Shown here piece by piece: positions 1 through 54,364 of a stretch of DNA of 54,364 nucleotides (positions are counted from its first letter, which is position 1; each line of letters begins with the position of its first letter). The stretch is from Archaeoglobus sp. JdFR-27 (GTDB lineage Archaea; Halobacteriota; Archaeoglobi; Archaeoglobales; Archaeoglobaceae). The translations under genes and the position numbers were made by a program. The DNA is taken from contig MTMO01000048.1 in assembly GCA_002011235.1 (NCBI GenBank), forward strand, positions 1 through 54,364. The letters run 5' to 3'. The notes under the pieces were generated by a model that saw only the letters and a program-made list of their open reading frames with translations, was not told the DNA's origin and made no database searches.

Positions 1-759
1 GGGAGAGAAATATGGATTGAGGTGAGAGCGAGACCGATTGTTGATAAGGGAAAGGTTACCGCAATACAGGGGATAGCAAGGGATATAACTGAGAGAAAGA
101 GACTAGAAAGATCTCTTTCTGATCTAAATGATATTCTGAGACTGCTGAACAAGATCCTCAGACACGACATACTGAATGATCTCTCAGCGATAAGAATAGC
201 TATTGAACTCTTCTTAGAAACCGAAGATAAAGAACTTCTTAGAAAAGTTTTGAGGAGAATTGACAGAAGTACAACTCTGATAAAACAGATGCAAAAACTT
301 GAAGATCTCACAAAATTTAGAGAGCTTAAAGCTGTGAGAATACAGGAGATACTTGATGAAGTTTGCAAGAAATATACTGGAGTTAAGATAAATATCCATG
401 GAGATGGAGTTGTTGAGGCTAATGAAGCTCTTGCATCGGTCTTCGACAACATCATAGGAAACTCAGTAAAGCATGGGAAAGCAGATAGAATAGAAATTAG
501 AATCGAGGGGAATGATTTTTACGAGATAAGAATCATAGATAACGGGAGAGGAATTCCAGATGAGATCAAAACTTTGATCTTCAATGAGGGATTCAGCTAT
601 GGAGATGCAAAAGGTAGTGGACTCGGACTCTACATCTCAAAAAAGATAATTGAGGCTTATGGTGGAACAATAGAAGTTGAAAAAAGTAAATCTGAGACTA
701 AATCAGAGGAAACACCCGGTGCTGAATTTATTATAAGATTGAAAAAGGCAAAACCTTGA
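1..759 (+). CDS. PAS/histidine kinase, C-terminal part (5' end outside window)
   Basis: The reading frame is open from base 1; the first visible codons (GREIWIEV) precede the GTG at 22, so the gene begins upstream of the window. The visible part starts in the last strand of a PAS domain (GIARDITERK). A phospho-acceptor helix with LRHDILND follows; the histidine is residue 48 counted from the GTG. The HATPase domain comes next, with an N box (DNIIGNSVKHG), G1 (DNGRGIP) and G2 (GSGLGLYISKK). This is a typical soluble archaeal sensor kinase; the signal sensed cannot be told because the N-terminus is missing. No receiver gene is adjacent. Confidence 0.88.
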   Translation, partial: GREIWIEVRARPIVDKGKVTAIQGIARDITERKRLERSLSDLNDILRLLNKILRHDILNDLSAIRIAIELFLETEDKELLRKVLRRIDRSTTLIKQMQKLEDLTKFRELKAVRIQEILDEVCKKYTGVKINIHGDGVVEANEALASVFDNIIGNSVKHGKADRIEIRIEGNDFYEIRIIDNGRGIPDEIKTLIFNEGFSYGDAKGSGLGLYISKKIIEAYGGTIEVEKSKSETKSEETPGAEFIIRLKKAKP

Positions 760-828
760 TTCTTAGAATTAGACATAAACACCTCACTTAAAGAATGTAA
801 AATGTTTCTGTAAAGTTTTTTAGGGAAA

Positions 829-901
829 TGGACTCGCCGGGATTTGAACCCGGGGCCTCCGCCTCGCGAAGGCGGCGCTCTTCCAGCTGAGCTACGAGCC
901 C
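829..901 (-). tRNA. tRNA-Ala (CGC)
   Basis: On the minus strand the sequence folds as a complete cloverleaf. The acceptor GGGCTCG pairs with CGAGTCC, the D arm carries GTAGCTCAGCTGG, and the anticodon stem CCGCC/GGCGG encloses loop TTCGCGA with anticodon CGC. The T arm has GGTTCAAATCC, and the discriminator is A. CCA is not encoded. A TATA-like element (GTTATAGAC) lies about 25 bases upstream. Confidence 0.95.
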
Positions 902-1055
902 TTGTTTTGATGGTGTTTTGTCTATAACCAAAATAACGTAAAACATGAGTTAAAAATATTTTTCTGTTTGTTTATTGCAGTTTCACAAGGTTGATGAGGC
1001 TACACTAGCCATAAGGTTGAAACTGAAAACTAAATCTAAAATCTAGGCCCAAAAT

Positions 1056-1463
1056 CTAAACCTCCACCATCTCAACCTCAAGTTTGTCATGAACCTCTTT
1101 GATTCTCTTAAAATCATTGTCAAGAGTCACAAGCTTTTCTTCATTTACTATACAAACAGACGATATCATTACATCCGCATCACTAACCGTTACACCTTTC
1201 TCTTTTAGCCTAGCCCAGAGGTAGGATGCGATTCTCCCTTCTTCATATCCAAAGGATAAAACTGGCAATTCTGAGATTAGGCCAAGAATTACGTTCATCT
1301 CTTTATCACTGTGTTTTACCAGCTTGATATACATTGCTCCTCTTAGCAGCTCGTAAACGCTGACTGAGGTTATCTTAACATCCTCGTTAATGATACTCTT
1401 GATATTCTTGTAAAACTCTATATCTTTCAGGATTTGAAGAAGAATAGACGTGTCAAAGATCAA
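1056..1463 (-). CDS. vapC: VapC-type PIN-domain toxin (ribonuclease)
   Basis: This is a 135-residue PIN-domain protein, the usual length for VapC. The acidic metal-binding residues of the family are at D4, E38 and D95/D97, with D115/D117 in the C-terminal TLDNDF segment. PIN toxins are Mg-dependent endoribonucleases. The start codon overlaps the end of the upstream antitoxin gene by 11 bases, the usual coupled antitoxin-toxin arrangement. The RNA target cannot be deduced. Confidence 0.88.
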   Translation of the reverse strand: MIFDTSILLQILKDIEFYKNIKSIINEDVKITSVSVYELLRGAMYIKLVKHSDKEMNVILGLISELPVLSFGYEEGRIASYLWARLKEKGVTVSDADVMISSVCIVNEEKLVTLDNDFKRIKEVHDKLEVEMVEV

Positions 1464-1674
1464 AATCTCTCACCTCAAAGGATTTTCTTTCTTTCATAAC
1501 GATTTCGAACAGATCACTCTCAGCAAGTGAACCTGCATATCTTTCGAGAGTTTCCAAGGATTTTTCCCGTTTTTCTTCCAGCAATCTAAGAATCACATCG
1601 GAAAAAGATTCACCTCCTCTCTTCATTTTTGAAAGTTTGTTGTAAACCTCATCCCTGAGTACTATATTCTTCAT
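1453..1674 (-). CDS. vapB: VapB-type antitoxin
   Basis: This 73-residue protein starts MKNIVLRDEVYNKLSKMK and continues with SFSDVILRLLEE, the pattern of the archaeal VapB/DUF217 antitoxin family. The N-terminal part is a ribbon-helix-helix-like DNA-binding element. The C-terminal helix (LAESDLFEIVMKER) probably wraps the toxin. A TATA-like stretch (TTTAAATATA) lies about 25 bases upstream of the ATG, so the mRNA is likely leaderless. Autoregulation by the VapBC complex is known for the family and is inferred here. Confidence 0.85.
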   Translation of the reverse strand: MKNIVLRDEVYNKLSKMKRGGESFSDVILRLLEEKREKSLETLERYAGSLAESDLFEIVMKERKSFEVRDFDL

Positions 1675-1805
1675 ACATCAATTAATACATATAGTATATT
1701 TAAATTTAACTTTTCTGAATATGCACCTTACCTTTCCAAATAGCAACTTAAAACCAAATCCAAAAAATGGGGAAAAAGACCAAAGTTAAAATCTAACCAA
1801 ATGCT

Positions 1806-3044
1806 CTAAACCCTCTCAATTATAGTCGCTCCTCCCTGTCCTCCTCCACCACAGAGGGTTGCACATCCGTATCTCGCATCTTCAAGCTCAAGAATTCTCG
1901 CAAGGGTTCCAACAAGCCTTATACCGCTCGCTGCCAGAGGATGACCTATTGCAATCGCTCCTCCTTTTACGTTTACTCTTTCAGAATCGAGACCAAGCTT
2001 TTTGATTGCAAAAAGCGTTACAACAGCAAAAGCCTCATTTACCTCCCAGAAGTCGATGTCCTTCACTTCCAACTTTGCCATCTTGAGAGCTTTTCTGCTT
2101 GCAGGCACAGGCCCTTCACCCATAACACTCGGCTCGACTCCAGCCCATCCAAGCGAGACTATTTTTGCCATAGGCTCCAAACCAAGCTCTTTCACCTTCT
2201 CTTTCGACATCAGCATGATTGCAGTTGCTCCTGCATTCAGCGGAGATGAATTGCCAGCTGTTATGACCCCATCCGGCCTGAAAGCGGGAGGAAGTTTCTC
2301 AATAGCCTCCAGAGACGTCTCAAACCTTATCGACTGATCTACATCTATGACCTTTTTGCTTCCATCTGCCTGCTCCACCTCTATGGGGAGAATTTCCCCT
2401 TCCCGTTTATCAGGATAGCCCTTTCCGCTCCTGAAGTAGTCTTCTTTCACAGCTTTTGCAGCTCTTTCGTGGCTCTTAACACTCCACTCATCAAGCTCTT
2501 TCTTTGTCCACCCCAATTCGTCTTTATACTTCGAGAAAAGCTTCTCAGCGGTCATCCCCATGCTGATTGCCGTAAACAAATCGTACTTCTCCACAAGATC
2601 ACTCTTACTCATCAAAGTTGGCGACACGCCCAAATGTGGATTCAAATCGAGCTGAAGGGGTAGATGGGTCATATGTTCCAAACCGCAAGCGATCGTTATG
2701 TCCGAGTAGCCAAGCATGATCTCCATCGCACACTGATGCATGGCTGACATCCCTGAAATACAAACCCTTTCACCCCCCTGAGCTGGGACTTCTACTGGCA
2801 GTTCTGCCAGCAGGGTTACAACTCTACCTCCATAAAGCCAGTTCTCCTTCATCTGCATCGTACAGCCGGTTATCACATCTCCTATCTCCTTTGGATCGAT
2901 TCCGGTTCTGTTGATCATCGTTTTAACAAGTTCAGCAGCAACAGCAGGCATGTCGATCTTATTAAAAACATCTCTTTCAGGCTGTTTTGGCCTACTCCGC
3001 GAAAAGGCCGATCTCAAATAATCTACTATATACACCTCTCCCAT
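1806..3044 (-). CDS. Thiolase (acetyl-CoA C-acyltransferase, FadA-like)
   Basis: This is a 412-residue thiolase that condenses or cleaves acyl-CoA and acetyl-CoA. The nucleophile is C95 in GERVCISGMS. The catalytic histidine is H368 in IAIGHPLAASG, and the second cysteine is C398 in LCGGGGQGG. The length and all three catalytic motifs fit a degradative thiolase. It is followed on the same strand by an SCP2-like gene and an acyl-CoA dehydrogenase, so the block probably serves fatty-acid beta-oxidation. Biosynthetic acetoacetyl-CoA thiolase is an alternative that the sequence alone does not exclude. Confidence 0.92.
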   Translation of the reverse strand: MGEVYIVDYLRSAFSRSRPKQPERDVFNKIDMPAVAAELVKTMINRTGIDPKEIGDVITGCTMQMKENWLYGGRVVTLLAELPVEVPAQGGERVCISGMSAMHQCAMEIMLGYSDITIACGLEHMTHLPLQLDLNPHLGVSPTLMSKSDLVEKYDLFTAISMGMTAEKLFSKYKDELGWTKKELDEWSVKSHERAAKAVKEDYFRSGKGYPDKREGEILPIEVEQADGSKKVIDVDQSIRFETSLEAIEKLPPAFRPDGVITAGNSSPLNAGATAIMLMSKEKVKELGLEPMAKIVSLGWAGVEPSVMGEGPVPASRKALKMAKLEVKDIDFWEVNEAFAVVTLFAIKKLGLDSERVNVKGGAIAIGHPLAASGIRLVGTLARILELEDARYGCATLCGGGGQGGATIIERV

Positions 3045-3194
3045 GATTGGAAATTGAACTTGAAATATTTAAAGGTTAGGAAATTTGTTCAGAAAGCCTT
3101 TTTTAGATTTTGGGCTGAGATGAACTACCCAATATCTAAAAGAGATCCTATTAGAAATAAAAATAACAAAAAATAAAAATTAATAGATTTAAAT

Positions 3195-3533
3195 CTAGAG
3201 TTTTACCTTTTTAAGCACACCGGCAAGCTTTTGAGATTCCATTATATTTCCTTGAATCTTGTACTTGCCGGTCATGAAGCCCATGACTGGGTCTTCTTCA
3301 CCCTTCATTACCTTTGTCCAGTATTCATCACTTGCTATAATCGTAAAGTTCGCTCCTCCAGCATCACCTTCGAAAAATCCGGCAGTTCCATCGTCGTTGT
3401 ACTTCACGTAAAACTTCTCTCCATCTATTTCGAACTGTACTGTTCCTCCCCAGCCTTTCATTTCATTTACCACTTCATCTGTCGCATTCCCAACTTCAAC
3501 CAATTTTTTAACCAATTCTTTTGCCTCACCCAT
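3195..3533 (-). CDS. SCP2 sterol-binding domain protein
   Basis: This small protein of 112 residues has the SCP2-type lipid-carrier pattern: GGTVQFEIDGEKFYVKYNDDG, then NFTIIASDEYWTKVMKGEEDP and FMTGKYKIQGN near the end. Such domains bind acyl-CoAs or other lipids. I chose the ATG at 3533 because AAAGGAGGTG lies 8 bases upstream; a GTG 9 bases earlier would sit inside that ribosome site. Its place between thiolase and acyl-CoA dehydrogenase suggests acyl carrier or storage work in the same pathway, which is inference. Confidence 0.85.
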   Translation of the reverse strand: MGEAKELVKKLVEVGNATDEVVNEMKGWGGTVQFEIDGEKFYVKYNDDGTAGFFEGDAGGANFTIIASDEYWTKVMKGEEDPVMGFMTGKYKIQGNIMESQKLAGVLKKVKL

Positions 3534-3584
3534 CAAAAACACCTCCTTTAAATTATTAACTTTATTAACTTTAAATTATTAATA

Positions 3585-3610
3585 AATTAGTACGGTGAAT
3601 TAGTACGGTG
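3585..3610. repeat. 13-bp tandem duplication over the acyl-CoA dehydrogenase stop codon
   Basis: The unit AATTAGTACGGTG occurs twice head to tail (3585-3597 and 3598-3610). The right copy supplies the last sense codons and the TAA stop of the minus-strand acyl-CoA dehydrogenase. The left copy lies just beyond the stop. Confidence 0.9.
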
Positions 3611-4787
3611 GCTTTCTTAAGACAGTGATCTGAGATGGCAACTTACCATACAGAGACCTTGATATGATTTCTTTTTCAACCTCTTTTGTTCCTTCGTAAA
3701 GTTCTGTTATTTTCGCATCCCTGTAGAACCTCGAGATCGGATATTCGCCGATATAACCATACCCTCCAAAGATTTGCAAAGCCTCATCGCAGACCTTCAC
3801 AGCTGTCTTAGCACAGTAGTATTTGGCCATCGCTGTCAAACCGGGATCTGGCATTCCCGTATCTGCCTGCATAGCTGCTTGGATAGCAAGAAGCCTCGAT
3901 GCCTCGATCTCTGTTCGCATCTTCGCAAACTTATCCTGGGTTAGCTGGAAGTCCTTAAGTTTCCTACCAAAGATTTCTCTGTTCTTTGAATACTCAAAGG
4001 CAAGCTCAAAGGCTCCCTGAGCGATTCCAACTGCTTGGAAAGCTACCGGAATTCTCGTCGTGTTGAAGAACACCATCGCTTGCATGAAGCCATTGCCCTC
4101 CTGCCCGACGAGATTCTCAGCCGGAACTCTGACATTCTTAAAGCTGAGTTCAGCAGTATCAGATGATCTTATTCCAAGCTTGTTCTTTATTTTAGTTCTT
4201 GTTAAACCTTCGCTATTTGCATCCACTATGAAGACACTCATTCCCTGATGTCTTTTCTCAGCATTTGGATCGGTTCTTGCCAAAACAACGAACCAATCGG
4301 CAATTGTTCCGTTCGTTATGAAGGTCTTTGTTCCATTCAAGACATATTCATCGCCTTCCTTAATAGCCTTCATCTTTATTCCTGCAACATCACTTCCTGC
4401 TGCTGGTTCAGTAAAAGCTGCCCCACAGATCGTTTTGCCTTCACAAAGCGGTGGCAGATATTTCTGTTTCTGCTCTTCAGTTCCAAAGTACATCAGCATC
4501 TCTGAGCCAAACGTTGAGGCGAGAATCATTCCAACTCCGGCATCAACTCTAAAAAACTCCTCAACGACGAGACATGCATCCAGCATCTTAAGCCCTTGTC
4601 CCCCATATTCCTCAGGTATCCCCATTCCAATGAATCCAAGTTTAACAGCTTTTTTGAAGACGTCCCAAGGAAATTCCTCTTTCAAATCATACTCTTCAGC
4701 AACAGAAGCAATCTCTTTTTCAGCAAATTCCCTTGCAGCTTCTTTTATTGCTTTTTGTTCATCATTTAAAAGAACATCCAGTAACAT
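3600..4787 (-). CDS. Acyl-CoA dehydrogenase
   Basis: This FAD-dependent acyl-CoA dehydrogenase of about 395 residues introduces the alpha-beta double bond in acyl-CoAs. It has the family motifs CGAAFTEPAAGSDVAG, GTKTFITNG, and the C-terminal QIFGGYGYIGEYPISRFYRDAK followed by ELYEGTKEVEK, whose glutamate is in the catalytic-base position. The ATG at 4787 has GGGTGAT just upstream; the frame stays open to 4817, but that start has no ribosome site. The last codons and stop lie in a 13-bp tandem duplication (3585-3610). An electron-transfer flavoprotein is not encoded nearby. Confidence 0.92.
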   Translation of the reverse strand: MLLDVLLNDEQKAIKEAAREFAEKEIASVAEEYDLKEEFPWDVFKKAVKLGFIGMGIPEEYGGQGLKMLDACLVVEEFFRVDAGVGMILASTFGSEMLMYFGTEEQKQKYLPPLCEGKTICGAAFTEPAAGSDVAGIKMKAIKEGDEYVLNGTKTFITNGTIADWFVVLARTDPNAEKRHQGMSVFIVDANSEGLTRTKIKNKLGIRSSDTAELSFKNVRVPAENLVGQEGNGFMQAMVFFNTTRIPVAFQAVGIAQGAFELAFEYSKNREIFGRKLKDFQLTQDKFAKMRTEIEASRLLAIQAAMQADTGMPDPGLTAMAKYYCAKTAVKVCDEALQIFGGYGYIGEYPISRFYRDAKITELYEGTKEVEKEIISRSLYGKLPSQITVLRKPPY

Positions 4788-5204
4788 GCTATCACCCAAA
4801 CTTTCATTATACCACAAAGTATTTAAAAATTTTCAAAAAATAAAGATTTTAATTTAAATTAGAAAAATTTTTAAACCGTAGTTAAACCTCATTATTATTA
4901 ATTATAAAAACTAAAAAAGGACGATACAAGCTATTTTTGTAAGCGAATTTTATCTCTCCTTTAACTATAAAAACCAACATCCGAGGCCCAATCATAATCA
5001 ATTTAATTTTCTTTAACTGTTTCCAACTAACGACATAATATATTCACAACTCTAAACATACTTTAGAGTTAATGTATTCATCCTTGAATGTATTGTAAAT
5101 TACTGAAAACTCCATATCAAATTTGGAGTTAAAAAAACATAGTTTGGTAGAAAAATATATATACATGAAATAAGACAATATATTACCGAAGGAGGTGAAT
5201 ATGA
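4788..5204 (+). promoter_or_regulatory. Histone upstream region with two 23-bp palindromes, TATA box and Shine-Dalgarno
   Basis: No gene is seen in this AT-rich gap. At 5048-5070 AACTCTAAA is followed by five bases and TTTAGAGTT, a perfect 9-5-9 palindrome. At 5108-5130 AACTCCATA, five bases and TTTGGAGTT form a near-identical palindrome with one arm mismatch. Their centres are exactly 60 bases apart. A TATA-like AAAATATATATA is at about 5152-5163, and GGAGGTG precedes the histone ATG. The palindromes look like operators upstream of the promoter; the protein that would bind is unknown. Confidence 0.6.
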
Positions 5205-5408
5205 ATGGCTGAGTTACCCGCTGCACCAGTTGAAAGACTGATTAGAAATGCTGGTGCCAACAGAGTTAGTGCTGACGCCGTTGCGAAAATGGTAGAGATC
5301 CTCGAGGATAAGGCAACCGAGATCTCCAAGAAGGCAGTTGAGGTTGCCAAACACGCAGGAAGAAAGACGGTTAAGGCAGAAGACATAAAGCTTGCCCTTA
5401 GAACCTAA
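5205..5408 (+). CDS. Archaeal histone (HMf family)
   Basis: This is a 67-residue single histone fold, the standard size. It starts [20 protein letters not shown], with the central helix [20 protein letters not shown] and the C-terminal [16 protein letters not shown] typical of HMf/HpyA histones. The proteins dimerise and wrap DNA into polymerising superhelices. A strong GGAGGTG lies upstream of the ATG. Two palindromes sit upstream (see regulatory entry). A T-rich stretch after the stop is a likely terminator. Confidence 0.97.
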
Positions 5409-5482
5409 TCAAAAACAAATCTTTTCTTCATTTTTTATTTAAAAGTATTTAGAAGCAGAACTAACGTTAGAATAAAACTTCC

Positions 5483-6280
5483 CTAGAATTTTCTTTTTAG
5501 AAGTTCTTCGTACGCTTTTATATTTCTTTCAAAGAGGCTGTAGTTCACTTCTCGATGTTTTCTTAATTTATCCAGCTCAATTACACAATGAACTAGCTCT
5601 TCCGACTTTTCATCTGTGTAAATGGCTTCAATACCGTTAGGTGAAGAGATCAAACTCCTCCCAACTGTTTTTGACCCAAGCATTGTCACTCCAGGCCCTC
5701 CTGATTTTATTATCACATAAGCATTGTCGAAGGACCTCGTGAAATAGAGACAGTGGCGCAGTTCTTGAGCGGGCAACTCAGATTTTTCAACAGATACAAC
5801 AGGATTAAAGACGATTTCCGCTCCTTTCATCGCTAAAACCCTACAGTATTCCGGATAGAGAATGTCAGCACAGATCAAAGCTGCAAAATTTACTTTTCCA
5901 ATCTTAAAAATCTTAGCTTTATCTCCCTCTCTTATCCCCAGCTCCTTTTCATTTTTTGTTGGATGAATTTTCTCCTGAATTCCTCTGATTTCTCCACTTT
6001 CAAAAATATGAAGAGCATTAAAATATCCTCTCCCATTCGGAACTTTTATAACAGCATTCCCGGCCACAACACAGCCATAATCAAAGCTGAGTCTGCGAAG
6101 AAACTCTAAGGTTTCAGTGCTCTTCTTGAGATCAACTCCTCCGGGAGTATAAGAAAAGTACTCTGGAAGGAGAAAAACCTCCACACCTCTATCAAATCCA
6201 CTTTTGATTAGCCTCTCTGCACTTTCAAATGATGTTTCCGAACCAACTTTGCACTGCACCGCTGCAACTTTGAGCTCCAT
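5483..6280 (-). CDS. Carbon-nitrogen hydrolase (nitrilase superfamily)
   Basis: This protein of 265 residues has the nitrilase Glu-Lys-Cys triad: E40 in LLPEYF, K104 in QEKIHP and C137 in ALICADILYPE. Members hydrolyse amides, carbamoyl groups or nitriles; the substrate is not predictable. I start at the ATG at 6280 (MELKVAAVQC). A TATA-like element (TTTATATT) around 6303-6310 would place transcription start almost at this ATG, giving a leaderless mRNA; the frame extends to a TTG at 6301, which overlaps the promoter. The glycine region around VKIKSGGPGV is consistent with the family. Confidence 0.85.
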   Translation of the reverse strand: MELKVAAVQCKVGSETSFESAERLIKSGFDRGVEVFLLPEYFSYTPGGVDLKKSTETLEFLRRLSFDYGCVVAGNAVIKVPNGRGYFNALHIFESGEIRGIQEKIHPTKNEKELGIREGDKAKIFKIGKVNFAALICADILYPEYCRVLAMKGAEIVFNPVVSVEKSELPAQELRHCLYFTRSFDNAYVIIKSGGPGVTMLGSKTVGRSLISSPNGIEAIYTDEKSEELVHCVIELDKLRKHREVNYSLFERNIKAYEELLKRKF

Positions 6281-6351
6281 GTTCCAGGATTTGGATGGCA
6301 ATATAAATGTCTAACTCTTTTTAGTTTGACCGTTTGTGATTTGTTCTCAAG

Positions 6352-9012
6352 TTAACTCTGGCCTTTTGAGACAGTTGAGTTTATCTTCCTCAGCACTTCG
6401 CCCAATCTCTCGAGCATCTCTCCAAAACCGCTCCAGTTACCCTTTTTGATCTCTTCTAGAGCTTTTTCATATAATTCAATTCCCAACCTTGTCAAGGAAT
6501 TAAGATCCTCTACCACTGGCCGCTCAGGAGCCTTAGCTTCTCCAAAGACATACCCTATCGAGCTTTGCAAATCCGGTTTCATGACCAGGCGATTCTCATA
6601 AGAGACTACAACACCCCTCAACTCAGGTATCTGGGCATTTTCAGCCCTCAAATAAACGGGTTCAACATAGATTATCGAGTTATCGATTGGGATAACGAGC
6701 AAATTACCCCTTATTATCCTAGACCCTGCTTGACTCCAGAGTGTGAATATCTTAGAGATTTCCGGATCCTGATCGATTCTTGCTTCGATCTGCATTGGTC
6801 CATAGACAAGCGTTCCTTTCGGAAATTCATAAAGTAGGATTTCTCCATAGTTTTCGTCACACCTTGCTGCCATCCAAGAGATTATATTGTCTCTACCCTT
6901 GGGAGAAAAGGGTAACATGAGCAAAAATTCAGGTTTGTTTTCAGCTATAGTTATAATAACGTAATAGGGCTCTATGTCGATTATCTGCTCTTCAAAAAGT
7001 TCTGTTGGGATTTCCCAAACATCTTCTTTGTTGTAAAATGTCCTTGGATCATCCATATGGTAGATAGAGTAAATTTCAGCCTGTATTTTGAAGAGATCTA
7101 TCGGATAGCGGATGTGGCTTTTCTCCTCTGGACCCATCTCCTCGAATGGAACGAAAAGCTCAGGAAAGGCTTTGGTTAAAGTCTTTATAACCGGTTCATC
7201 ACTCATCACGTAAAATTTCATGCTTCCATTGTATGCATCAACGAAGATCTTCACGGAGTTTCTGATGTAGTTAAAGGGTTTTCCATAAACAACCGCCGCA
7301 GAGTATGGGAAATTGTCTAAAGTTGTATATGCATCAACTATCCAGTAAAGTTTACCGTCGATGATGGCTATATAGGGATCACGATCGTAGCTCAGATATG
7401 GGGCGAGTGTATAAACTCTCTCCATTATCTGTCTGTGCATCATTATCTTACTTTCAGGAGTAAGGTAACCGGTCAAAAGCAAATTTACGTCGCCAAACCT
7501 CATGCCGAAAAGGAGTTTTTTCAGAAAGTTGTCAATTAATACTCCTCCTGTCCCATTATATGTGGAGAAAACGTTCTTCTCTCCAAAAGGATAATCGAAT
7601 TCCTTTTGGAGAGTTTTTACTATAACATAGTCCCTCGTGATCTCTCCATAGTATATCTCCGGCCTTTCAACCTTGATTACACCTTTCGGAGGAATATCAT
7701 AGACGAAGAGCTCCGGTCTACCCTCTTCGGAAACAGCATTAACAGGAGAGGCGATAACACCATAACCATGGGTGTAGATAAGATGCCTGTTTACCCAAGT
7801 TTGGGCGGTTGGTGGAAGAAGATCGGGAGAAAGTTCTCTCGCAGAGATCATCAGCTGGGTGTAATTTCCATCAATGTAGTATCTGTCAACATCAACATCG
7901 TTGATGTAGTAGTATGTTCTTATCTGCTGGATCTGTCTGTAGACACTCAAAAGGGGCCTGTGATCCCATAGCCTTATGTTCTCAATTATTCCTGAATTCT
8001 TCTCAATGCTTTCTATGGTGAGCGTGCCTTTAACAGGATAAACCTTCTTTTTCACATCAAGCCCGTACGCAATCCTAGTATAATTTATGCTGTAACCTAT
8101 AAATCTCTCCTCCAATGATAACTCATTCGGATCTACCCTTATCTTCTGAAATGCAACTGGAATCAAAACCAACCCTATGAACACTAATGCAATAAGAACG
8201 AAGAAGACCAAAGCATACATCTCTGCCTGTCTTTTTAATCCGTAATATATCGAGACAGCAGCTAGAGCGAATGAAGCTATAGAAAGTATGAGCATCGCTG
8301 GCATTCTTATGAAAACATCCGTATAGCCAGCGCCTTTAACAACACCTATCTGAGAACTTAATAGATCGTATCTTCCAATGTACAGGTATACACCTGCCAG
8401 AATCATGATGGATGCGATGAGAGCAGAGATATGAATGAATCCTGCTCTCGGAAAAAGGTCTTTGAACTCCTCAAAGCTCTTCACCCATCTGAAAATAAGG
8501 AAGTAGTAAATAATGGAGATTATGAGACAAAAAACTATCAAAACAAAAAAGATGTTTATCAAATCTTTTATGAATGGAAGTTTGAAGGCATAAAAAGAGA
8601 TGTCAATACCAAATATAGGATCTTTCACTCCGAACTCCTGGCCATTCAAGAAAAAGACTAAATCAACCCAATTCCTTGATAGAACGTAGGGGAAAAAGAG
8701 AGAAAGAACAAGAAATATCCAGACCGGAACCTTGAGAGGTTCACCCAAAAACTCCTCACTCGCCATATGCAGGGCCAATCTGTTTAGAAGGAAGATGGTA
8801 AGAGATATAACAAAAAATATTCCAAAGAGCTCAACTCTGTAATACAAGATCTTTAGGAAATAATCCCCGAGTTTTAAAGAATTAAACCACAAATACTCGG
8901 TGTAAACAAAAACGAGAGTGGAGAAAGAAATTATTAATACAAGAAGAATGACAAGAAAAGCGATTATCCTCTTATCGAGAGGTGCTGAGATTTCAAATCG
9001 TTCTTGAGACAC
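6352..9012 (-). CDS. UPF0182-family large membrane protein
   Basis: This 886-residue protein matches the UPF0182/COG1615 architecture. The N-terminal third (about residues 15-290) has about seven hydrophobic segments. A long extracytoplasmic region follows, with family-like stretches such as ENIRLWDHRPLL, YYINDVDVDRY and THGYGVIASPVNAV. The function of the family is unknown. The gene stands alone, between the nitrilase-family gene and the guide RNA. Confidence 0.87.
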   Translation of the reverse strand: MSQERFEISAPLDKRIIAFLVILLVLIISFSTLVFVYTEYLWFNSLKLGDYFLKILYYRVELFGIFFVISLTIFLLNRLALHMASEEFLGEPLKVPVWIFLVLSLFFPYVLSRNWVDLVFFLNGQEFGVKDPIFGIDISFYAFKLPFIKDLINIFFVLIVFCLIISIIYYFLIFRWVKSFEEFKDLFPRAGFIHISALIASIMILAGVYLYIGRYDLLSSQIGVVKGAGYTDVFIRMPAMLILSIASFALAAVSIYYGLKRQAEMYALVFFVLIALVFIGLVLIPVAFQKIRVDPNELSLEERFIGYSINYTRIAYGLDVKKKVYPVKGTLTIESIEKNSGIIENIRLWDHRPLLSVYRQIQQIRTYYYINDVDVDRYYIDGNYTQLMISARELSPDLLPPTAQTWVNRHLIYTHGYGVIASPVNAVSEEGRPELFVYDIPPKGVIKVERPEIYYGEITRDYVIVKTLQKEFDYPFGEKNVFSTYNGTGGVLIDNFLKKLLFGMRFGDVNLLLTGYLTPESKIMMHRQIMERVYTLAPYLSYDRDPYIAIIDGKLYWIVDAYTTLDNFPYSAAVVYGKPFNYIRNSVKIFVDAYNGSMKFYVMSDEPVIKTLTKAFPELFVPFEEMGPEEKSHIRYPIDLFKIQAEIYSIYHMDDPRTFYNKEDVWEIPTELFEEQIIDIEPYYVIITIAENKPEFLLMLPFSPKGRDNIISWMAARCDENYGEILLYEFPKGTLVYGPMQIEARIDQDPEISKIFTLWSQAGSRIIRGNLLVIPIDNSIIYVEPVYLRAENAQIPELRGVVVSYENRLVMKPDLQSSIGYVFGEAKAPERPVVEDLNSLTRLGIELYEKALEEIKKGNWSGFGEMLERLGEVLRKINSTVSKGQS

Positions 9013-9393
9013 GTTAATAGTTTATTTTAGAGACTATTTAATTTTTTGGTAATTTGCAGATTGCTTAGCTAAAACTAACTATTACCAACTATTACTGGAG
9101 CAAGAATATTTAAATAATTTCACAAGAGCTCATAAGAGTTTTTCTAATTTTTTATATGTTTTTCATATTTGGCCAGATATTATATTTTCAAAACTCACCA
9201 CACAAGGCCTAATATGATCTTCCAGATTGCATGATTTGTCGAGAATAGGCAGTCTGAAGGGGTATCAATCTAAGAATATCCACATTTACATGCCCTCGTT
9301 GAAGTATGCTGTCTCAAATCCCATTCTCAAAAACAGCCTGGTTGGTTATTTAATTATTTAAAAAAATTTTAGCCTAACTGCTTTTCTGTAAAA
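9013..9393. other. Intergenic region, possible short coding relic
   Basis: No full gene is seen. On the plus strand about 46 codons are open from about 9213 and end in TAA near 9360. They include SRIGSLKGYQSK and MPSLKYAVSNPIL, composition like protein, but there is no start signal and I do not recognise it. The rest is AT-rich leader of the UPF0182 gene. Confidence 0.35.
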
Positions 9394-9616
9394 ATGTTCC
9401 CCGGGAACTAACGCCGCCTTTCACAGCATTGCCATGCAGTCTCCGGCAGCTGACCCTTCTCGGGGTGTGCCATGCATGGGTTGTCCCGGAATCAAAGCTG
9501 GCAACGCCCACTCATCCGGGGACCTAAATATGCATGGCATATGATGTGCCCCCTAACTTGCAGAAAGCTTCATCGCTTGCCTCGCACACTCCGCTTCCTC
9601 CCCGTTTAGGGGCATA
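9394..9616 (-). ncRNA. Three-hairpin H/ACA-type guide RNA (Afu-4-like)
   Basis: On the minus strand a GC-rich segment folds into three consecutive long hairpins, each directly followed by ACA. Hairpin 1 is 9548-9613, arms GCCCCTAA and TTAGGGGGC, ACA at 9545-9547. Hairpin 2 is 9469-9538, arms GCCATGCAT and ATGCATGGC, ACA at 9466-9468. Hairpin 3 is 9399-9465, arms CCCCG and CGGGG, ACA at 9395-9397. Internal loops and apical kink-turn-like elements (CGGAG paired opposite TGA) are present. A TTTTT run follows. AGTATTTTTAG lies about 25 bases upstream. Archaeal H/ACA RNAs guide pseudouridylation of rRNA, and a triple-hairpin example is known from Archaeoglobus fulgidus. Confidence 0.75.
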
Positions 9617-9699
9617 GTATTTACGTTCTCAAGACTAAAAATACTTTTTCCTGATACTTAAAACGAAGAGTTTTTAAAATACATTTTTAAATTCTCCCT

Positions 9700-10482
9700 A
9701 TGGATCTCGAGATAAGACAGATTACGGATTCTTTAAAACTGGTTAGGATCGGTTTAATAAACTACTTCCTATTTGATTCTTTGTTGTTCGACTGCGGTAC
9801 AACATGCACAGCCCTAAAACTGATAAAAAATCTAGATCGTTCCATTCGATGCATAGTTGTATCTCACGCTCATTTTGATCATATTGCTGGTTTAGAAGTA
9901 ATAAAATCGGAATTTCCCAACGCAAAAGTTTTTACCCATGAAAGAATAAGGGGACTTGTAAAGAAAGAAAAGGTTATAGAAACTTGGAATAATGAGGATA
10001 GGGAGTTTTGCGATAAATTCGGCGAGAAAGCAAACCCATTCAATCTAAATTTTGAAATAGAGAACGCAAACTTTTTGGAAGATTTGAAAATAATTGAGAC
10101 TCCTGGACACTCTCCAGATGCAATTTCACTTCTGAATGAAGAAGAAGGATTCATGCTAGTTGCCGATGCTCTCGGTTACCCATTATCTTCAGGGAAAAAC
10201 ATTCCTATGTATTTTTATAGTTTCTCAAAATATATAGAGAGCATTGATAAGATTCGTGAACAGGCAGATATAGTCTGTCTTGGACACAATGGCGCCATTT
10301 TCAGCTCTGAATACTGTGATGTGGCAATAGAGGAGGCTTTCAAATTGAGAAAAGAGATCCAAGAGGGTTTAACCGAGGAGGAATTGTTCAACCGAATTTA
10401 TAAAGAGGAGATGTCTCTCTATCCACTCAGCACAATAAAAGCCGTTGCGAAACTTCTTGTAAAGAGATCTATCGAGGAGTGA
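9700..10482 (+). CDS. Metallo-beta-lactamase-fold hydrolase
   Basis: This 260-residue MBL-fold protein has the metal motif HAHFDH (H56, H58, D60, H61), then TPGHSPD, a metal-bridging aspartate in LVADALGYP and a last histidine in CLGHNG. The fold covers thiolesterases, lactonases and related hydrolases; glyoxalase II-like activity is possible but not shown. The C-terminal 60 residues are helical. TTTTTAAAATACA about 25-30 bases upstream suggests a near-leaderless mRNA, and no Shine-Dalgarno is seen. Confidence 0.88.
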   Translation: MDLEIRQITDSLKLVRIGLINYFLFDSLLFDCGTTCTALKLIKNLDRSIRCIVVSHAHFDHIAGLEVIKSEFPNAKVFTHERIRGLVKKEKVIETWNNEDREFCDKFGEKANPFNLNFEIENANFLEDLKIIETPGHSPDAISLLNEEEGFMLVADALGYPLSSGKNIPMYFYSFSKYIESIDKIREQADIVCLGHNGAIFSSEYCDVAIEEAFKLRKEIQEGLTEEELFNRIYKEEMSLYPLSTIKAVAKLLVKRSIEE

Positions 10483-10509
10483 TCAATTATTAAGTTTAAT
10501 TTTAACTAT

Positions 10510-10800
10510 TAACTAATTTTTTCAGGATTTCCTGATTAATGATCAACTCAGGTTTTCCTCTTTGTGTTTTAGTCAATCTCTTTGGGTTTTCTTCCCAACT
10601 TTTGAAGAAATGGGATTTCACCTATTTCTTTGAACTTGTTTATGGCTAATAGATTATTTGTTTTGTAACTTCAAAGAATTCAGGTATCTTTGCTACTGGT
10701 TTTCCTTTAAGTCATTGTTTGGTTATTCTCACTATGTCCTTGTTCGTTAGCTTTTCCACATAGCAGTTTTGTTCTGGTGTAAAGTTATTTCGAGATACTA
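10510..10800 (-). pseudogene. Degenerate transposase N-terminus (HTH region)
   Basis: On the minus strand the broken frames read like the helix-turn-helix start of an IS transposase: NNFTPEQN, VEKLTNKDIVRITKQ, stop, LKGKPVAKIPEFFEVTKQIIY. After a frameshift come NKFKEIGEIPFLQKLGRKPKEID and, after another, TKTQRGKPELIINQEILKKL. At least two in-frame stops and two frameshifts are present. The pattern FKEIGEIP...LGRKPK is common in IS630/ISNCY-like N-termini; the exact family is uncertain. No catalytic domain or terminal inverted repeats remain. Confidence 0.55.
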
Positions 10801-10857
10801 TGGTTTCTCACGATAAGGAAATTTTGAAAAAGTTAAAAAAATACAAACCCGCCGAAA

Positions 10858-11637
10858 TCATTTTTTCTGAAAGCTTATGATCTCAAAGACCAGGTTTTCA
10901 TCGACAAGACTGACGAGAAGACTGTCGAGCATACTCTCTGTGCAGACCACAATAACTCCACATCCATGATGGGCTGCTTCGATACAGACCTCTTTTGAGC
11001 CGAAAAATATCGGTTCAACCATGATTTTTCTGCAGGAAATTAATGCTTCAACCCCCAAAGCAACAACTATTTTCTTTGGATTCGATTTGATTAACTTTGA
11101 AAATTCTTCGTAATCAACTTTTCTGCTACCTCCTTCACCAACGTCAGGTACCTTAACAATTATAATTTCACCCTTTCCAGGAGGTTCAAAACCTTCCAGA
11201 GGTTTAATGAGCACGTCTTCTCCGTCCTGGGCTGACATTAGAGCTATACCATTACCATTGCCATCACTCACCTCCTTTGCAAATATGAATCCATCACTAT
11301 ACCAGTAAAGTACCTTGCTGTTCTCTTTCAGGTTTCCTGAAGCTATGGCGACTATTGATTTCGAATAAAGCTTCTTAACCAGCTCTTCAGAGAAAACATG
11401 AAGATCAAAGAGGTTCTTTGTCAACCACTCAACTCCCTTGTCTGTAACCTCGTAGAAACCTTTATGCACAACTCTAACGAGCCCTGCACTAACTAACTCT
11501 TTAAAATGCTCTGAGATCGCCTGAGGGGTAAGACGGAGCTTTCTGGCGATGTCTCTCTGATTTGCTTCTTTCTTTGAAACGAGCTCCGAAAGAATCAGTA
11601 ACCTCACAGTATCCTTCCTGCTTAGAAGAACATTCAT
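10858..11637 (-). CDS. Winged-helix transcriptional regulator with C-terminal sensor-like domain
   Basis: Residues 1-75 are a winged helix (NQRDIARKLRLTPQAISEHFKELVSAGLV, wing FYEVTDKGVEWL) like ArsR/MarR-type archaeal regulators. The remaining 185 residues are an alpha/beta domain (VLYWYSDGFIFAKEV, IIIVKVPDVGEGG, KKIVVALGVEALI) that I cannot match to a ligand. The same architecture is recurrent in archaea as an uncharacterised regulator. TTATAAAAG about 25 bases upstream places transcription start at the ATG at 11637, so it is probably leaderless. Confidence 0.75.
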   Translation of the reverse strand: MNVLLSRKDTVRLLILSELVSKKEANQRDIARKLRLTPQAISEHFKELVSAGLVRVVHKGFYEVTDKGVEWLTKNLFDLHVFSEELVKKLYSKSIVAIASGNLKENSKVLYWYSDGFIFAKEVSDGNGNGIALMSAQDGEDVLIKPLEGFEPPGKGEIIIVKVPDVGEGGSRKVDYEEFSKLIKSNPKKIVVALGVEALISCRKIMVEPIFFGSKEVCIEAAHHGCGVIVVCTESMLDSLLVSLVDENLVFEIISFQKK

Positions 11638-11797
11638 CAAACTAAGTAGTTTCTGGTAGCTTTTATAATTTACTTTGCTTTTACTTACTCTTGATTACTC
11701 TTCGACTAACTCTTTAACTATCTTCATTGCTCCGATTTACTCGATCCCAAATTTTCAATCGAGCAACACAATACCCACAATCACACTACAATCAAAC

Positions 11798-12817
11798 CTA
11801 TACAATGTTGTAAAGGATCTCCTCTACATTTCTATCTTTATAAAGCACATCATAAATTCCGATAAGCAGGGGAAATTCATCACTTTTTACCTTTCCCTGA
11901 GATTGTAGGTTTCTAAAAAGCTTATAAGCTCTTCTCGCATTTACATAACCTTCAACAACTCCTACTCCTCGCCTTTTTAACTCTTCAAGTGCTTCCTTAA
12001 CAGTAAGACCCTTGCCCAAAAGTTCACCGAGCATTCCATTTCTTCCACCTCTAAAGGTAGCGATAAGATCGCCAAATCCAGAGAGGCCATAAGCTATCTC
12101 CCTATCTCCTCCAGCAGCCTCCACTAATCGTGCAATCTCTCCTATCGCCATTGTTGCTATCACTCCTTTTAAATTGCTCATTTCAACACCCCCTCTCCTC
12201 TCTTCATAACCCCTTACCCAAGCGATTCCTATGGAGTAAATGTTTTTAAGGGCTGAAGTTATTTCAGTGCCTATCACATCGGTGCTCACCGTAATTCTAT
12301 AGAAATCAGTTTCAAATAACTCAGCCACCTCCCTTGCGACTTCATAGTTCTTACAGCTGAAAACCACTCTTGTTGGTGCTTTATTCGCAACCTCTCTTGC
12401 AATCGAGGGACCCGTTATTGCTATAATCTTATCAGCGAGATCTGGCATTTCTTTGGCCATATATTCTGGAACCGTTAGAATCTCATCCTCCGTCTCAAGC
12501 AAACCCTTTGCTATCGTTACAACCAGTTTTCCATCCACATCATCTCTTATCCTCTCAAACATCGGGATAACGCCTTCAGTACTCACTGCAAACAAAAGCA
12601 GATCTGCACCTTTTATTGCATCATGAAGCTTCTCAGGATGGAACACCTCTACATCCAAACTTACCCCAATTCTCGGATGTTTCCCTCCCTTTTCGATTAT
12701 TTTAAGTAATTCAATATCATACTCTGTTCCGTAAATTGCTACCTCAACACCATTCTCCCTCAGAGGAACCGTTAATGCTGAGCCCATTGCACCTGCTCCA
12801 ATCACAAGAACTTTCAT
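11798..12817 (-). CDS. gpsA: NAD(P)-dependent glycerol-3-phosphate dehydrogenase
   Basis: This 339-residue protein reduces dihydroxyacetone phosphate to sn-glycerol-3-phosphate. The Rossmann motif GAGAMGSALTVPL starts at residue 7. Family motifs follow: AKGLLE, ITGPSIAREVA, TEITSALKNIYSIGIAW with the catalytic lysine, and GLSGFGDLIAT. Archaeal membrane lipids use glycerol-1-phosphate, so this enzyme probably works in glycerol or redox metabolism rather than in lipid backbone synthesis. An NADP-dependent GpsA is known from Archaeoglobus fulgidus. The gene is monocistronic. Confidence 0.93.
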   Translation of the reverse strand: MKVLVIGAGAMGSALTVPLRENGVEVAIYGTEYDIELLKIIEKGGKHPRIGVSLDVEVFHPEKLHDAIKGADLLLFAVSTEGVIPMFERIRDDVDGKLVVTIAKGLLETEDEILTVPEYMAKEMPDLADKIIAITGPSIAREVANKAPTRVVFSCKNYEVAREVAELFETDFYRITVSTDVIGTEITSALKNIYSIGIAWVRGYEERRGGVEMSNLKGVIATMAIGEIARLVEAAGGDREIAYGLSGFGDLIATFRGGRNGMLGELLGKGLTVKEALEELKRRGVGVVEGYVNARRAYKLFRNLQSQGKVKSDEFPLLIGIYDVLYKDRNVEEILYNIV

Positions 12818-12938
12818 GGTAAAAACTTAAATCTTAATTATTAAAAATGTTAGGTTTAGAATTTGAAATTGAAAGCGGTTCCGACCAAAAATTTTTTTAG
12901 CACCTATTGCATCTAAAGGTTCAGGGTGGGGGATTCTC

Positions 12939-13214
12939 ATGCACAAAGAAGAGCTAGTATTTTTACATTTGACCTTGTTCCATATGAAGAGATTTTTTGA
13001 GGAAGCAGGAATTGCCAACGGCCATTTTTTGTCGTATGAAAAACTCGGTATCCAGCCAGTACACATCCACAGAAGCAAGGCTGACCACAAGAAAGCAATA
13101 ATTACGTTATGTAGAGGGATAACCGATATCTTCAAAGACAACCAGCCAGAAGATGTTTTGAGGAATCCGAGAGTTAGAGAACTACTGGATGGGTTGGAGA
13201 TCGAGCACCATTAG
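12939..13214 (+). CDS. UPF0058 family protein
   Basis: This small 91-residue archaeal protein starts MHKEELVFLHLTLFHMKRFF and contains the conserved HIHRSKADHKKAIITL of the UPF0058 family. Its conserved histidines suggest metal binding; the role is unknown. The 3' end overlaps the convergent rimI gene by 33 bases. Confidence 0.82.
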   Translation: MHKEELVFLHLTLFHMKRFFEEAGIANGHFLSYEKLGIQPVHIHRSKADHKKAIITLCRGITDIFKDNQPEDVLRNPRVRELLDGLEIEHH

Positions 13215-13619
13215 ATATGCGTCCTCTCCGTCTCTGTAATAGCCTGGAATTACATCAATAACCTTAAACCCCTTTTTTTTATACAATTTCTGAGCCCTTT
13301 CATTGGAGGCCCTTACCTCAAGGATTATCGACTTTTTTCCCCGTTCCTTGCATTTTTGTATCGCCGTATCCATGAGCATGCTACCAACCCTATGACCTCT
13401 GAACTCCTTTTTTACTGCAAAGGAAATTATTTTGGAAGAGTCATTCATATCCATTACAGCGATATATCCAACAACATTCCCCCCGATATCGGCCACAAGA
13501 AGGTCTGTGCTATGGGAGAGATATACAAAGAGATCGTAAGCTGGATTTTGAGGGCTAAAGGCCTCCTTCTCAATTTTTAGAATGTCTCTGAAATCCTTTG
13601 GTGTATACCTTCTGATCAT
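13182..13619 (-). CDS. rimI: RimI-like protein N-acetyltransferase
   Basis: This GNAT protein of about 145 residues starts MIRRYTPKDFRDILKIEKEAF. It has the acetyl-CoA pyrophosphate loop KKEFRGHRVGSMLMD and the C-terminal RASNERAQKLYKKKGF of RimI/Ard1 enzymes, which acetylate protein N-termini. TTATTTAATATG about 15-25 bases upstream of the ATG at 13619 supports this start over one four codons earlier. The stop lies inside the convergent UPF0058 gene. Confidence 0.88.
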   Translation of the reverse strand: MIRRYTPKDFRDILKIEKEAFSPQNPAYDLFVYLSHSTDLLVADIGGNVVGYIAVMDMNDSSKIISFAVKKEFRGHRVGSMLMDTAIQKCKERGKKSIILEVRASNERAQKLYKKKGFKVIDVIPGYYRDGEDAYLMVLDLQPIQ

Positions 13620-13662
13620 TACAGAGAGCACATATTAAATAAGGTGTTAGAGATTTAAAAAT

Positions 13663-14112
13663 ATGGTGTTCGAGGGGCTTCTAGATTTCATCACTCTAAA
13701 CTACAGAGGAAAGATAGTAGAGGTAGGTTCGGGGAGTTTTTTCGAAATTGCTCTGGAACTTAAGAAAAGAGGTTTTAATGTTACATGTGTAGATATAAGA
13801 GATATTAAACCCCCAAAAGGAGTAAAATTCTTTATAGATGATATAATAAATCCCAATTTTGAGATTTATGAGAATTCCTCCTTGATTTATTCCATAAGAC
13901 CACCCTATGAGTTATTTAAGGCTATCCACTCCCTTTCAAGAAGGGTTGGAGCAGATTGTATAATAAAACCCCTCCATAATGAAATCCCAGAGGGTTTCAG
14001 CCTTGTCAATTACAAAGGAGATTTCTTCTACCTCTCAAGATCGTTGGATTGCCAAGTAGGCAATAAGTTAAAAACTAGTACAGAGTGTTACGAAGAAAAA
14101 AGATTATTATAA
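13663..14112 (+). CDS. UPF0146 family protein
   Basis: This 149-residue protein has a methyltransferase-like Rossmann start (KIVEVGSGSFFEIALELKKRGFNVTCVDI) and the family signature YSIRPPYELFKAIHSLSRRVGAD. It is too short for a complete SAM methyltransferase, and its function is unknown. It is divergent from rimI, with overlapping AT-rich promoters in the 43-base gap. Confidence 0.83.
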   Translation: MVFEGLLDFITLNYRGKIVEVGSGSFFEIALELKKRGFNVTCVDIRDIKPPKGVKFFIDDIINPNFEIYENSSLIYSIRPPYELFKAIHSLSRRVGADCIIKPLHNEIPEGFSLVNYKGDFFYLSRSLDCQVGNKLKTSTECYEEKRLL

Positions 14113-14130
14113 GATTGTCAACCTTAATCC

Positions 14131-14538
14131 ATGGTGAAAATCCTTACCATAAAGGATATCGAAAGGTGTGTTGGCTGCGCTCTTTGTATGTATGCTTGTT
14201 CAAGAAGGAGACCAAAAAGCCCGTACATAGGTTATGACCATTCAGGAATCCTTGCAATAAGTCTTAGCGGATTTGAAAGGGGTGCAACCATTATAGTCTG
14301 CAGAGCCTGCTATGAGCCGCCTTGCAGTCAGGTTTGTCCAACAGACGCTTTGGTTCCAAGAAAAGGTGGCGGAGTGGTTTACAAAGAGAAACTCTGTATT
14401 GGTTGTGATAACTGCATCGAAGCATGCACAATCAGTGCGATTTTCAAAAGACAGGATGGAAAAGTGGCTTTGTGCATTCACTGTGGTTATTGTGTCGACT
14501 TCTGTCCCCATAGCGTTCTTGAATACAGGGAGGTGTAG
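14131..14538 (+). CDS. Multicluster 4Fe-4S ferredoxin (AOR partner)
   Basis: This 135-residue polyferredoxin has the clusters CVGCALCMYAC, CRACYEPPCSQVCPTDA, CIGCDNCIEAC and CIHCGYCVDFCP, so four [4Fe-4S] sites can be assigned. It resembles the HycB/DmsB-like electron-transfer subunits. It ends two bases before the aldehyde ferredoxin oxidoreductase start, so it very probably carries electrons for that enzyme. Confidence 0.9.
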   Translation: MVKILTIKDIERCVGCALCMYACSRRRPKSPYIGYDHSGILAISLSGFERGATIIVCRACYEPPCSQVCPTDALVPRKGGGVVYKEKLCIGCDNCIEACTISAIFKRQDGKVALCIHCGYCVDFCPHSVLEYREV

Positions 14539-14540
14539 AT

Positions 14541-16292
14541 ATGGATTTGATTGATTTCAACTTGAAAAAAATTCTCCACATCAATCTCAACGATTATTCC
14601 TATTTCGTTGAGGAAAGAGACATGGGTGAGTGGATTGGAGGAGTTGGAATTGCAACTAGGCTCCTTTCAGAGAACATAAAAAAGGATGTTGATCCATTAG
14701 ACGAAGGGAATGTTATTGTTTTAGCAGTAGGACCATTTACTCCAGCCTATCCTTTTGCATCCAAAACGGTAGCGATGTTCAAAAGTCCATTAACCTCAAA
14801 CCTGGGAGAGAGTCACGCAGGCGGAAGAAGCGCAACTGCCATCGCAAATGCTGGTTATGATGCCATCGTAATCAAGGGAGCCAGCAGCAAGCCTGTCTAC
14901 GTTGTAATCGAGAATGAAAAAGTTCATTTTAGGGATGCAAGAGTTCTGTGGGGAATAGAAGATTCACTTATTACAGGAAGGATAATCGCTGAAAAGGAGA
15001 AAGGAAGGGGTATTAGGGCCATAATGAGAATCGGTGGAGCAGGTGAGAAGCTTGTTAGATTTGCTGGAGTCATGACCGAGACCTACCGCCATTTTGGTAG
15101 AACCGGTCTTGGGGCGGTTTTTGGGAGTAAGAAGTTGAAGGCTTTAGTTGTTATTGGAAAAGGTACGAAAAGGCCAAGTGATGCTAAAAGTTACAGGGAA
15201 ATCTACAACAAGATCTTCGAGCTCGCAACCGCTTCAGATGCAATGAAAAAGTACTATCTCATTGGAACTCCTGTAAACGTTGCCCCTCTTAATGAGTTGA
15301 GAGCTCTACCAACCAGAAACCTAGAATCGGCCTATTTTGAGAATGCTGAGGAAATAAGTGGAGAAAAATTTGCCGAATTTAACCTTGCAAGGAGAATTGC
15401 ATGCAACCATTGCCCCACTGCCTGCATTCATCTCGCAGCCTTGAGAATTCCCTATGAGGATGAGCCGTATTTCCACAAAACGATAATGATTTCTTATGAC
15501 TACGAATTGATCTATTCCCTCGGCTCGATGCTCGGAATTGGTGATAGAAATGCGCTCCTTAAATTAATGCATAGGGTTGAGTTGTATGGAATGGATGCAA
15601 TGAGCACTGGTGTCTGCCTTGCATGGGCAACAGAAGCTTTAAAGAAAGGACTGATCTCTCAAAATGAGGCACTGGCTCCTTTAAAATTCGGTGATGCCGA
15701 GGCATATCTTAAAGCGATCGATAACCTTTATTTCCAACCAAATGAATTCTACAAAACGCTTGCTGAAGGAGTTGAGGCTATTTCCAAGAAATATGGTGGG
15801 AAAGAGTTTGCTCTGGCCTTTGGTGGTAATGAGATGCCTGGCTATCATACCGGGCATGGAGGTTACATAGGCTTTCTCATTGGACTCAGACACAGCCATC
15901 TGGATAATGCTGGTTATTCGATCGATCAGAAGGCGAAGGAGGATCCAGAGCCTGAAGAGCTCGTTGAAAAACTCGTGGAGGAAGAAAGCTGGAGACAGAT
16001 ACTTTCAAGCCTCGTTGTTTGTTTCTTCGCCAGAGGGGTTTATACACCCGAGCTGGTTGTAGAGGGTTTCAAACCTCTTGGAATTGAAATGAGCGAGGAT
16101 GAACTGAAAGAGATCGGCAGAAAGATATATTTGGAGAAATTAAAGCTGAAAAAGGAGCTTGGATTCGATTTAGGTAAAATGAGAATTCCTAAAAGGATTT
16201 TCGAGGTAGAAACGTTCAAGGGAAACTTGGACAGCAATTATATTGAAAGAGCTTTGAATTATTACGAGAAAAAGTATTACAGGGCTGTTTAA
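14541..16292 (+). CDS. Tungsten aldehyde ferredoxin oxidoreductase
   Basis: This 583-residue enzyme oxidises aldehydes to acids with ferredoxin as acceptor, using a tungstopterin and one [4Fe-4S] cluster. The N-terminal domain shows GGVGIATRLL, GPFTPAYPFASKTVAMFKSP and HAGGRSATAIANAGYDAIVI. The cluster ligands are CNHCPTACIH plus a cysteine in SSLVVCFFARGVY near the C-terminus. GAVFGSKKLKALVVIGKG is the conserved pterin-binding strand. Cotranscribed with the ferredoxin upstream; substrate class (AOR, FOR or GOR type) is not resolved. Confidence 0.92.
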   Translation: MDLIDFNLKKILHINLNDYSYFVEERDMGEWIGGVGIATRLLSENIKKDVDPLDEGNVIVLAVGPFTPAYPFASKTVAMFKSPLTSNLGESHAGGRSATAIANAGYDAIVIKGASSKPVYVVIENEKVHFRDARVLWGIEDSLITGRIIAEKEKGRGIRAIMRIGGAGEKLVRFAGVMTETYRHFGRTGLGAVFGSKKLKALVVIGKGTKRPSDAKSYREIYNKIFELATASDAMKKYYLIGTPVNVAPLNELRALPTRNLESAYFENAEEISGEKFAEFNLARRIACNHCPTACIHLAALRIPYEDEPYFHKTIMISYDYELIYSLGSMLGIGDRNALLKLMHRVELYGMDAMSTGVCLAWATEALKKGLISQNEALAPLKFGDAEAYLKAIDNLYFQPNEFYKTLAEGVEAISKKYGGKEFALAFGGNEMPGYHTGHGGYIGFLIGLRHSHLDNAGYSIDQKAKEDPEPEELVEKLVEEESWRQILSSLVVCFFARGVYTPELVVEGFKPLGIEMSEDELKEIGRKIYLEKLKLKKELGFDLGKMRIPKRIFEVETFKGNLDSNYIERALNYYEKKYYRAV

Positions 16293-16338
16293 TTTTATTT
16301 TTTATTGATGGATGAATAGGCGAGGAATCTATTACAAC

Positions 16339-18108
16339 TTAATTAAAATAGTAATAGTATTCCCCCTTACTCTTTTGCTCTCTGTCGAGCCTTGAATTCA
16401 GCTTGTTAACCCTCGGCCTCTTAGTTTCCTCATCTCTCCTGAACGTTATGCCGAGATTTGAGAGAAATCTGTTCATACCATCTTTCATGTTTAAAGGTTT
16501 GCTTGACTTGCCTTTCCTACCAGGCTCTCCATCAAAAACTATCAGCCTGTCGGAAATCATGTCAATAAGGTAGATATCATGATCTACGACGAAAACGCTC
16601 TTCTTTGAGTTCAAAGCGAATCTCCGTATTATTCTGGCAACCTCAGTTCTTTGTTCCACATCCAAATGGGCAGAGGGTTCGTCTAAAAGATAGAGATCTG
16701 CTTCCCTCAGCAAACATGCTATAATCGCTACCCTCTGGAGTTCTCCTCCACTCAGATCATTTAAATTCCGATCCATCAGCTCTTCAATCCTCAAAGGTTT
16801 CAAGAATTCCGTTTTGTAATAGGATGTGTTCACCATTGGATTGATTGAGGTTAGGAAAGCGGCAACCGATTTTTCAACCTCAGCTTTTATATATTGAGGT
16901 TTATAGGAGGTTTTTAGCTCCAGGTGCTTCAAATCAACCTTCTTTTCGTCATCCTCCAGTACTCCTGCAAGTATCTTTACGAAGGTCGACTTTCCTGTTG
17001 CATTTGGGCCAACGATACCCAGAACCTCCGACTGTTTGATCTCTCCACCCTCTACTTCAAGCCTGAAGCCATTCAAGGTTTTTTTGAAAGATGGATACTC
17101 CAACATGATATTCTCAAGCTCACTTTCCCTTGGTTGAAAAACATCGAACTCAATTGCCTTCTCCCTTATTCTGATGTTCTCTTCAGGTAAATAACCTCTG
17201 AGATACTGGTTTATTCCCGTTCTCACTCCTTTAGGATGAGTTATCACCCCATAGACTGCAGGCTCACCATAGGAGAGGTGAACGTAGTCAGCCAGCATAT
17301 CCAGAATGGCGATGTCGTGTTCCACTATAAGCACGGGTTTATCTTCAGCCTTCTCCTTTATCACCTTCGCAACAGACGTTCTCTGATAAATATCAAGATA
17401 AGAAGTTACCTCATCAAGGAAGTAAAAGTCCGCATCTTTCAGAAAGCATGCCGCAATTGCCAGTCTCTGGAGCTCTCCTCCACTGAGGTTTTTAACATCC
17501 CGGTTCAATGAGTTTTTTAGCTCCAACTTCTCAACCATAACATCCATTTGACCGATTTCATCTGCTTTCTCAAGAAGTTCCCTGGCTTTCCCTTTGTAAA
17601 CTTTCGGAATAGCCTCGATGTATTGTGGCTTTACGCTTGTTCTTATACCTGAAATCAGAGCTTTGAGGTAATCTAAAAGCTCCGTCCCTGCAAATCTATC
17701 GAAAATTTCATCCCAATCTGCGCTCTCCTTTCCGAGGTTCGGTTTCAGCTGTCCAGAGAGAATCCTTACAGCAGTCGTCTTTCCCGTTCCGTTTGGACCT
17801 AGCAGTCCAACTACATGACCTTTTCTCGGTATAGGAAGATTATAAAGTACAAATCCATTCTGACCATATCTGTGAACTTCCTTTCCTTCGAGTTCGTGTG
17901 GTAGACCAACTATGGAAATTGCTTTGAAGGGGCATTTCCTAATACATATGCCGCAGCCAACACATAGCTCCTCAGATATTATCGCTTTATCTTCAATAAT
18001 AACAGCCTCCCCCCCTGTTCTAACTACAGGACAGTATTTAAGGCATTCCTGGCTGCACTTTTCAGGTTTACAGCTATCTCTATCAACAACTGCAATCCTG
18101 TACTCCAT
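16339..18108 (-). CDS. ABCE1/RLI ribosome-recycling ATPase
   Basis: This protein of about 589 residues splits ribosomes after termination. The N-terminal iron-sulfur domain has CSQECLKYCPV and CVGCGICIRKCPF. Two ABC domains follow, with Walker A GPNGTGKTTAV and GPNATGKSTFV, signatures LSGGELQRLAIAA and LSGGELQRVAIIA, and Walker B FYFLDEVTSYLD and LYLLDEPSAHLD. I use the ATG at 18108, which has GGTGG about six bases upstream. It is the last gene of a thrS/EMC6-like/ABCE1 unit. Confidence 0.96.
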   Translation of the reverse strand: MEYRIAVVDRDSCKPEKCSQECLKYCPVVRTGGEAVIIEDKAIISEELCVGCGICIRKCPFKAISIVGLPHELEGKEVHRYGQNGFVLYNLPIPRKGHVVGLLGPNGTGKTTAVRILSGQLKPNLGKESADWDEIFDRFAGTELLDYLKALISGIRTSVKPQYIEAIPKVYKGKARELLEKADEIGQMDVMVEKLELKNSLNRDVKNLSGGELQRLAIAACFLKDADFYFLDEVTSYLDIYQRTSVAKVIKEKAEDKPVLIVEHDIAILDMLADYVHLSYGEPAVYGVITHPKGVRTGINQYLRGYLPEENIRIREKAIEFDVFQPRESELENIMLEYPSFKKTLNGFRLEVEGGEIKQSEVLGIVGPNATGKSTFVKILAGVLEDDEKKVDLKHLELKTSYKPQYIKAEVEKSVAAFLTSINPMVNTSYYKTEFLKPLRIEELMDRNLNDLSGGELQRVAIIACLLREADLYLLDEPSAHLDVEQRTEVARIIRRFALNSKKSVFVVDHDIYLIDMISDRLIVFDGEPGRKGKSSKPLNMKDGMNRFLSNLGITFRRDEETKRPRVNKLNSRLDREQKSKGEYYYYFN

Positions 18109-18116
18109 ATTTCCAC

Positions 18117-18524
18117 CTAAAGGTTCAGGAGAAGAGTCCAGGTTATGTACCAAGTTGTAAAAGTCATAAAGCCGATTCCCGCCCAGTCTTTGTTTTGAAG
18201 TTCGATTTCAAACCTGGGCATCAGGAATTTATTAACATAAATAAAAATAACCAGAACGATAATTCCCATTGGATCTCGGGATCGCATGCTTCCCGAGATA
18301 AGGAAAGAAATCAAACCCGCAATAATTCCGAACAAAAGAGGCAGGAAGGTTTTGATGAGTTCCTTCTTGTAATCGACCTCAGCCTCTTCTTTTTCTTTGA
18401 TTTCTCTTGCCTCTTCAAAGCCTCTTTTTTCACCTGTTTTTTTCTCAATTTTCTCTTCAAGTTTTTTCTCAGGCTTTTTCTCGGTCTTTTTACTTGGTTT
18501 CTTTTTTCCTTTTTTCTTTGCCAT
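18117..18524 (-). CDS. EMC6-like archaeal membrane protein
   Basis: This 135-residue protein has a very lysine-rich cytoplasmic N-terminus (about residues 1-50, K/E repeats). Three hydrophobic segments follow (about 57-76, 85-101 and 113-133), including WAGIGFMTFTTWYITWTLL. Charged tail plus three helices fits the archaeal EMC6-like family, thought to act in membrane-protein insertion. The gene lies between thrS and ABCE1 with gaps of 14 and 8 bases, so it is cotranscribed with translation genes. Confidence 0.68.
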   Translation of the reverse strand: MAKKKGKKKPSKKTEKKPEKKLEEKIEKKTGEKRGFEEAREIKEKEEAEVDYKKELIKTFLPLLFGIIAGLISFLISGSMRSRDPMGIIVLVIFIYVNKFLMPRFEIELQNKDWAGIGFMTFTTWYITWTLLLNL

Positions 18525-18538
18525 GATCTCACTCCGTG

Positions 18539-20422
18539 CTATCTGAAAGATGGTCTTGCGGAAAGGAGCATCGGTAAAGGAAGTTGCTTGAAGGGTTTGC
18601 CCTTACATTCCCCCTTTATCCTCTTGACAAGATCTCCAACCTCCATAAACTCTTTCTTCTGCTTCTTAAGAGTTGATTCTTTTCTTATGGTAACGGTAAT
18701 CTTGTTCTCAGCAACTTCTTTTTCCCCTACAACGGCTATAAACGGTATCCACTCAGTGGAGGCGTCTCTAACCTTTTTTCCAAGAGTTTCATCCCTGTCA
18801 TCAACATCAACCCTAACCCCAGCATCTCTAAGTTCTTCTGCGATCTCAATAGCCTTCTCCAGATATTTTTCCGATACAGGTACCACCCTCACCTGGGTTG
18901 GAGAGAGCCAAAGAGGTAATGAGGGAAGTTCGCCCCTCTCTTTTCTCATGTACGCTTTCTCCAATATTGCGTACATGCATCTCTCCACAGCCCCACTGAG
19001 GGAGCAATGGAGAATATACGGCCTCTTCTTTCCCCCATCAACATCAATATAACTTATATCATATCTTTCAGCATTTTCTACGTCAATCTGAACTGTACTC
19101 AAAGCCGAAGCTTTGTCTAAAGAATCTACAAAGTTGAACTCAAACTTCAGAACGAAATAGAAAAATCTGCTATCCCACATCTCAATCAGAATGGGTTTCC
19201 CAAGTACTTCAACAAGGCTGTGGATGAATTCCTTATTTTCCTCATAGAAATCCTTTGTAATCCTGACGGCGGTCTCGTAATCCTCTGGCTCTAGCCCAAT
19301 ATCTCTGAGGACTTCTACTGACAGCTTATACTGACTTAAAAACTCCTGTTTAGCTTCGTCCATATCCTTTGCTAAAGTATGCATATCCGGCATTGTGAAG
19401 GCTCTCAGCCTTCTTAATCCGACAAGCTCTCCCCTCTGCTCCTTCCTGAAAGAATACCTCGTTAGCTCATACATCTTCAGTGGGAGGTCTTTGTAGGTAA
19501 TAATCGCGTCATGCTTAATCAAGAACTGTCCAAAACATGCGGCAAATCTGAGAAAGAATTCTCTTTTATCCCCACCTATTATATACTGCCTCGCAGGAAA
19601 TCTTTCCAAATACTTTCGAAGGGTGGGATGATTGCGATCGTACATCAAAGGTGTTTCAACCTCCATTGCACCATATTCGACGCATTTGTCAGTTATGTAG
19701 GTCTCAAGGAGGCTTTTGATTAACCTGCCTTTGGGATAATACCTCATATGCCCCGAATCGCTTGCAGGTTCATAATCAGCCAGCTGCAATCGTTGCATGT
19801 ACTCAACATGGGGTGGAATTCTGTCAACCGCTCTTTTTTTTGCTATTTCATATTTCACGAATTTTTCAAGGTTTTCATGTCCTTTGAAGTCGAACTTCTC
19901 TACTTCCACGAGCTCCTTGTTGGGAGTCAAGATATACCAGTAACTCTTTGCCTTCTCTTCGGCCTTTAAGGCTTCTGTAAACTCTTTTTCCTCTTCTTTC
20001 TCTTCTTCAGCAACAACGATCTCCCTTGAGAGTTCGCTTAGCGGATGGCCTTTGCATGAAATGTTGAAAGCCTTGTACCAACCAAATGGTGCTCTGTGCA
20101 CCTCAAAAGAATCTTTGAGACCTCGCTCAATTTCTTTAAGTAGTTTTATTCCAGTTTTAGCCTCGGCAAGGTTTGATGAGAGGTGAGCGTAAGGATAAAC
20201 TAGAACTCTTTCTGCTCCAACTTTCTCAGCTATCTCTTTTATATCTTCGACTGCTTTTTCAGCAGTTCTTTCATCGTCTCCCTTCTCAACAGAAGTAAAA
20301 ACAACGAGGGCCTCATCAAATCTCTTTTTCTTTTCCTCCTCTTTTCCTACATCTTCAGCTACCGGGGTTTTTTTCTTAAGTTCATATTCTATGAAATCAG
20401 CGTGAATTAGGAGAAGCTTCAT
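18539..20422 (-). CDS. thrS: Threonyl-tRNA synthetase (archaeal type)
   Basis: This 627-residue class II synthetase starts with the archaeal editing domain ([32 protein letters not shown]) that resembles D-aminoacyl-tRNA deacylase. The catalytic core has motif 2 ([21 protein letters not shown]), zinc ligands in [10 protein letters not shown] and [12 protein letters not shown], and the anticodon-binding domain from about residue 500 ([29 protein letters not shown]). First gene of the three-gene unit running to 16339. Confidence 0.96.
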
Positions 20423-20532
20423 GAACCTCGAATTTATAAAAGGGGTATTAAAGTTTTCTATCCCACACCTTTCCCCATCCTTTAAATTTACTTTCTTACT
20501 TTTCTTTCAATATTTCTCTAATTTAATTTAAA

Positions 20533-21282
20533 TTAATCTCCTTCTCGATCCCTCAATTCTTTTCCAAGGTTAACGATGTCACCGACTATTATCACTGTTG
20601 GGCCTTTGACGTCACTTTCTTTCAAGATTTCCGCAATGTTAGAAAGTTTACCGAAAATAGTTCTTTCACTCTCAAGAGTTCCATTCTCAACGATAGCAAC
20701 AGGGGTCTCAGGATCTCTTCCATACTTCATAAGCTCCGATGAAAGTTCCTTTATCCTGTCCCTACCCATAAGGATGACCAATGTGCCTTCAACAAGGGTT
20801 TTCGACCATCTTTTTACACCCTCCCTTCCCGTGACAACAAGTAAAGCTGAAGAGAGGTCAGGGTGAGTTAGAGGTATTCCAGCATTTGTCGGAACACCGA
20901 TGATAGATGAAACACCTGGGATTACTTCGAATTCAATTCCCTCTTCTTTAAGGAATTTCGCTTCGATACTTCCTCTCCCAAAAACAAAGGGATCTCCTCC
21001 CTTTAACCTGACAACTCTCATCCCTTTTAATGCATAATCCTTCATTAACCTGTTTATCTCCACTTGTTTTTTCCCTCCGCTTTCAGAGCTATTTTTGCCA
21101 ACGTAAACTATCCTTTTTCCTTTGTTCCTCAAAAATTCAATTATCTTATCTCCAACAAGCTTATCATAAAGGATAATGTCGGCCTTCTCAATAATTTTTA
21201 AAGCCTTAAGTGTGAGAAGTTCAGGATCTCCTGGACCAGCTCCAACTAAATAAACGACCCCTTTTCCACATGACCCACCCAT
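20533..21282 (-). CDS. cobA: Uroporphyrinogen-III C-methyltransferase (SUMT)
   Basis: This 249-residue SAM enzyme methylates uroporphyrinogen III to precorrin-2, the precursor of siroheme. Motifs are VYLVGAGPGDPELLTLKA, RLKGGDPFVFGRG, PGVSSIIGVPTNAGIPLTH and the C-terminal GPTVIIVGDIV. It is divergent from dsrA, which needs siroheme, so the placement is functionally sensible. GGTTTATTTGA about 25-30 bases upstream is a likely TATA box. Confidence 0.95.
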   Translation of the reverse strand: MGGSCGKGVVYLVGAGPGDPELLTLKALKIIEKADIILYDKLVGDKIIEFLRNKGKRIVYVGKNSSESGGKKQVEINRLMKDYALKGMRVVRLKGGDPFVFGRGSIEAKFLKEEGIEFEVIPGVSSIIGVPTNAGIPLTHPDLSSALLVVTGREGVKRWSKTLVEGTLVILMGRDRIKELSSELMKYGRDPETPVAIVENGTLESERTIFGKLSNIAEILKESDVKGPTVIIVGDIVNLGKELRDREGD

Positions 21283-21399
21283 CTTTATGGGGGATTGAAA
21301 CCAATCAAATAAACCTTTTGGTAAATTTGTTATAGGGCTTCACAACAAATTCAAAATAATTAAAAATTCGAAATTGATAAATTGATAAATTTGGAGAAT

Positions 21400-21462
21400 A
21401 CTCTTCGAAAGACTTATATATTCTTAAAAAATAGCAAAATCGTAAAAGGGGGGTGAACTAAT
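21400..21462 (+). promoter_or_regulatory. dsrA promoter and ribosome-binding site
   Basis: A TATA-like CTTATATATTC lies at about 21412-21422 in the divergent cobA/dsrA gap. AAAGGGGGGTG (about 21445-21455) is a strong Shine-Dalgarno placed to use the TTG at 21463 as start of dsrA. Confidence 0.6.
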
Positions 21463-22695
21463 TTGAGCGATGAAGAATTTCCATTGCTTAGCGAGTTAAA
21501 GAAGGGCCCATGGCCCAGTTTCGTCAAAGAGATCGAGAAGACAGCAGAGCACAAACCAGAGATGAAAGATTTGCTGAAGCAGTTAGAGAGAAGCTATGAA
21601 GACAAAATCACATATTGGAAACACGGAGGTATCGTTTCTGTGAAAGGTTATGGCGGTGGAGTTATAGGTAGATACTCCTTCCTTGCAAAAGAGTGCCCAG
21701 GAGTTGCAGAGTTTCACACAATGCGTGTCAATCAGCCTGCAGGTTATTTCTACACAACCGAGGCTTTGAGAAAAATCTGTGACATTTGGGAGGAGTACGG
21801 GAGCGGTTTAACGAACATGCATGGCTCAACTGGAGATATAATACTTCTTGGGACGACAACCCACAACCTACAGCCGTGCTTCAACGAACTCGCAAAAGCT
21901 GGATTCGATCTTGGAGGTTCCGGGTCTGCTTTGAGGACCCCAAATGCCTGCGTCGGGCCAGCGAGATGTGAGTTTGCATGCATAGACACCCTTGAGCTTT
22001 GCTACGATCTTACAATGAGCTACCAAGACGAGTTGCACCGACCAATGTGGCCATACAAGTTCAAGTTCAAGATCTCAGGCTGTCCAAACGACTGCGTTGC
22101 TTCCAAAGCAAGAGCAGACTTCTCCATAATTGGCACTTGGAAGGACAGCATAAAGATCGACCAGGAAGAGGTGAAGAAGTACGCCGAGCAGGGAGTTGAC
22201 ATAAAAGCTAGGGTGGTCAACAACTGTCCAACGAAGTGCATGGAGTGGGATGAAGAGAAGAAGGAACTCAGGATTGATGATTCGAACTGTGTCAGATGCA
22301 TGCACTGCATAAACGTTTTGCCGAAGGCTTTGAGGCCGGGAGATGAGAGGGGAGCGATAATCCTCATGGGTGGTAAGGCTCCAATACTGGAAGGCCCGGT
22401 CATGAGCTGGGTTGTTGTGCCTTTCATAAAGGTTGAGCCACCCTTCGAGGAGATCAAGGAGCTGGCGGAGAACGTCTTCGAATTCTGGGATGAGAACGGT
22501 AAGTTCAGAGAGAGGCTATCAGAGCTCATTGAAAGGGTTGGAATGATGAGGTTCCTTGAAGCAGTTGGAATTGAGCCAGATCCAAGGCAGATCAAAGAAC
22601 CAAGAACAAATCCGTTCTACTTCTGGAAAGAAGAAGACCTCAAGCCCAGAACGGATCCGTGGGAGATCTGGAGAAAGGCTGAAAAGGAGATGTGA
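21463..22695 (+). CDS. dsrA: Dissimilatory sulfite reductase alpha subunit
   Basis: This 410-residue subunit starts at TTG after AAAGGGGGGTG. It has the sulfite-binding and siroheme regions (VGRYSFLA-like [19 protein letters not shown]), siroheme-cluster cysteines in [11 protein letters not shown] and [14 protein letters not shown], and an inserted ferredoxin domain ([26 protein letters not shown]). With DsrB it forms the alpha2beta2 enzyme reducing sulfite to sulfide and the DsrC trisulfide. Length and motifs match Archaeoglobus DsrA. dsrB follows 15 bases later. Confidence 0.97.
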
Positions 22696-22710
22696 GAGGG
22701 GGTGTGTTAA

Positions 22711-23811
22711 ATGGCAAGCGAACCAGTTGAGGAGGAATATATTAGCGATATTGGCCCTCCGTATTTCAAGGACATGCTTCCACCTGTCATCAAAAACAAC
22801 TACGGTAAGTGGAAGTATCATGAAGTGCTTAAGCCTGGCGTTCTTGTGCATGTCGCGGAAAATGGAGAAAAGATTTACAGCGTTAGGGTGGGCCAGCCGA
22901 GGTTACTCAGCATATATACAATAAGGGAGATCTGCGATATTGCTGACAAATACTGCGATGGATATTTGAGATTCACGACAAGAAACAACATCGAGTTCTT
23001 GCTCACGGATGAGAGCAAAATTGACCCACTCATTGAAGAGATCGAAAAATTGGGCTTTCCCGTAGGAGGAACATGGGATGCTCCATCAGGCAAATACGGC
23101 CTCTCAAACATCGTCCATACCCAAGGCTGGATTCACTGCCATACTCCAGCCATCGACGCTTCGGGGCCGGTTAAGGCGATCATGGATGCTCTCTTTGACC
23201 ACTTCAAGGACATGGATTTGCCTGGGCTTTGCAGAATTTCCCTTGCATGCTGCCTGAACATGTGCGGTGCCGTGCACGCTTCCGACATCTCGCTCGTTGG
23301 AGTTCACAGAACACCTCCGATAGTGGATGATGATGTTGTAAGAAGAACATGCGAGATACCTTCAACCGTTGCAAGCTGTCCGACTGGCGCGATAAGGCCG
23401 GACATGAAAAAGAAAACAGTCATAGTCAATGAAGAAAGGTGTATGTACTGCGGAAACTGTTACACGATGTGCCCAGGAATGCCTCTTTTCGATCCAGAAA
23501 ATGGTGGTGTGGCGATATTGGTGGGAGGAAAGCTTTCTGATGCAAGATCTCCAGCACGACTCTCAAAGGTGGTTGTTCCATGGCTACCGAACAACCCACC
23601 GAGATGGTCAGAAGTTGTAGATGTTATCAAAAGAATCCTTGAAGCTTGGGCAGCCGAGGCAAAACCCCATGAGAGGATTGCCGAATGGATTGACAGAATT
23701 GGTTGGGAGAAGTTCTTCGAGAGAACAGGAATAGAATTTAGGGTACAGGTTATAGACGACTTCAAACTTCCAAGACTCACTTTCAGAACTACGACACAGT
23801 TCAAGTGGTGA
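22711..23811 (+). CDS. dsrB: Dissimilatory sulfite reductase beta subunit
   Basis: This 366-residue subunit pairs with DsrA. It shows [56 protein letters not shown], the siroheme/cluster segment [19 protein letters not shown], and a ferredoxin domain with CPTGAIRPD and [15 protein letters not shown]. DsrB holds the catalytically active siroheme in characterised enzymes. GAGAGGGGGTG precedes the ATG. dsrD follows after 45 bases. Confidence 0.97.
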
Positions 23812-23856
23812 AGGTTTAAATAACTGGATGACAAACCTTCCCAAGGGTGAAGATAA

Positions 23857-24084
23857 ATGTCAGAGTTCGACGAGGAAACCAAACAAAAAGTTCTAGAAAA
23901 GCTCGCAACCAAGCCTTGGTCAACGAGAGATCTTGCAAAGGTTCTTCAGATGAAAAAGAAAGATGTGGACAAGATCTGTAAAGAACTAATTGCAGAAGGT
24001 AGGGCCGCATACTGGTCTTCAGGGTCCACAACCTATGTTACAACAAAGGAAAAACTTGAAGAGATGGAGGAGAAGAGAAGGTAA
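23857..24084 (+). CDS. dsrD: DsrD winged-helix protein
   Basis: This 75-residue protein (EFDEETKQKVLEKLATKPWS, then TRDLAKVLQMKKKDVDKICKEL, and wing AAYWSSGSTTYVTT) is DsrD, a small winged-helix protein found after dsrAB in reductive-type dsr operons. DsrD has been reported to stimulate DsrAB activity. It supports a reductive, not sulfur-oxidising, role for the locus. Confidence 0.93.
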   Translation: MSEFDEETKQKVLEKLATKPWSTRDLAKVLQMKKKDVDKICKELIAEGRAAYWSSGSTTYVTTKEKLEEMEEKRR

Positions 24085-24279
24085 TTCAGCTTTTACTTTT
24101 TAATTTTTTGTTCAACAATCAGGTGTTTATTTTTTGAATTAGAGCAGACTGTTGATCGATATAATGATAGTATTTCGTGAACTCCATGCAGTTATTTCAT
24201 CCATAACTATACGATTATAAAACAAAAAAGTTAAATATCCTGCAAATATGGGAGCTTTAGTTTTTTGGAGGTGATAATT

Positions 24280-24471
24280 ATGGTAAATATAGTGGTAGAT
24301 AAAGAAACATGTGATGGATGTGGAGAATGCATCTCCGTTTGCCCAGAGAGTGTGTACGATTTTGATGATGACGGAAAATCAGAGCCTGTGAACATGGATG
24401 ACTGCTCTGAATGCTGTTCATGCGTTGAAGTTTGTCCAACCGGCTCGATAACAATTGATGCCTGCGAGTAA
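24280..24471 (+). CDS. 2[4Fe-4S] ferredoxin
   Basis: This 63-residue ferredoxin has CDGCGECISVCPESV and CSECCSCVEVCPTGS, two full clusters, and is very acidic. The ATG at 24280 follows GGAGGTGATAATT; the frame also allows a TTG within that ribosome site, which I reject. It stands between dsrD and the convergent dsrJ and has its own upstream gap of about 195 bases, so it may be separately transcribed. A role in electron supply to sulfite reduction is inference. Confidence 0.93.
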   Translation: MVNIVVDKETCDGCGECISVCPESVYDFDDDGKSEPVNMDDCSECCSCVEVCPTGSITIDACE

Positions 24472-24545
24472 AAAAGCAGGCTCTCTTGTTTAATTTTATT
24501 ATAAGATTCGATTAAAATTAAAATTTAAAAATATTGAGATTTATT

Positions 24546-24929
24546 TTACTTCTGAAGTAACTCCGGATACACGTGGCAATCCCAGCAGTTCGGTTTCACA
24601 CCAGTGTACTCATGGCATTTGTCACAGAAGTTCGCTTTGCTTTGATGGCATTCAAAGCATGTATAGGTAGAGATGTTGTATGACGTGCCATAGGTATCGC
24701 TTATGTAGGTTCTGATTCCCTGTCTAATTACGTGATCTCTCCACTCCTTCAACAAAACCATGTGGTTTTCATTCATCCACTTTGTGTCTTCAATACAATG
24801 GTCACCTTTGGGCTTTTCCAGCTCTGGAATTGGCTGCCCAAGTTGTCCTGAAGCTACGTTATAGAAGTAAGGGAAGAAAAAGAAGCCGATGAATATCAGG
24901 AGCACAGCAATCAGAGGTGTTTTGCTCAT
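24546..24929 (-). CDS. dsrJ: DsrJ/HmeE triheme cytochrome c
   Basis: This 127-residue protein has an N-terminal membrane anchor or signal (MSKTPLIAVLLIFIGFFFFP) and three CxxCH haem sites: CFECH, CDKCH and CWDCH. A lone cysteine in GDHCIEDTKWM lies where DsrJ has an unusual His/Cys haem ligand. It is the periplasmic-side cytochrome of the DsrMKJOP complex. The ATG overlaps the dsrK stop by four bases (ATGA). It is the last gene of the cluster. Confidence 0.92.
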   Translation of the reverse strand: MSKTPLIAVLLIFIGFFFFPYFYNVASGQLGQPIPELEKPKGDHCIEDTKWMNENHMVLLKEWRDHVIRQGIRTYISDTYGTSYNISTYTCFECHQSKANFCDKCHEYTGVKPNCWDCHVYPELLQK

Positions 24930-26566
24930 ATTTCCACCTCCAAATATTCACCAAGTGGATTGCCTCTGAGATCCGTATCCCGCTCAATCTCCCCTTTCAT
25001 GACCATAGCATTCGCAACGAGCTCTGTAACTCCTCCCATTTGGACAGGTAGCTTCCAGTACTTGAGTAATGTCGGAATTGCCGCCCTGTCAATTGCACAA
25101 GCAGCGGTAACATGATTAACGCCATACATCTCATGAACATACTTTACTGCCATTGCCCTCGGCATGCCACCTCGCATTCTGAGTTCAAAAAGCTCATCTG
25201 CAAGCAAACCAGCTCCACTTCCACAACAGTAGCTCTTTTCCCTTATAGCATGCTCGGGCATGTCGTAGTAGTGGTTGCAAACCGATTTTATAACGAATCT
25301 AGGCTCCTCGAATAGTCCCATACCCCTGGCAATATTGCATGAATCATGGTGTGTTACCACAAGATGATCATTTCTGCTCTTGTCTATCTTGAGTTTTTTG
25401 TGCTTCAGAATGTCTGCCAGAAACTCAAGAATGTGTACCATCTTAGTACTTGAAGCGTTCTCAAAAACGGTTCCTGTAACAGGATTTACCGGCTCTTCTA
25501 AAACCTTTAAGGCATCTTCATAAGTTTCATCTGCGTAAGTGGCCATGTATTGATGCTTTACTCTCCACATGTGGCCACACTCACCGCCTAGAATCCACTT
25601 GACCCCAAGTCTCTTTGCCTCCTTGTAAATCTTCTGATTTATCTTCTTTGCAACCTCAAAGGAGTGGAAAAACCCGAAGTTTCCTCCTTCAGCTGCGTAC
25701 GTGCTGAAGGTGTAATCTAAGCCAAGTTCATGGAAGACCATAATATATCCGATGAAAGTGAACCAATGCGGCTGAGCGAAGTAATCACCAGATGGAGTTA
25801 CGAAGAGTATCTCAGCTCCCTTTTTATTAACCGGCACTTCTACATCGATTCCGGTGATTTCTTTTATATCATCGACGGCATACCTTATCGAATTCACCAC
25901 ACCACCCGGACTGAGGCCGAGGTGGTTTCCAGTTCTAACGCATGCTGCTGCCGAGGTTAACGTGAATCTCTGGCTTATCCCAATAGAATTTAGGAGTTCC
26001 CTTGCAAGCATTGTGATCTCAGCTGTATCTATCCCATACGGGCAGAAAACAGAACATCTCCTACATTCAGAGCACTGGAAGAAGTATAGATACCACTCCC
26101 TTATTACGTCTTCAGTTAGATCCCTAGCTCCAGCCCATTCTCCAAACATCTTTCCTGTTTTTGTGAAATATCTTCTATAAACAGTTCTAAGTAGCTCTCC
26201 TCTAACAACAGGCATGTTCTTTGGATCTCCAGTGCCTATATAATAGTGACACTTGTCGGCACACGCCCCACACCTCACACATATGTCCATGAAAACCTGG
26301 AGTGAGCGGTATTTCTTCCTAAGCTCGTCTATTTTGTTTATTAGTATTTCTTTCCAGTTTGGAGGAAGTTTCCAGTCATCATCAAGCGGACTCCACTCTC
26401 TCGGAAATGGAAGGTTGAGATATTCCTGATCTTTGAGTGAGGCAGCGTAGCTGTAATATCCTTTTTTCATTTCAGTAGTTGGTTTCAAAATTTCCTTCCA
26501 TCCTGAGAATTTCTGAACTATTTCGAACTTCTCTTTATCCTCAAATTTTTCCTCCTGCATCATCAC
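24926..26566 (-). CDS. dsrK: DsrK/HmeD HdrD-like iron-sulfur subunit
   Basis: This 546-residue protein is related to heterodisulfide reductase HdrD. Two [4Fe-4S] motifs lie in the N-terminal half: CVRCGACADKCHYYIG and CSECRRCSVFCPYGI. The CCG-type region has GGECGHMWR, HDSCNIARG and KSYCCGSGAG, which bind the catalytic noncubane cluster in HdrB/D proteins. DsrK is thought to reduce the DsrC trisulfide on the cytoplasmic face, coupled to the membrane partner DsrM. It overlaps dsrM by four bases. Confidence 0.95.
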   Translation of the reverse strand: MMMQEEKFEDKEKFEIVQKFSGWKEILKPTTEMKKGYYSYAASLKDQEYLNLPFPREWSPLDDDWKLPPNWKEILINKIDELRKKYRSLQVFMDICVRCGACADKCHYYIGTGDPKNMPVVRGELLRTVYRRYFTKTGKMFGEWAGARDLTEDVIREWYLYFFQCSECRRCSVFCPYGIDTAEITMLARELLNSIGISQRFTLTSAAACVRTGNHLGLSPGGVVNSIRYAVDDIKEITGIDVEVPVNKKGAEILFVTPSGDYFAQPHWFTFIGYIMVFHELGLDYTFSTYAAEGGNFGFFHSFEVAKKINQKIYKEAKRLGVKWILGGECGHMWRVKHQYMATYADETYEDALKVLEEPVNPVTGTVFENASSTKMVHILEFLADILKHKKLKIDKSRNDHLVVTHHDSCNIARGMGLFEEPRFVIKSVCNHYYDMPEHAIREKSYCCGSGAGLLADELFELRMRGGMPRAMAVKYVHEMYGVNHVTAACAIDRAAIPTLLKYWKLPVQMGGVTELVANAMVMKGEIERDTDLRGNPLGEYLEVEI

Positions 26567-27525
26567 ACCTCCTCGGGTTTAACAACGTATCCCATTTTTT
26601 CCAGCTCTTCCATGTCTTCCTTGAACTCCTCATAGAACTCATCCCAATCAACTCCCTTGACAGGATAGTTCCACGGATTTATGTGTCTAACAACTCTGTT
26701 ATCGTTTGGCATGTTTCTTGTTGGGCTGAAGAGGATTCCAGCAGAGTGCATAAGCTTACTGAAGGGGAAGTACGCAAGTAGGGCGGAAACGAATAGTAAG
26801 TGAAGCATAAATAGCCAATGGAGCTCTGGGCTGGCAGGTGGGTGGAAAGAGAGTAATCCTTGAGCAAGCTCTTTTACCTGAGCAACGTCAACTGGAATAA
26901 CGTATCTCATCAAAAGTCCTGTAATCGCCACTCCCAGCAAAAGGACCAGTGCAAGATAATCAGATGGCAAAGAAAACGTTCTCTCCCTCGGAAAAGCTAA
27001 TCTTCTGTAAAGCAGATACAGCAACGCTACGAGGAGCGTTAACCCCGTTATCATGATATGTACGACGTGGGGTTGGAACCACCCTATATGCACCTCTATG
27101 AAACCATCAAGACTCTGAATGAAGTTCACGAATTCAGGAACAGGCTGTAGGAAGAACCTGAAATGCCTTATCAGCACGATGAGTAAAGACCAGTGAAAAG
27201 TTAAAGCAAAGAGCCAGAGCCACTTTGTACTCACAGCAGTTTGAGCTGGGAGTTCATATCTAACGTTTTTCCAGAGGCTTCTGAAAAGGAAAACCTCCAT
27301 CAACATCCTAACAGCGGTTTCCCAATTCGTGGATGGACTGTCAAAGCGATCCATGAATGTTCTATTCAGCCATGGAAGCGATTTTTGCTGACCACAGGTC
27401 GTTGTAATCTTGAATGGAACCACGCTCTTTGACCATGTGAATACTCGGTAAAGAACACCAACCACAAAGATGATTGCAGCTGCATAAGGAATTACCACTC
27501 CTACTAAAGTACCCAAAACGCTCAT
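26563..27525 (-). CDS. dsrM: DsrM/HmeC cytochrome b (NarI-like)
   Basis: This membrane protein of about 320 residues starts at the ATG at 27525 (MSVLGTLVGVV), which follows GGAGGTGG; the frame extends ten codons further, without a ribosome site. It has about six membrane helices with conserved histidines (FHWSLLIVLIRHFRFF, HIMITGLTLLV, HLLFVSALLAYFPFSKLMH), as in NarI-type di-haem cytochromes b. It links the quinone pool to DsrK. It overlaps both neighbours by four bases. Confidence 0.93.
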   Translation of the reverse strand: MSVLGTLVGVVIPYAAAIIFVVGVLYRVFTWSKSVVPFKITTTCGQQKSLPWLNRTFMDRFDSPSTNWETAVRMLMEVFLFRSLWKNVRYELPAQTAVSTKWLWLFALTFHWSLLIVLIRHFRFFLQPVPEFVNFIQSLDGFIEVHIGWFQPHVVHIMITGLTLLVALLYLLYRRLAFPRERTFSLPSDYLALVLLLGVAITGLLMRYVIPVDVAQVKELAQGLLSFHPPASPELHWLFMLHLLFVSALLAYFPFSKLMHSAGILFSPTRNMPNDNRVVRHINPWNYPVKGVDWDEFYEEFKEDMEELEKMGYVVKPEEV

Positions 27526-29018
27526 TCTTCCACCTCCGCGCAGACCATGTCGCAAGATGCCTTTGCTATCTTATGCTCCTTTTCAGCATGTTCACAGCAT
27601 TCATCTAAGTTCGTAAAGACTGCATCACAGAGTTCGCACTTATACTGTTTTTCGGCTGGAGCGACTTCAACGCATGCCATATCGCAAGATGCCTTTGCTA
27701 TCTTATGCTCCTTTTCAGCATGTTCACAGCATTCATCTAAGTTCGTAAAGACTGCATCACAGAGTTCACATCTGTATTCTTTCCCCTCTTCCACAACTTC
27801 TTCCACAACTTCTTCAACGACCTCTTCCTCCTCAACAACCTCTTCTTCGATTTTCTCTCCTTCAAGTGTGACGCCAATGGCAACCTTTGCAAGAACTGTA
27901 AACACCAAGATACCAACTCCCCAAACACCTAATGCGATTAAAGACTCCGGAATCGTGGGCCAGTACTCAACTACCGGCCCCCACTGAGATGGGATATACC
28001 CTGGCACAATGAGTCCGATTCCCTTCTCCATCCAAATGGAGATGAAAACAATTCCGCAGGCAATTGCAAGATACTTCGGTTCATTTCTGACCTTGGGTAC
28101 AATAAGCATTATTGCAGCCGCTATACCAAGGATGAGCGAGGTCCACATCCACGGTACGAATCTTGCGTAAACCCAACCCCCCTCCTTGATGCCGAAAAGT
28201 ATGTAGGTGAAATATTCGAGATGATGCGGATGAGCCGAGTAGAAAACTGTGAAAAGCTCTGCACCGATCATGAACAAGTTAGTTACCATTGCAAAGGCAA
28301 CTATATCTCCTATTTTCTTTATTGCATCATAGCCAGGATCGAAGTTCGTATACCTCCTTATGGCTAGCAACGAGATTATCAGAAGTGAAGGTCCTGAAGC
28401 GAAAGCTCCTGCAAGGAATCTCGGTGCCATCAGGGCTGTATTCCAGAAAGGTCTGCCAACCAAGCCACCGTACAGGAATGCAGTGACTGTATGGATACTT
28501 ATCGCCCACGGAATTGCTATGAAGATAAGAATCTTGAGCCAAGTCGTGTAGCCTTTGTTTTTCTCTTTATATGCTAAAACTGTCCATGCGATTACGAGGT
28601 TCAGCAGGAAATAAACTGATAGAACAATGAAGTCATACAACATCACTGAAGTTGGCCTTGGATTGAGAACGAGGTTCAGTACTCTGTCTGGTCTACCCAG
28701 ATCAACAAGAATAAACAAGATACACATGATAACCGCTGAGGCTCCCAAGAACTCTCCTATTGTGGTCACCCTTTTGAATTTCTTGTAATTGTAAAGATAG
28801 GCAGGGAGTACAACCATAACAGCCGATGCTGCAACTCCAACCAAAAACGTAAAGTTACCGATATAAAGTCCCCATGAGACTTCTTTACTCATTCCTGTTA
28901 CCGTTAAACCGTTCTGATACTGGTAGTAATAGGAAATACCTCCAAGGGCAATGATAATGGCGAGAAACGCTATCCACGACCAATAGTATTTCCCACCTCT
29001 AATTGCGTATTCGATCAT
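27522..29018 (-). CDS. dsrP: DsrP/HmeB NrfD-like membrane subunit with duplicated zinc-finger-like tail
   Basis: Residues 1 to about 385 form an NrfD/PsrC-type protein with about ten membrane helices, the quinone-interacting partner of DsrO. A valine/glutamate-rich linker (about 390-412) follows. Then come two almost identical 44-residue copies of a cysteine/histidine module: Y(R/K)CELCDAVFTNLDECC, then EHAEKEHKIAKASCDM. Each has the Cx2C...Hx4H spacing of a C2H2 finger, plus extra cysteines. DsrP proteins normally end soon after the last helix, so this tail is unusual. The repeat is visible in the DNA with a 132-base offset. Confidence 0.92.
   Translation of the reverse strand: MIEYAIRGGKYYWSWIAFLAIIIALGGISYYYQYQNGLTVTGMSKEVSWGLYIGNFTFLVGVAASAVMVVLPAYLYNYKKFKRVTTIGEFLGASAVIMCILFILVDLGRPDRVLNLVLNPRPTSVMLYDFIVLSVYFLLNLVIAWTVLAYKEKNKGYTTWLKILIFIAIPWAISIHTVTAFLYGGLVGRPFWNTALMAPRFLAGAFASGPSLLIISLLAIRRYTNFDPGYDAIKKIGDIVAFAMVTNLFMIGAELFTVFYSAHPHHLEYFTYILFGIKEGGWVYARFVPWMWTSLILGIAAAIMLIVPKVRNEPKYLAIACGIVFISIWMEKGIGLIVPGYIPSQWGPVVEYWPTIPESLIALGVWGVGILVFTVLAKVAIGVTLEGEKIEEEVVEEEEVVEEVVEEVVEEGKEYRCELCDAVFTNLDECCEHAEKEHKIAKASCDMACVEVAPAEKQYKCELCDAVFTNLDECCEHAEKEHKIAKASCDMVCAEVEE
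27543..27780. repeat. 132-bp tandem duplication encoding the DsrP tail
   Basis: Two copies of a 132-base unit (44 codons) lie at about 27543-27648 and 27675-27780. For example CGCAAGATGCCTTTGCT occurs at 27551 and again at 27683. The roughly 95-base cores are nearly identical at DNA level, so the duplication is recent or kept uniform by conversion. Confidence 0.9.
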
Positions 29019-29027
29019 TATATCACC

Positions 29028-29798
29028 TCAAATCAGATAGTATAGCTTTGGTTCCGTGCCGAGATCGGGTTTTCTCCTTATCGAGTAGTGTTCCTTAAGT
29101 ACTTTTGTGATCTCTGATTCAAGAGAGTTCAGATCTCCAAAGATGAAAGACCCCTCTGATGTTTCAACGCACGCTGGCTGCATTCCTTTTTCAAGTCTCT
29201 CTACACAAAAAGTACATTTTTCTACCACACCTTTAGTTCGTGTGTGATAGCTGGTGTTGATTTTCTTTATGAATGGCCTTGGATCTCTCCAGTTAAAGCT
29301 CCTCATTCCATAAGGACAGGCTGCCATGCAGTATCTGCAGCCTATGCATCTATGGTAGTCCATAGCAACTATTCCATCACCCCTTTTCCATGTTGCACCT
29401 GTTGGACAGACTTTCGTACATGGAGGATTTTCACAGTGGTTACAAAGAATCGGGACTTCTAAGCTTTCGATCTCTTCCGGCAAAAATTGATTAAACTGAG
29501 ATGGGAACGTATGCTCAAAGTCCGCTGGCCAGATCCATTCAACCCTGTCCTTAGCGTTTGGGAAAACAGGGATGTTATGTATATCTCTGCAAACATCGTA
29601 TACCCTCTTTCTCTTATTTGGGGGAAGCTCATTGAACTTCTTCAGATCGATCACCATACCCCACTTAACTTTCTGCTGATCTATTGCAGGAGCGGCGAAA
29701 GCTGCAAGAACCTTCTCAATCTGGCTTGCAGTCAGTGTTATCGCTGCGAATGCTGATCCTGTCACAATTAAAAACCTACGTCTCGTAATCATTTCCAT
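29028..29798 (-). CDS. dsrO: DsrO/HmeA Tat-exported iron-sulfur protein
   Basis: This 256-residue protein has a twin-arginine signal (MITRRRFLIVTGSAFAAITL) and four ferredoxin-type cysteine groups: CNHCENPPCTKVCPTGA, CIGCRYCMAACPYG, CTFCVERLEKG, and CRDIH near residue 70. It is the extracytoplasmic electron-transfer partner of DsrP. GGAGGTCG precedes two possible ATGs at 29798 and 29792; the second has better spacing and starts directly at the Tat motif. It is the first gene of the O-P-M-K-J cluster. Confidence 0.93.
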   Translation of the reverse strand: MEMITRRRFLIVTGSAFAAITLTASQIEKVLAAFAAPAIDQQKVKWGMVIDLKKFNELPPNKRKRVYDVCRDIHNIPVFPNAKDRVEWIWPADFEHTFPSQFNQFLPEEIESLEVPILCNHCENPPCTKVCPTGATWKRGDGIVAMDYHRCIGCRYCMAACPYGMRSFNWRDPRPFIKKINTSYHTRTKGVVEKCTFCVERLEKGMQPACVETSEGSFIFGDLNSLESEITKVLKEHYSIRRKPDLGTEPKLYYLI

Positions 29799-30318
29799 CG
29801 ACCTCCAGAACAGGGGGATTTTCTGCTAATTTTGATTGTTCATTTTTATTTAAATCGGTTTTTTCCATTTTAAATGTTCCACTTAAGCACGCTGGAAATG
29901 TTTGCCCCATTTTTATCTAATCCCCCCGTAATTCCAATGCGACTTCTGAACAATTATCTGGAATGGACTGTAATTATTTAGAATATTAAGTTTTTGGTTT
30001 ATGAGTTTTAGTCAATGGATAAAAACAAGTCTTATTTTAATTTCTTTTCAATTAAACCATTAAAGGACCTCCTTAACAAATAGTTTAAAAACAATCTAAT
30101 TATTGTAGAAAAGGGATACCTAGCCTATATTTTTAAAATAATGGCTTGCAATAGACCGATATTACCATCCAAATGCTTTCTAAAGCTTTTCAAAGCTTTC
30201 CAAACCTATAGAAAAAAGAAGAATATCTAAAATACCCGATGAAGTTTTAACATTCTAATTTGTATTTTTATATTTCAGGTATTTAATTTAATAATATTTT
30301 GAATATTATTCGATACTT
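29799..30318 (-). promoter_or_regulatory. Intergenic region with dsrOPMKJ promoter
   Basis: No gene is recognised. On the minus strand ATTTAAATAAAAA at about 29845-29857 is a good TATA candidate about 50 bases before dsrO. A 30-codon ORF (29776-29868, ATG to TAG) overlaps the dsrO start in another frame and reads like protein (NPPVLEVDGNDYET). AAAGCTTT occurs twice near 30183-30202. The remainder is AT-rich with nothing further visible. Confidence 0.45.
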
Positions 30319-30543
30319 TTATTCGATAACTTCGGCAAATGCATACTTTCTTAAGACTTTAGATATCCTAACCGTAACTTCCTGATTTAACTCAACATTT
30401 GGTACAAAGATGACATAACCACTTATTCTGGCTATTCCATCCCCTTTTGATCCAATCGCTTCTATTTTAACGGTTCTTATATCCCCCTCACTTACAGGAG
30501 GCTTATCTGCAAATTCAAATCCACTCAATTCTATTCCCTCCAA
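30319..30543 (-). CDS. TRAM-domain protein
   Basis: This 74-residue protein is a single TRAM domain: VKIEAIGSKGDGIARISGYVIFVPN, then VTVRISKVLRKYAFAEVI. Archaeal stand-alone TRAM proteins bind RNA and are proposed as RNA chaperones. The length is the normal one for this group. There are no cotranscribed partners. Confidence 0.9.
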   Translation of the reverse strand: MEGIELSGFEFADKPPVSEGDIRTVKIEAIGSKGDGIARISGYVIFVPNVELNQEVTVRISKVLRKYAFAEVIE

Positions 30544-30664
30544 ATTTTGAATTTCTGATTCTTTGACTGCTTTGTATTTAAAAGTTTAGGTGTTCTTTGA
30601 AAAATTGAGTGGATCGCTTTGGGGTAAAAAAGCTGTAAAGCAAAGTGGACAAAGAAAGAATAGA

Positions 30665-30844
30665 TTAACAGTTGTAATGTTTTCTATACTGCCTTACACC
30701 CTCTATTTCCAGCAACTTCTCATCACTAACCCTCACAATGAATTGATAGTCATAAAAAACCTCGTGGACTTCTTCACACACCTCCAATAATTTTCTCAAA
30801 ACCTTTTCTTTTTTATCTAGATCAATCCATACCTCAAAGTACAT
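30665..30844 (-). CDS. Small protein resembling the Lrp/AsnC ligand-binding half
   Basis: This is a 59-codon gene from ATG at 30844 to TAA at 30665. It reads MYFEVWIDLDKKEKVLRKLL, then EVCEEVHEVFYDYQFIVRVS and DEKLLEIEGVRQYRKHYN. The alternation of strand, helix, strand resembles the ACT-like AsnC/RAM domain without its DNA-binding part; stand-alone domains of this type occur in archaea. Codon use looks coding. TTTAAATTTTT lies just upstream. Assignment is by eye only. Confidence 0.5.
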   Translation of the reverse strand: MYFEVWIDLDKKEKVLRKLLEVCEEVHEVFYDYQFIVRVSDEKLLEIEGVRQYRKHYNC

Positions 30845-30942
30845 GGGTAGAAAAATTTAAAGAGGAGTTGAAAAGATTGTCGATTTCGAGTGGTCTGAGT
30901 AGAAAGAAACACTTTTAATTTTTCCAGTTTACCCTTTCGATA

Positions 30943-31437
30943 ATGGATGTAAACAGATCTGAATTTTTTACCTCTAAAGATGGAGAGATCATTTTCATAA
31001 CTGGTTATGTTTCTGAAGAAAGAGACAAACTTGTCAAAATGTACGAGGGATTCAGTGTTGAAAGAAGGTGTTGTGGACTGCCGCCGATAGGGAGAAAATC
31101 GATAGAAGAGTGGATCGATGAACTTTCCAAAAAAGGTTACATGTTCATAGCGAAACACAGAGATAAAGTGGTGGGGCATATTGCTATTGTCCCCGAAGGA
31201 GAAAAGGCCGAGTTTGCTATTTTCATTCACCAAGATTACGAAGACAAAGGAATTGGTACAGAATTGATTAGGTTCGCTGAGGATTTCTTGAAAGACAAAA
31301 GAAAAGATAAAGGAATAAAGACTCTCGAAGCGATTACGGAGAGAAATAATACTCACGCTATCCAGCTTTACTTGAAACTTGGTTTTGAAATTATTGAATC
31401 GGATTATATCTACCTCACACTGAGAAAAGAAGTTTAG
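30943..31437 (+). CDS. GNAT-family N-acetyltransferase
   Basis: This 164-residue protein has the GNAT core: AKHRDKVVGHIAIVPEGEKAEFA, the acetyl-CoA loop DYEDKGIGTELIRFAEDFL, then ERNNTHAIQLYLKLGFEI. The acceptor substrate is unknown. It is followed 38 bases later by the glutaredoxin-like gene, but with its own TATA-like spacing, so coexpression is uncertain. Confidence 0.87.
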   Translation: MDVNRSEFFTSKDGEIIFITGYVSEERDKLVKMYEGFSVERRCCGLPPIGRKSIEEWIDELSKKGYMFIAKHRDKVVGHIAIVPEGEKAEFAIFIHQDYEDKGIGTELIRFAEDFLKDKRKDKGIKTLEAITERNNTHAIQLYLKLGFEIIESDYIYLTLRKEV

Positions 31438-31475
31438 GGGCAAAAATTATAAGGGCAAAAAACTGCCATAGAGCT

Positions 31476-31721
31476 ATGTCTGAGATTCTAATGTATGGTC
31501 TCACTACCTGCCCTCATTGCAAAAAGGTTCTTGAATTCCTTAAAAAATCCGGCGTTAAATTCAAAGTTGTTTGGCTTGATGAGATTAAGGGAGAGGAGAG
31601 GAAAAAAGCAATAGAGGAAGTTCACAAGCTATCAGGAAGCTATTCAGTTCCAGTTGTCGTGAGAGGGGAAAGATGGGTGCTCGGATACAACCCTCAGAAG
31701 TTAAAAGAGCTCATCTCATGA
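31476..31721 (+). CDS. Glutaredoxin/thioredoxin-like protein
   Basis: This 81-residue thioredoxin-fold protein has the redox motif TTCPHCKKVLEFL near residue 12 and the cis-proline strand YSVPVVVRGERWVLGYNPQKL, as in NrdH/glutaredoxin-like proteins. The gene is directly followed by a ferredoxin-thioredoxin reductase catalytic subunit, so it is probably that enzyme's substrate. Confidence 0.88.
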   Translation: MSEILMYGLTTCPHCKKVLEFLKKSGVKFKVVWLDEIKGEERKKAIEEVHKLSGSYSVPVVVRGERWVLGYNPQKLKELIS

Positions 31722-31737
31722 GTTTCCTGGTGATGTG

Positions 31738-32070
31738 ATGGATGTTGAAGATTACCTGAAAATTTTTAAGAGGGTGGCAGGAAATAAAGGCTGGAAGATA
31801 AATCCTGATGATGAACTAGTGAGATCCTTTGCCCAAGGATTAATCAAAAATAAGGAGAGATACGGAGTTGCAATCTGCCCTTGTAGGATGGCGACAGGAA
31901 AAAAGGAAATTGATAGGCTTATAATCTGTCCTTGCATTTATGCTGAAGAAGACATCAAAGAATATGGTAGATGCTACTGTGGACTCTATGTCAGCGAGGA
32001 ATACATCAAAGCGGGAATGCCCGAAGTTTTAGTGCCTGACAAACACCTGAAGTACTATCTTGAACAATAA
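31738..32070 (+). CDS. Ferredoxin-thioredoxin reductase catalytic subunit-like protein
   Basis: This 110-residue protein has the FTR-beta cysteine pattern: CPCRMATG, CPCIY and CYCGLYV (the last usually CHC). These ligate a [4Fe-4S] cluster next to the active disulfide, which passes electrons from ferredoxin to thioredoxins. I use the ATG at 31738, preceded by GGTGATGTG. The gene is 16 bases after the glutaredoxin-like gene, making a two-gene redox unit. No variable (alpha) subunit is seen, as is usual for archaeal FTR-like proteins. Confidence 0.88.
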   Translation: MDVEDYLKIFKRVAGNKGWKINPDDELVRSFAQGLIKNKERYGVAICPCRMATGKKEIDRLIICPCIYAEEDIKEYGRCYCGLYVSEEYIKAGMPEVLVPDKHLKYYLEQ

Positions 32071-32366
32071 ATTTAGCCAGGTTAATAAAAACGAAATTGA
32101 GATCACTTTCTAGAGTTTAATACTCTCTTTAACAATTCCTCTTTTTCGCTAAATCTGTAGGTTTATTAATTGACTATTATTATAAATATCGGAAAAAAGA
32201 TTTGATAATTTTATATCTATTAAATCCACCCAACACTAAAAATAGAAAGGTAGAATCTCTCTAAATTAGTTCAAAAACCTTAGCATACTCCACATCCTTA
32301 GTTTCATCATCAGGTTTTTTGTTGATAACCAAAAATTATAAAGAATTCTGAGATAATCCTTATGTC
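32071..32366. other. Intergenic region, no gene seen
   Basis: This AT-rich gap of about 300 bases has no open frame of note. The TATA-like AAAAATTATAAAG at about 32331-32343, about 25 bases before the CoA ligase ATG, suggests a leaderless or short-leader transcript. Confidence 0.5.
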
Positions 32367-33674
32367 ATGACTGGCGAATACTGGGATAAAAAGCGAGAAA
32401 CCATGAAAAGGAATGAACTGGAGAAACTTCAACTTAAGTTACTCATTCACCAGATTAAAAGATGTTACAATCAATCTGGATTTTATAGGATGAAATTCAA
32501 AAAGGCTGGAGTGCGTCCCAGTGATATCAAATCACTTGATGACTTTTCTAAAGTTCCATTTCTTTTTAAGGGAGAATTGAGAGAGGAACAAAGAACATTC
32601 GGTATTCCAAGATATGTGGTTGCAAGTGGTGATTTAATAGAAGCATACGCAACTTCAGGCACTACTGGAGTTTCTGTATTGAGTTTTTGGACTCGGAAGG
32701 ATAGAGACTACATAATAGATCTAACTGCTAGGACACTCTGGGCTATGGGTGTGAGGCCAGGTTTTAAAGTGCAGAATGCTTTTAGCTATGAACTTTGGCC
32801 ACCAGGCCTTTCTGTCCACCAAGCAGTCCAAAGAATCGGTGGATTCGTGTTACCAATCGGTAGTGGGAAAAATATACTCCAGATTAAATTTCTTACTGAA
32901 TTACAACCAGACGTGCTCGTTTCCACTCCATCACAAGCCTTGAGAATTGGAAACATGCTTCATGAAATGAGGATTAATCCCTCAAACCTATCTCTTAAAA
33001 TTGGGGCCTTTGGAGGTGAAGTTGGAGCTGCGATACCATCTACTAGAAAGAAAATAGAGTACTTACTGGATTTGGAAGCCTATGACTATTACGGAATAAT
33101 CGAAATTGGTCCAACGTTTGCTGGAGAGTGCAAAGAGAAAGCTGGTTTACATTGGAGTGAAGATTGCCATCTAATAGAAGTTGTAGATCCAAAAACAGGA
33201 GAAAGAGTTTCAGAGGGGGAGAAGGGGATATTGGTTATTACTCATCTTACAAAAGAGGCCACTCCGATGATTAGGTACTGGACTGGCGATATTACCGAAA
33301 TTGAATACGAAAAATGCGGATGTGGGAGAACACATGCAAGATCTCCTCGTGGTATTTTAGGTAGAACGGATGATATGATAATATATCAAGGAATTAATTT
33401 CTATCCAAGTGATATCGAAGAGATTTTGAGAAGTTTCCCTGAACTAGGTTCTGAATATGTGATATATTTTGAGGAAACCAATGAAGGAGAGAAGTGTATT
33501 GTAGAGGTGGAATATAACAGTGCCTTCTGCGATCCTAATGAGATTCAAAGTTTAAAGGATAGAGTGGCTGAGAGAATTTATGATGCAATAGGGTTGAATC
33601 TGAGTGTTAGGATTGTCGATAAGGTTTTATCCCCCCACCTAGGTTCGAAAGTTAAAAGATTTTTATATACATAA
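32367..33674 (+). CDS. Phenylacetate-CoA ligase-like acyl-CoA synthetase (copy 1)
   Basis: This 435-residue protein of the PaaK/AMP-binding family activates a carboxylic acid to its CoA thioester via an adenylate. Motifs are YATSGTTGVSVLSFW (P-loop), DYYGIIEIGPTFAGEC, IRYWTGDITEIE and GILGRTDDMIIYQGINFYPSDIEE. The P-loop lysine common in PaaK (GTTGKP) is replaced by valine. A paralogue lies at 38330, across the Liv transporter genes. The position implies a role with the imported substrate, which is unknown. Confidence 0.88.
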   Translation: MTGEYWDKKRETMKRNELEKLQLKLLIHQIKRCYNQSGFYRMKFKKAGVRPSDIKSLDDFSKVPFLFKGELREEQRTFGIPRYVVASGDLIEAYATSGTTGVSVLSFWTRKDRDYIIDLTARTLWAMGVRPGFKVQNAFSYELWPPGLSVHQAVQRIGGFVLPIGSGKNILQIKFLTELQPDVLVSTPSQALRIGNMLHEMRINPSNLSLKIGAFGGEVGAAIPSTRKKIEYLLDLEAYDYYGIIEIGPTFAGECKEKAGLHWSEDCHLIEVVDPKTGERVSEGEKGILVITHLTKEATPMIRYWTGDITEIEYEKCGCGRTHARSPRGILGRTDDMIIYQGINFYPSDIEEILRSFPELGSEYVIYFEETNEGEKCIVEVEYNSAFCDPNEIQSLKDRVAERIYDAIGLNLSVRIVDKVLSPHLGSKVKRFLYT

Positions 33675-33744
33675 ACATCTAAAACAGAAAATTTTAAATA
33701 TTGTTAAAGTTATTAATTAAAAATCATTTAAGTGGGGGGTTATT

Positions 33745-35091
33745 ATGGCTGAAATGACAAGAAGGGATTTTATAAAATACGCTGCAGCCTTAGGAATAGG
33801 CCTCGCTGTTGGTGGGGGAATTGGATATAGCCTTAGAAAACCAGAAGTCCAAGTCGTAAAAGAGGGTGTCCCAGCAGTGGGAGAAAAAATTAAAGAGACA
33901 ATAAAAATAGGCCATATAGCAATTTTCTCTGGGCCTTTCAGCACATATGGTGAACTCCAGAAGAGAGGTTCTCTACTAGCAATGGAAGAGATAAACAAAG
34001 CTGGTGGAATACTTGGAAGTAAAGTTGAGATTATTTACCGAGATTCCGCTGCGAAACCTGCCGAAGCTGTTAAACAGGTTAGGAGTCTTGTAGAAAGTGA
34101 AGGGTGTGACTTCATCATTGGGATTGACTCCAGTGGTGTTGTGTTGGGCGTGGCAGAGGTTATGCCAGAAGTCAATAAGTTGTTATTTGTAACTCATGCA
34201 GCAACCCATAAACTTACAGAAGAGCTGGTTTACAAAAAGGGGATAAAAGAAGTATTTAGGATTGCTGTACCGGTGTATCAGGATGGAATTATGGCTGCAT
34301 TTATAGCGAGCCAACTGCCTGCGACGAAATGGGCTTGTGTACATCCAGATTATGAATATGGTTATGCATCATGGGAACTTTTCCAGAAAACCTTGTCTAA
34401 ATTAAGGCCTGATGTGGAATTTGTTGGAGAAGCTTGGGCAAAAATAGGTACAACAGACTTTACACCCTTGATTTCCTCTGTAATGGAGAAAAAGCCTGAT
34501 GGTATTCATACAGTTGAGTGGGGAGTGGATTTGTTTACCTTTGTTAGACAGGCAAAACAGACAGGGTTATTTGATGCAGTGAAATACGACGGAGGTTATG
34601 CATGGATAAACCCAATGGGATACTCAGTCGATGCGATGGAGGCTTTGGCTACAGAGTATCCAGAAAATTGCTGGATATCAGGAAGATACGTTTGGATGTA
34701 CCCTGATACACCTCTCAACAAAAAGTTTGTCAAAGCCCACATTGACAGATGGGGACACTTTCCAGCGTATAGTGGAGAGACTTCGTATACTGCAGTATAC
34801 CTAATTAAAAAATTAATAGAACTCACTAAAACACTTGACGTTGATACACATATTAAAGCCCTTGAAGACATGGTTGTATTTTCACCAGCAGGAGCAAGAT
34901 ACATAAGGAAAGAAGATCATCAAGCGATGTACGAAGTTCCTTATGGCCAGATAAAGCACGATCCTAATTATTCAATACCTGTCTTAACAAATCTACAAGC
35001 GGTTCCTGCGGAAGAGTACTACAGACATCCTCCTTTTGAGGATATGCCACCATATAAAGACTTGTATAAGAAAGTAATGGCAAAAGCGTAA
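33745..35091 (+). CDS. Liv-type ABC transporter substrate-binding protein
   Basis: This 448-residue periplasmic-type binding protein starts with a Tat-like signal (TRRDFIKYAAALGIGLAVGG). The mature part has the LivJ-type start KIGHIAIFSGPFSTYGE and the Venus-flytrap pattern of branched-chain amino acid and aromatic-acid binding proteins (INKAGGILGSKVEII, DFIIGIDSSGVVL). Export in folded form is implied by the twin arginine. First gene of the five-gene importer cluster. Confidence 0.9.
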   Translation: MAEMTRRDFIKYAAALGIGLAVGGGIGYSLRKPEVQVVKEGVPAVGEKIKETIKIGHIAIFSGPFSTYGELQKRGSLLAMEEINKAGGILGSKVEIIYRDSAAKPAEAVKQVRSLVESEGCDFIIGIDSSGVVLGVAEVMPEVNKLLFVTHAATHKLTEELVYKKGIKEVFRIAVPVYQDGIMAAFIASQLPATKWACVHPDYEYGYASWELFQKTLSKLRPDVEFVGEAWAKIGTTDFTPLISSVMEKKPDGIHTVEWGVDLFTFVRQAKQTGLFDAVKYDGGYAWINPMGYSVDAMEALATEYPENCWISGRYVWMYPDTPLNKKFVKAHIDRWGHFPAYSGETSYTAVYLIKKLIELTKTLDVDTHIKALEDMVVFSPAGARYIRKEDHQAMYEVPYGQIKHDPNYSIPVLTNLQAVPAEEYYRHPPFEDMPPYKDLYKKVMAKA

Positions 35092-35107
35092 AAACGTAAA
35101 AGAAAAT

Positions 35108-35965
35108 ATGGATCTCAATGCAATAGCCTTCCAATTGATCCTAGGTATAGCATCTGCTATGCTTTACTGGATAGTATCCTCTGGACTTACCTTTACCTTC
35201 GGTGTGACCAGAGTGCTGAATTTCGCCCATGGAGCATTTTACATGCTCGGAGCATACTTTACTTTATCATTTTTTGCCCTTACTCAAAATTATTTGCTAT
35301 CGTTGTTTCTTGGAGCAGTCATCGTTGCACTAATTGGCGCTGGATGTGAGAGAGGACTTATTTCTAGAATATACGGGCTACCTATACCATTCCAGTTAAT
35401 CCTAACATTTGGACTTGTACTACTATTTGACGATCTCGTCAGAATTTTCTGGGGTTCAGTGCCAAAAATGATGCCAGCACAGTTTATAGGCTCCATAAAT
35501 GTATTTGGCAGGATTTTGCCTGTATTTTCGTTATATTTAATCTTTGCTGGTGTCGCAATAGCTCTCGTACTTTACTTTTTACTTTCAAAAACTGATTGGG
35601 GTGTAGAGATAAGGGCTATAACTGTTGATCCAGAGACTGCAATGTGTAGCGGTCTGAATCCCGCCTTTCTATATGCAACAGCATTTATGTTTGGATCGTT
35701 TCTTGCTGGACTTGGTGGTGGCCTTTATTTGCCTATTAGTTCAGCCTCACCAGGAATGGGTGAACACATTATTATATATGCTTTCATAGTTACTGTGATT
35801 GGTGGATTGGGTAGTATAAAAGGTGCTTTTGTCTCAGCTCTCATAATTGGAATAATAGAGTCCCTTGGTGCCCTTTTTGTGCCCTGGATGACTATTGCAT
35901 TGCCCTATATAGCTTTGTCAGCAGTATTGCTAGTCAGACCGGAGGGGATCTTCGGTGAAGAATGA
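35108..35965 (+). CDS. Liv-type ABC transporter permease (LivH-like)
   Basis: This 285-residue membrane protein has about eight hydrophobic helices, the LivH start LQLILGIASAMLYWIVSSGLT-like segment, and the conserved NFAHGAFYMLGAYFT and GGLGSIKGAFVSALIIGIIESLG. It forms the transmembrane pore with the next gene, which it overlaps by 11 bases. Confidence 0.92.
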   Translation: MDLNAIAFQLILGIASAMLYWIVSSGLTFTFGVTRVLNFAHGAFYMLGAYFTLSFFALTQNYLLSLFLGAVIVALIGAGCERGLISRIYGLPIPFQLILTFGLVLLFDDLVRIFWGSVPKMMPAQFIGSINVFGRILPVFSLYLIFAGVAIALVLYFLLSKTDWGVEIRAITVDPETAMCSGLNPAFLYATAFMFGSFLAGLGGGLYLPISSASPGMGEHIIIYAFIVTVIGGLGSIKGAFVSALIIGIIESLGALFVPWMTIALPYIALSAVLLVRPEGIFGEE

Positions 35966-36860
35966 GTCAATACTGCTAATTTCACTTATTTTTCTGTCCT
36001 TATTGATACCACTCAGTGGAAACAAGTATCTACTATATCTCACGCTGAAAATATGGATTTTAATACTCTATGCGATTGCCTTCAACGTCATCTTCGGATA
36101 TTCAGGGCTCTTGAGCTTCGGCCATGCCCTATTTTTTTCAGGTAGTGCTTATGCTTTGGCCATATTAGTGGTAAAAGCAGGGTACTCTCTTCCAATTGGT
36201 TTTATCGCAGGAATTGCTGCAGCTGCTGTATTTTCTGTCGGTGTAGGCTTTCTGTCTTTAAGACATAGAGAAATTCACTTTGCTATGATAACCCTTGCAT
36301 TTTCGATGATGTTTTGGGGAATCGTAATGAAATGGAGAGATGTGACTGGTGGGGAGGACGGTATCGCCGGAGTTCCGAGGGGTATGCCGATTTTTTGGTT
36401 TTATTATTTCAGTGTAGCAATTATTTTAATATGTGCATACATAATTTACAGCTTCGTTAGATCAGACATCGGTCTCATATTAGAAGGTATTAGGGAAAAC
36501 GAGACAAGAGTAAGGTTTTCCGGACATTCCACATTAAAATACAGATTATATGCGATGATAGTTTCCGGTACATTCACTGGTGTAGCTGGATCGCTTTGGG
36601 CGATGTTAGACAGAACTGTCACCCCATCAATCTCGCACTGGTCTTTTTCAGCTATGCCTGTGATAGCCACGTTAATTGGTGGACCACAAAGTTTTCTTGG
36701 TCCGGCAATAGGTACAGTAATTTATGTTATTGCACAAGATGTAATCACAAAATATACCCTATACTGGCAATTCATACTGGGGATAGTCATAGTTTCTGTA
36801 GTCCTCTTTTTCCGGGGAGGAGTTATGGGCATACTTGAAAAATTCTTGTGGAAGAGGTGA
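35955..36860 (+). CDS. Liv-type ABC transporter permease (LivM-like)
   Basis: This 301-residue membrane protein carries the LivM signature NVIFGYSGLLSFGHALFFSGSAYA and the C-terminal IATLIGGPQSFLGPAIGTVIY. It has about eight to nine helices. It overlaps livH upstream, and the livG start follows its stop within five bases. Confidence 0.92.
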   Translation: MKNESILLISLIFLSLLIPLSGNKYLLYLTLKIWILILYAIAFNVIFGYSGLLSFGHALFFSGSAYALAILVVKAGYSLPIGFIAGIAAAAVFSVGVGFLSLRHREIHFAMITLAFSMMFWGIVMKWRDVTGGEDGIAGVPRGMPIFWFYYFSVAIILICAYIIYSFVRSDIGLILEGIRENETRVRFSGHSTLKYRLYAMIVSGTFTGVAGSLWAMLDRTVTPSISHWSFSAMPVIATLIGGPQSFLGPAIGTVIYVIAQDVITKYTLYWQFILGIVIVSVVLFFRGGVMGILEKFLWKR

Positions 36861-36864
36861 TCAT

Positions 36865-37581
36865 ATGAGCCCTCTAATCTTAGAGAGCCAAAACCTTACA
36901 AAGTCTTTTACCGGTCTTATAGCAGTAAATAATGTTTCACTGAGTTTCGAACCTCAATCAATCACCGCAATAATAGGTCCAAACGGTGCCGGAAAAACAA
37001 CATTTGTAAACCTTTGTACAGGTATGTTTAAGCCTGACTCTGGCAGGATTATTTTTAATGGCGAAGATATTACGAACTTTTCACCTGAAAAAAGAGTTCA
37101 AATCGGAATCTCAAGGACATTCCAGATAATAAATATATTTCCAAAATTAACGGTGATGCAAAATGTCAAAATTCCGTTGCTTAGCAGAGGTAAAATTGAA
37201 AATGAACTCGAAAGTATCTTAGAGATCTTCCAATTGGATGAGAAAAAAGATGTCCTAGCTTCAGAGTTATCGCATGGTGATCAGAAAATTCTTGAGATGG
37301 CGATGGCGATGGCAACTAAGCCGAAGATCCTCTTTTTAGATGAGCCAATGGCCGGAGTTAACCCAGTAGAGCGTTCAAGAATTATCGATTTGATAAAAGA
37401 CTTAAGAAAGAAAGAAAAACTTACGATAATAATTGTTGAACACGACATGGATGTTGTTTTTAGGATAGCAGAAAGGATTACAGTGATGAACCGTGGAAGT
37501 GTGATTGCTGACGGAACTCCAGAAGAGATTAGAAACAATGCAACCGTAAAGGAGGTCTACTTAAGAGGTGTGGAAGTATGA
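36865..37581 (+). CDS. Liv-type ABC transporter ATPase (LivG-like)
   Basis: This ABC ATPase of about 238 residues has Walker A GPNGAGKTTFVNL, signature LSHGDQKILEMAMAMA and Walker B ILFLDEPMAGVNP. I use the ATG at 36865, which follows GAGGTGATC; the frame extends to 36835 inside livM. The last four bases overlap the next ATPase gene. Confidence 0.93.
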   Translation: MSPLILESQNLTKSFTGLIAVNNVSLSFEPQSITAIIGPNGAGKTTFVNLCTGMFKPDSGRIIFNGEDITNFSPEKRVQIGISRTFQIINIFPKLTVMQNVKIPLLSRGKIENELESILEIFQLDEKKDVLASELSHGDQKILEMAMAMATKPKILFLDEPMAGVNPVERSRIIDLIKDLRKKEKLTIIIVEHDMDVVFRIAERITVMNRGSVIADGTPEEIRNNATVKEVYLRGVEV

Positions 37582-38294
37582 GTTCCATTCTAACACTTTC
37601 TGATGTGAATTCATATTATGGCAAGAGCCATATCCTTTTCGGGATTTCTCTTGAAGTAAAAGAGAGTGAAGTCGTTGTTTTGCTTGGACGAAACGGTGTA
37701 GGAAAAACAACCACACTAAAAACTATAATGGGACTCGTACCAAAAATCACAGGAAAGATTCTGTTTAAAGATGGCATTGATCTCCTAAAAATCCCTCCCT
37801 ACAAAAAGGCAAAGCTGGGTATAGGCTATGTGCCAGATCATGGGGGTATCTTTCCAAATTTAACGGTTTACCAAAACATGAAGATCTCGATTAAACAATC
37901 ACAGTCCAAATCGGAATCCACACAAATTTTTGAATTGAAAGATGTCTTCAATTTGTTCCCTCAACTTGAACATATGACAAATAGGCTGGCAGGAACACTA
38001 AGTGGTGGAGAAAGAAGGATGCTTGGAATTGCAAGAGGTCTATTGTTAAATCCTGAACTCCTAATAATCGATGAACCTTCAGAAGGTCTGGCGCCAAATA
38101 TAGTCCAAGACATCATAGAGGTAATAAAAAAAATTCGGAGTAGTGGAGTCTCCGTTTTGGTGGCAGATCAGAACTTACCTTTTGTAGAAAAAATTGCTGA
38201 CCGTGTCTATGTTATAGACAAAGGAGAGATAAAAATGAGCGGAGAACTTTCAGAACTCTCTCGAGAGGAGTTAGAGATGTTTTTAACCTTCTAA
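37578..38294 (+). CDS. Liv-type ABC transporter ATPase (LivF-like)
   Basis: This 238-residue second ATPase has Walker A GRNGVGKTTTLKT, signature LSGGERRMLGIARGL and Walker B LLIIDEPSEGLAP. It starts in an ATGA overlap with livG. The TTC TAA end lies in a 9-base tandem repeat. The importer is therefore complete: one binding protein, two permeases and two ATPases. Confidence 0.93.
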   Translation: MSSILTLSDVNSYYGKSHILFGISLEVKESEVVVLLGRNGVGKTTTLKTIMGLVPKITGKILFKDGIDLLKIPPYKKAKLGIGYVPDHGGIFPNLTVYQNMKISIKQSQSKSESTQIFELKDVFNLFPQLEHMTNRLAGTLSGGERRMLGIARGLLLNPELLIIDEPSEGLAPNIVQDIIEVIKKIRSSGVSVLVADQNLPFVEKIADRVYVIDKGEIKMSGELSELSREELEMFLTF

Positions 38295-38313
38295 CCCTTC
38301 TAACCCTTCTAAC
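38289..38313. repeat. 9-bp tandem repeat over the livF stop codon
   Basis: The unit TTCTAACCC is repeated almost three times head to tail just at the end of livF, so the stop codon TAA recurs in frame three times. It is the second tandem duplication in this window that spans a stop codon. Confidence 0.85.
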
Positions 38314-38329
38314 AAGGGGGTGATATTCA

Positions 38330-39661
38330 GTGAAAGGAGAATATTGGGATCCTGAAATTGAAAAAATGCGTAGAGACGAATTAGAGAAACTCCAACTAAA
38401 AAGACTAAAATGGCAAGTAGAGAGAGCGTATAACAACTCCGAATTTTACAGAAAAAGATTCAAAGAAGCGGGAGTTATACCTGATGATATAAAAAAGCTT
38501 GATGACGTTTCTAAATTACCTGTCCTAACGAAAGCGGATCTGAGAAAAGAGCAGACCGAATTTCCCCCATTTGGCAGATATGTTGTAGCTCCAAAATCTG
38601 AATGGAAAGAGCTCCATCCATCCACTGGTACGACTGGAATTCCAGTAAATACTATCTGGTCATTTAACGATACCACTACCATAACCGATCATACGGCGAG
38701 AATCATGTGGGGGTTTGGAGTGAGAAAAGAAGATATAGTGCAAAATGGTTTCAGCTACGGTTTATGGGTTGCAGGATTGGCCGTTCATTACGCGTGCAAA
38801 AAAATCGGCTCATTCATCATCCCTATCGGTGCAACATCCTCAGAAAGACAGATATATTTTATACAAAATGCTGGCCCAACAGCTTTGCTTGCCACCCCAT
38901 CATTCGGCCTGTATATAGCTGAAAAGCTAAAAGAAAAGGATATAAATCCTGAGGAGATTGATTTGAGAATTGGATCTTTTGGAGGAGAAGCTGGAACTGA
39001 AAACCCTGCCACAAGAAGGAGATTAGAAGAAGGATTGGGAATTGACGCTTACGATATATATGGATTGGCTGAGATCGGTCCGACTTTCGCTGCAGAGTGT
39101 AAAGAGAAAGCGGGACTCCATTTTGTTGAAGACCATTACCTACTAGAAGTTCTAGACCCGGAAACTAAAGAGCCATTAAGCCCGGGAGAGAGAGGTGTCC
39201 TTGTTATAACGCATTTGAGCAGAGAAGCAACTCCAATGATAAGATACTGGACAAACGATATTGTAAAATTAGAAGATGAGAAGTGTGGATGTGGGAGAAC
39301 ACATGTAAGGGCGGTAGGTGGCATACTCGGAAGAGCGGATGATATGATCGTATATAAAGGAGAGAACGTCTATCCAACCCAAGTGGAAGAGGTAGTGAGG
39401 TCTTTTAACGAGTTAAGCAACGAGTACAAGATAGTAGTCACAAGAGATAGTAAAACAGGAATTGTAAAAGACGTGAAAGCTATCGTTGAGGTTGTAAGCG
39501 ATAAATACGATATTCAACATCTAAAGGCCAAGGTTGCAAAGGCTTTACGGGATGCCTTAATGGTAAGGGTCGATGTAAATATCCTACCACCCAACTCTTT
39601 GGAGAGAACGGAGTTCAAAGCTAAAAGAGTGGAGTTTATAGAGGGAGGTGAAAATTCCTGA
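38330..39661 (+). CDS. Phenylacetate-CoA ligase-like acyl-CoA synthetase (copy 2)
   Basis: This 443-residue paralogue of the ligase at 32367 is clearly similar along the whole length (GEYWDPEIEKMRRDELEKLQ; PSTGTTGIPVNTIW; YDIYGLAEIGPTFAAECKEK; GILGRADDMIVYKGENVYPTQVEE). It starts at GTG after AAGGGGGTGATATTCA. The P-loop again lacks the usual lysine (GTTGIP). The TGA stop overlaps the CTG start of the next gene, so the two are translationally coupled. Confidence 0.88.
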   Translation: MKGEYWDPEIEKMRRDELEKLQLKRLKWQVERAYNNSEFYRKRFKEAGVIPDDIKKLDDVSKLPVLTKADLRKEQTEFPPFGRYVVAPKSEWKELHPSTGTTGIPVNTIWSFNDTTTITDHTARIMWGFGVRKEDIVQNGFSYGLWVAGLAVHYACKKIGSFIIPIGATSSERQIYFIQNAGPTALLATPSFGLYIAEKLKEKDINPEEIDLRIGSFGGEAGTENPATRRRLEEGLGIDAYDIYGLAEIGPTFAAECKEKAGLHFVEDHYLLEVLDPETKEPLSPGERGVLVITHLSREATPMIRYWTNDIVKLEDEKCGCGRTHVRAVGGILGRADDMIVYKGENVYPTQVEEVVRSFNELSNEYKIVVTRDSKTGIVKDVKAIVEVVSDKYDIQHLKAKVAKALRDALMVRVDVNILPPNSLERTEFKAKRVEFIEGGENS

Positions 39662-40698
39662 TAAAGTTTGGTAACTTACTTCCAATTCCCGCAGCTCCTG
39701 TTGATAGCCTAATAAAAATTGCCCAAAGATCTGAAAAAGCTGGATTTGATTCCATATGGGTTGCAGATCACTTGCTGATGATCCCAACAGGAATTGTGCC
39801 TGAGGCTTTCACTCTTCTGAGTGCGATTGCAATGGTTACAGAAAAAGTTCAAGTTGGAACGTGTGTTTCCGACCCCCACAGGAGACATCCAGCAGTTTTC
39901 GCCCAGATGGTAGCAACTCTTGATAACATATCCAAGGGCAGAGCGATCGTTGGACTCGGGCTGGGTGAGGCGATGAATCTTGAACAGTTCAGTATTCTCT
40001 GGGACAAACCCATCGCAAGAATGACAGAGTTCGTTGAGATTATCAGAGAATTATGGAGTGGCGATAAACTCACCTACAATGGAAAGTTTTGGAGATTGTG
40101 TGATGCGTTGCTTCAAATAAAACCTGTCAAAAGAACTCCAATATATTTTGGAGCCAACGGGCCTAAAACAAGAAAACTAACAGCAAAACTTGGTGACGGC
40201 TGGCTACCCACTCCAAGAACCCCCCAACTTTACGAAAAACACTTAGGTGAGATAAAAAGGGCTGCTGAAAAAATAGATAGATCTTTTGAAGGTTTCGATC
40301 CTGCATTGTATGTATACACAGCAGTAAGTGAAAAGTATGAAGACGCTTTTAAACAGCTTAAAAAAATAAAGCCACAAATCGCATTTTTCCCCAAGGTTAT
40401 TGAAGAGGCAGGATACGATGTAAAAATCCCAGAACACCTTAGAGAGAATTTATATTCGGAAATAATCCTTAACAACGAAGGATTAAAAAAATTTGAGGAA
40501 TTTGGAAAATACATCCCCAATGAAGTTGTCGAGGAGTTTTCCATTGTTGGAACTCCTGAAGACTGCATTTCGAGAATGGAAGAATTCATAAAAGCTGGAG
40601 TGAGGCACTTTATTCTCATAAACATGGGTCCTGATCCAAAGTATGTCTTAGACGTCTATTCTAAAAAAATAATTCCTAGTTTTCATGAAATTCATTGA
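39658..40698 (+). CDS. LLM-class flavin/F420-dependent oxidoreductase, probable CTG start
   Basis: This 346-residue luciferase-like protein is of the methylene-H4MPT reductase (Mer) type. With the CTG at 39658 it begins (M)IKFGNLLPIPAAPVDSLIKI, then EKAGFDSIWVADHLL, the normal start of the family. Later motifs are TCVSDPHRRHPAVFAQMVATLD, RAIVGLGLGEAMN and PIYFGANGPKTRKLTAKLGDGW. CTG follows GAGGGAGGTG at 7 bases and overlaps the upstream TGA as CTGA. The first conventional start (TTG 39772) would remove 38 conserved residues. Substrate unknown; F420 use is likely in this lineage. Confidence 0.85.
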   Translation: MIKFGNLLPIPAAPVDSLIKIAQRSEKAGFDSIWVADHLLMIPTGIVPEAFTLLSAIAMVTEKVQVGTCVSDPHRRHPAVFAQMVATLDNISKGRAIVGLGLGEAMNLEQFSILWDKPIARMTEFVEIIRELWSGDKLTYNGKFWRLCDALLQIKPVKRTPIYFGANGPKTRKLTAKLGDGWLPTPRTPQLYEKHLGEIKRAAEKIDRSFEGFDPALYVYTAVSEKYEDAFKQLKKIKPQIAFFPKVIEEAGYDVKIPEHLRENLYSEIILNNEGLKKFEEFGKYIPNEVVEEFSIVGTPEDCISRMEEFIKAGVRHFILINMGPDPKYVLDVYSKKIIPSFHEIH

Positions 40699-40761
40699 AG
40701 TATTCGTTAAGCACCAGAAAGCTGGTTGTGAATATTTTATAAGGAGGCTTAAGGTGAGAAA

Positions 40762-41154
40762 ATGACGATATTGGTTCCGGTAGGAGATAGATATTTGGGC
40801 TTTAAAGCCCTAGAAGTTGCGATAGAAGAGGCCAAATTGAGGGGATGGAATTTAGTTGTTGTTAATTCTCTTTATGGTGGAAGCAAAACGAAAGTTGAAC
40901 AAATTGAGCAAGCTGAAAAACTGCTAGATGAGGCAGTAAAACTAGCAAAGGAGAATGGAGTTGATGCAAAGAAAATTCTTTCTGTACGGGGTAAAGAGCC
41001 TGGAGAAGACATTGTAGATCTCGCAGATGAATTAGGGGCTCACTTGATAGTAATGGGATGCGGGATTATCAGAGAGCAGTTTGAAATGGAATTGATGGAA
41101 ACCACACGTTATGTTATACTCCACGCTTCTCAGCCAATGCTACTTATAAAATAA
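40762..41154 (+). CDS. UspA-family universal stress protein
   Basis: This 130-residue protein has the Usp fold: ILVPVGDRYLGFKALEVAIEEA at the start and DIVDLADELGAHLIVMGCGII followed by ILHASQPMLLIK at the end. The ATP-binding GxxGx9GS motif is altered (GCGIIREQFE), so nucleotide binding is doubtful. It lies between the LLM oxidoreductase and 4-hydroxybutyryl-CoA dehydratase genes on the same strand. GGAGGC precedes the gene. Confidence 0.85.
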   Translation: MTILVPVGDRYLGFKALEVAIEEAKLRGWNLVVVNSLYGGSKTKVEQIEQAEKLLDEAVKLAKENGVDAKKILSVRGKEPGEDIVDLADELGAHLIVMGCGIIREQFEMELMETTRYVILHASQPMLLIK

Positions 41155-41195
41155 TTTTGAAATTTTAAATTTTATTAAAATGGGAGGTAGAAAAA

Positions 41196-42710
41196 ATGAT
41201 GAATGGAGGGGAATACATTGAAAGTTTAAAGAAATATAAACCTACAATATATTTTCTCGGTAGAAAAATCGAGAGTGTTGTGGATGAACCAATGTTCAGA
41301 CCACACATACATGCAGCAGCAATGACCTATGAACTTGCACACGATCCAAGGTATGAGGATGTGATGACCGCAATTTCTCACTTAACCGGAGAGAAAATCA
41401 ACAGATTCACCCACATCCATCAGAGCGTTGAAGATCTCGTAAAGAAAGTTAGAATGATGAGGTTGCTTGGCCAAAAAACAGGCACTTGCTTTCAGAGATG
41501 TGTCGGGTTTGATGCTTTGAATGCTTTGTACATCACAACGTATGACATAGATAAAAAACATGACACAGAGTATCACAAAAGATTTGTTGAATACCTCAAA
41601 GAAGTCCAGAAAAATGATTTGATGTGCGTTGGAGCGATGACCGATGTAAAGGGAGATAGAAGCCTCAGACCGTATCAGCAAAAAGATCCAGATCTGTATG
41701 TACATTTGGTGGAAAAAAGAGAGGATGGAATAGTTGTGAGAGGGGCAAAGGCCCATATGACAGGAGCTATGAACTCGCATGAAGTTATAGTGATGCCTAC
41801 AAGGGCTTTAGGCCCGGAAGATAAGGATTATGCAGTTTCTTTTGCCGTACCAATAGATGCTGAAGGATTAGTAAATATTTTTGTTAGGCAAACGAACGAC
41901 ACAAGGAGACTTGATGGAGACATAGACTGCGGGAATGCAAAATATGGAATAGTTGGTGGAGAGACTTTGATGATTTTCAATGATGTTTTCGTGCCTTGGG
42001 ATCGCGTATTCATGTGTGGAGAATACGATTTTGCTTACGAGCTTGTTGAAACTTTTGCAACTTTCCACAGACAGAACTATGGCGGTTGCAAAGTTGGAGT
42101 TGCTGATGTCTTAATTGGTGGAGCAGCAACTCTTGCAGAATATAATGGGGTTCCAAAGGCATCGCATATCATCGATAAACTTACAGAGATGATCCATATG
42201 GCAGAGACATGCTGGTGTTGTTCTTTAGCATGTTCAAATGAGGGTTATAAAACACCTTCTGGCGCTTACGTGCCGAATCCATTGCTCGCAAATGTGACGA
42301 AACTTAATGTGACCAGATTTCCATACGAGTGGTCAAGACTTGCCCAAGATATTGCTGGTGGTTTTGTCATCACAACTCCTTCTGAAAGAGACTACAGGAA
42401 TCCTGAGACAAGAAAGCTGGTTGAAAAATACATGAAAGGAGTAGCAGATTTGCCAACTGAACACAGGCTGAGAATGTTTAGGCTTGTCGAGAATTTAGCT
42501 GTCGGAGCTCAATTACCCGAATCGATGCACGGTGCAGGCTCGCCAGCTGCACAGAAAATAATGATATGGAGAAGGGGTAATGTAGAAATGAAAAAAGAAT
42601 TGGCAAAGGTTATAGCAGGAATAAAACCAGATGAAAACTTCAAAAAGATCACTGGCAAGACTGAAGAGGAGTTTTTCAAAGAAATTGTGGAAAGGGCAAA
42701 GAGAGAATAG
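41196..42710 (+). CDS. abfD: 4-Hydroxybutyryl-CoA dehydratase / vinylacetyl-CoA isomerase
   Basis: This 504-residue flavin and [4Fe-4S] enzyme converts 4-hydroxybutyryl-CoA to crotonyl-CoA. The cluster ligands known from Clostridium aminobutyricum (C99, C103, H292, C299) are matched at C98 and C102 (TGTCFQRCVGF) and H290 and C297 (TFHRQNYGGCKVG), with identical spacing. Other family members (4-hydroxyphenylacetate 3-hydroxylase) lack these cysteines. GGGAGG precedes the ATG. Context: CoA ligases and an importer upstream. Confidence 0.93.
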   Translation: MMNGGEYIESLKKYKPTIYFLGRKIESVVDEPMFRPHIHAAAMTYELAHDPRYEDVMTAISHLTGEKINRFTHIHQSVEDLVKKVRMMRLLGQKTGTCFQRCVGFDALNALYITTYDIDKKHDTEYHKRFVEYLKEVQKNDLMCVGAMTDVKGDRSLRPYQQKDPDLYVHLVEKREDGIVVRGAKAHMTGAMNSHEVIVMPTRALGPEDKDYAVSFAVPIDAEGLVNIFVRQTNDTRRLDGDIDCGNAKYGIVGGETLMIFNDVFVPWDRVFMCGEYDFAYELVETFATFHRQNYGGCKVGVADVLIGGAATLAEYNGVPKASHIIDKLTEMIHMAETCWCCSLACSNEGYKTPSGAYVPNPLLANVTKLNVTRFPYEWSRLAQDIAGGFVITTPSERDYRNPETRKLVEKYMKGVADLPTEHRLRMFRLVENLAVGAQLPESMHGAGSPAAQKIMIWRRGNVEMKKELAKVIAGIKPDENFKKITGKTEEEFFKEIVERAKRE

Positions 42711-42711
42711 C

Positions 42712-42982
42712 ATGGAGAAATGAAAGTGAAAAAGCATACGAATTATCGTTCAAATATGAGGTAGAATATGGGGGATGCGCTCAAGCAACGCTTGCTGCTA
42801 CATTTGATGTTTTGGGAAATGTATGCTGAGGATGCTTTTAATCGACAATTAGACTTAGATGCGATCAAACTCTTAGGTACTGAAAAGTTTTTGAAATTAG
42901 GCATACTACCGATAAATGCTTTGTAACCAGTACAGCTGCAAAGCTGTCCGTAGAGTTAATTCTTAAAAATTTAGAGAAATGA
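42712..42982 (+). pseudogene. Broken C_GCAxxG_C_C-family gene
   Basis: After abfD an ATG (42712) leads into TGA after three codons. The adjacent frame, without a start, reads RNESEKAYELSFKYEVEYGG, then CAQATLAATFDVLGN, which is the N-terminal part of C_GCAxxG_C_C redox proteins, and stops at 42830. In the same frame the end reads TDKCFVTSTAAKLSVELILK and then NLEK, stopping at 42982. The GCAxxG middle is missing, and the frames between contain stops. The terminal TGA overlaps the ATG of the next gene, so this was once a coupled pair. Confidence 0.55.
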
Positions 42983-43257
42983 GAATTGGTATAAAATACT
43001 GTGGAGGCTGCAATCCTACATATGAAAGAGAAAGAATAGAGGAAGTAATCAGAGAGAACTTCAATGCTGAAATAGTATATACTACTAATTCAAGGGAGGT
43101 TGATCTTGTTGTGCTCATTAGTGGTTGCAAACATGCATGTGCAATTGAGTCAATCGACGAGGAAGATATAAAGAAAGTGATCTCTTTTGATAAATCAAAT
43201 AATGAATTAGAGATCATCAAAGAAATAAAATCAACCCTGAAACTGGATAAAAATTGA
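42979..43257 (+). CDS. Small CGGC-motif protein
   Basis: This 92-residue protein starts RIGIKYCGGCNPTYERERIEEVI and later has VVLISGCKHACAIESID; the rest is a small alpha/beta fold. KYCGGCNP with a downstream GCxxAC recurs in small anaerobe proteins of unknown role, often near C_GCAxxG proteins. Four cysteines in two pairs suggest a redox or iron-sulfur role. The ATG overlaps the stop of the upstream pseudogene. Confidence 0.65.
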   Translation: MRIGIKYCGGCNPTYERERIEEVIRENFNAEIVYTTNSREVDLVVLISGCKHACAIESIDEEDIKKVISFDKSNNELEIIKEIKSTLKLDKN

Positions 43258-43419
43258 TAACTAAACATACAACCAGTAATTTAGCGAGTTTTAAACTAAA
43301 ACTCTCTCCACTCAACTTTCACCTCTTTGGTTGCACAATTGATTTTATCCCTTGATTTGCAGATGTTTTTCTTTATTTTTTCTCATTGTAGTGCCAAGGG
43401 ATTTTGAAAAATAACTCAG

Positions 43420-43463
43420 TGCCGAGGGGGGATTCGAACCCCCGACCTCCTGATTATGAGTCA
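43420..43463. repeat. attL: duplicated 3' half of tRNA-Met
   Basis: TGCCGAGG...GAGTCA here matches 48395-48439, with one fewer G after GCCGA. It covers the tRNA 3' end to the anticodon loop but no 5' half, so it is not a functional tRNA. It is most likely the old chromosomal 3' half displaced by integration. The lost G would spoil the T-stem/acceptor junction, as expected without selection. Confidence 0.88.
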
Positions 43464-43577
43464 TGCTTAAATAAAAATCCAGAGGACAGGAAACCGGAAA
43501 ACAAGGACGAAAAAACGGAATTTGAGGAAGAAGCCTTATTAGACTATGTAAAATACCGAGACGAGTTTTATAACTAG
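43464..43577 (+). other. Open frame between attL and integrase: displaced C-terminus of the 48065 gene
   Basis: From the att core the frame GAG TCA TGC TTA ... stays open for 37 codons (ESCLNKNPEDRKPENKDEKT, then EFEEEALLDYVKYRDEFYN) to TAG at 43575, next to the integrase ATG. It has no start here. In an excised circle it would be joined in frame to the gene at 48065. Composition is charged and coding-like. Confidence 0.7.
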
Positions 43578-44423
43578 ATGAAAAACGAAATACAAATTAC
43601 AATGGCCGACGATCTCATAAACAAGCTTGATAAAGTCGGGTTCATGAAGATAAACGGACCAAGAGAGATTTATGAGCTATTAAAGAAGGATGAAACAAGA
43701 ACCTTGAGAATAGCCTTGAGAGATTTCTTCAAATTCCTGATAAAGACAGGAAAGAGGACAGAATCCCAACTCATAGATTTCAAGGCTATCGTTAAGATCC
43801 CAAGGACTGGAATAAGAACTCAAAACGCTTTCACAACAACCGAGAAAATCAGAGAAGCGAGGGAGAAGGTTAAGGATGATCCCATCAGATCAAGGCTTTT
43901 GGATCTGATGATCTTTGGAGGGATAAGACTTCAGGAAGCTTGTGACATCCTGAATAACTTCGATCCCTCAGATCTGTTCATAAACTCAAAGTTTGCTCGT
44001 TATGATCTCCTTGCCATGTATAAGAGGATAGGATCAAAGAAGGCTGAAGTTTCAGAGGTTACAAAAAGGGAAGTGGTTGCTTACATGCCTATTGAATTAG
44101 CTCAGAGATTAATAGAGGCTGGAAGGATGAAAGTGAATTATGACAGCTATAAATCAGCTAGAGATCTAAGCTTTGGAGTGGTTAACGCTTCTCAGGTTAG
44201 AAAGTGGTTCAGCGATAAGCTTGATGATCTCGGGGTAGATGAGAAGATCATAGAGTTTATAACTGGAAAAACTCCCGAGAATGTTCTAAGAAGGCATTAC
44301 CTGAAGCTCCTAAAGAAAGGTGATCGGGTTTATCCGGAGATCCTCAAGGTGTTGAAGGATCTCCTTGAGGGGAAAATCAAGGATGAAGATCTTGAAGATC
44401 TGGAGGAGATCCAGATCTCTTAA
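43578..44423 (+). CDS. int: Tyrosine recombinase (archaeal integrase)
   Basis: This 281-residue integrase has the C-terminal catalytic domain: the first arginine at R117 in FGGIRLQEA, a central segment with VVNASQVRKWFSDKL (second arginine R208), and the nucleophile Y241 in ENVLRRHYLKLL. The form resembles SSV-type and other archaeal tRNA-targeting integrases, with residues 1-85 as arm- or core-binding domain. The ATG directly follows a TAG with no gap. The gene is intact in the integrated state, unlike SSV1-type integrases that are split at the att site. Confidence 0.88.
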   Translation: MKNEIQITMADDLINKLDKVGFMKINGPREIYELLKKDETRTLRIALRDFFKFLIKTGKRTESQLIDFKAIVKIPRTGIRTQNAFTTTEKIREAREKVKDDPIRSRLLDLMIFGGIRLQEACDILNNFDPSDLFINSKFARYDLLAMYKRIGSKKAEVSEVTKREVVAYMPIELAQRLIEAGRMKVNYDSYKSARDLSFGVVNASQVRKWFSDKLDDLGVDEKIIEFITGKTPENVLRRHYLKLLKKGDRVYPEILKVLKDLLEGKIKDEDLEDLEEIQIS

Positions 44424-44443
44424 TTTAATTAAGGGGGGATGAG

Positions 44444-44638
44444 ATGGGAGATGATAGGGATATTAAGCAATCAATAGCTATGAGGAGGATTCTGAGACTT
44501 GAAGGTAAAAAAAGAATCGCTACAACTGTTCATTTAGAAAGGGAGATTTTTGAAGCTTTGAAATCTAACGGTTTTAACATCTCCGACTTGATCAACATAA
44601 CCCTTGAGAAATTTCTCAGGGATAAGGGATTACTCTGA
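44444..44638 (+). CDS. Ribbon-helix-helix DNA-binding protein (CopG-like)
   Basis: This 64-residue protein has the RHH pattern RIATTVHLEREIFEALKSNGFNISDLINITLEKFL: one strand followed by two helices. AAGGGGGGATGAG precedes the ATG. It follows the integrase by 20 bases on the same strand, so it is probably cotranscribed and may regulate the integrase or copy number. The first 22 residues are a basic extension. Confidence 0.78.
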   Translation: MGDDRDIKQSIAMRRILRLEGKKRIATTVHLEREIFEALKSNGFNISDLINITLEKFLRDKGLL

Positions 44639-45268
44639 ATTTTTGCCTAAGTGTTTCAAACGTTTCTTTGTTTTGTTATTAAACTTAATAATCTATCATT
44701 AATTCCTATTAACTCCTTCCCTCCTAGGGAAAATTTAAACATCATAATTAATTATTGACAATCTATTAATCCTAATAGATCCCTCTAATAGAACCAAAAT
44801 CAATCTGCAAAAGTAGAGGGGAGGATGTAGCTGATTTCATGAGGAGAGCTACCAAAAGGGAGCTTGGAAGGTTGAACTATCTTTCTGAGGATGAGCTAAA
44901 GGCGCTGGAGATGGAGAAGGTAAAGGATGGAGCTTGAAAGATTTCAAACCAGAAAAAGCTTGGAATTACAAAATGGGAGTGTGGTATAATGTTAATTTCA
45001 GAAATATGATATGACAACCCTCAAATAGAGATCTCTCATATATCCAATACTCAGAAATCAACCCTTAGCGGAAAACCTGTAGGTTTGCACGTTGATTCTA
45101 ATATATTAGAGCGGTCTAATAGTATTAATATTAGAGATTCCATTAGTAATAGACTCGAGTTCGTTAATCATCTGCGGAGAAATTTAAAGAGTTTCGATTT
45201 AACTGAATTAACTTGTCATCTAATAGAGAACTCTATTAAGATTAATAGACCAATTGGGTGATGCTAAT
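44639..45268. promoter_or_regulatory. AT-rich region with many TCTAATAG-type palindromes (operator or origin candidate)
   Basis: Copies of CTAATAG/CTATTAG crowd this gap. CTATTA-ATCC-TAATAG and CTCTAATAGA lie around 44764-44793. TCTAATATATTAGA is a perfect palindrome at about 45096-45110. TCTAATA, seven bases, TATTAGA follows at about 45115-45135, then ATTAGTAATAGA. TAATAGAG-AA-CTCTATTA is at about 45222-45240, just upstream of the RHH gene at 45269. These could be RHH operators or iterons of a replication origin; no Rep gene is seen. Confidence 0.55.
44839..44937 (+). CDS. Possible 32-residue ORF in the element
   Basis: ATG to TGA reads MRRATKRELGRLNYLSEDEL, then KALEMEKVKDGA. The frame is open a further ten codons upstream (EDVADF), so it may be the tail of a decayed gene. 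Composition and codon use look coding. Function unknown, and it may not be expressed. Confidence 0.3.
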   Translation: MRRATKRELGRLNYLSEDELKALEMEKVKDGA

Positions 45269-45766
45269 ATGGTGTTAACCAAGCAAACGGTAGCGGTTTA
45301 CCTCAGGATCGATTTAATCGATGAGGCTAAAAGAAGGAATCTGAATTTAAGCCAATTAATTAATCGATTACTTGAGGAATTCCTATTCGGAAATTCAACC
45401 ACATTCAGTGAGGATTATATCAGGCTTAAAGAATTAAACAGGGAATTCGAAACACTCAAGAAAAAGGTAGAGGAGTTTGAAAAAGAGCTTAAAGAATTGA
45501 ACTCCAAAGCTGAAGAGGAAGTTATGATGCAAGAAGCTGAGAACGAAGCCCATCTGATTGCAGCCTTGAAAGAACATCCGGTTTTATCAAAGCTTAACGA
45601 CTTTTGGAGTTTCAAGTATGAAGCTGAAAGAATAGGGAATACAGTTGAAGGGATAGTAAACACAAACCTACAGATCTTCGCAACCAAAAACCAGATCAGT
45701 TTGAAGAAAGCTCAGGAGCTGTTTTTCAAGGCATTTCCAGAAATGAAAGATAAGGTTAGAGTATAA
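45269..45766 (+). CDS. RHH protein with coiled coil
   Basis: This protein of about 165 residues has an RHH domain at residues 1-45 (QTVAVYLRIDLIDEAKRRNL, then NLSQLINRLLEEFLF) and a coiled coil at about 58-100 (heptads of E/K/L). A helical C-terminal domain follows. The ATG at 45269 follows GGGTGATG. It sits directly downstream of the palindrome cluster, so autoregulation or segregation/replication control is likely. I cannot match the C-terminal domain. Confidence 0.7.
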   Translation: MVLTKQTVAVYLRIDLIDEAKRRNLNLSQLINRLLEEFLFGNSTTFSEDYIRLKELNREFETLKKKVEEFEKELKELNSKAEEEVMMQEAENEAHLIAALKEHPVLSKLNDFWSFKYEAERIGNTVEGIVNTNLQIFATKNQISLKKAQELFFKAFPEMKDKVRV

Positions 45767-45781
45767 AATTAGATTGTGTAT

Positions 45782-47065
45782 TTATACAGCGTAATCAAGC
45801 ATCACATTTACATTAGCTTTAAAGTTCGGAGAATATATCATCAAGCCCCATCCTTTTTCTGCCTCTACTGTTTTTTCATAAGTTTTTATGTCTAAAACAT
45901 AGCCTAACTGTTTAAATCCTTCGTTTTTCATAAATTTGTCAAATTCCCTTTTGCTAGGTAGTATGTAAATATCAATCGGCATATTTGAGGTTACCTTGAC
46001 TTTTACTTTCACTTTGGACATCTCTAATCCCAATGCAGGATTATACAAGTAGTAGAACACACCATAGTTCCTATTCAAAGTTATTTCATCTTTTTCTTTG
46101 AGTTTTACTAGGTCTAATGTCACGTAGAAATATTTGTCTTTAGGATTGTAAAACACACCTACCGCTCCATCTGTGAAATAGTTATCAAGGTCATGAATAA
46201 GAGATTTATGCACGGGACTTTTTAACCAACCATTTAAAACTTCTTCGGCTATCTTCTCTTCTGATTCTCCTTCTATTAGGGGATATGCGTATAGGTTTTC
46301 TCCAGCACTTAAATAGAATATGTTATCTTCTTGCAGTCTGTCAAAAATGTCTTTTCCTTCGGGGTTTGTATGGGAAAAATATCCTCTTTCTGCCATATCT
46401 TTGCTGTAGGTGTATGCGATCTCCCATATTCGAGAATTCCACCTCAAAGGATCTACACCGATTTTTTCCCTTTCAGCGTTTACCAGTTCAAATATCTTTT
46501 TTTCGATTAGAGCAATATCAAGGTCTGAAAATTGCCTTCTTTCTTCAAAAGGAGTGGAGGTAGGTATGGGAGTTGAGGGTATCGGAGAGAGAGTAGGTAA
46601 AGGTGTAAAGGTAGGTGTAGGTGTTAGATATATAAGAGTCCAAGAAGATTCCTCTGTTTCTTCTCGTGGGATAAAACAATTTAAACCAGAATAATTCAGG
46701 TCTTTTTCGGTTAGATTGCATATAAATTCCATTTCTTTGTTGTGCAAAATTGTTTTGATTGATACCTCACCCGTACTCAACTCTGCTATTGGTACTTCCA
46801 AAAAACCATTATTAGCATAACCAAGATATTTATTATTTAAGTATACATCACCGCTTAGAGGTTCTTTTGTCTCTTTTATACAAAAATAAAAAATAAATTT
46901 TCTTACAGGAGTTTGAGTAGGAGAAGGTGTCAAGGTTGTAATAGATACTTCAACAGTAGGTACAGAGGTAGGTCTTGGGATTGGTGTAGACTCTTCTCCT
47001 AGCTGTTCAGAGCATCCAATAATTAAGACGGTAATTAGCAAAGCTATAGTTAATCTAATCAACAT
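45782..47065 (-). CDS. Secreted CAP (SCP/PR-1)-domain lipoprotein
   Basis: This protein of 427 residues starts at the ATG at 47065, after GAGGT, with a lipoprotein-type signal (MLIRLTIALLITVLIIGCSE). A Thr/Pro-rich linker, a beta domain and a second TP-rich linker follow. Then comes a CAP domain: LVNAEREKIGVDPLRWNSRI, YFSHTNPEGKDIFDRL, AGENLYAY, GWLKSPVHKSLIHD. The CAP cavity residues His-Glu-His are present. The last 100 residues are an extra beta-rich domain. Function on the element is unknown; surface adhesion or a defensive or lytic role is speculation. Confidence 0.8.
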   Translation of the reverse strand: MLIRLTIALLITVLIIGCSEQLGEESTPIPRPTSVPTVEVSITTLTPSPTQTPVRKFIFYFCIKETKEPLSGDVYLNNKYLGYANNGFLEVPIAELSTGEVSIKTILHNKEMEFICNLTEKDLNYSGLNCFIPREETEESSWTLIYLTPTPTFTPLPTLSPIPSTPIPTSTPFEERRQFSDLDIALIEKKIFELVNAEREKIGVDPLRWNSRIWEIAYTYSKDMAERGYFSHTNPEGKDIFDRLQEDNIFYLSAGENLYAYPLIEGESEEKIAEEVLNGWLKSPVHKSLIHDLDNYFTDGAVGVFYNPKDKYFYVTLDLVKLKEKDEITLNRNYGVFYYLYNPALGLEMSKVKVKVKVTSNMPIDIYILPSKREFDKFMKNEGFKQLGYVLDIKTYEKTVEAEKGWGLMIYSPNFKANVNVMLDYAV

Positions 47066-47154
47066 ATTTTTACCTCTGTTATATAACACCATAAATTTTT
47101 GAAATATTTTAAACTTTTGTAAGATTGTTTCCTTTGTTCAATTTTTTCAAAAAT

Positions 47155-47922
47155 TTAAGGATACCTAAACATAGAACTCATTGAGCCTATTGACTTTCTC
47201 ACCTCTTCGACTTTTTCATCAACCCCTTCGATTATAATTTCAATCACATCATCTGTGAGTTGGAATGGTTTATCGTTATTTGGAAATTTCCAGACTTGTG
47301 GTTTAAGTTTTCCAACTCCAATACTATCACTTAATCTTTCTCTTTCAATGTAGTAGATTATGAAAGAAGCCAATTTGATCGTCTCGTCCATGGTATAATT
47401 AGTATCCCAACATCTGAGGAAAACGTCTCCTAAGTGTGCTTGCCCTATTACAACCTTGTCATAAATTGGTATCGGCACCCTATATCCCCAATCCATATAA
47501 TACAGTACTGGTTGGGGTTTGTGTTCTATTATGTCTTCCAAAACAAAAATGACTTGTAAAGTTGATGTATCATCTGGTAATTCGGTGTTCTCATAAACAG
47601 AGTACATTTCGTTAATAAGAGAGATACAATCTTGTTTAAAATTGAATGTTGTGTACTCGTACTTGGCTTCTTCTGGGAAATCTTTCGGTAATTCTTGGTT
47701 TTGGTATTCAAAGAGATGAATTCTATTTATTACCCTTCTTGGAAGTTCGTTTAAAAATTCATTAAAAATAGGTTCAATCCCAGCTGCCGCAAAAACGATA
47801 TATTCGAAATTTGGAACTGGTCTTATTTTATCTGTGTAGAAAGATTTTTCTCCTCTTTTAGCTTTTCTATCAGCAACTATAACTATCCCATCCTTACATT
47901 TCGCGCCTAAAATATAGGTCAT
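47155..47922 (-). CDS. Proteasome-like Ntn hydrolase
   Basis: This 255-residue protein starts MTYILGAKCKDGIVIVADRK, as in 20S proteasome beta/HslV-like subunits. After removal of Met, Thr2 would be the N-terminal nucleophile. D18 matches the conserved Asp17 and K32 in YTDKI matches Lys33 of the family. Helical and strand segments follow the Ntn fold (FAAAGIEPIFNEFLNEL, VVIGQAHLGDVFL). There is no propeptide. It is distant from the chromosomal proteasome subunits. TGATAAAATAC is about 40 bases upstream, in a promoter region divergent from 48065. Confidence 0.65.
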   Translation of the reverse strand: MTYILGAKCKDGIVIVADRKAKRGEKSFYTDKIRPVPNFEYIVFAAAGIEPIFNEFLNELPRRVINRIHLFEYQNQELPKDFPEEAKYEYTTFNFKQDCISLINEMYSVYENTELPDDTSTLQVIFVLEDIIEHKPQPVLYYMDWGYRVPIPIYDKVVIGQAHLGDVFLRCWDTNYTMDETIKLASFIIYYIERERLSDSIGVGKLKPQVWKFPNNDKPFQLTDDVIEIIIEGVDEKVEEVRKSIGSMSSMFRYP

Positions 47923-48020
47923 AGTTTCAACCTTTTCTAATTAACCGTGGTTGTATTTTATCAGTTCTCAAGATTAAACTTGAGTTTTAAGTAGTTTACC
48001 TCCAAACGTGTAACACTTCA

Positions 48021-48052
48021 TTTGGACTAAAAATTTAAATAATTTGGACTAA
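48021..48052 (+). promoter_or_regulatory. Direct repeats flanking the TATA box of the 48065 gene
   Basis: TTTGGACTAA occurs at 48021-48030 and again at 48043-48052, a 22-base offset (two helical turns). The AAATTTAAAT TATA element lies between them. A protein bound here would block the promoter, so this is a likely operator of the regulator-like gene. Confidence 0.6.
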
Positions 48053-48064
48053 GAAAATATTAGC

Positions 48065-48457
48065 ATGAAACTGAAGGAGAAAGGGAAAGTAAGAATAGGA
48101 AAAGATTCAACTAAAGGATACGTCTACCCAAAGTTAAGACTTCCAAAATATTTCAGCAATCTCGTAGGTGAAAAGGTAATTATTTACGAGGCTATTCTTG
48201 AGGAGGGTACAGGGATCTTGATAGTTCCTGAAAAAGTTGGACAAATTAGACAAAATGAGTTGGACAATTTAGAAATAGTTGGACTAAAAAATGATACAGA
48301 AAAAGAAATTAGAGAGATTAAAAAGGCTATTCTAGAGATCAAAGAGATTGTTTCAGAGAATAGAAGGGAATATATGGCATATTTAGGTGAAATATGCCGA
48401 GGGGGGGATTCGAACCCCCGACCTCCTGATTATGAGTCAGGCGCCCCAACCAGCTAG
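48065..48457 (+). CDS. Small regulator-like protein whose 3' end is the att/tRNA sequence
   Basis: Residues 1-60 (GKVRIGKDSTKGYVYPKLRL, PKYFSNLVGEKVIIYEAIL, GILIVPEKV) resemble a swapped-hairpin AbrB-like DNA-binding domain. Residues 85-112 form a charged coiled coil. In the integrated form the last residues (RGGDSNPRPPDYESGAPTS) are the antisense of the tRNA-Met gene. Joined to the left end of the element, the frame instead continues through 37 other codons and stops right before the integrase ATG. It may control the integrase; that is inference. Confidence 0.65.
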   Translation: MKLKEKGKVRIGKDSTKGYVYPKLRLPKYFSNLVGEKVIIYEAILEEGTGILIVPEKVGQIRQNELDNLEIVGLKNDTEKEIREIKKAILEIKEIVSENRREYMAYLGEICRGGDSNPRPPDYESGAPTS

Positions 48458-48468
48458 GCTACCTCGGC
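48395..48468 (-). tRNA. tRNA-Met (CAT), integration target (attR in its 3' half)
   Basis: On the minus strand the acceptor GCCGAGG pairs with CCTCGGC. D arm TAGCCTAGCTGGTTGGGGC; anticodon stem CCTGA/TCAGG with loop CTCATAA (anticodon CAT); T arm GGGGGTTCGAATCCCCC; discriminator A. CCA is not encoded. GAATATATTGC lies about 25 bases upstream. Elongator tRNA-Met is more likely than tRNA-Ile2(CAT), but I cannot settle this. The 3' half (48395-48439) is the right attachment repeat. Confidence 0.93.
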
Positions 48469-48815
48469 TTGCAATCTTGCAATATATTCTCCAACATGTG
48501 GTTATTAAATTTTTGCTGGAGTTTTGTTAGAGGAAATTGTATAAATGTTGCTCACATAAACATAACATTTGGAAGCAAAATATTTTACATAAAATTTATA
48601 TTAAATCAATCATGAGTGTCAATCAATTGAATTTAAGAAAAGCATTTTATTTTCAACCTAATCATTAAGATCGGGAATAATTAACCATATTTCCTCAATT
48701 AGCCCAATTTGCCTGGTTTTTTTGGATTTAAGATATTTAAATAAATTTGTTAATGGAAAAATATTTATATAGTCGTTAGTATAACTAAATTTTAACATCT
48801 AATGGGGTGAAATTA
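48469..48815. other. Intergenic region, no gene seen
   Basis: This AT-rich chromosomal flank holds the tRNA-Met promoter on its left. On its right, a TATA-like AAATATTTATATAG at about 48759-48772 probably serves the HTH gene at 48816. No other structure is visible. Confidence 0.5.
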
Positions 48816-49181
48816 ATGGTTGAAGAACTAACCGAGAAGGAGGAAAAAGTCGTCAAATTATTATCCGATGCAGGATTAAACAGGAATATTGCTAAAGTAG
48901 TTGTATTCCTCTCAAAATCAGGTGAAGCTATATCAAGAGACATAGAAAGGGCAGCAAATCTAAGACAGCCAGAGGTAAGCTTAGCCATGAAGGAACTCAA
49001 AGAATGGAACTGGATAAAAGAGAGAGAACTCAAAAAGAAGGGGAAGGGAAGACCATTAAAAAGCTATAAACTCACCCTTGATATAAAAGATATAGTTTCC
49101 GAACTTGTTAAGAAAAAGAGAGAGGAAATAAAAAGAACCGAGAAGGATTTAGAAGAACTGGAGAAGCTCGTCGGGCTTTAA
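48816..49181 (+). CDS. HTH transcriptional regulator (MarR/TrmB-like)
   Basis: This protein of about 121 residues has a winged helix: LLSDAGLNRNIAKVVVFLSK, AISRDIERAANLRQPEVSLAMKEL, wing KGKGRPLKSYKL. A basic C-terminal coiled coil (ELVKKKREEIKRTEKDLEEL) follows. Such one-domain archaeal regulators are common; the target is unknown. The ATG at 48816 follows GGGGTGA at good spacing; a GTG nine bases earlier lies inside that site. Confidence 0.78.
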   Translation: MVEELTEKEEKVVKLLSDAGLNRNIAKVVVFLSKSGEAISRDIERAANLRQPEVSLAMKELKEWNWIKERELKKKGKGRPLKSYKLTLDIKDIVSELVKKKREEIKRTEKDLEELEKLVGL

Positions 49182-49391
49182 GTCAGGCTTGATCTTCTCC
49201 ACCCCTAATTTTTAAACTTTTGCAATTTCTCTAGTTTTTGTAATTTTTGTAAATGATTTCTTTTGGTAGTTTAAAATGAGTTGATTTAAAATCAAATCAA
49301 AAGCTAACAAAATTAACAAAAACTAACAAAAGCCTATACAAACATCAACCTAAAGCCTAATTTAATATACTCCCTCTTCAACAATCAAATC

Positions 49392-50120
49392 ATGAAACTT
49401 GATACCGAATTTGGAGGAAAGCATCTAAGGTTTCATGTAGAAAATGTGGTTATTTTCTGCCATGGCCTACCATATGAGGCTGGATCAGTTATTGAAAAAG
49501 GTTACGATCAACTTGCAAAAAGTTTTGCTGAGAAAGGATTGAATTCCATAATCTTTGATTTTTCTGGAACAGGTTTGAGTAAAGGAGATTTCAATCTAGA
49601 GAATTGGGTTAGAGACCTTACTTCGATCGTTGGTGAGTTCACATCGGTAAGCCTAGTGGCATTCAGTATGGGAGGTGTCGTTGGAACTTACGTTGCAGCA
49701 AACAGGAACAATATAAGAAATCTAGTCCTCGTTGGCGTTCCATGCTGCTCTAACTCAATTACAGAAGACATGCTAAAGGAGATCTATGCTCACAACAAGC
49801 TAACAGGAGTCTTAAGAGGATTAAGGGACTTTGACTCCTTCAAAAAAAGGTTCTTAAAGGAGATGGAGATGTATGAGCCAAAGACATGGATAAGAGATGT
49901 TAAATGTCCGAAGTTGATAGTCCATGGCTCCTCTGACCAGATAATTCCTTTTGAGGATGCCGAAGTTCTTTTTGAAGCTACGAGCGAACCAAAATATTTC
50001 CTCAAAGTGGTAAATGGAAGCCATTTTCTAAGGCATCACAAAGAGGTGTTGGAGAAAATAAGAACCTGGCTCACCAAAAAAGAAAAGTATGGAATGGTTA
50101 TGCAGGAAATCTTCGTCTGA
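49392..50120 (+). CDS. Alpha/beta hydrolase
   Basis: This 242-residue alpha/beta-hydrolase-fold protein has an oxyanion motif CHGLPYE, the FDFSGTGLSKG turn, the nucleophile elbow VAFSMGGVVG, the acid in HGSSDQIIPFEDA and the histidine in NGSHFLRHHKEV. The triad is complete, so it is probably an esterase or acyl hydrolase of unknown substrate. It is convergent with adenylate kinase, with a five-base gap. Confidence 0.9.
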   Translation: MKLDTEFGGKHLRFHVENVVIFCHGLPYEAGSVIEKGYDQLAKSFAEKGLNSIIFDFSGTGLSKGDFNLENWVRDLTSIVGEFTSVSLVAFSMGGVVGTYVAANRNNIRNLVLVGVPCCSNSITEDMLKEIYAHNKLTGVLRGLRDFDSFKKRFLKEMEMYEPKTWIRDVKCPKLIVHGSSDQIIPFEDAEVLFEATSEPKYFLKVVNGSHFLRHHKEVLEKIRTWLTKKEKYGMVMQEIFV

Positions 50121-50124
50121 TCTT

Positions 50125-50775
50125 TTAAGTGAGTTTGTCCAAAATTTTTTCTATCTCTTCAAAAACCCCTTCAATGGATTTCGTCCCGTCAACATCGTAG
50201 ACCAACCCTTTTTTGCTGTAATAGTCTATCAAAGGCTCCGTCTGGGCTTTATAAACTCTCAACCTTTCCTTCACAGTCTCTTCCTTATCGTCATCTCTCT
50301 GATGAAGCTCTCCACCACACTTATCGCATTTTCCTGACTCCTTAGGTGGATTGTAGATAAGATGGTAAACTGCCCCGCACTTCTTACAAGTTCTTCTGTT
50401 GACTATCCTCTTCACAATCTCATCTTCAGGTACTGCAACGTTGATCACAGCATCGATTTTCTTCCCAAGTTCATCGAGTATCCCATCCAGAGCCTCTGCT
50501 TGCTTTAGCGTTCTGGGAAATCCATCGAGGATGAATCCCTTTTCACAATCGGGCTGGGCTAGCCTTTCCTTTACGATCCCAATAACAACCTCATCGGGCA
50601 CGAGCTCGCCTTTGTCCATGTACTCCTTTGCCTTCCTTCCAAGCTCCGTTTGCTTTGCTACAGCCTCTCTAAGCATGTCTCCTGTTGAGATCTGTGGAAT
50701 GTTGTATTTTGAAACTATAAGCTTCGCTTGGGTACCTTTTCCAGCTCCAGGAGCACCCAACAAAATCAGGTTCAT
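50125..50775 (-). CDS. adk: Adenylate kinase
   Basis: This 216-residue kinase interconverts AMP+ATP and 2 ADP. It has P-loop [17 protein letters not shown] site [27 protein letters not shown], and a lid with a zinc motif ([13 protein letters not shown], then CDKCGG). This is the long-lid bacterial-type enzyme found in Archaeoglobales rather than the trimeric AdkA of methanogens. TTAAATGCC-type leader is short. Confidence 0.96.
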
Positions 50776-50864
50776 GAAGGTTAAATGCCCTTGCCATTTT
50801 AAAATTTTTCATTTTTCAAGATTTTTAGATATCAAAAATTTTAATGTCAGAATTTGATTTGATG

Positions 50865-52052
50865 TTAATCCAAAACCTCACCGAGAAAGATTCCATCTTT
50901 TGATCTTACGATTTTAAACCTAACGAAATCGCCAACTTTATGGTCTGTTCTAACAGTAACAACTCTGTCTTTAACCACCACAAGTTTTTCACCATGCATC
51001 CTGCCATCTGCAACGATTCTGGCTTTGAAAACATCCCCCTTCTTAATTGGATGTGGAAATTTTCTGCATTTATACATTCCAAAATCTTTTGGCTTCAGAA
51101 TGAGCTTCACACCGTATTCCTTCTCCCAAACTTCAAGCTTGCTGTAAAACTCTCCGAAGGATATGATATTTTTCAATTTTCTCCCAAATTTATAGGGTAT
51201 GTATTTTTGAATGCCCAGCGGGGGATAGTTTTTTCCGGCACCTATATCAAGGGCAAATTTGATTATTTCTTCCATATCTCTGTCGTTGTACCCTGGAACC
51301 CAGACTGGAGCTATAAGAAGATCTATTTTGCTCTCAGCAATTGCTTTCGCAACCTCAATAACCCTTTCCAAAGGATACCTAATTCCAGCAAGCTTGTTCG
51401 CCCTTTCTTCATCAAGAGAACTCAGAGAGAGGTTTATTCTCGTTACAAGACCCTCAAGCACCTCTATTTTTTCTTCTGAAAGCAAAATACCATTCGTCTG
51501 AATGGAGACAACGTTGATTTCCTTTAATTTCCATATACCTTCAAGCAACTTCTCCATATAAGGGTAAAGAAAAGGTTCCCCCTGACCATCAATATGTGCT
51601 TCAACATTTTCACCCTTGAATCGTGCAAGCTCTGCGATCCACTCCAGCATGTAATCTGGATCTACCAAATAGTCCGTTGCTCTGGTTTTGCTGTTTTTCC
51701 CCTCATCAACACTGCAAAAGATGCATCGCAGATTGCACCCACAAACTGGTCTTATCTGGATCAAGTTGGTGCCCCTATCTATTAAACCAAAAGCGGAGCT
51801 CCCCATGAGGGGAATTCCACTCTCTTTAGTAACAAAAACGAGGTTCCTCTTTGTGATGTGGCTTAAAATCCGCCTTGGTTCAGCATAGGAGATTACGTAT
51901 TCCTTCTCCCTCCTTCTCATCAGGGATTCATAAACGTGAATGGGTATCCTTATCTCGACAAAATTCCTCAGAACAAATACTTTCTCTCCATTTTCATCGT
52001 ATTCTCTCAGTATTGGACGTGTCTTATCAAATCTGTCCATCTTAGCTAACAC
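50865..52052 (-). CDS. Radical SAM protein with C-terminal TRAM-like domain
   Basis: This 395-residue protein has the radical SAM cluster motif CGCNLRCIFCSVDEG near residue 105, then GEPFLYPYMEKLLEGI and VSIQTNGILL, typical of the SAM barrel. The C-terminal 60 residues (VFKARIVADGRMHGEKLVVV, then VGDFVRFKIVRSKDGIFLGEV) look like a TRAM domain, so an RNA substrate is likely. It starts at GTG 52052, overlapping the TAG of the small HTH gene, or at ATG 52040. Reaction unknown. Confidence 0.85.
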   Translation of the reverse strand: MLAKMDRFDKTRPILREYDENGEKVFVLRNFVEIRIPIHVYESLMRRREKEYVISYAEPRRILSHITKRNLVFVTKESGIPLMGSSAFGLIDRGTNLIQIRPVCGCNLRCIFCSVDEGKNSKTRATDYLVDPDYMLEWIAELARFKGENVEAHIDGQGEPFLYPYMEKLLEGIWKLKEINVVSIQTNGILLSEEKIEVLEGLVTRINLSLSSLDEERANKLAGIRYPLERVIEVAKAIAESKIDLLIAPVWVPGYNDRDMEEIIKFALDIGAGKNYPPLGIQKYIPYKFGRKLKNIISFGEFYSKLEVWEKEYGVKLILKPKDFGMYKCRKFPHPIKKGDVFKARIVADGRMHGEKLVVVKDRVVTVRTDHKVGDFVRFKIVRSKDGIFLGEVLD

Positions 52053-52294
52053 TACCCCCTTATCCCCTTTACTTCTCCAAATATCTGCTTACCAAGATCT
52101 GTGAGCCTATATATGTTTTCAGTAGCTTCCACAATTCCGTCTTTTTCCAGTTCATCAAGCAAACCTTTGACGACTCTGTCTGGAGTCCTCATGTACTTTG
52201 AAATCGTTTTTGGATCGCTTTCCTTACGGTTAAGAATTTCAATTATCTTAACTTTGTTACTGTTCGAGGTTACATGTCCAATTAGTTCCTTCAT
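52052..52294 (-). CDS. Small winged-helix protein (ArsR-like)
   Basis: This 80-residue winged helix has SNSNKVKIIEILNRKESDPK, TISKYMRTPDRVVKGLLDEL and wing IVEATENIYRLTDLGKQIF. GGAGGTG precedes the ATG. Its stop overlaps the radical SAM start by one to three bases, so the two are coupled. It may regulate the operon or assist the RNA-modifying partner. Confidence 0.82.
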   Translation of the reverse strand: MKELIGHVTSNSNKVKIIEILNRKESDPKTISKYMRTPDRVVKGLLDELEKDGIVEATENIYRLTDLGKQIFGEVKGIRG

Positions 52295-52523
52295 TTCCTT
52301 TTCACCTCCTTTAATTAATCAATTGTCCATTTTTAATAAACCTTTCAGCCTTTCACCCCCTCAACCTTTACTTCGTTTTCCTTATTTCTAATATCTAACT
52401 TAAATCGAATTGTTATAACCTTTATCCTGCGCTTCCCGATAGATCATACCCAGCATTGGTTAGACCTTACCCAATTTCCTTACCCCCGGAAAGCTTAATA
52501 TACCTACCAGAAACATCTATTCT

Positions 52524-52834
52524 GGTGGGCTAGGCTGGGCTGTTCGGCGTAGCCTGTGACCCGAAACCGTCGATATGCGGGGGCCGAAGCCGAGGGAAGG
52601 TTCGTGGAGCAGGAGATGGTACTCTCCTCATTCCCGTAGAGTCCCCGTCCCGATGGGCTGGCGGTTACTGTCTGGCTGCCCGAAGGGGCTGTCAGCAGTA
52701 TTAACCGGAGGAAACGGCCCAGGCCCGGAAGGGAGCAAGCTTACTTCGGACGACCAGCGCTGTCGGGGTAGCGGGGAGGAGGGGATGTTTTGAGTACCCT
52801 CCTGCAAAGCGAATCGACCTGAGGCGTGCCCACC
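52524..52834 (+). ncRNA. ffs: SRP 7S RNA
   Basis: This 311-base GC-rich RNA has complementary ends (GGTGGGC at 52524 and GCCCACC ending 52834). It has the 5'-domain loops (GGCTGTTCGGCGTAGCC) and the helix 8 SRP54-binding motif GGCCCAGGCCCGGAAGGGAG with AGCA opposite. TTAATATACC lies 25 bases upstream, with CGGAAAG before it (BRE), and TTTAATTTT follows the 3' end. Length and fold fit archaeal SRP RNA. Confidence 0.95.
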
Positions 52835-52909
52835 TTTAATTTTGAGCTGTGCTATCCTAAGCCAAACCAAATACCAAAACGATTTATTATGGTCCGACAA
52901 GAAACTTGT

Positions 52910-53743
52910 ATGAAGACAGAAAGAATCAAGGAGGTCAGCGGTGTTGCATCAGTGATAACAGCCGCTATTCTTATGGGTTCGGTTGCCATATTTGTAAGAA
53001 ATATCCACATGAATCCTATCCATATAACCTTTTTCAGGTTTCTTTTCGGTTTTCTCTTTCTTTTACTAATAACAATTTCAACCAAAAGAAGACCATCTTT
53101 TGATAATCCCAAGCTACTCTTAATTATCTCAATCCTTAATGTAGTCCTCGTTACATTCTATATTTCCGCAATACAGCTAATTCCAGCTGGTTTAGCAGCT
53201 TTACTTCTTTATATGGCTCCCGTTTATGTTATACCAATTGCATATTTGACTGGAGAAAACATCAAACCCGGAGTTTTTATTTCTCTACCTATAAGCCTTG
53301 CGGGCCTATTCCTTATGCTGATGCCGGCTGGTAGCTTAAATATAGGTGTTGGGTTTGGTTTCGTTGCCGGATTGAGTTATGCTTTCTACTTTTTCATTAT
53401 AAAAAGGCTGAGAGAGTGGATGCCCTCTTTGGAGATCACTACTATCTATCTCGGAATTTCCTCACTTATCCTCTTACCTAGTGTTTTCATCATTCCACTC
53501 TCTGAACTCAATTTAGGGTGGCTTATTGCCCTTGGCTTAATTCCAACGGCCATCGCATTCACTTTGTTCAATTTCGGTCTCAAGTACTGCAAGATATCTG
53601 AAGGACCACTGTTTGCCCTTGCAGAACCGGTAGCTGCTTCAATATTCGGCTTCCTAGTTTTCAACGAATCATTTAGTGGTATACAGCTTTTTGGGATGAT
53701 ATTGATCCTCACAGGAGTGGGGATTGCAATTAAAAAAATTTAA
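52910..53743 (+). CDS. EamA/DMT-family transporter
   Basis: This protein of about 277 residues has ten hydrophobic helices in two EamA repeats (ITAAILMGSVAIFVRNIHMN; later GFVAGLSYAFYFFIIKRL and PLFALAEPVAASIFGFLVFN). It is a drug/metabolite exporter type; substrate unknown. I use the ATG at 52910 because GATTTATTATGG at about 52881 would start transcription there; longer starts overlap the SRP RNA or the promoter. Confidence 0.88.
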   Translation: MKTERIKEVSGVASVITAAILMGSVAIFVRNIHMNPIHITFFRFLFGFLFLLLITISTKRRPSFDNPKLLLIISILNVVLVTFYISAIQLIPAGLAALLLYMAPVYVIPIAYLTGENIKPGVFISLPISLAGLFLMLMPAGSLNIGVGFGFVAGLSYAFYFFIIKRLREWMPSLEITTIYLGISSLILLPSVFIIPLSELNLGWLIALGLIPTAIAFTLFNFGLKYCKISEGPLFALAEPVAASIFGFLVFNESFSGIQLFGMILILTGVGIAIKKI

Positions 53744-54184
53744 AAAAAATTTAGAACAGTTCCATTTTAGTTTGAAAAATGTGGAAGCAGTTATGCTATC
53801 ACACAATCGAGCGCCTCATTCCGAGAAAAATTCCCTAACCCTATGACGATTCCAGCAAATATGTCCTGGGGTATAAACGCATAAAGATCAAAACCTCTGT
53901 AATGTTTCTCTTTGATTTTATATGTCTCTCAAATAATTTTTTGTAGGATTTCTTCCATTTTGAGACGTTTCCGACTGAGCTACTTCTAGCTTATCCATCT
54001 CTCCGTTTAAATTTTCTCAGACTCCTAAGAAAAGTCGTAACATCTCAATTTAGTTAAAATTTGGCTAGTATTAAATAAAGCTCTTCATTATAATATCATA
54101 GGACTCAAAATCGAATTTGAGTTAAAAACAACGGATGACAGAGACCATAAATTTCATAAACTCTCTAAAAGGATATTCTTTACT
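53744..54184. other. Intergenic region with possible decayed ORF
   Basis: No intact gene is seen. On the minus strand, from about 53957 to 53796, a frame reads MEEILQKII, TGA, ETYKIKEKHYRGFDLYAFIP, then QDIFAGIVIGLGNFSRNEAL to TAA; it looks coding apart from the internal stop, so it may be a relic. GACTCAAA, six bases and TTTGAGTT form an inverted repeat at 54102-54123, before the tRNA. Confidence 0.35.
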
Positions 54185-54268
54185 GCGGGGGTTGCCGAGT
54201 CAGGAAAAGGCGTGGGATTCAGGGTCCCATCCCGTAGGGGTCCGAGGGTTCAAATCCCTCCCCCCGCA
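54185..54268 (+). tRNA. tRNA-Leu (CAG)
   Basis: Acceptor GCGGGGG pairs with CCCCCGC. D arm TTGCCGAGTCAGGAAAAGGC; anticodon stem TGGGA/TCCCA with loop TTCAGGG (anticodon CAG). A long class II variable arm (TCCCGTAGGGGTCC) and T arm GAGGGTTCAAATCCCTC follow; discriminator A. The 84-base length and variable arm fit tRNA-Leu. CCA is not encoded. Confidence 0.95.
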
Positions 54269-54339
54269 TTGTTTTAGGAGTTCAAAGCAGGGAGACAAAG
54301 TTACAGGGGTTAAATAGCCAGAAAGCAAAGAGACTGTTA

Positions 54340-54364
54340 ATGGTTGACATGGATGAATGGAGAT
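54340..54364 (+). CDS. Start of a gene running off the window
   Basis: An ATG at 54340 opens MVDMDEWR and runs past the window end. GGGGTTAAATAG about 30 bases upstream could be its TATA box with a leaderless mRNA. Too short to identify. Confidence 0.3.

Follow-up and report, generated by a model that had tools for sequence, protein, structure and literature searches.

A tRNA-Met element of Archaeoglobus that probably carries a degenerate, SSV-type integrase with a predicted AbrB/MazE-like N-terminal module

Architecture of the integrated element

The window analyzed here, a stretch of 54,364 nucleotides from Archaeoglobus sp. JdFR-27, contains an integrated element of 4,976 bp (~5 kb) lying between a partial copy of a tRNA-Met gene (attL) and an intact tRNA-Met gene (attR). 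The intact gene (48395-48468, minus strand, anticodon CAT) is the integration target; it was identified by ARAGORN and folds as a tRNA. Its 3' half is the attR copy of the att repeat (48395-48439, unstranded) and was brought by the element. The attL copy (43420-43463, unstranded) is the abandoned 3' half of the host tRNA-Met gene. The two copies share an exact 33-bp core found only twice within the window, at 43431-43463 and 48407-48439, with a period of 4,976 bp. The extended repeat spans TGCCGAGG through GAGTCA, and attL is one G short in a run just outside the core, with six G against seven in attR. Integration into a tRNA gene, with an intact tRNA rebuilt at one end and a partial copy left at the other, is the arrangement of SSV-type elements.

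The genes of interest lie at the two ends. A tyrosine recombinase gene, termed int(C) (43464-44423, plus strand), begins directly after the attL core, and a reading frame termed int(N) (48065-48457, plus strand) runs into attR. Behind int(C) is a gene for a small, probably ribbon-helix-helix protein (44444-44638, plus strand) with only weak matches to CcdA and RelB; a similar small gene follows int in the elements L004, L074, and ApPV1. The next gene (45275-45766, plus strand) encodes a CcdA-like N-terminus with a coiled coil, and a homologue is present in the intact-integrase element L064. Between these two small DNA-binding-like genes, an AT-rich stretch is enclosed by the 31-nt arms of an inverted repeat (44762-44792 and 45219-45249; 84% complementary, 426 nt apart), and the region 44762-45249 is a possible replication origin. 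The cargo on the minus strand consists of a CAP-domain (YkwD-like) protein (45782-47092; PF00188, E 2.6e-10; TIGR02909 below cut-off), probably secreted or a lipoprotein, and a protein with a weak match to proteasome-type Ntn hydrolases (47155-47922; PF00227, E 1.4e-4, just under the cut-off). A gene for an MreA-family transcriptional regulator (48819-49181; NF053756, E 8.8e-37) is located just outside the element.

One reading frame across the joined att sites

The ORF that starts at 48065 codes for 130 amino acids, enters the tRNA gene in antisense, and stops at 48457 with the C-terminus ...PDYESGAPTS. Its product is composed of a predicted AbrB/MazE-like N-terminal domain, a coiled coil, att-encoded residues, and a host-encoded tail. 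When the ends of the element are joined in silico, the frame continues through att as an ORF of 162 amino acids that ends in a TAG (43575-43577, plus strand). The integrase ATG (43578) follows immediately, without a change of frame. The whole locus is thus one frame with one amber codon, in the order AbrB-like part, att peptide, 37 codons, amber codon, and catalytic integrase.

Much of the first-pass annotation is borne out by this arrangement. It had placed attP inside a coding sequence and expected a circle ORF of ~162 residues adjoining int, with 37 codons past the left att before a TAG directly ahead of the ATG. It had also stated that integration replaces the 3' end of the 48065 ORF by tRNA-antisense codons and detaches the catalytic part from the ORF and its promoter, and both statements agree with the joined sequence. 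The new tail, given as six residues, has five, GAPTS, after ...PDYES. The proposal that att lies in an upstream regulator-like gene, unlike in SSV-type elements, is not supported, as the separation of the two genes here comes down to a single TAG at a conserved tryptophan position.

The int(C) segment, in frame with int(N), comprises the 37 post-att codons, the amber codon, and the catalytic tyrosine recombinase. It matches PF16795 (Phage_integr_3) with E 2.7e-31, a domain of suicidal integrase families (PMC8371274). Four conserved residues taken as catalytic, R117, K163, R208, and Y241 (int numbering), are all kept, and no stop other than the TAG is present. As in SSV-type integrases, att is situated within int, so that integration parts int(N) from int(C). 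An unbroken ORF in the joined state is expected of active copies, decayed copies being exempt; here it is interrupted by the one TAG at the conserved tryptophan, and the locus is therefore classed as a degenerate copy.

Relatives of int(N) and their rejoined forms

No Pfam, NCBIfam, or PHROG family represents the 48065 ORF. Profile searches recovered homologues of int(N) in 24 of 59 genomes of the class and 65 of 393 genomes of the phylum. Of the 49 loci inspected, 44 have a tRNA gene that overlaps the ORF at its 3' end or lies at most 400 nt away from that end, usually in antisense, against a random-gene expectation of ~1-2% on our own estimate of ~46 tRNA genes per 2 Mb. The tRNAs are those for Val, Glu, Leu, Cys, Pro, Arg, Gly, Ala, Thr, Met, Phe, Lys, and Asp. 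The architecture of the locus recurs in dozens of relatives and is more than chance.

Both flanks were joined by script in 19 integrated relatives for which an att copy is present at the opposite end. One (L134) was set aside, its candidate attL being a full tRNA copy, which leaves 18 informative cases. Sixteen of these yield one continuous integrase ORF through att, of 382-543 amino acids. The two others are L150, which is in frame across att and then broken in the catalytic part, and L159, where the N ORF stops before att. A locus of the same genus (L064) is a single open frame of 457 codons with the N-domain, an att-like peptide, and the tyrosine recombinase. The same holds beyond the AbrB-like group. 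Joining the ends of a tRNA-Glu element in a genome that is presumably A. profundus (L073, G014) gives a single ORF across att. In the circular form of the virus AvPV1 (BK065155; L169 44-892, L174 2225-2451), a single ORF passes without a break from gp31 through att into the integrase gp01; an exact AvPV1 match is present in a genome that we take to be A. veneficus. Since 16 of the 18 rejoined relatives, the A. profundus element, and AvPV1 give single ORFs, att lies inside int, and the 48065 ORF corresponds to int(N).

Two observations could be held against a one-gene reading. The copy in the window is not a single open frame, and the N ORFs of L159 and of the closest N homologue, L102/L063, end before att. 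An N ORF ending before att had been named in advance as the observation that would overturn the idea of a frame through att; such ends do exist in these two relatives, and many others run through.

The N-domain found no free plasmid relative by tblastn in PLSDB, where int(C) matches only pTN3, pT26-2, pGE2, and one Sulfolobus plasmid. Single-protein scans of viral and genome contigs returned one relative apiece or none, and the broad alignment of relatives is too variable for use as a search query.

Several individual loci are of separate interest. At L143 (G172:C1:1301471-1302796), an intact 442-codon N-att-recombinase frame occupies the attL position of a neighboring tRNA-Val element; it may reflect a tandem integration that regenerated a chimeric full-length integrase, and no third att copy is found within ~40 kb upstream. 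The A. profundus tRNA-Glu element (L073 / L184-L185, G014:C1:1417000-1456999) is 28.6 kb long, with an int(C) ~47-49% identical to that of the window. Its ribbon-helix-helix-like int(N) is unrelated; elements appear to swap N and C modules with one another. For the tRNA-Glu elements (L073, L074, and L004), two overlapping frames, one for N and one for int, were considered and rejected, as the A. profundus element is a single fused ORF with another N-domain; the L074 contig is poor, with nine N and apparent frameshifts. In the genome of the window itself, a second int(N)-type ORF (L068, G000:C52) runs into a partial tRNA, by eye probably tRNA-Arg, at the contig end. Its neighbors encode a PAPS-reductase-domain protein, a GHKL ATPase, and an AbiJ N-terminal-domain protein, a defense-like cargo.

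Interpretation as a suicidal integrase

Drawing on the observed anatomy, frame, homology, and pattern among relatives, we consider the locus to be a degenerate copy of an SSV-type (type I, "suicidal") tyrosine integrase with attP within its own gene, at a probability of roughly 0.87. Judged from its sequence, the apparent two-gene layout is one gene with a nonsense codon, where 48065 begins int(N) and 43578 belongs to int(C). In the circle, the gene would extend from the promoter at ~48021-48052 through the AbrB-like domain, the att peptide, and the catalytic part (43464-44423), and this promoter, ahead of int(N), would drive the full integrase. Recombination with tRNA-Met would then split the gene in two. 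The int(N) half would retain its promoter at attR and gain five tRNA-antisense codons as a tail, and int(C) would be left at attL behind host DNA, cut off from the int(N) promoter. With its gene split and int(C) lacking that promoter, the integrase would be switched off by the element itself, a known property of suicidal integrases (PMC8371274). Excision elsewhere requires a complete related integrase or some help from the fragments (PMC8371274), and the amber codon would further lower the odds of excision from this copy.

Recognizing the gene as half an integrase removes what had appeared to be a new switch. Self-splitting integrases with an AbrB/MazE-like N-module occur repeatedly at many tRNA genes, not only in Archaeoglobi but also in further families of the phylum (probably Methanosarcinaceae).

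The amber codon and the fate of this copy

The TAG occupies a conserved position. In an alignment of 25 integrases, the 24 relatives have tryptophan in 23 cases and tyrosine in 1, and a stop in none. A TGG-to-TAG type of change at this tryptophan would break int(C), and it most likely arose after integration, at a time when the fragment would no longer have been under selection. The loss of a G from attL, whose tRNA half is no longer in use, is likewise consistent with relaxed selection. Read-through of the TAG by pyrrolysine was rejected, as a search for PylS gave nothing over the cut-off. Activity of the integrase has presumably been lost, and the copy could probably be freed only by a related integrase in trans. 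The genome of the window has only one other PF16795 match, a broken fragment on contig C15, and so no intact relative that could act in trans is seen in it.

Two other explanations of the TAG can be weighed against decay. It may be a sequencing or assembly error, in which case the integrase would be of the ordinary suicidal type, intact except for its split. The genome is a draft of 67 contigs, one base makes the difference, and the att G-run likewise differs by one; the rest of the element shows nothing error-prone, and a single assembly is available. We regard an error as quite unlikely. Alternatively, the TAG could be functional, with termination followed by reinitiation to give a tailed Int(N) alongside an Int(C) that is active; the split would then be an adaptation of this element. 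The direct contact of TAG and ATG would suit such a scheme, as would the 281-codon int(C), otherwise intact with its catalytic residues, and the weak in vitro activity of truncated Int(C) of SSV1 and SSV2 (PMC8371274). Its weaknesses are that none of the aligned relatives has a stop at that position and that the gene is split by integration in any case, and we judge it very unlikely.

The N-terminal module and its promoter

An AlphaFold2 model of Int(N) (mean pLDDT 82.5) has the order E-E-H-E-E followed by a long helix, a predicted topology that suggests a resemblance to the swapped-hairpin AbrB/MazE proteins. MazE, VapB, pSSVx C68, and viral SpoVT/AbrB proteins are among the weak Foldseek matches of the model, none of which is significant. 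No Pfam model matches the module, and its profile, run at maximum sensitivity, still finds no match in SSV2, pTN3, pT26-2, or pGE2.

The probable int(N) promoter (48021-48052, plus strand) contains TTTGGACTAA twice, flanking the TATA-like box TTTAAATA (48034-48041, plus strand). A near-copy of this arrangement is found upstream of the closest relative, and the TTTGGACTAA pair occurs once among the 57 genomes searched. Both copies have the look of operators, and Int(N) itself may be what binds them. Among ~30 promoters, direct repeats around the TATA box reach significance in just 4, and a palindrome search proved more informative. The arrangement in the window differs from the palindrome GTT-N4-AAC enriched in int(N) promoters. 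This palindrome was first spotted by eye, and in a full scan run afterwards it ranks first of 576 spaced palindromes over 36 int(N) promoters (23 sites against 1.95 expected, ~12-fold); the nominal p of 3e-17 is too small, since promoters of related elements are not independent. The sites fall in 15 promoters, mostly 23-60 nt before the match start, and L080, L083, L110, and L122 are among the loci concerned. Given this richness in GTT-N4-AAC, Int(N) may be an autoregulator, which would be a weak version of the state switch first proposed.

The full proposal was that 48065 and int form an operon in which 48065 encodes a regulator, whose change of tail, together with the severing of int from its promoter, brings about state-dependent control. 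In a broader form, the int(N) fragment of all such elements would still be expressed after integration and act as an autorepressor of int promoters. The AbrB/MazE-like topology of the model, the GTT-N4-AAC enrichment, and the paired TTTGGACTAA around the TATA-like box of the window all agree with a regulator, as does the transcription of int(N), and not of int(C), in integrated pXQ1 and XQ2 (PMC8371274). The tail lost in the relatives, however, is the recombinase itself and not a regulatory tail, and the fold match is below significance; the switch is thus unlikely. It is equally improbable that the severed Int(N) is retained as a promoter-binding autorepressor at its own palindromes that guards against related incoming elements. 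If it were, self-splitting would both disarm the integrase and create a repressor, an archaeal counterpart of integration-dependent immunity, and binding of Int(N) to the promoter palindromes would offer a testable answer to why suicidal integrases persist.

Comparison with known systems

The integrases of SSV1, SSV2, pTN3, and pT26-2 share with the locus a PF16795 recombinase, an att site in the gene, a tRNA target, and the placement of int(N) and int(C) at opposite ends once integrated. The window differs from SSV2, pTN3, and pT26-2 in its AbrB-like N-domain and in the amber codon of its int(C); the N-terminal domain that would mark a member of the pT26-2 / pTN3 / SSV2 subfamily is not shared. 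The known hosts of pT26-2-type suicidal integrases include Archaeoglobales (PMC8371274). A nonsense codon in int is also shared with pST4 of Sulfolobus, known here by citation only, an integrated element described as immobilized by such a mutation (cited in PMC8371274).

Closer in host are AvPV1 and the A. profundus tRNA-Glu element, which have Archaeoglobi hosts, a PF16795-type int(C), and one ORF across the joined att; their N-domains, in contrast, look ribbon-helix-helix-like by eye. The gp31 and gp01 genes of AvPV1 look like two halves, int(N) and int(C), of one suicidal integrase that received separate gene annotations, and the available passages of the AvPV1 paper (PMC10919331) make no mention of a single ORF. 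AvPV1 is an active virus that excises (PMC10919331), a difference from the probably trapped element in the window.

The gene order first proposed for the window is that of the integration-dependent immunity system of mycobacteriophage BPs, where attP lies in the gene of a DNA-binding protein ahead of int and integration truncates the protein (PMC4557955). BPs makes its repressor and its integrase as two distinct proteins, and what the repressor loses on integration is a degradation tag (PMC4557955). In the relatives of the window, by contrast, the two parts are one protein encoded by one ORF, separate in the window only by virtue of the TAG, and what integration removes is the recombinase.
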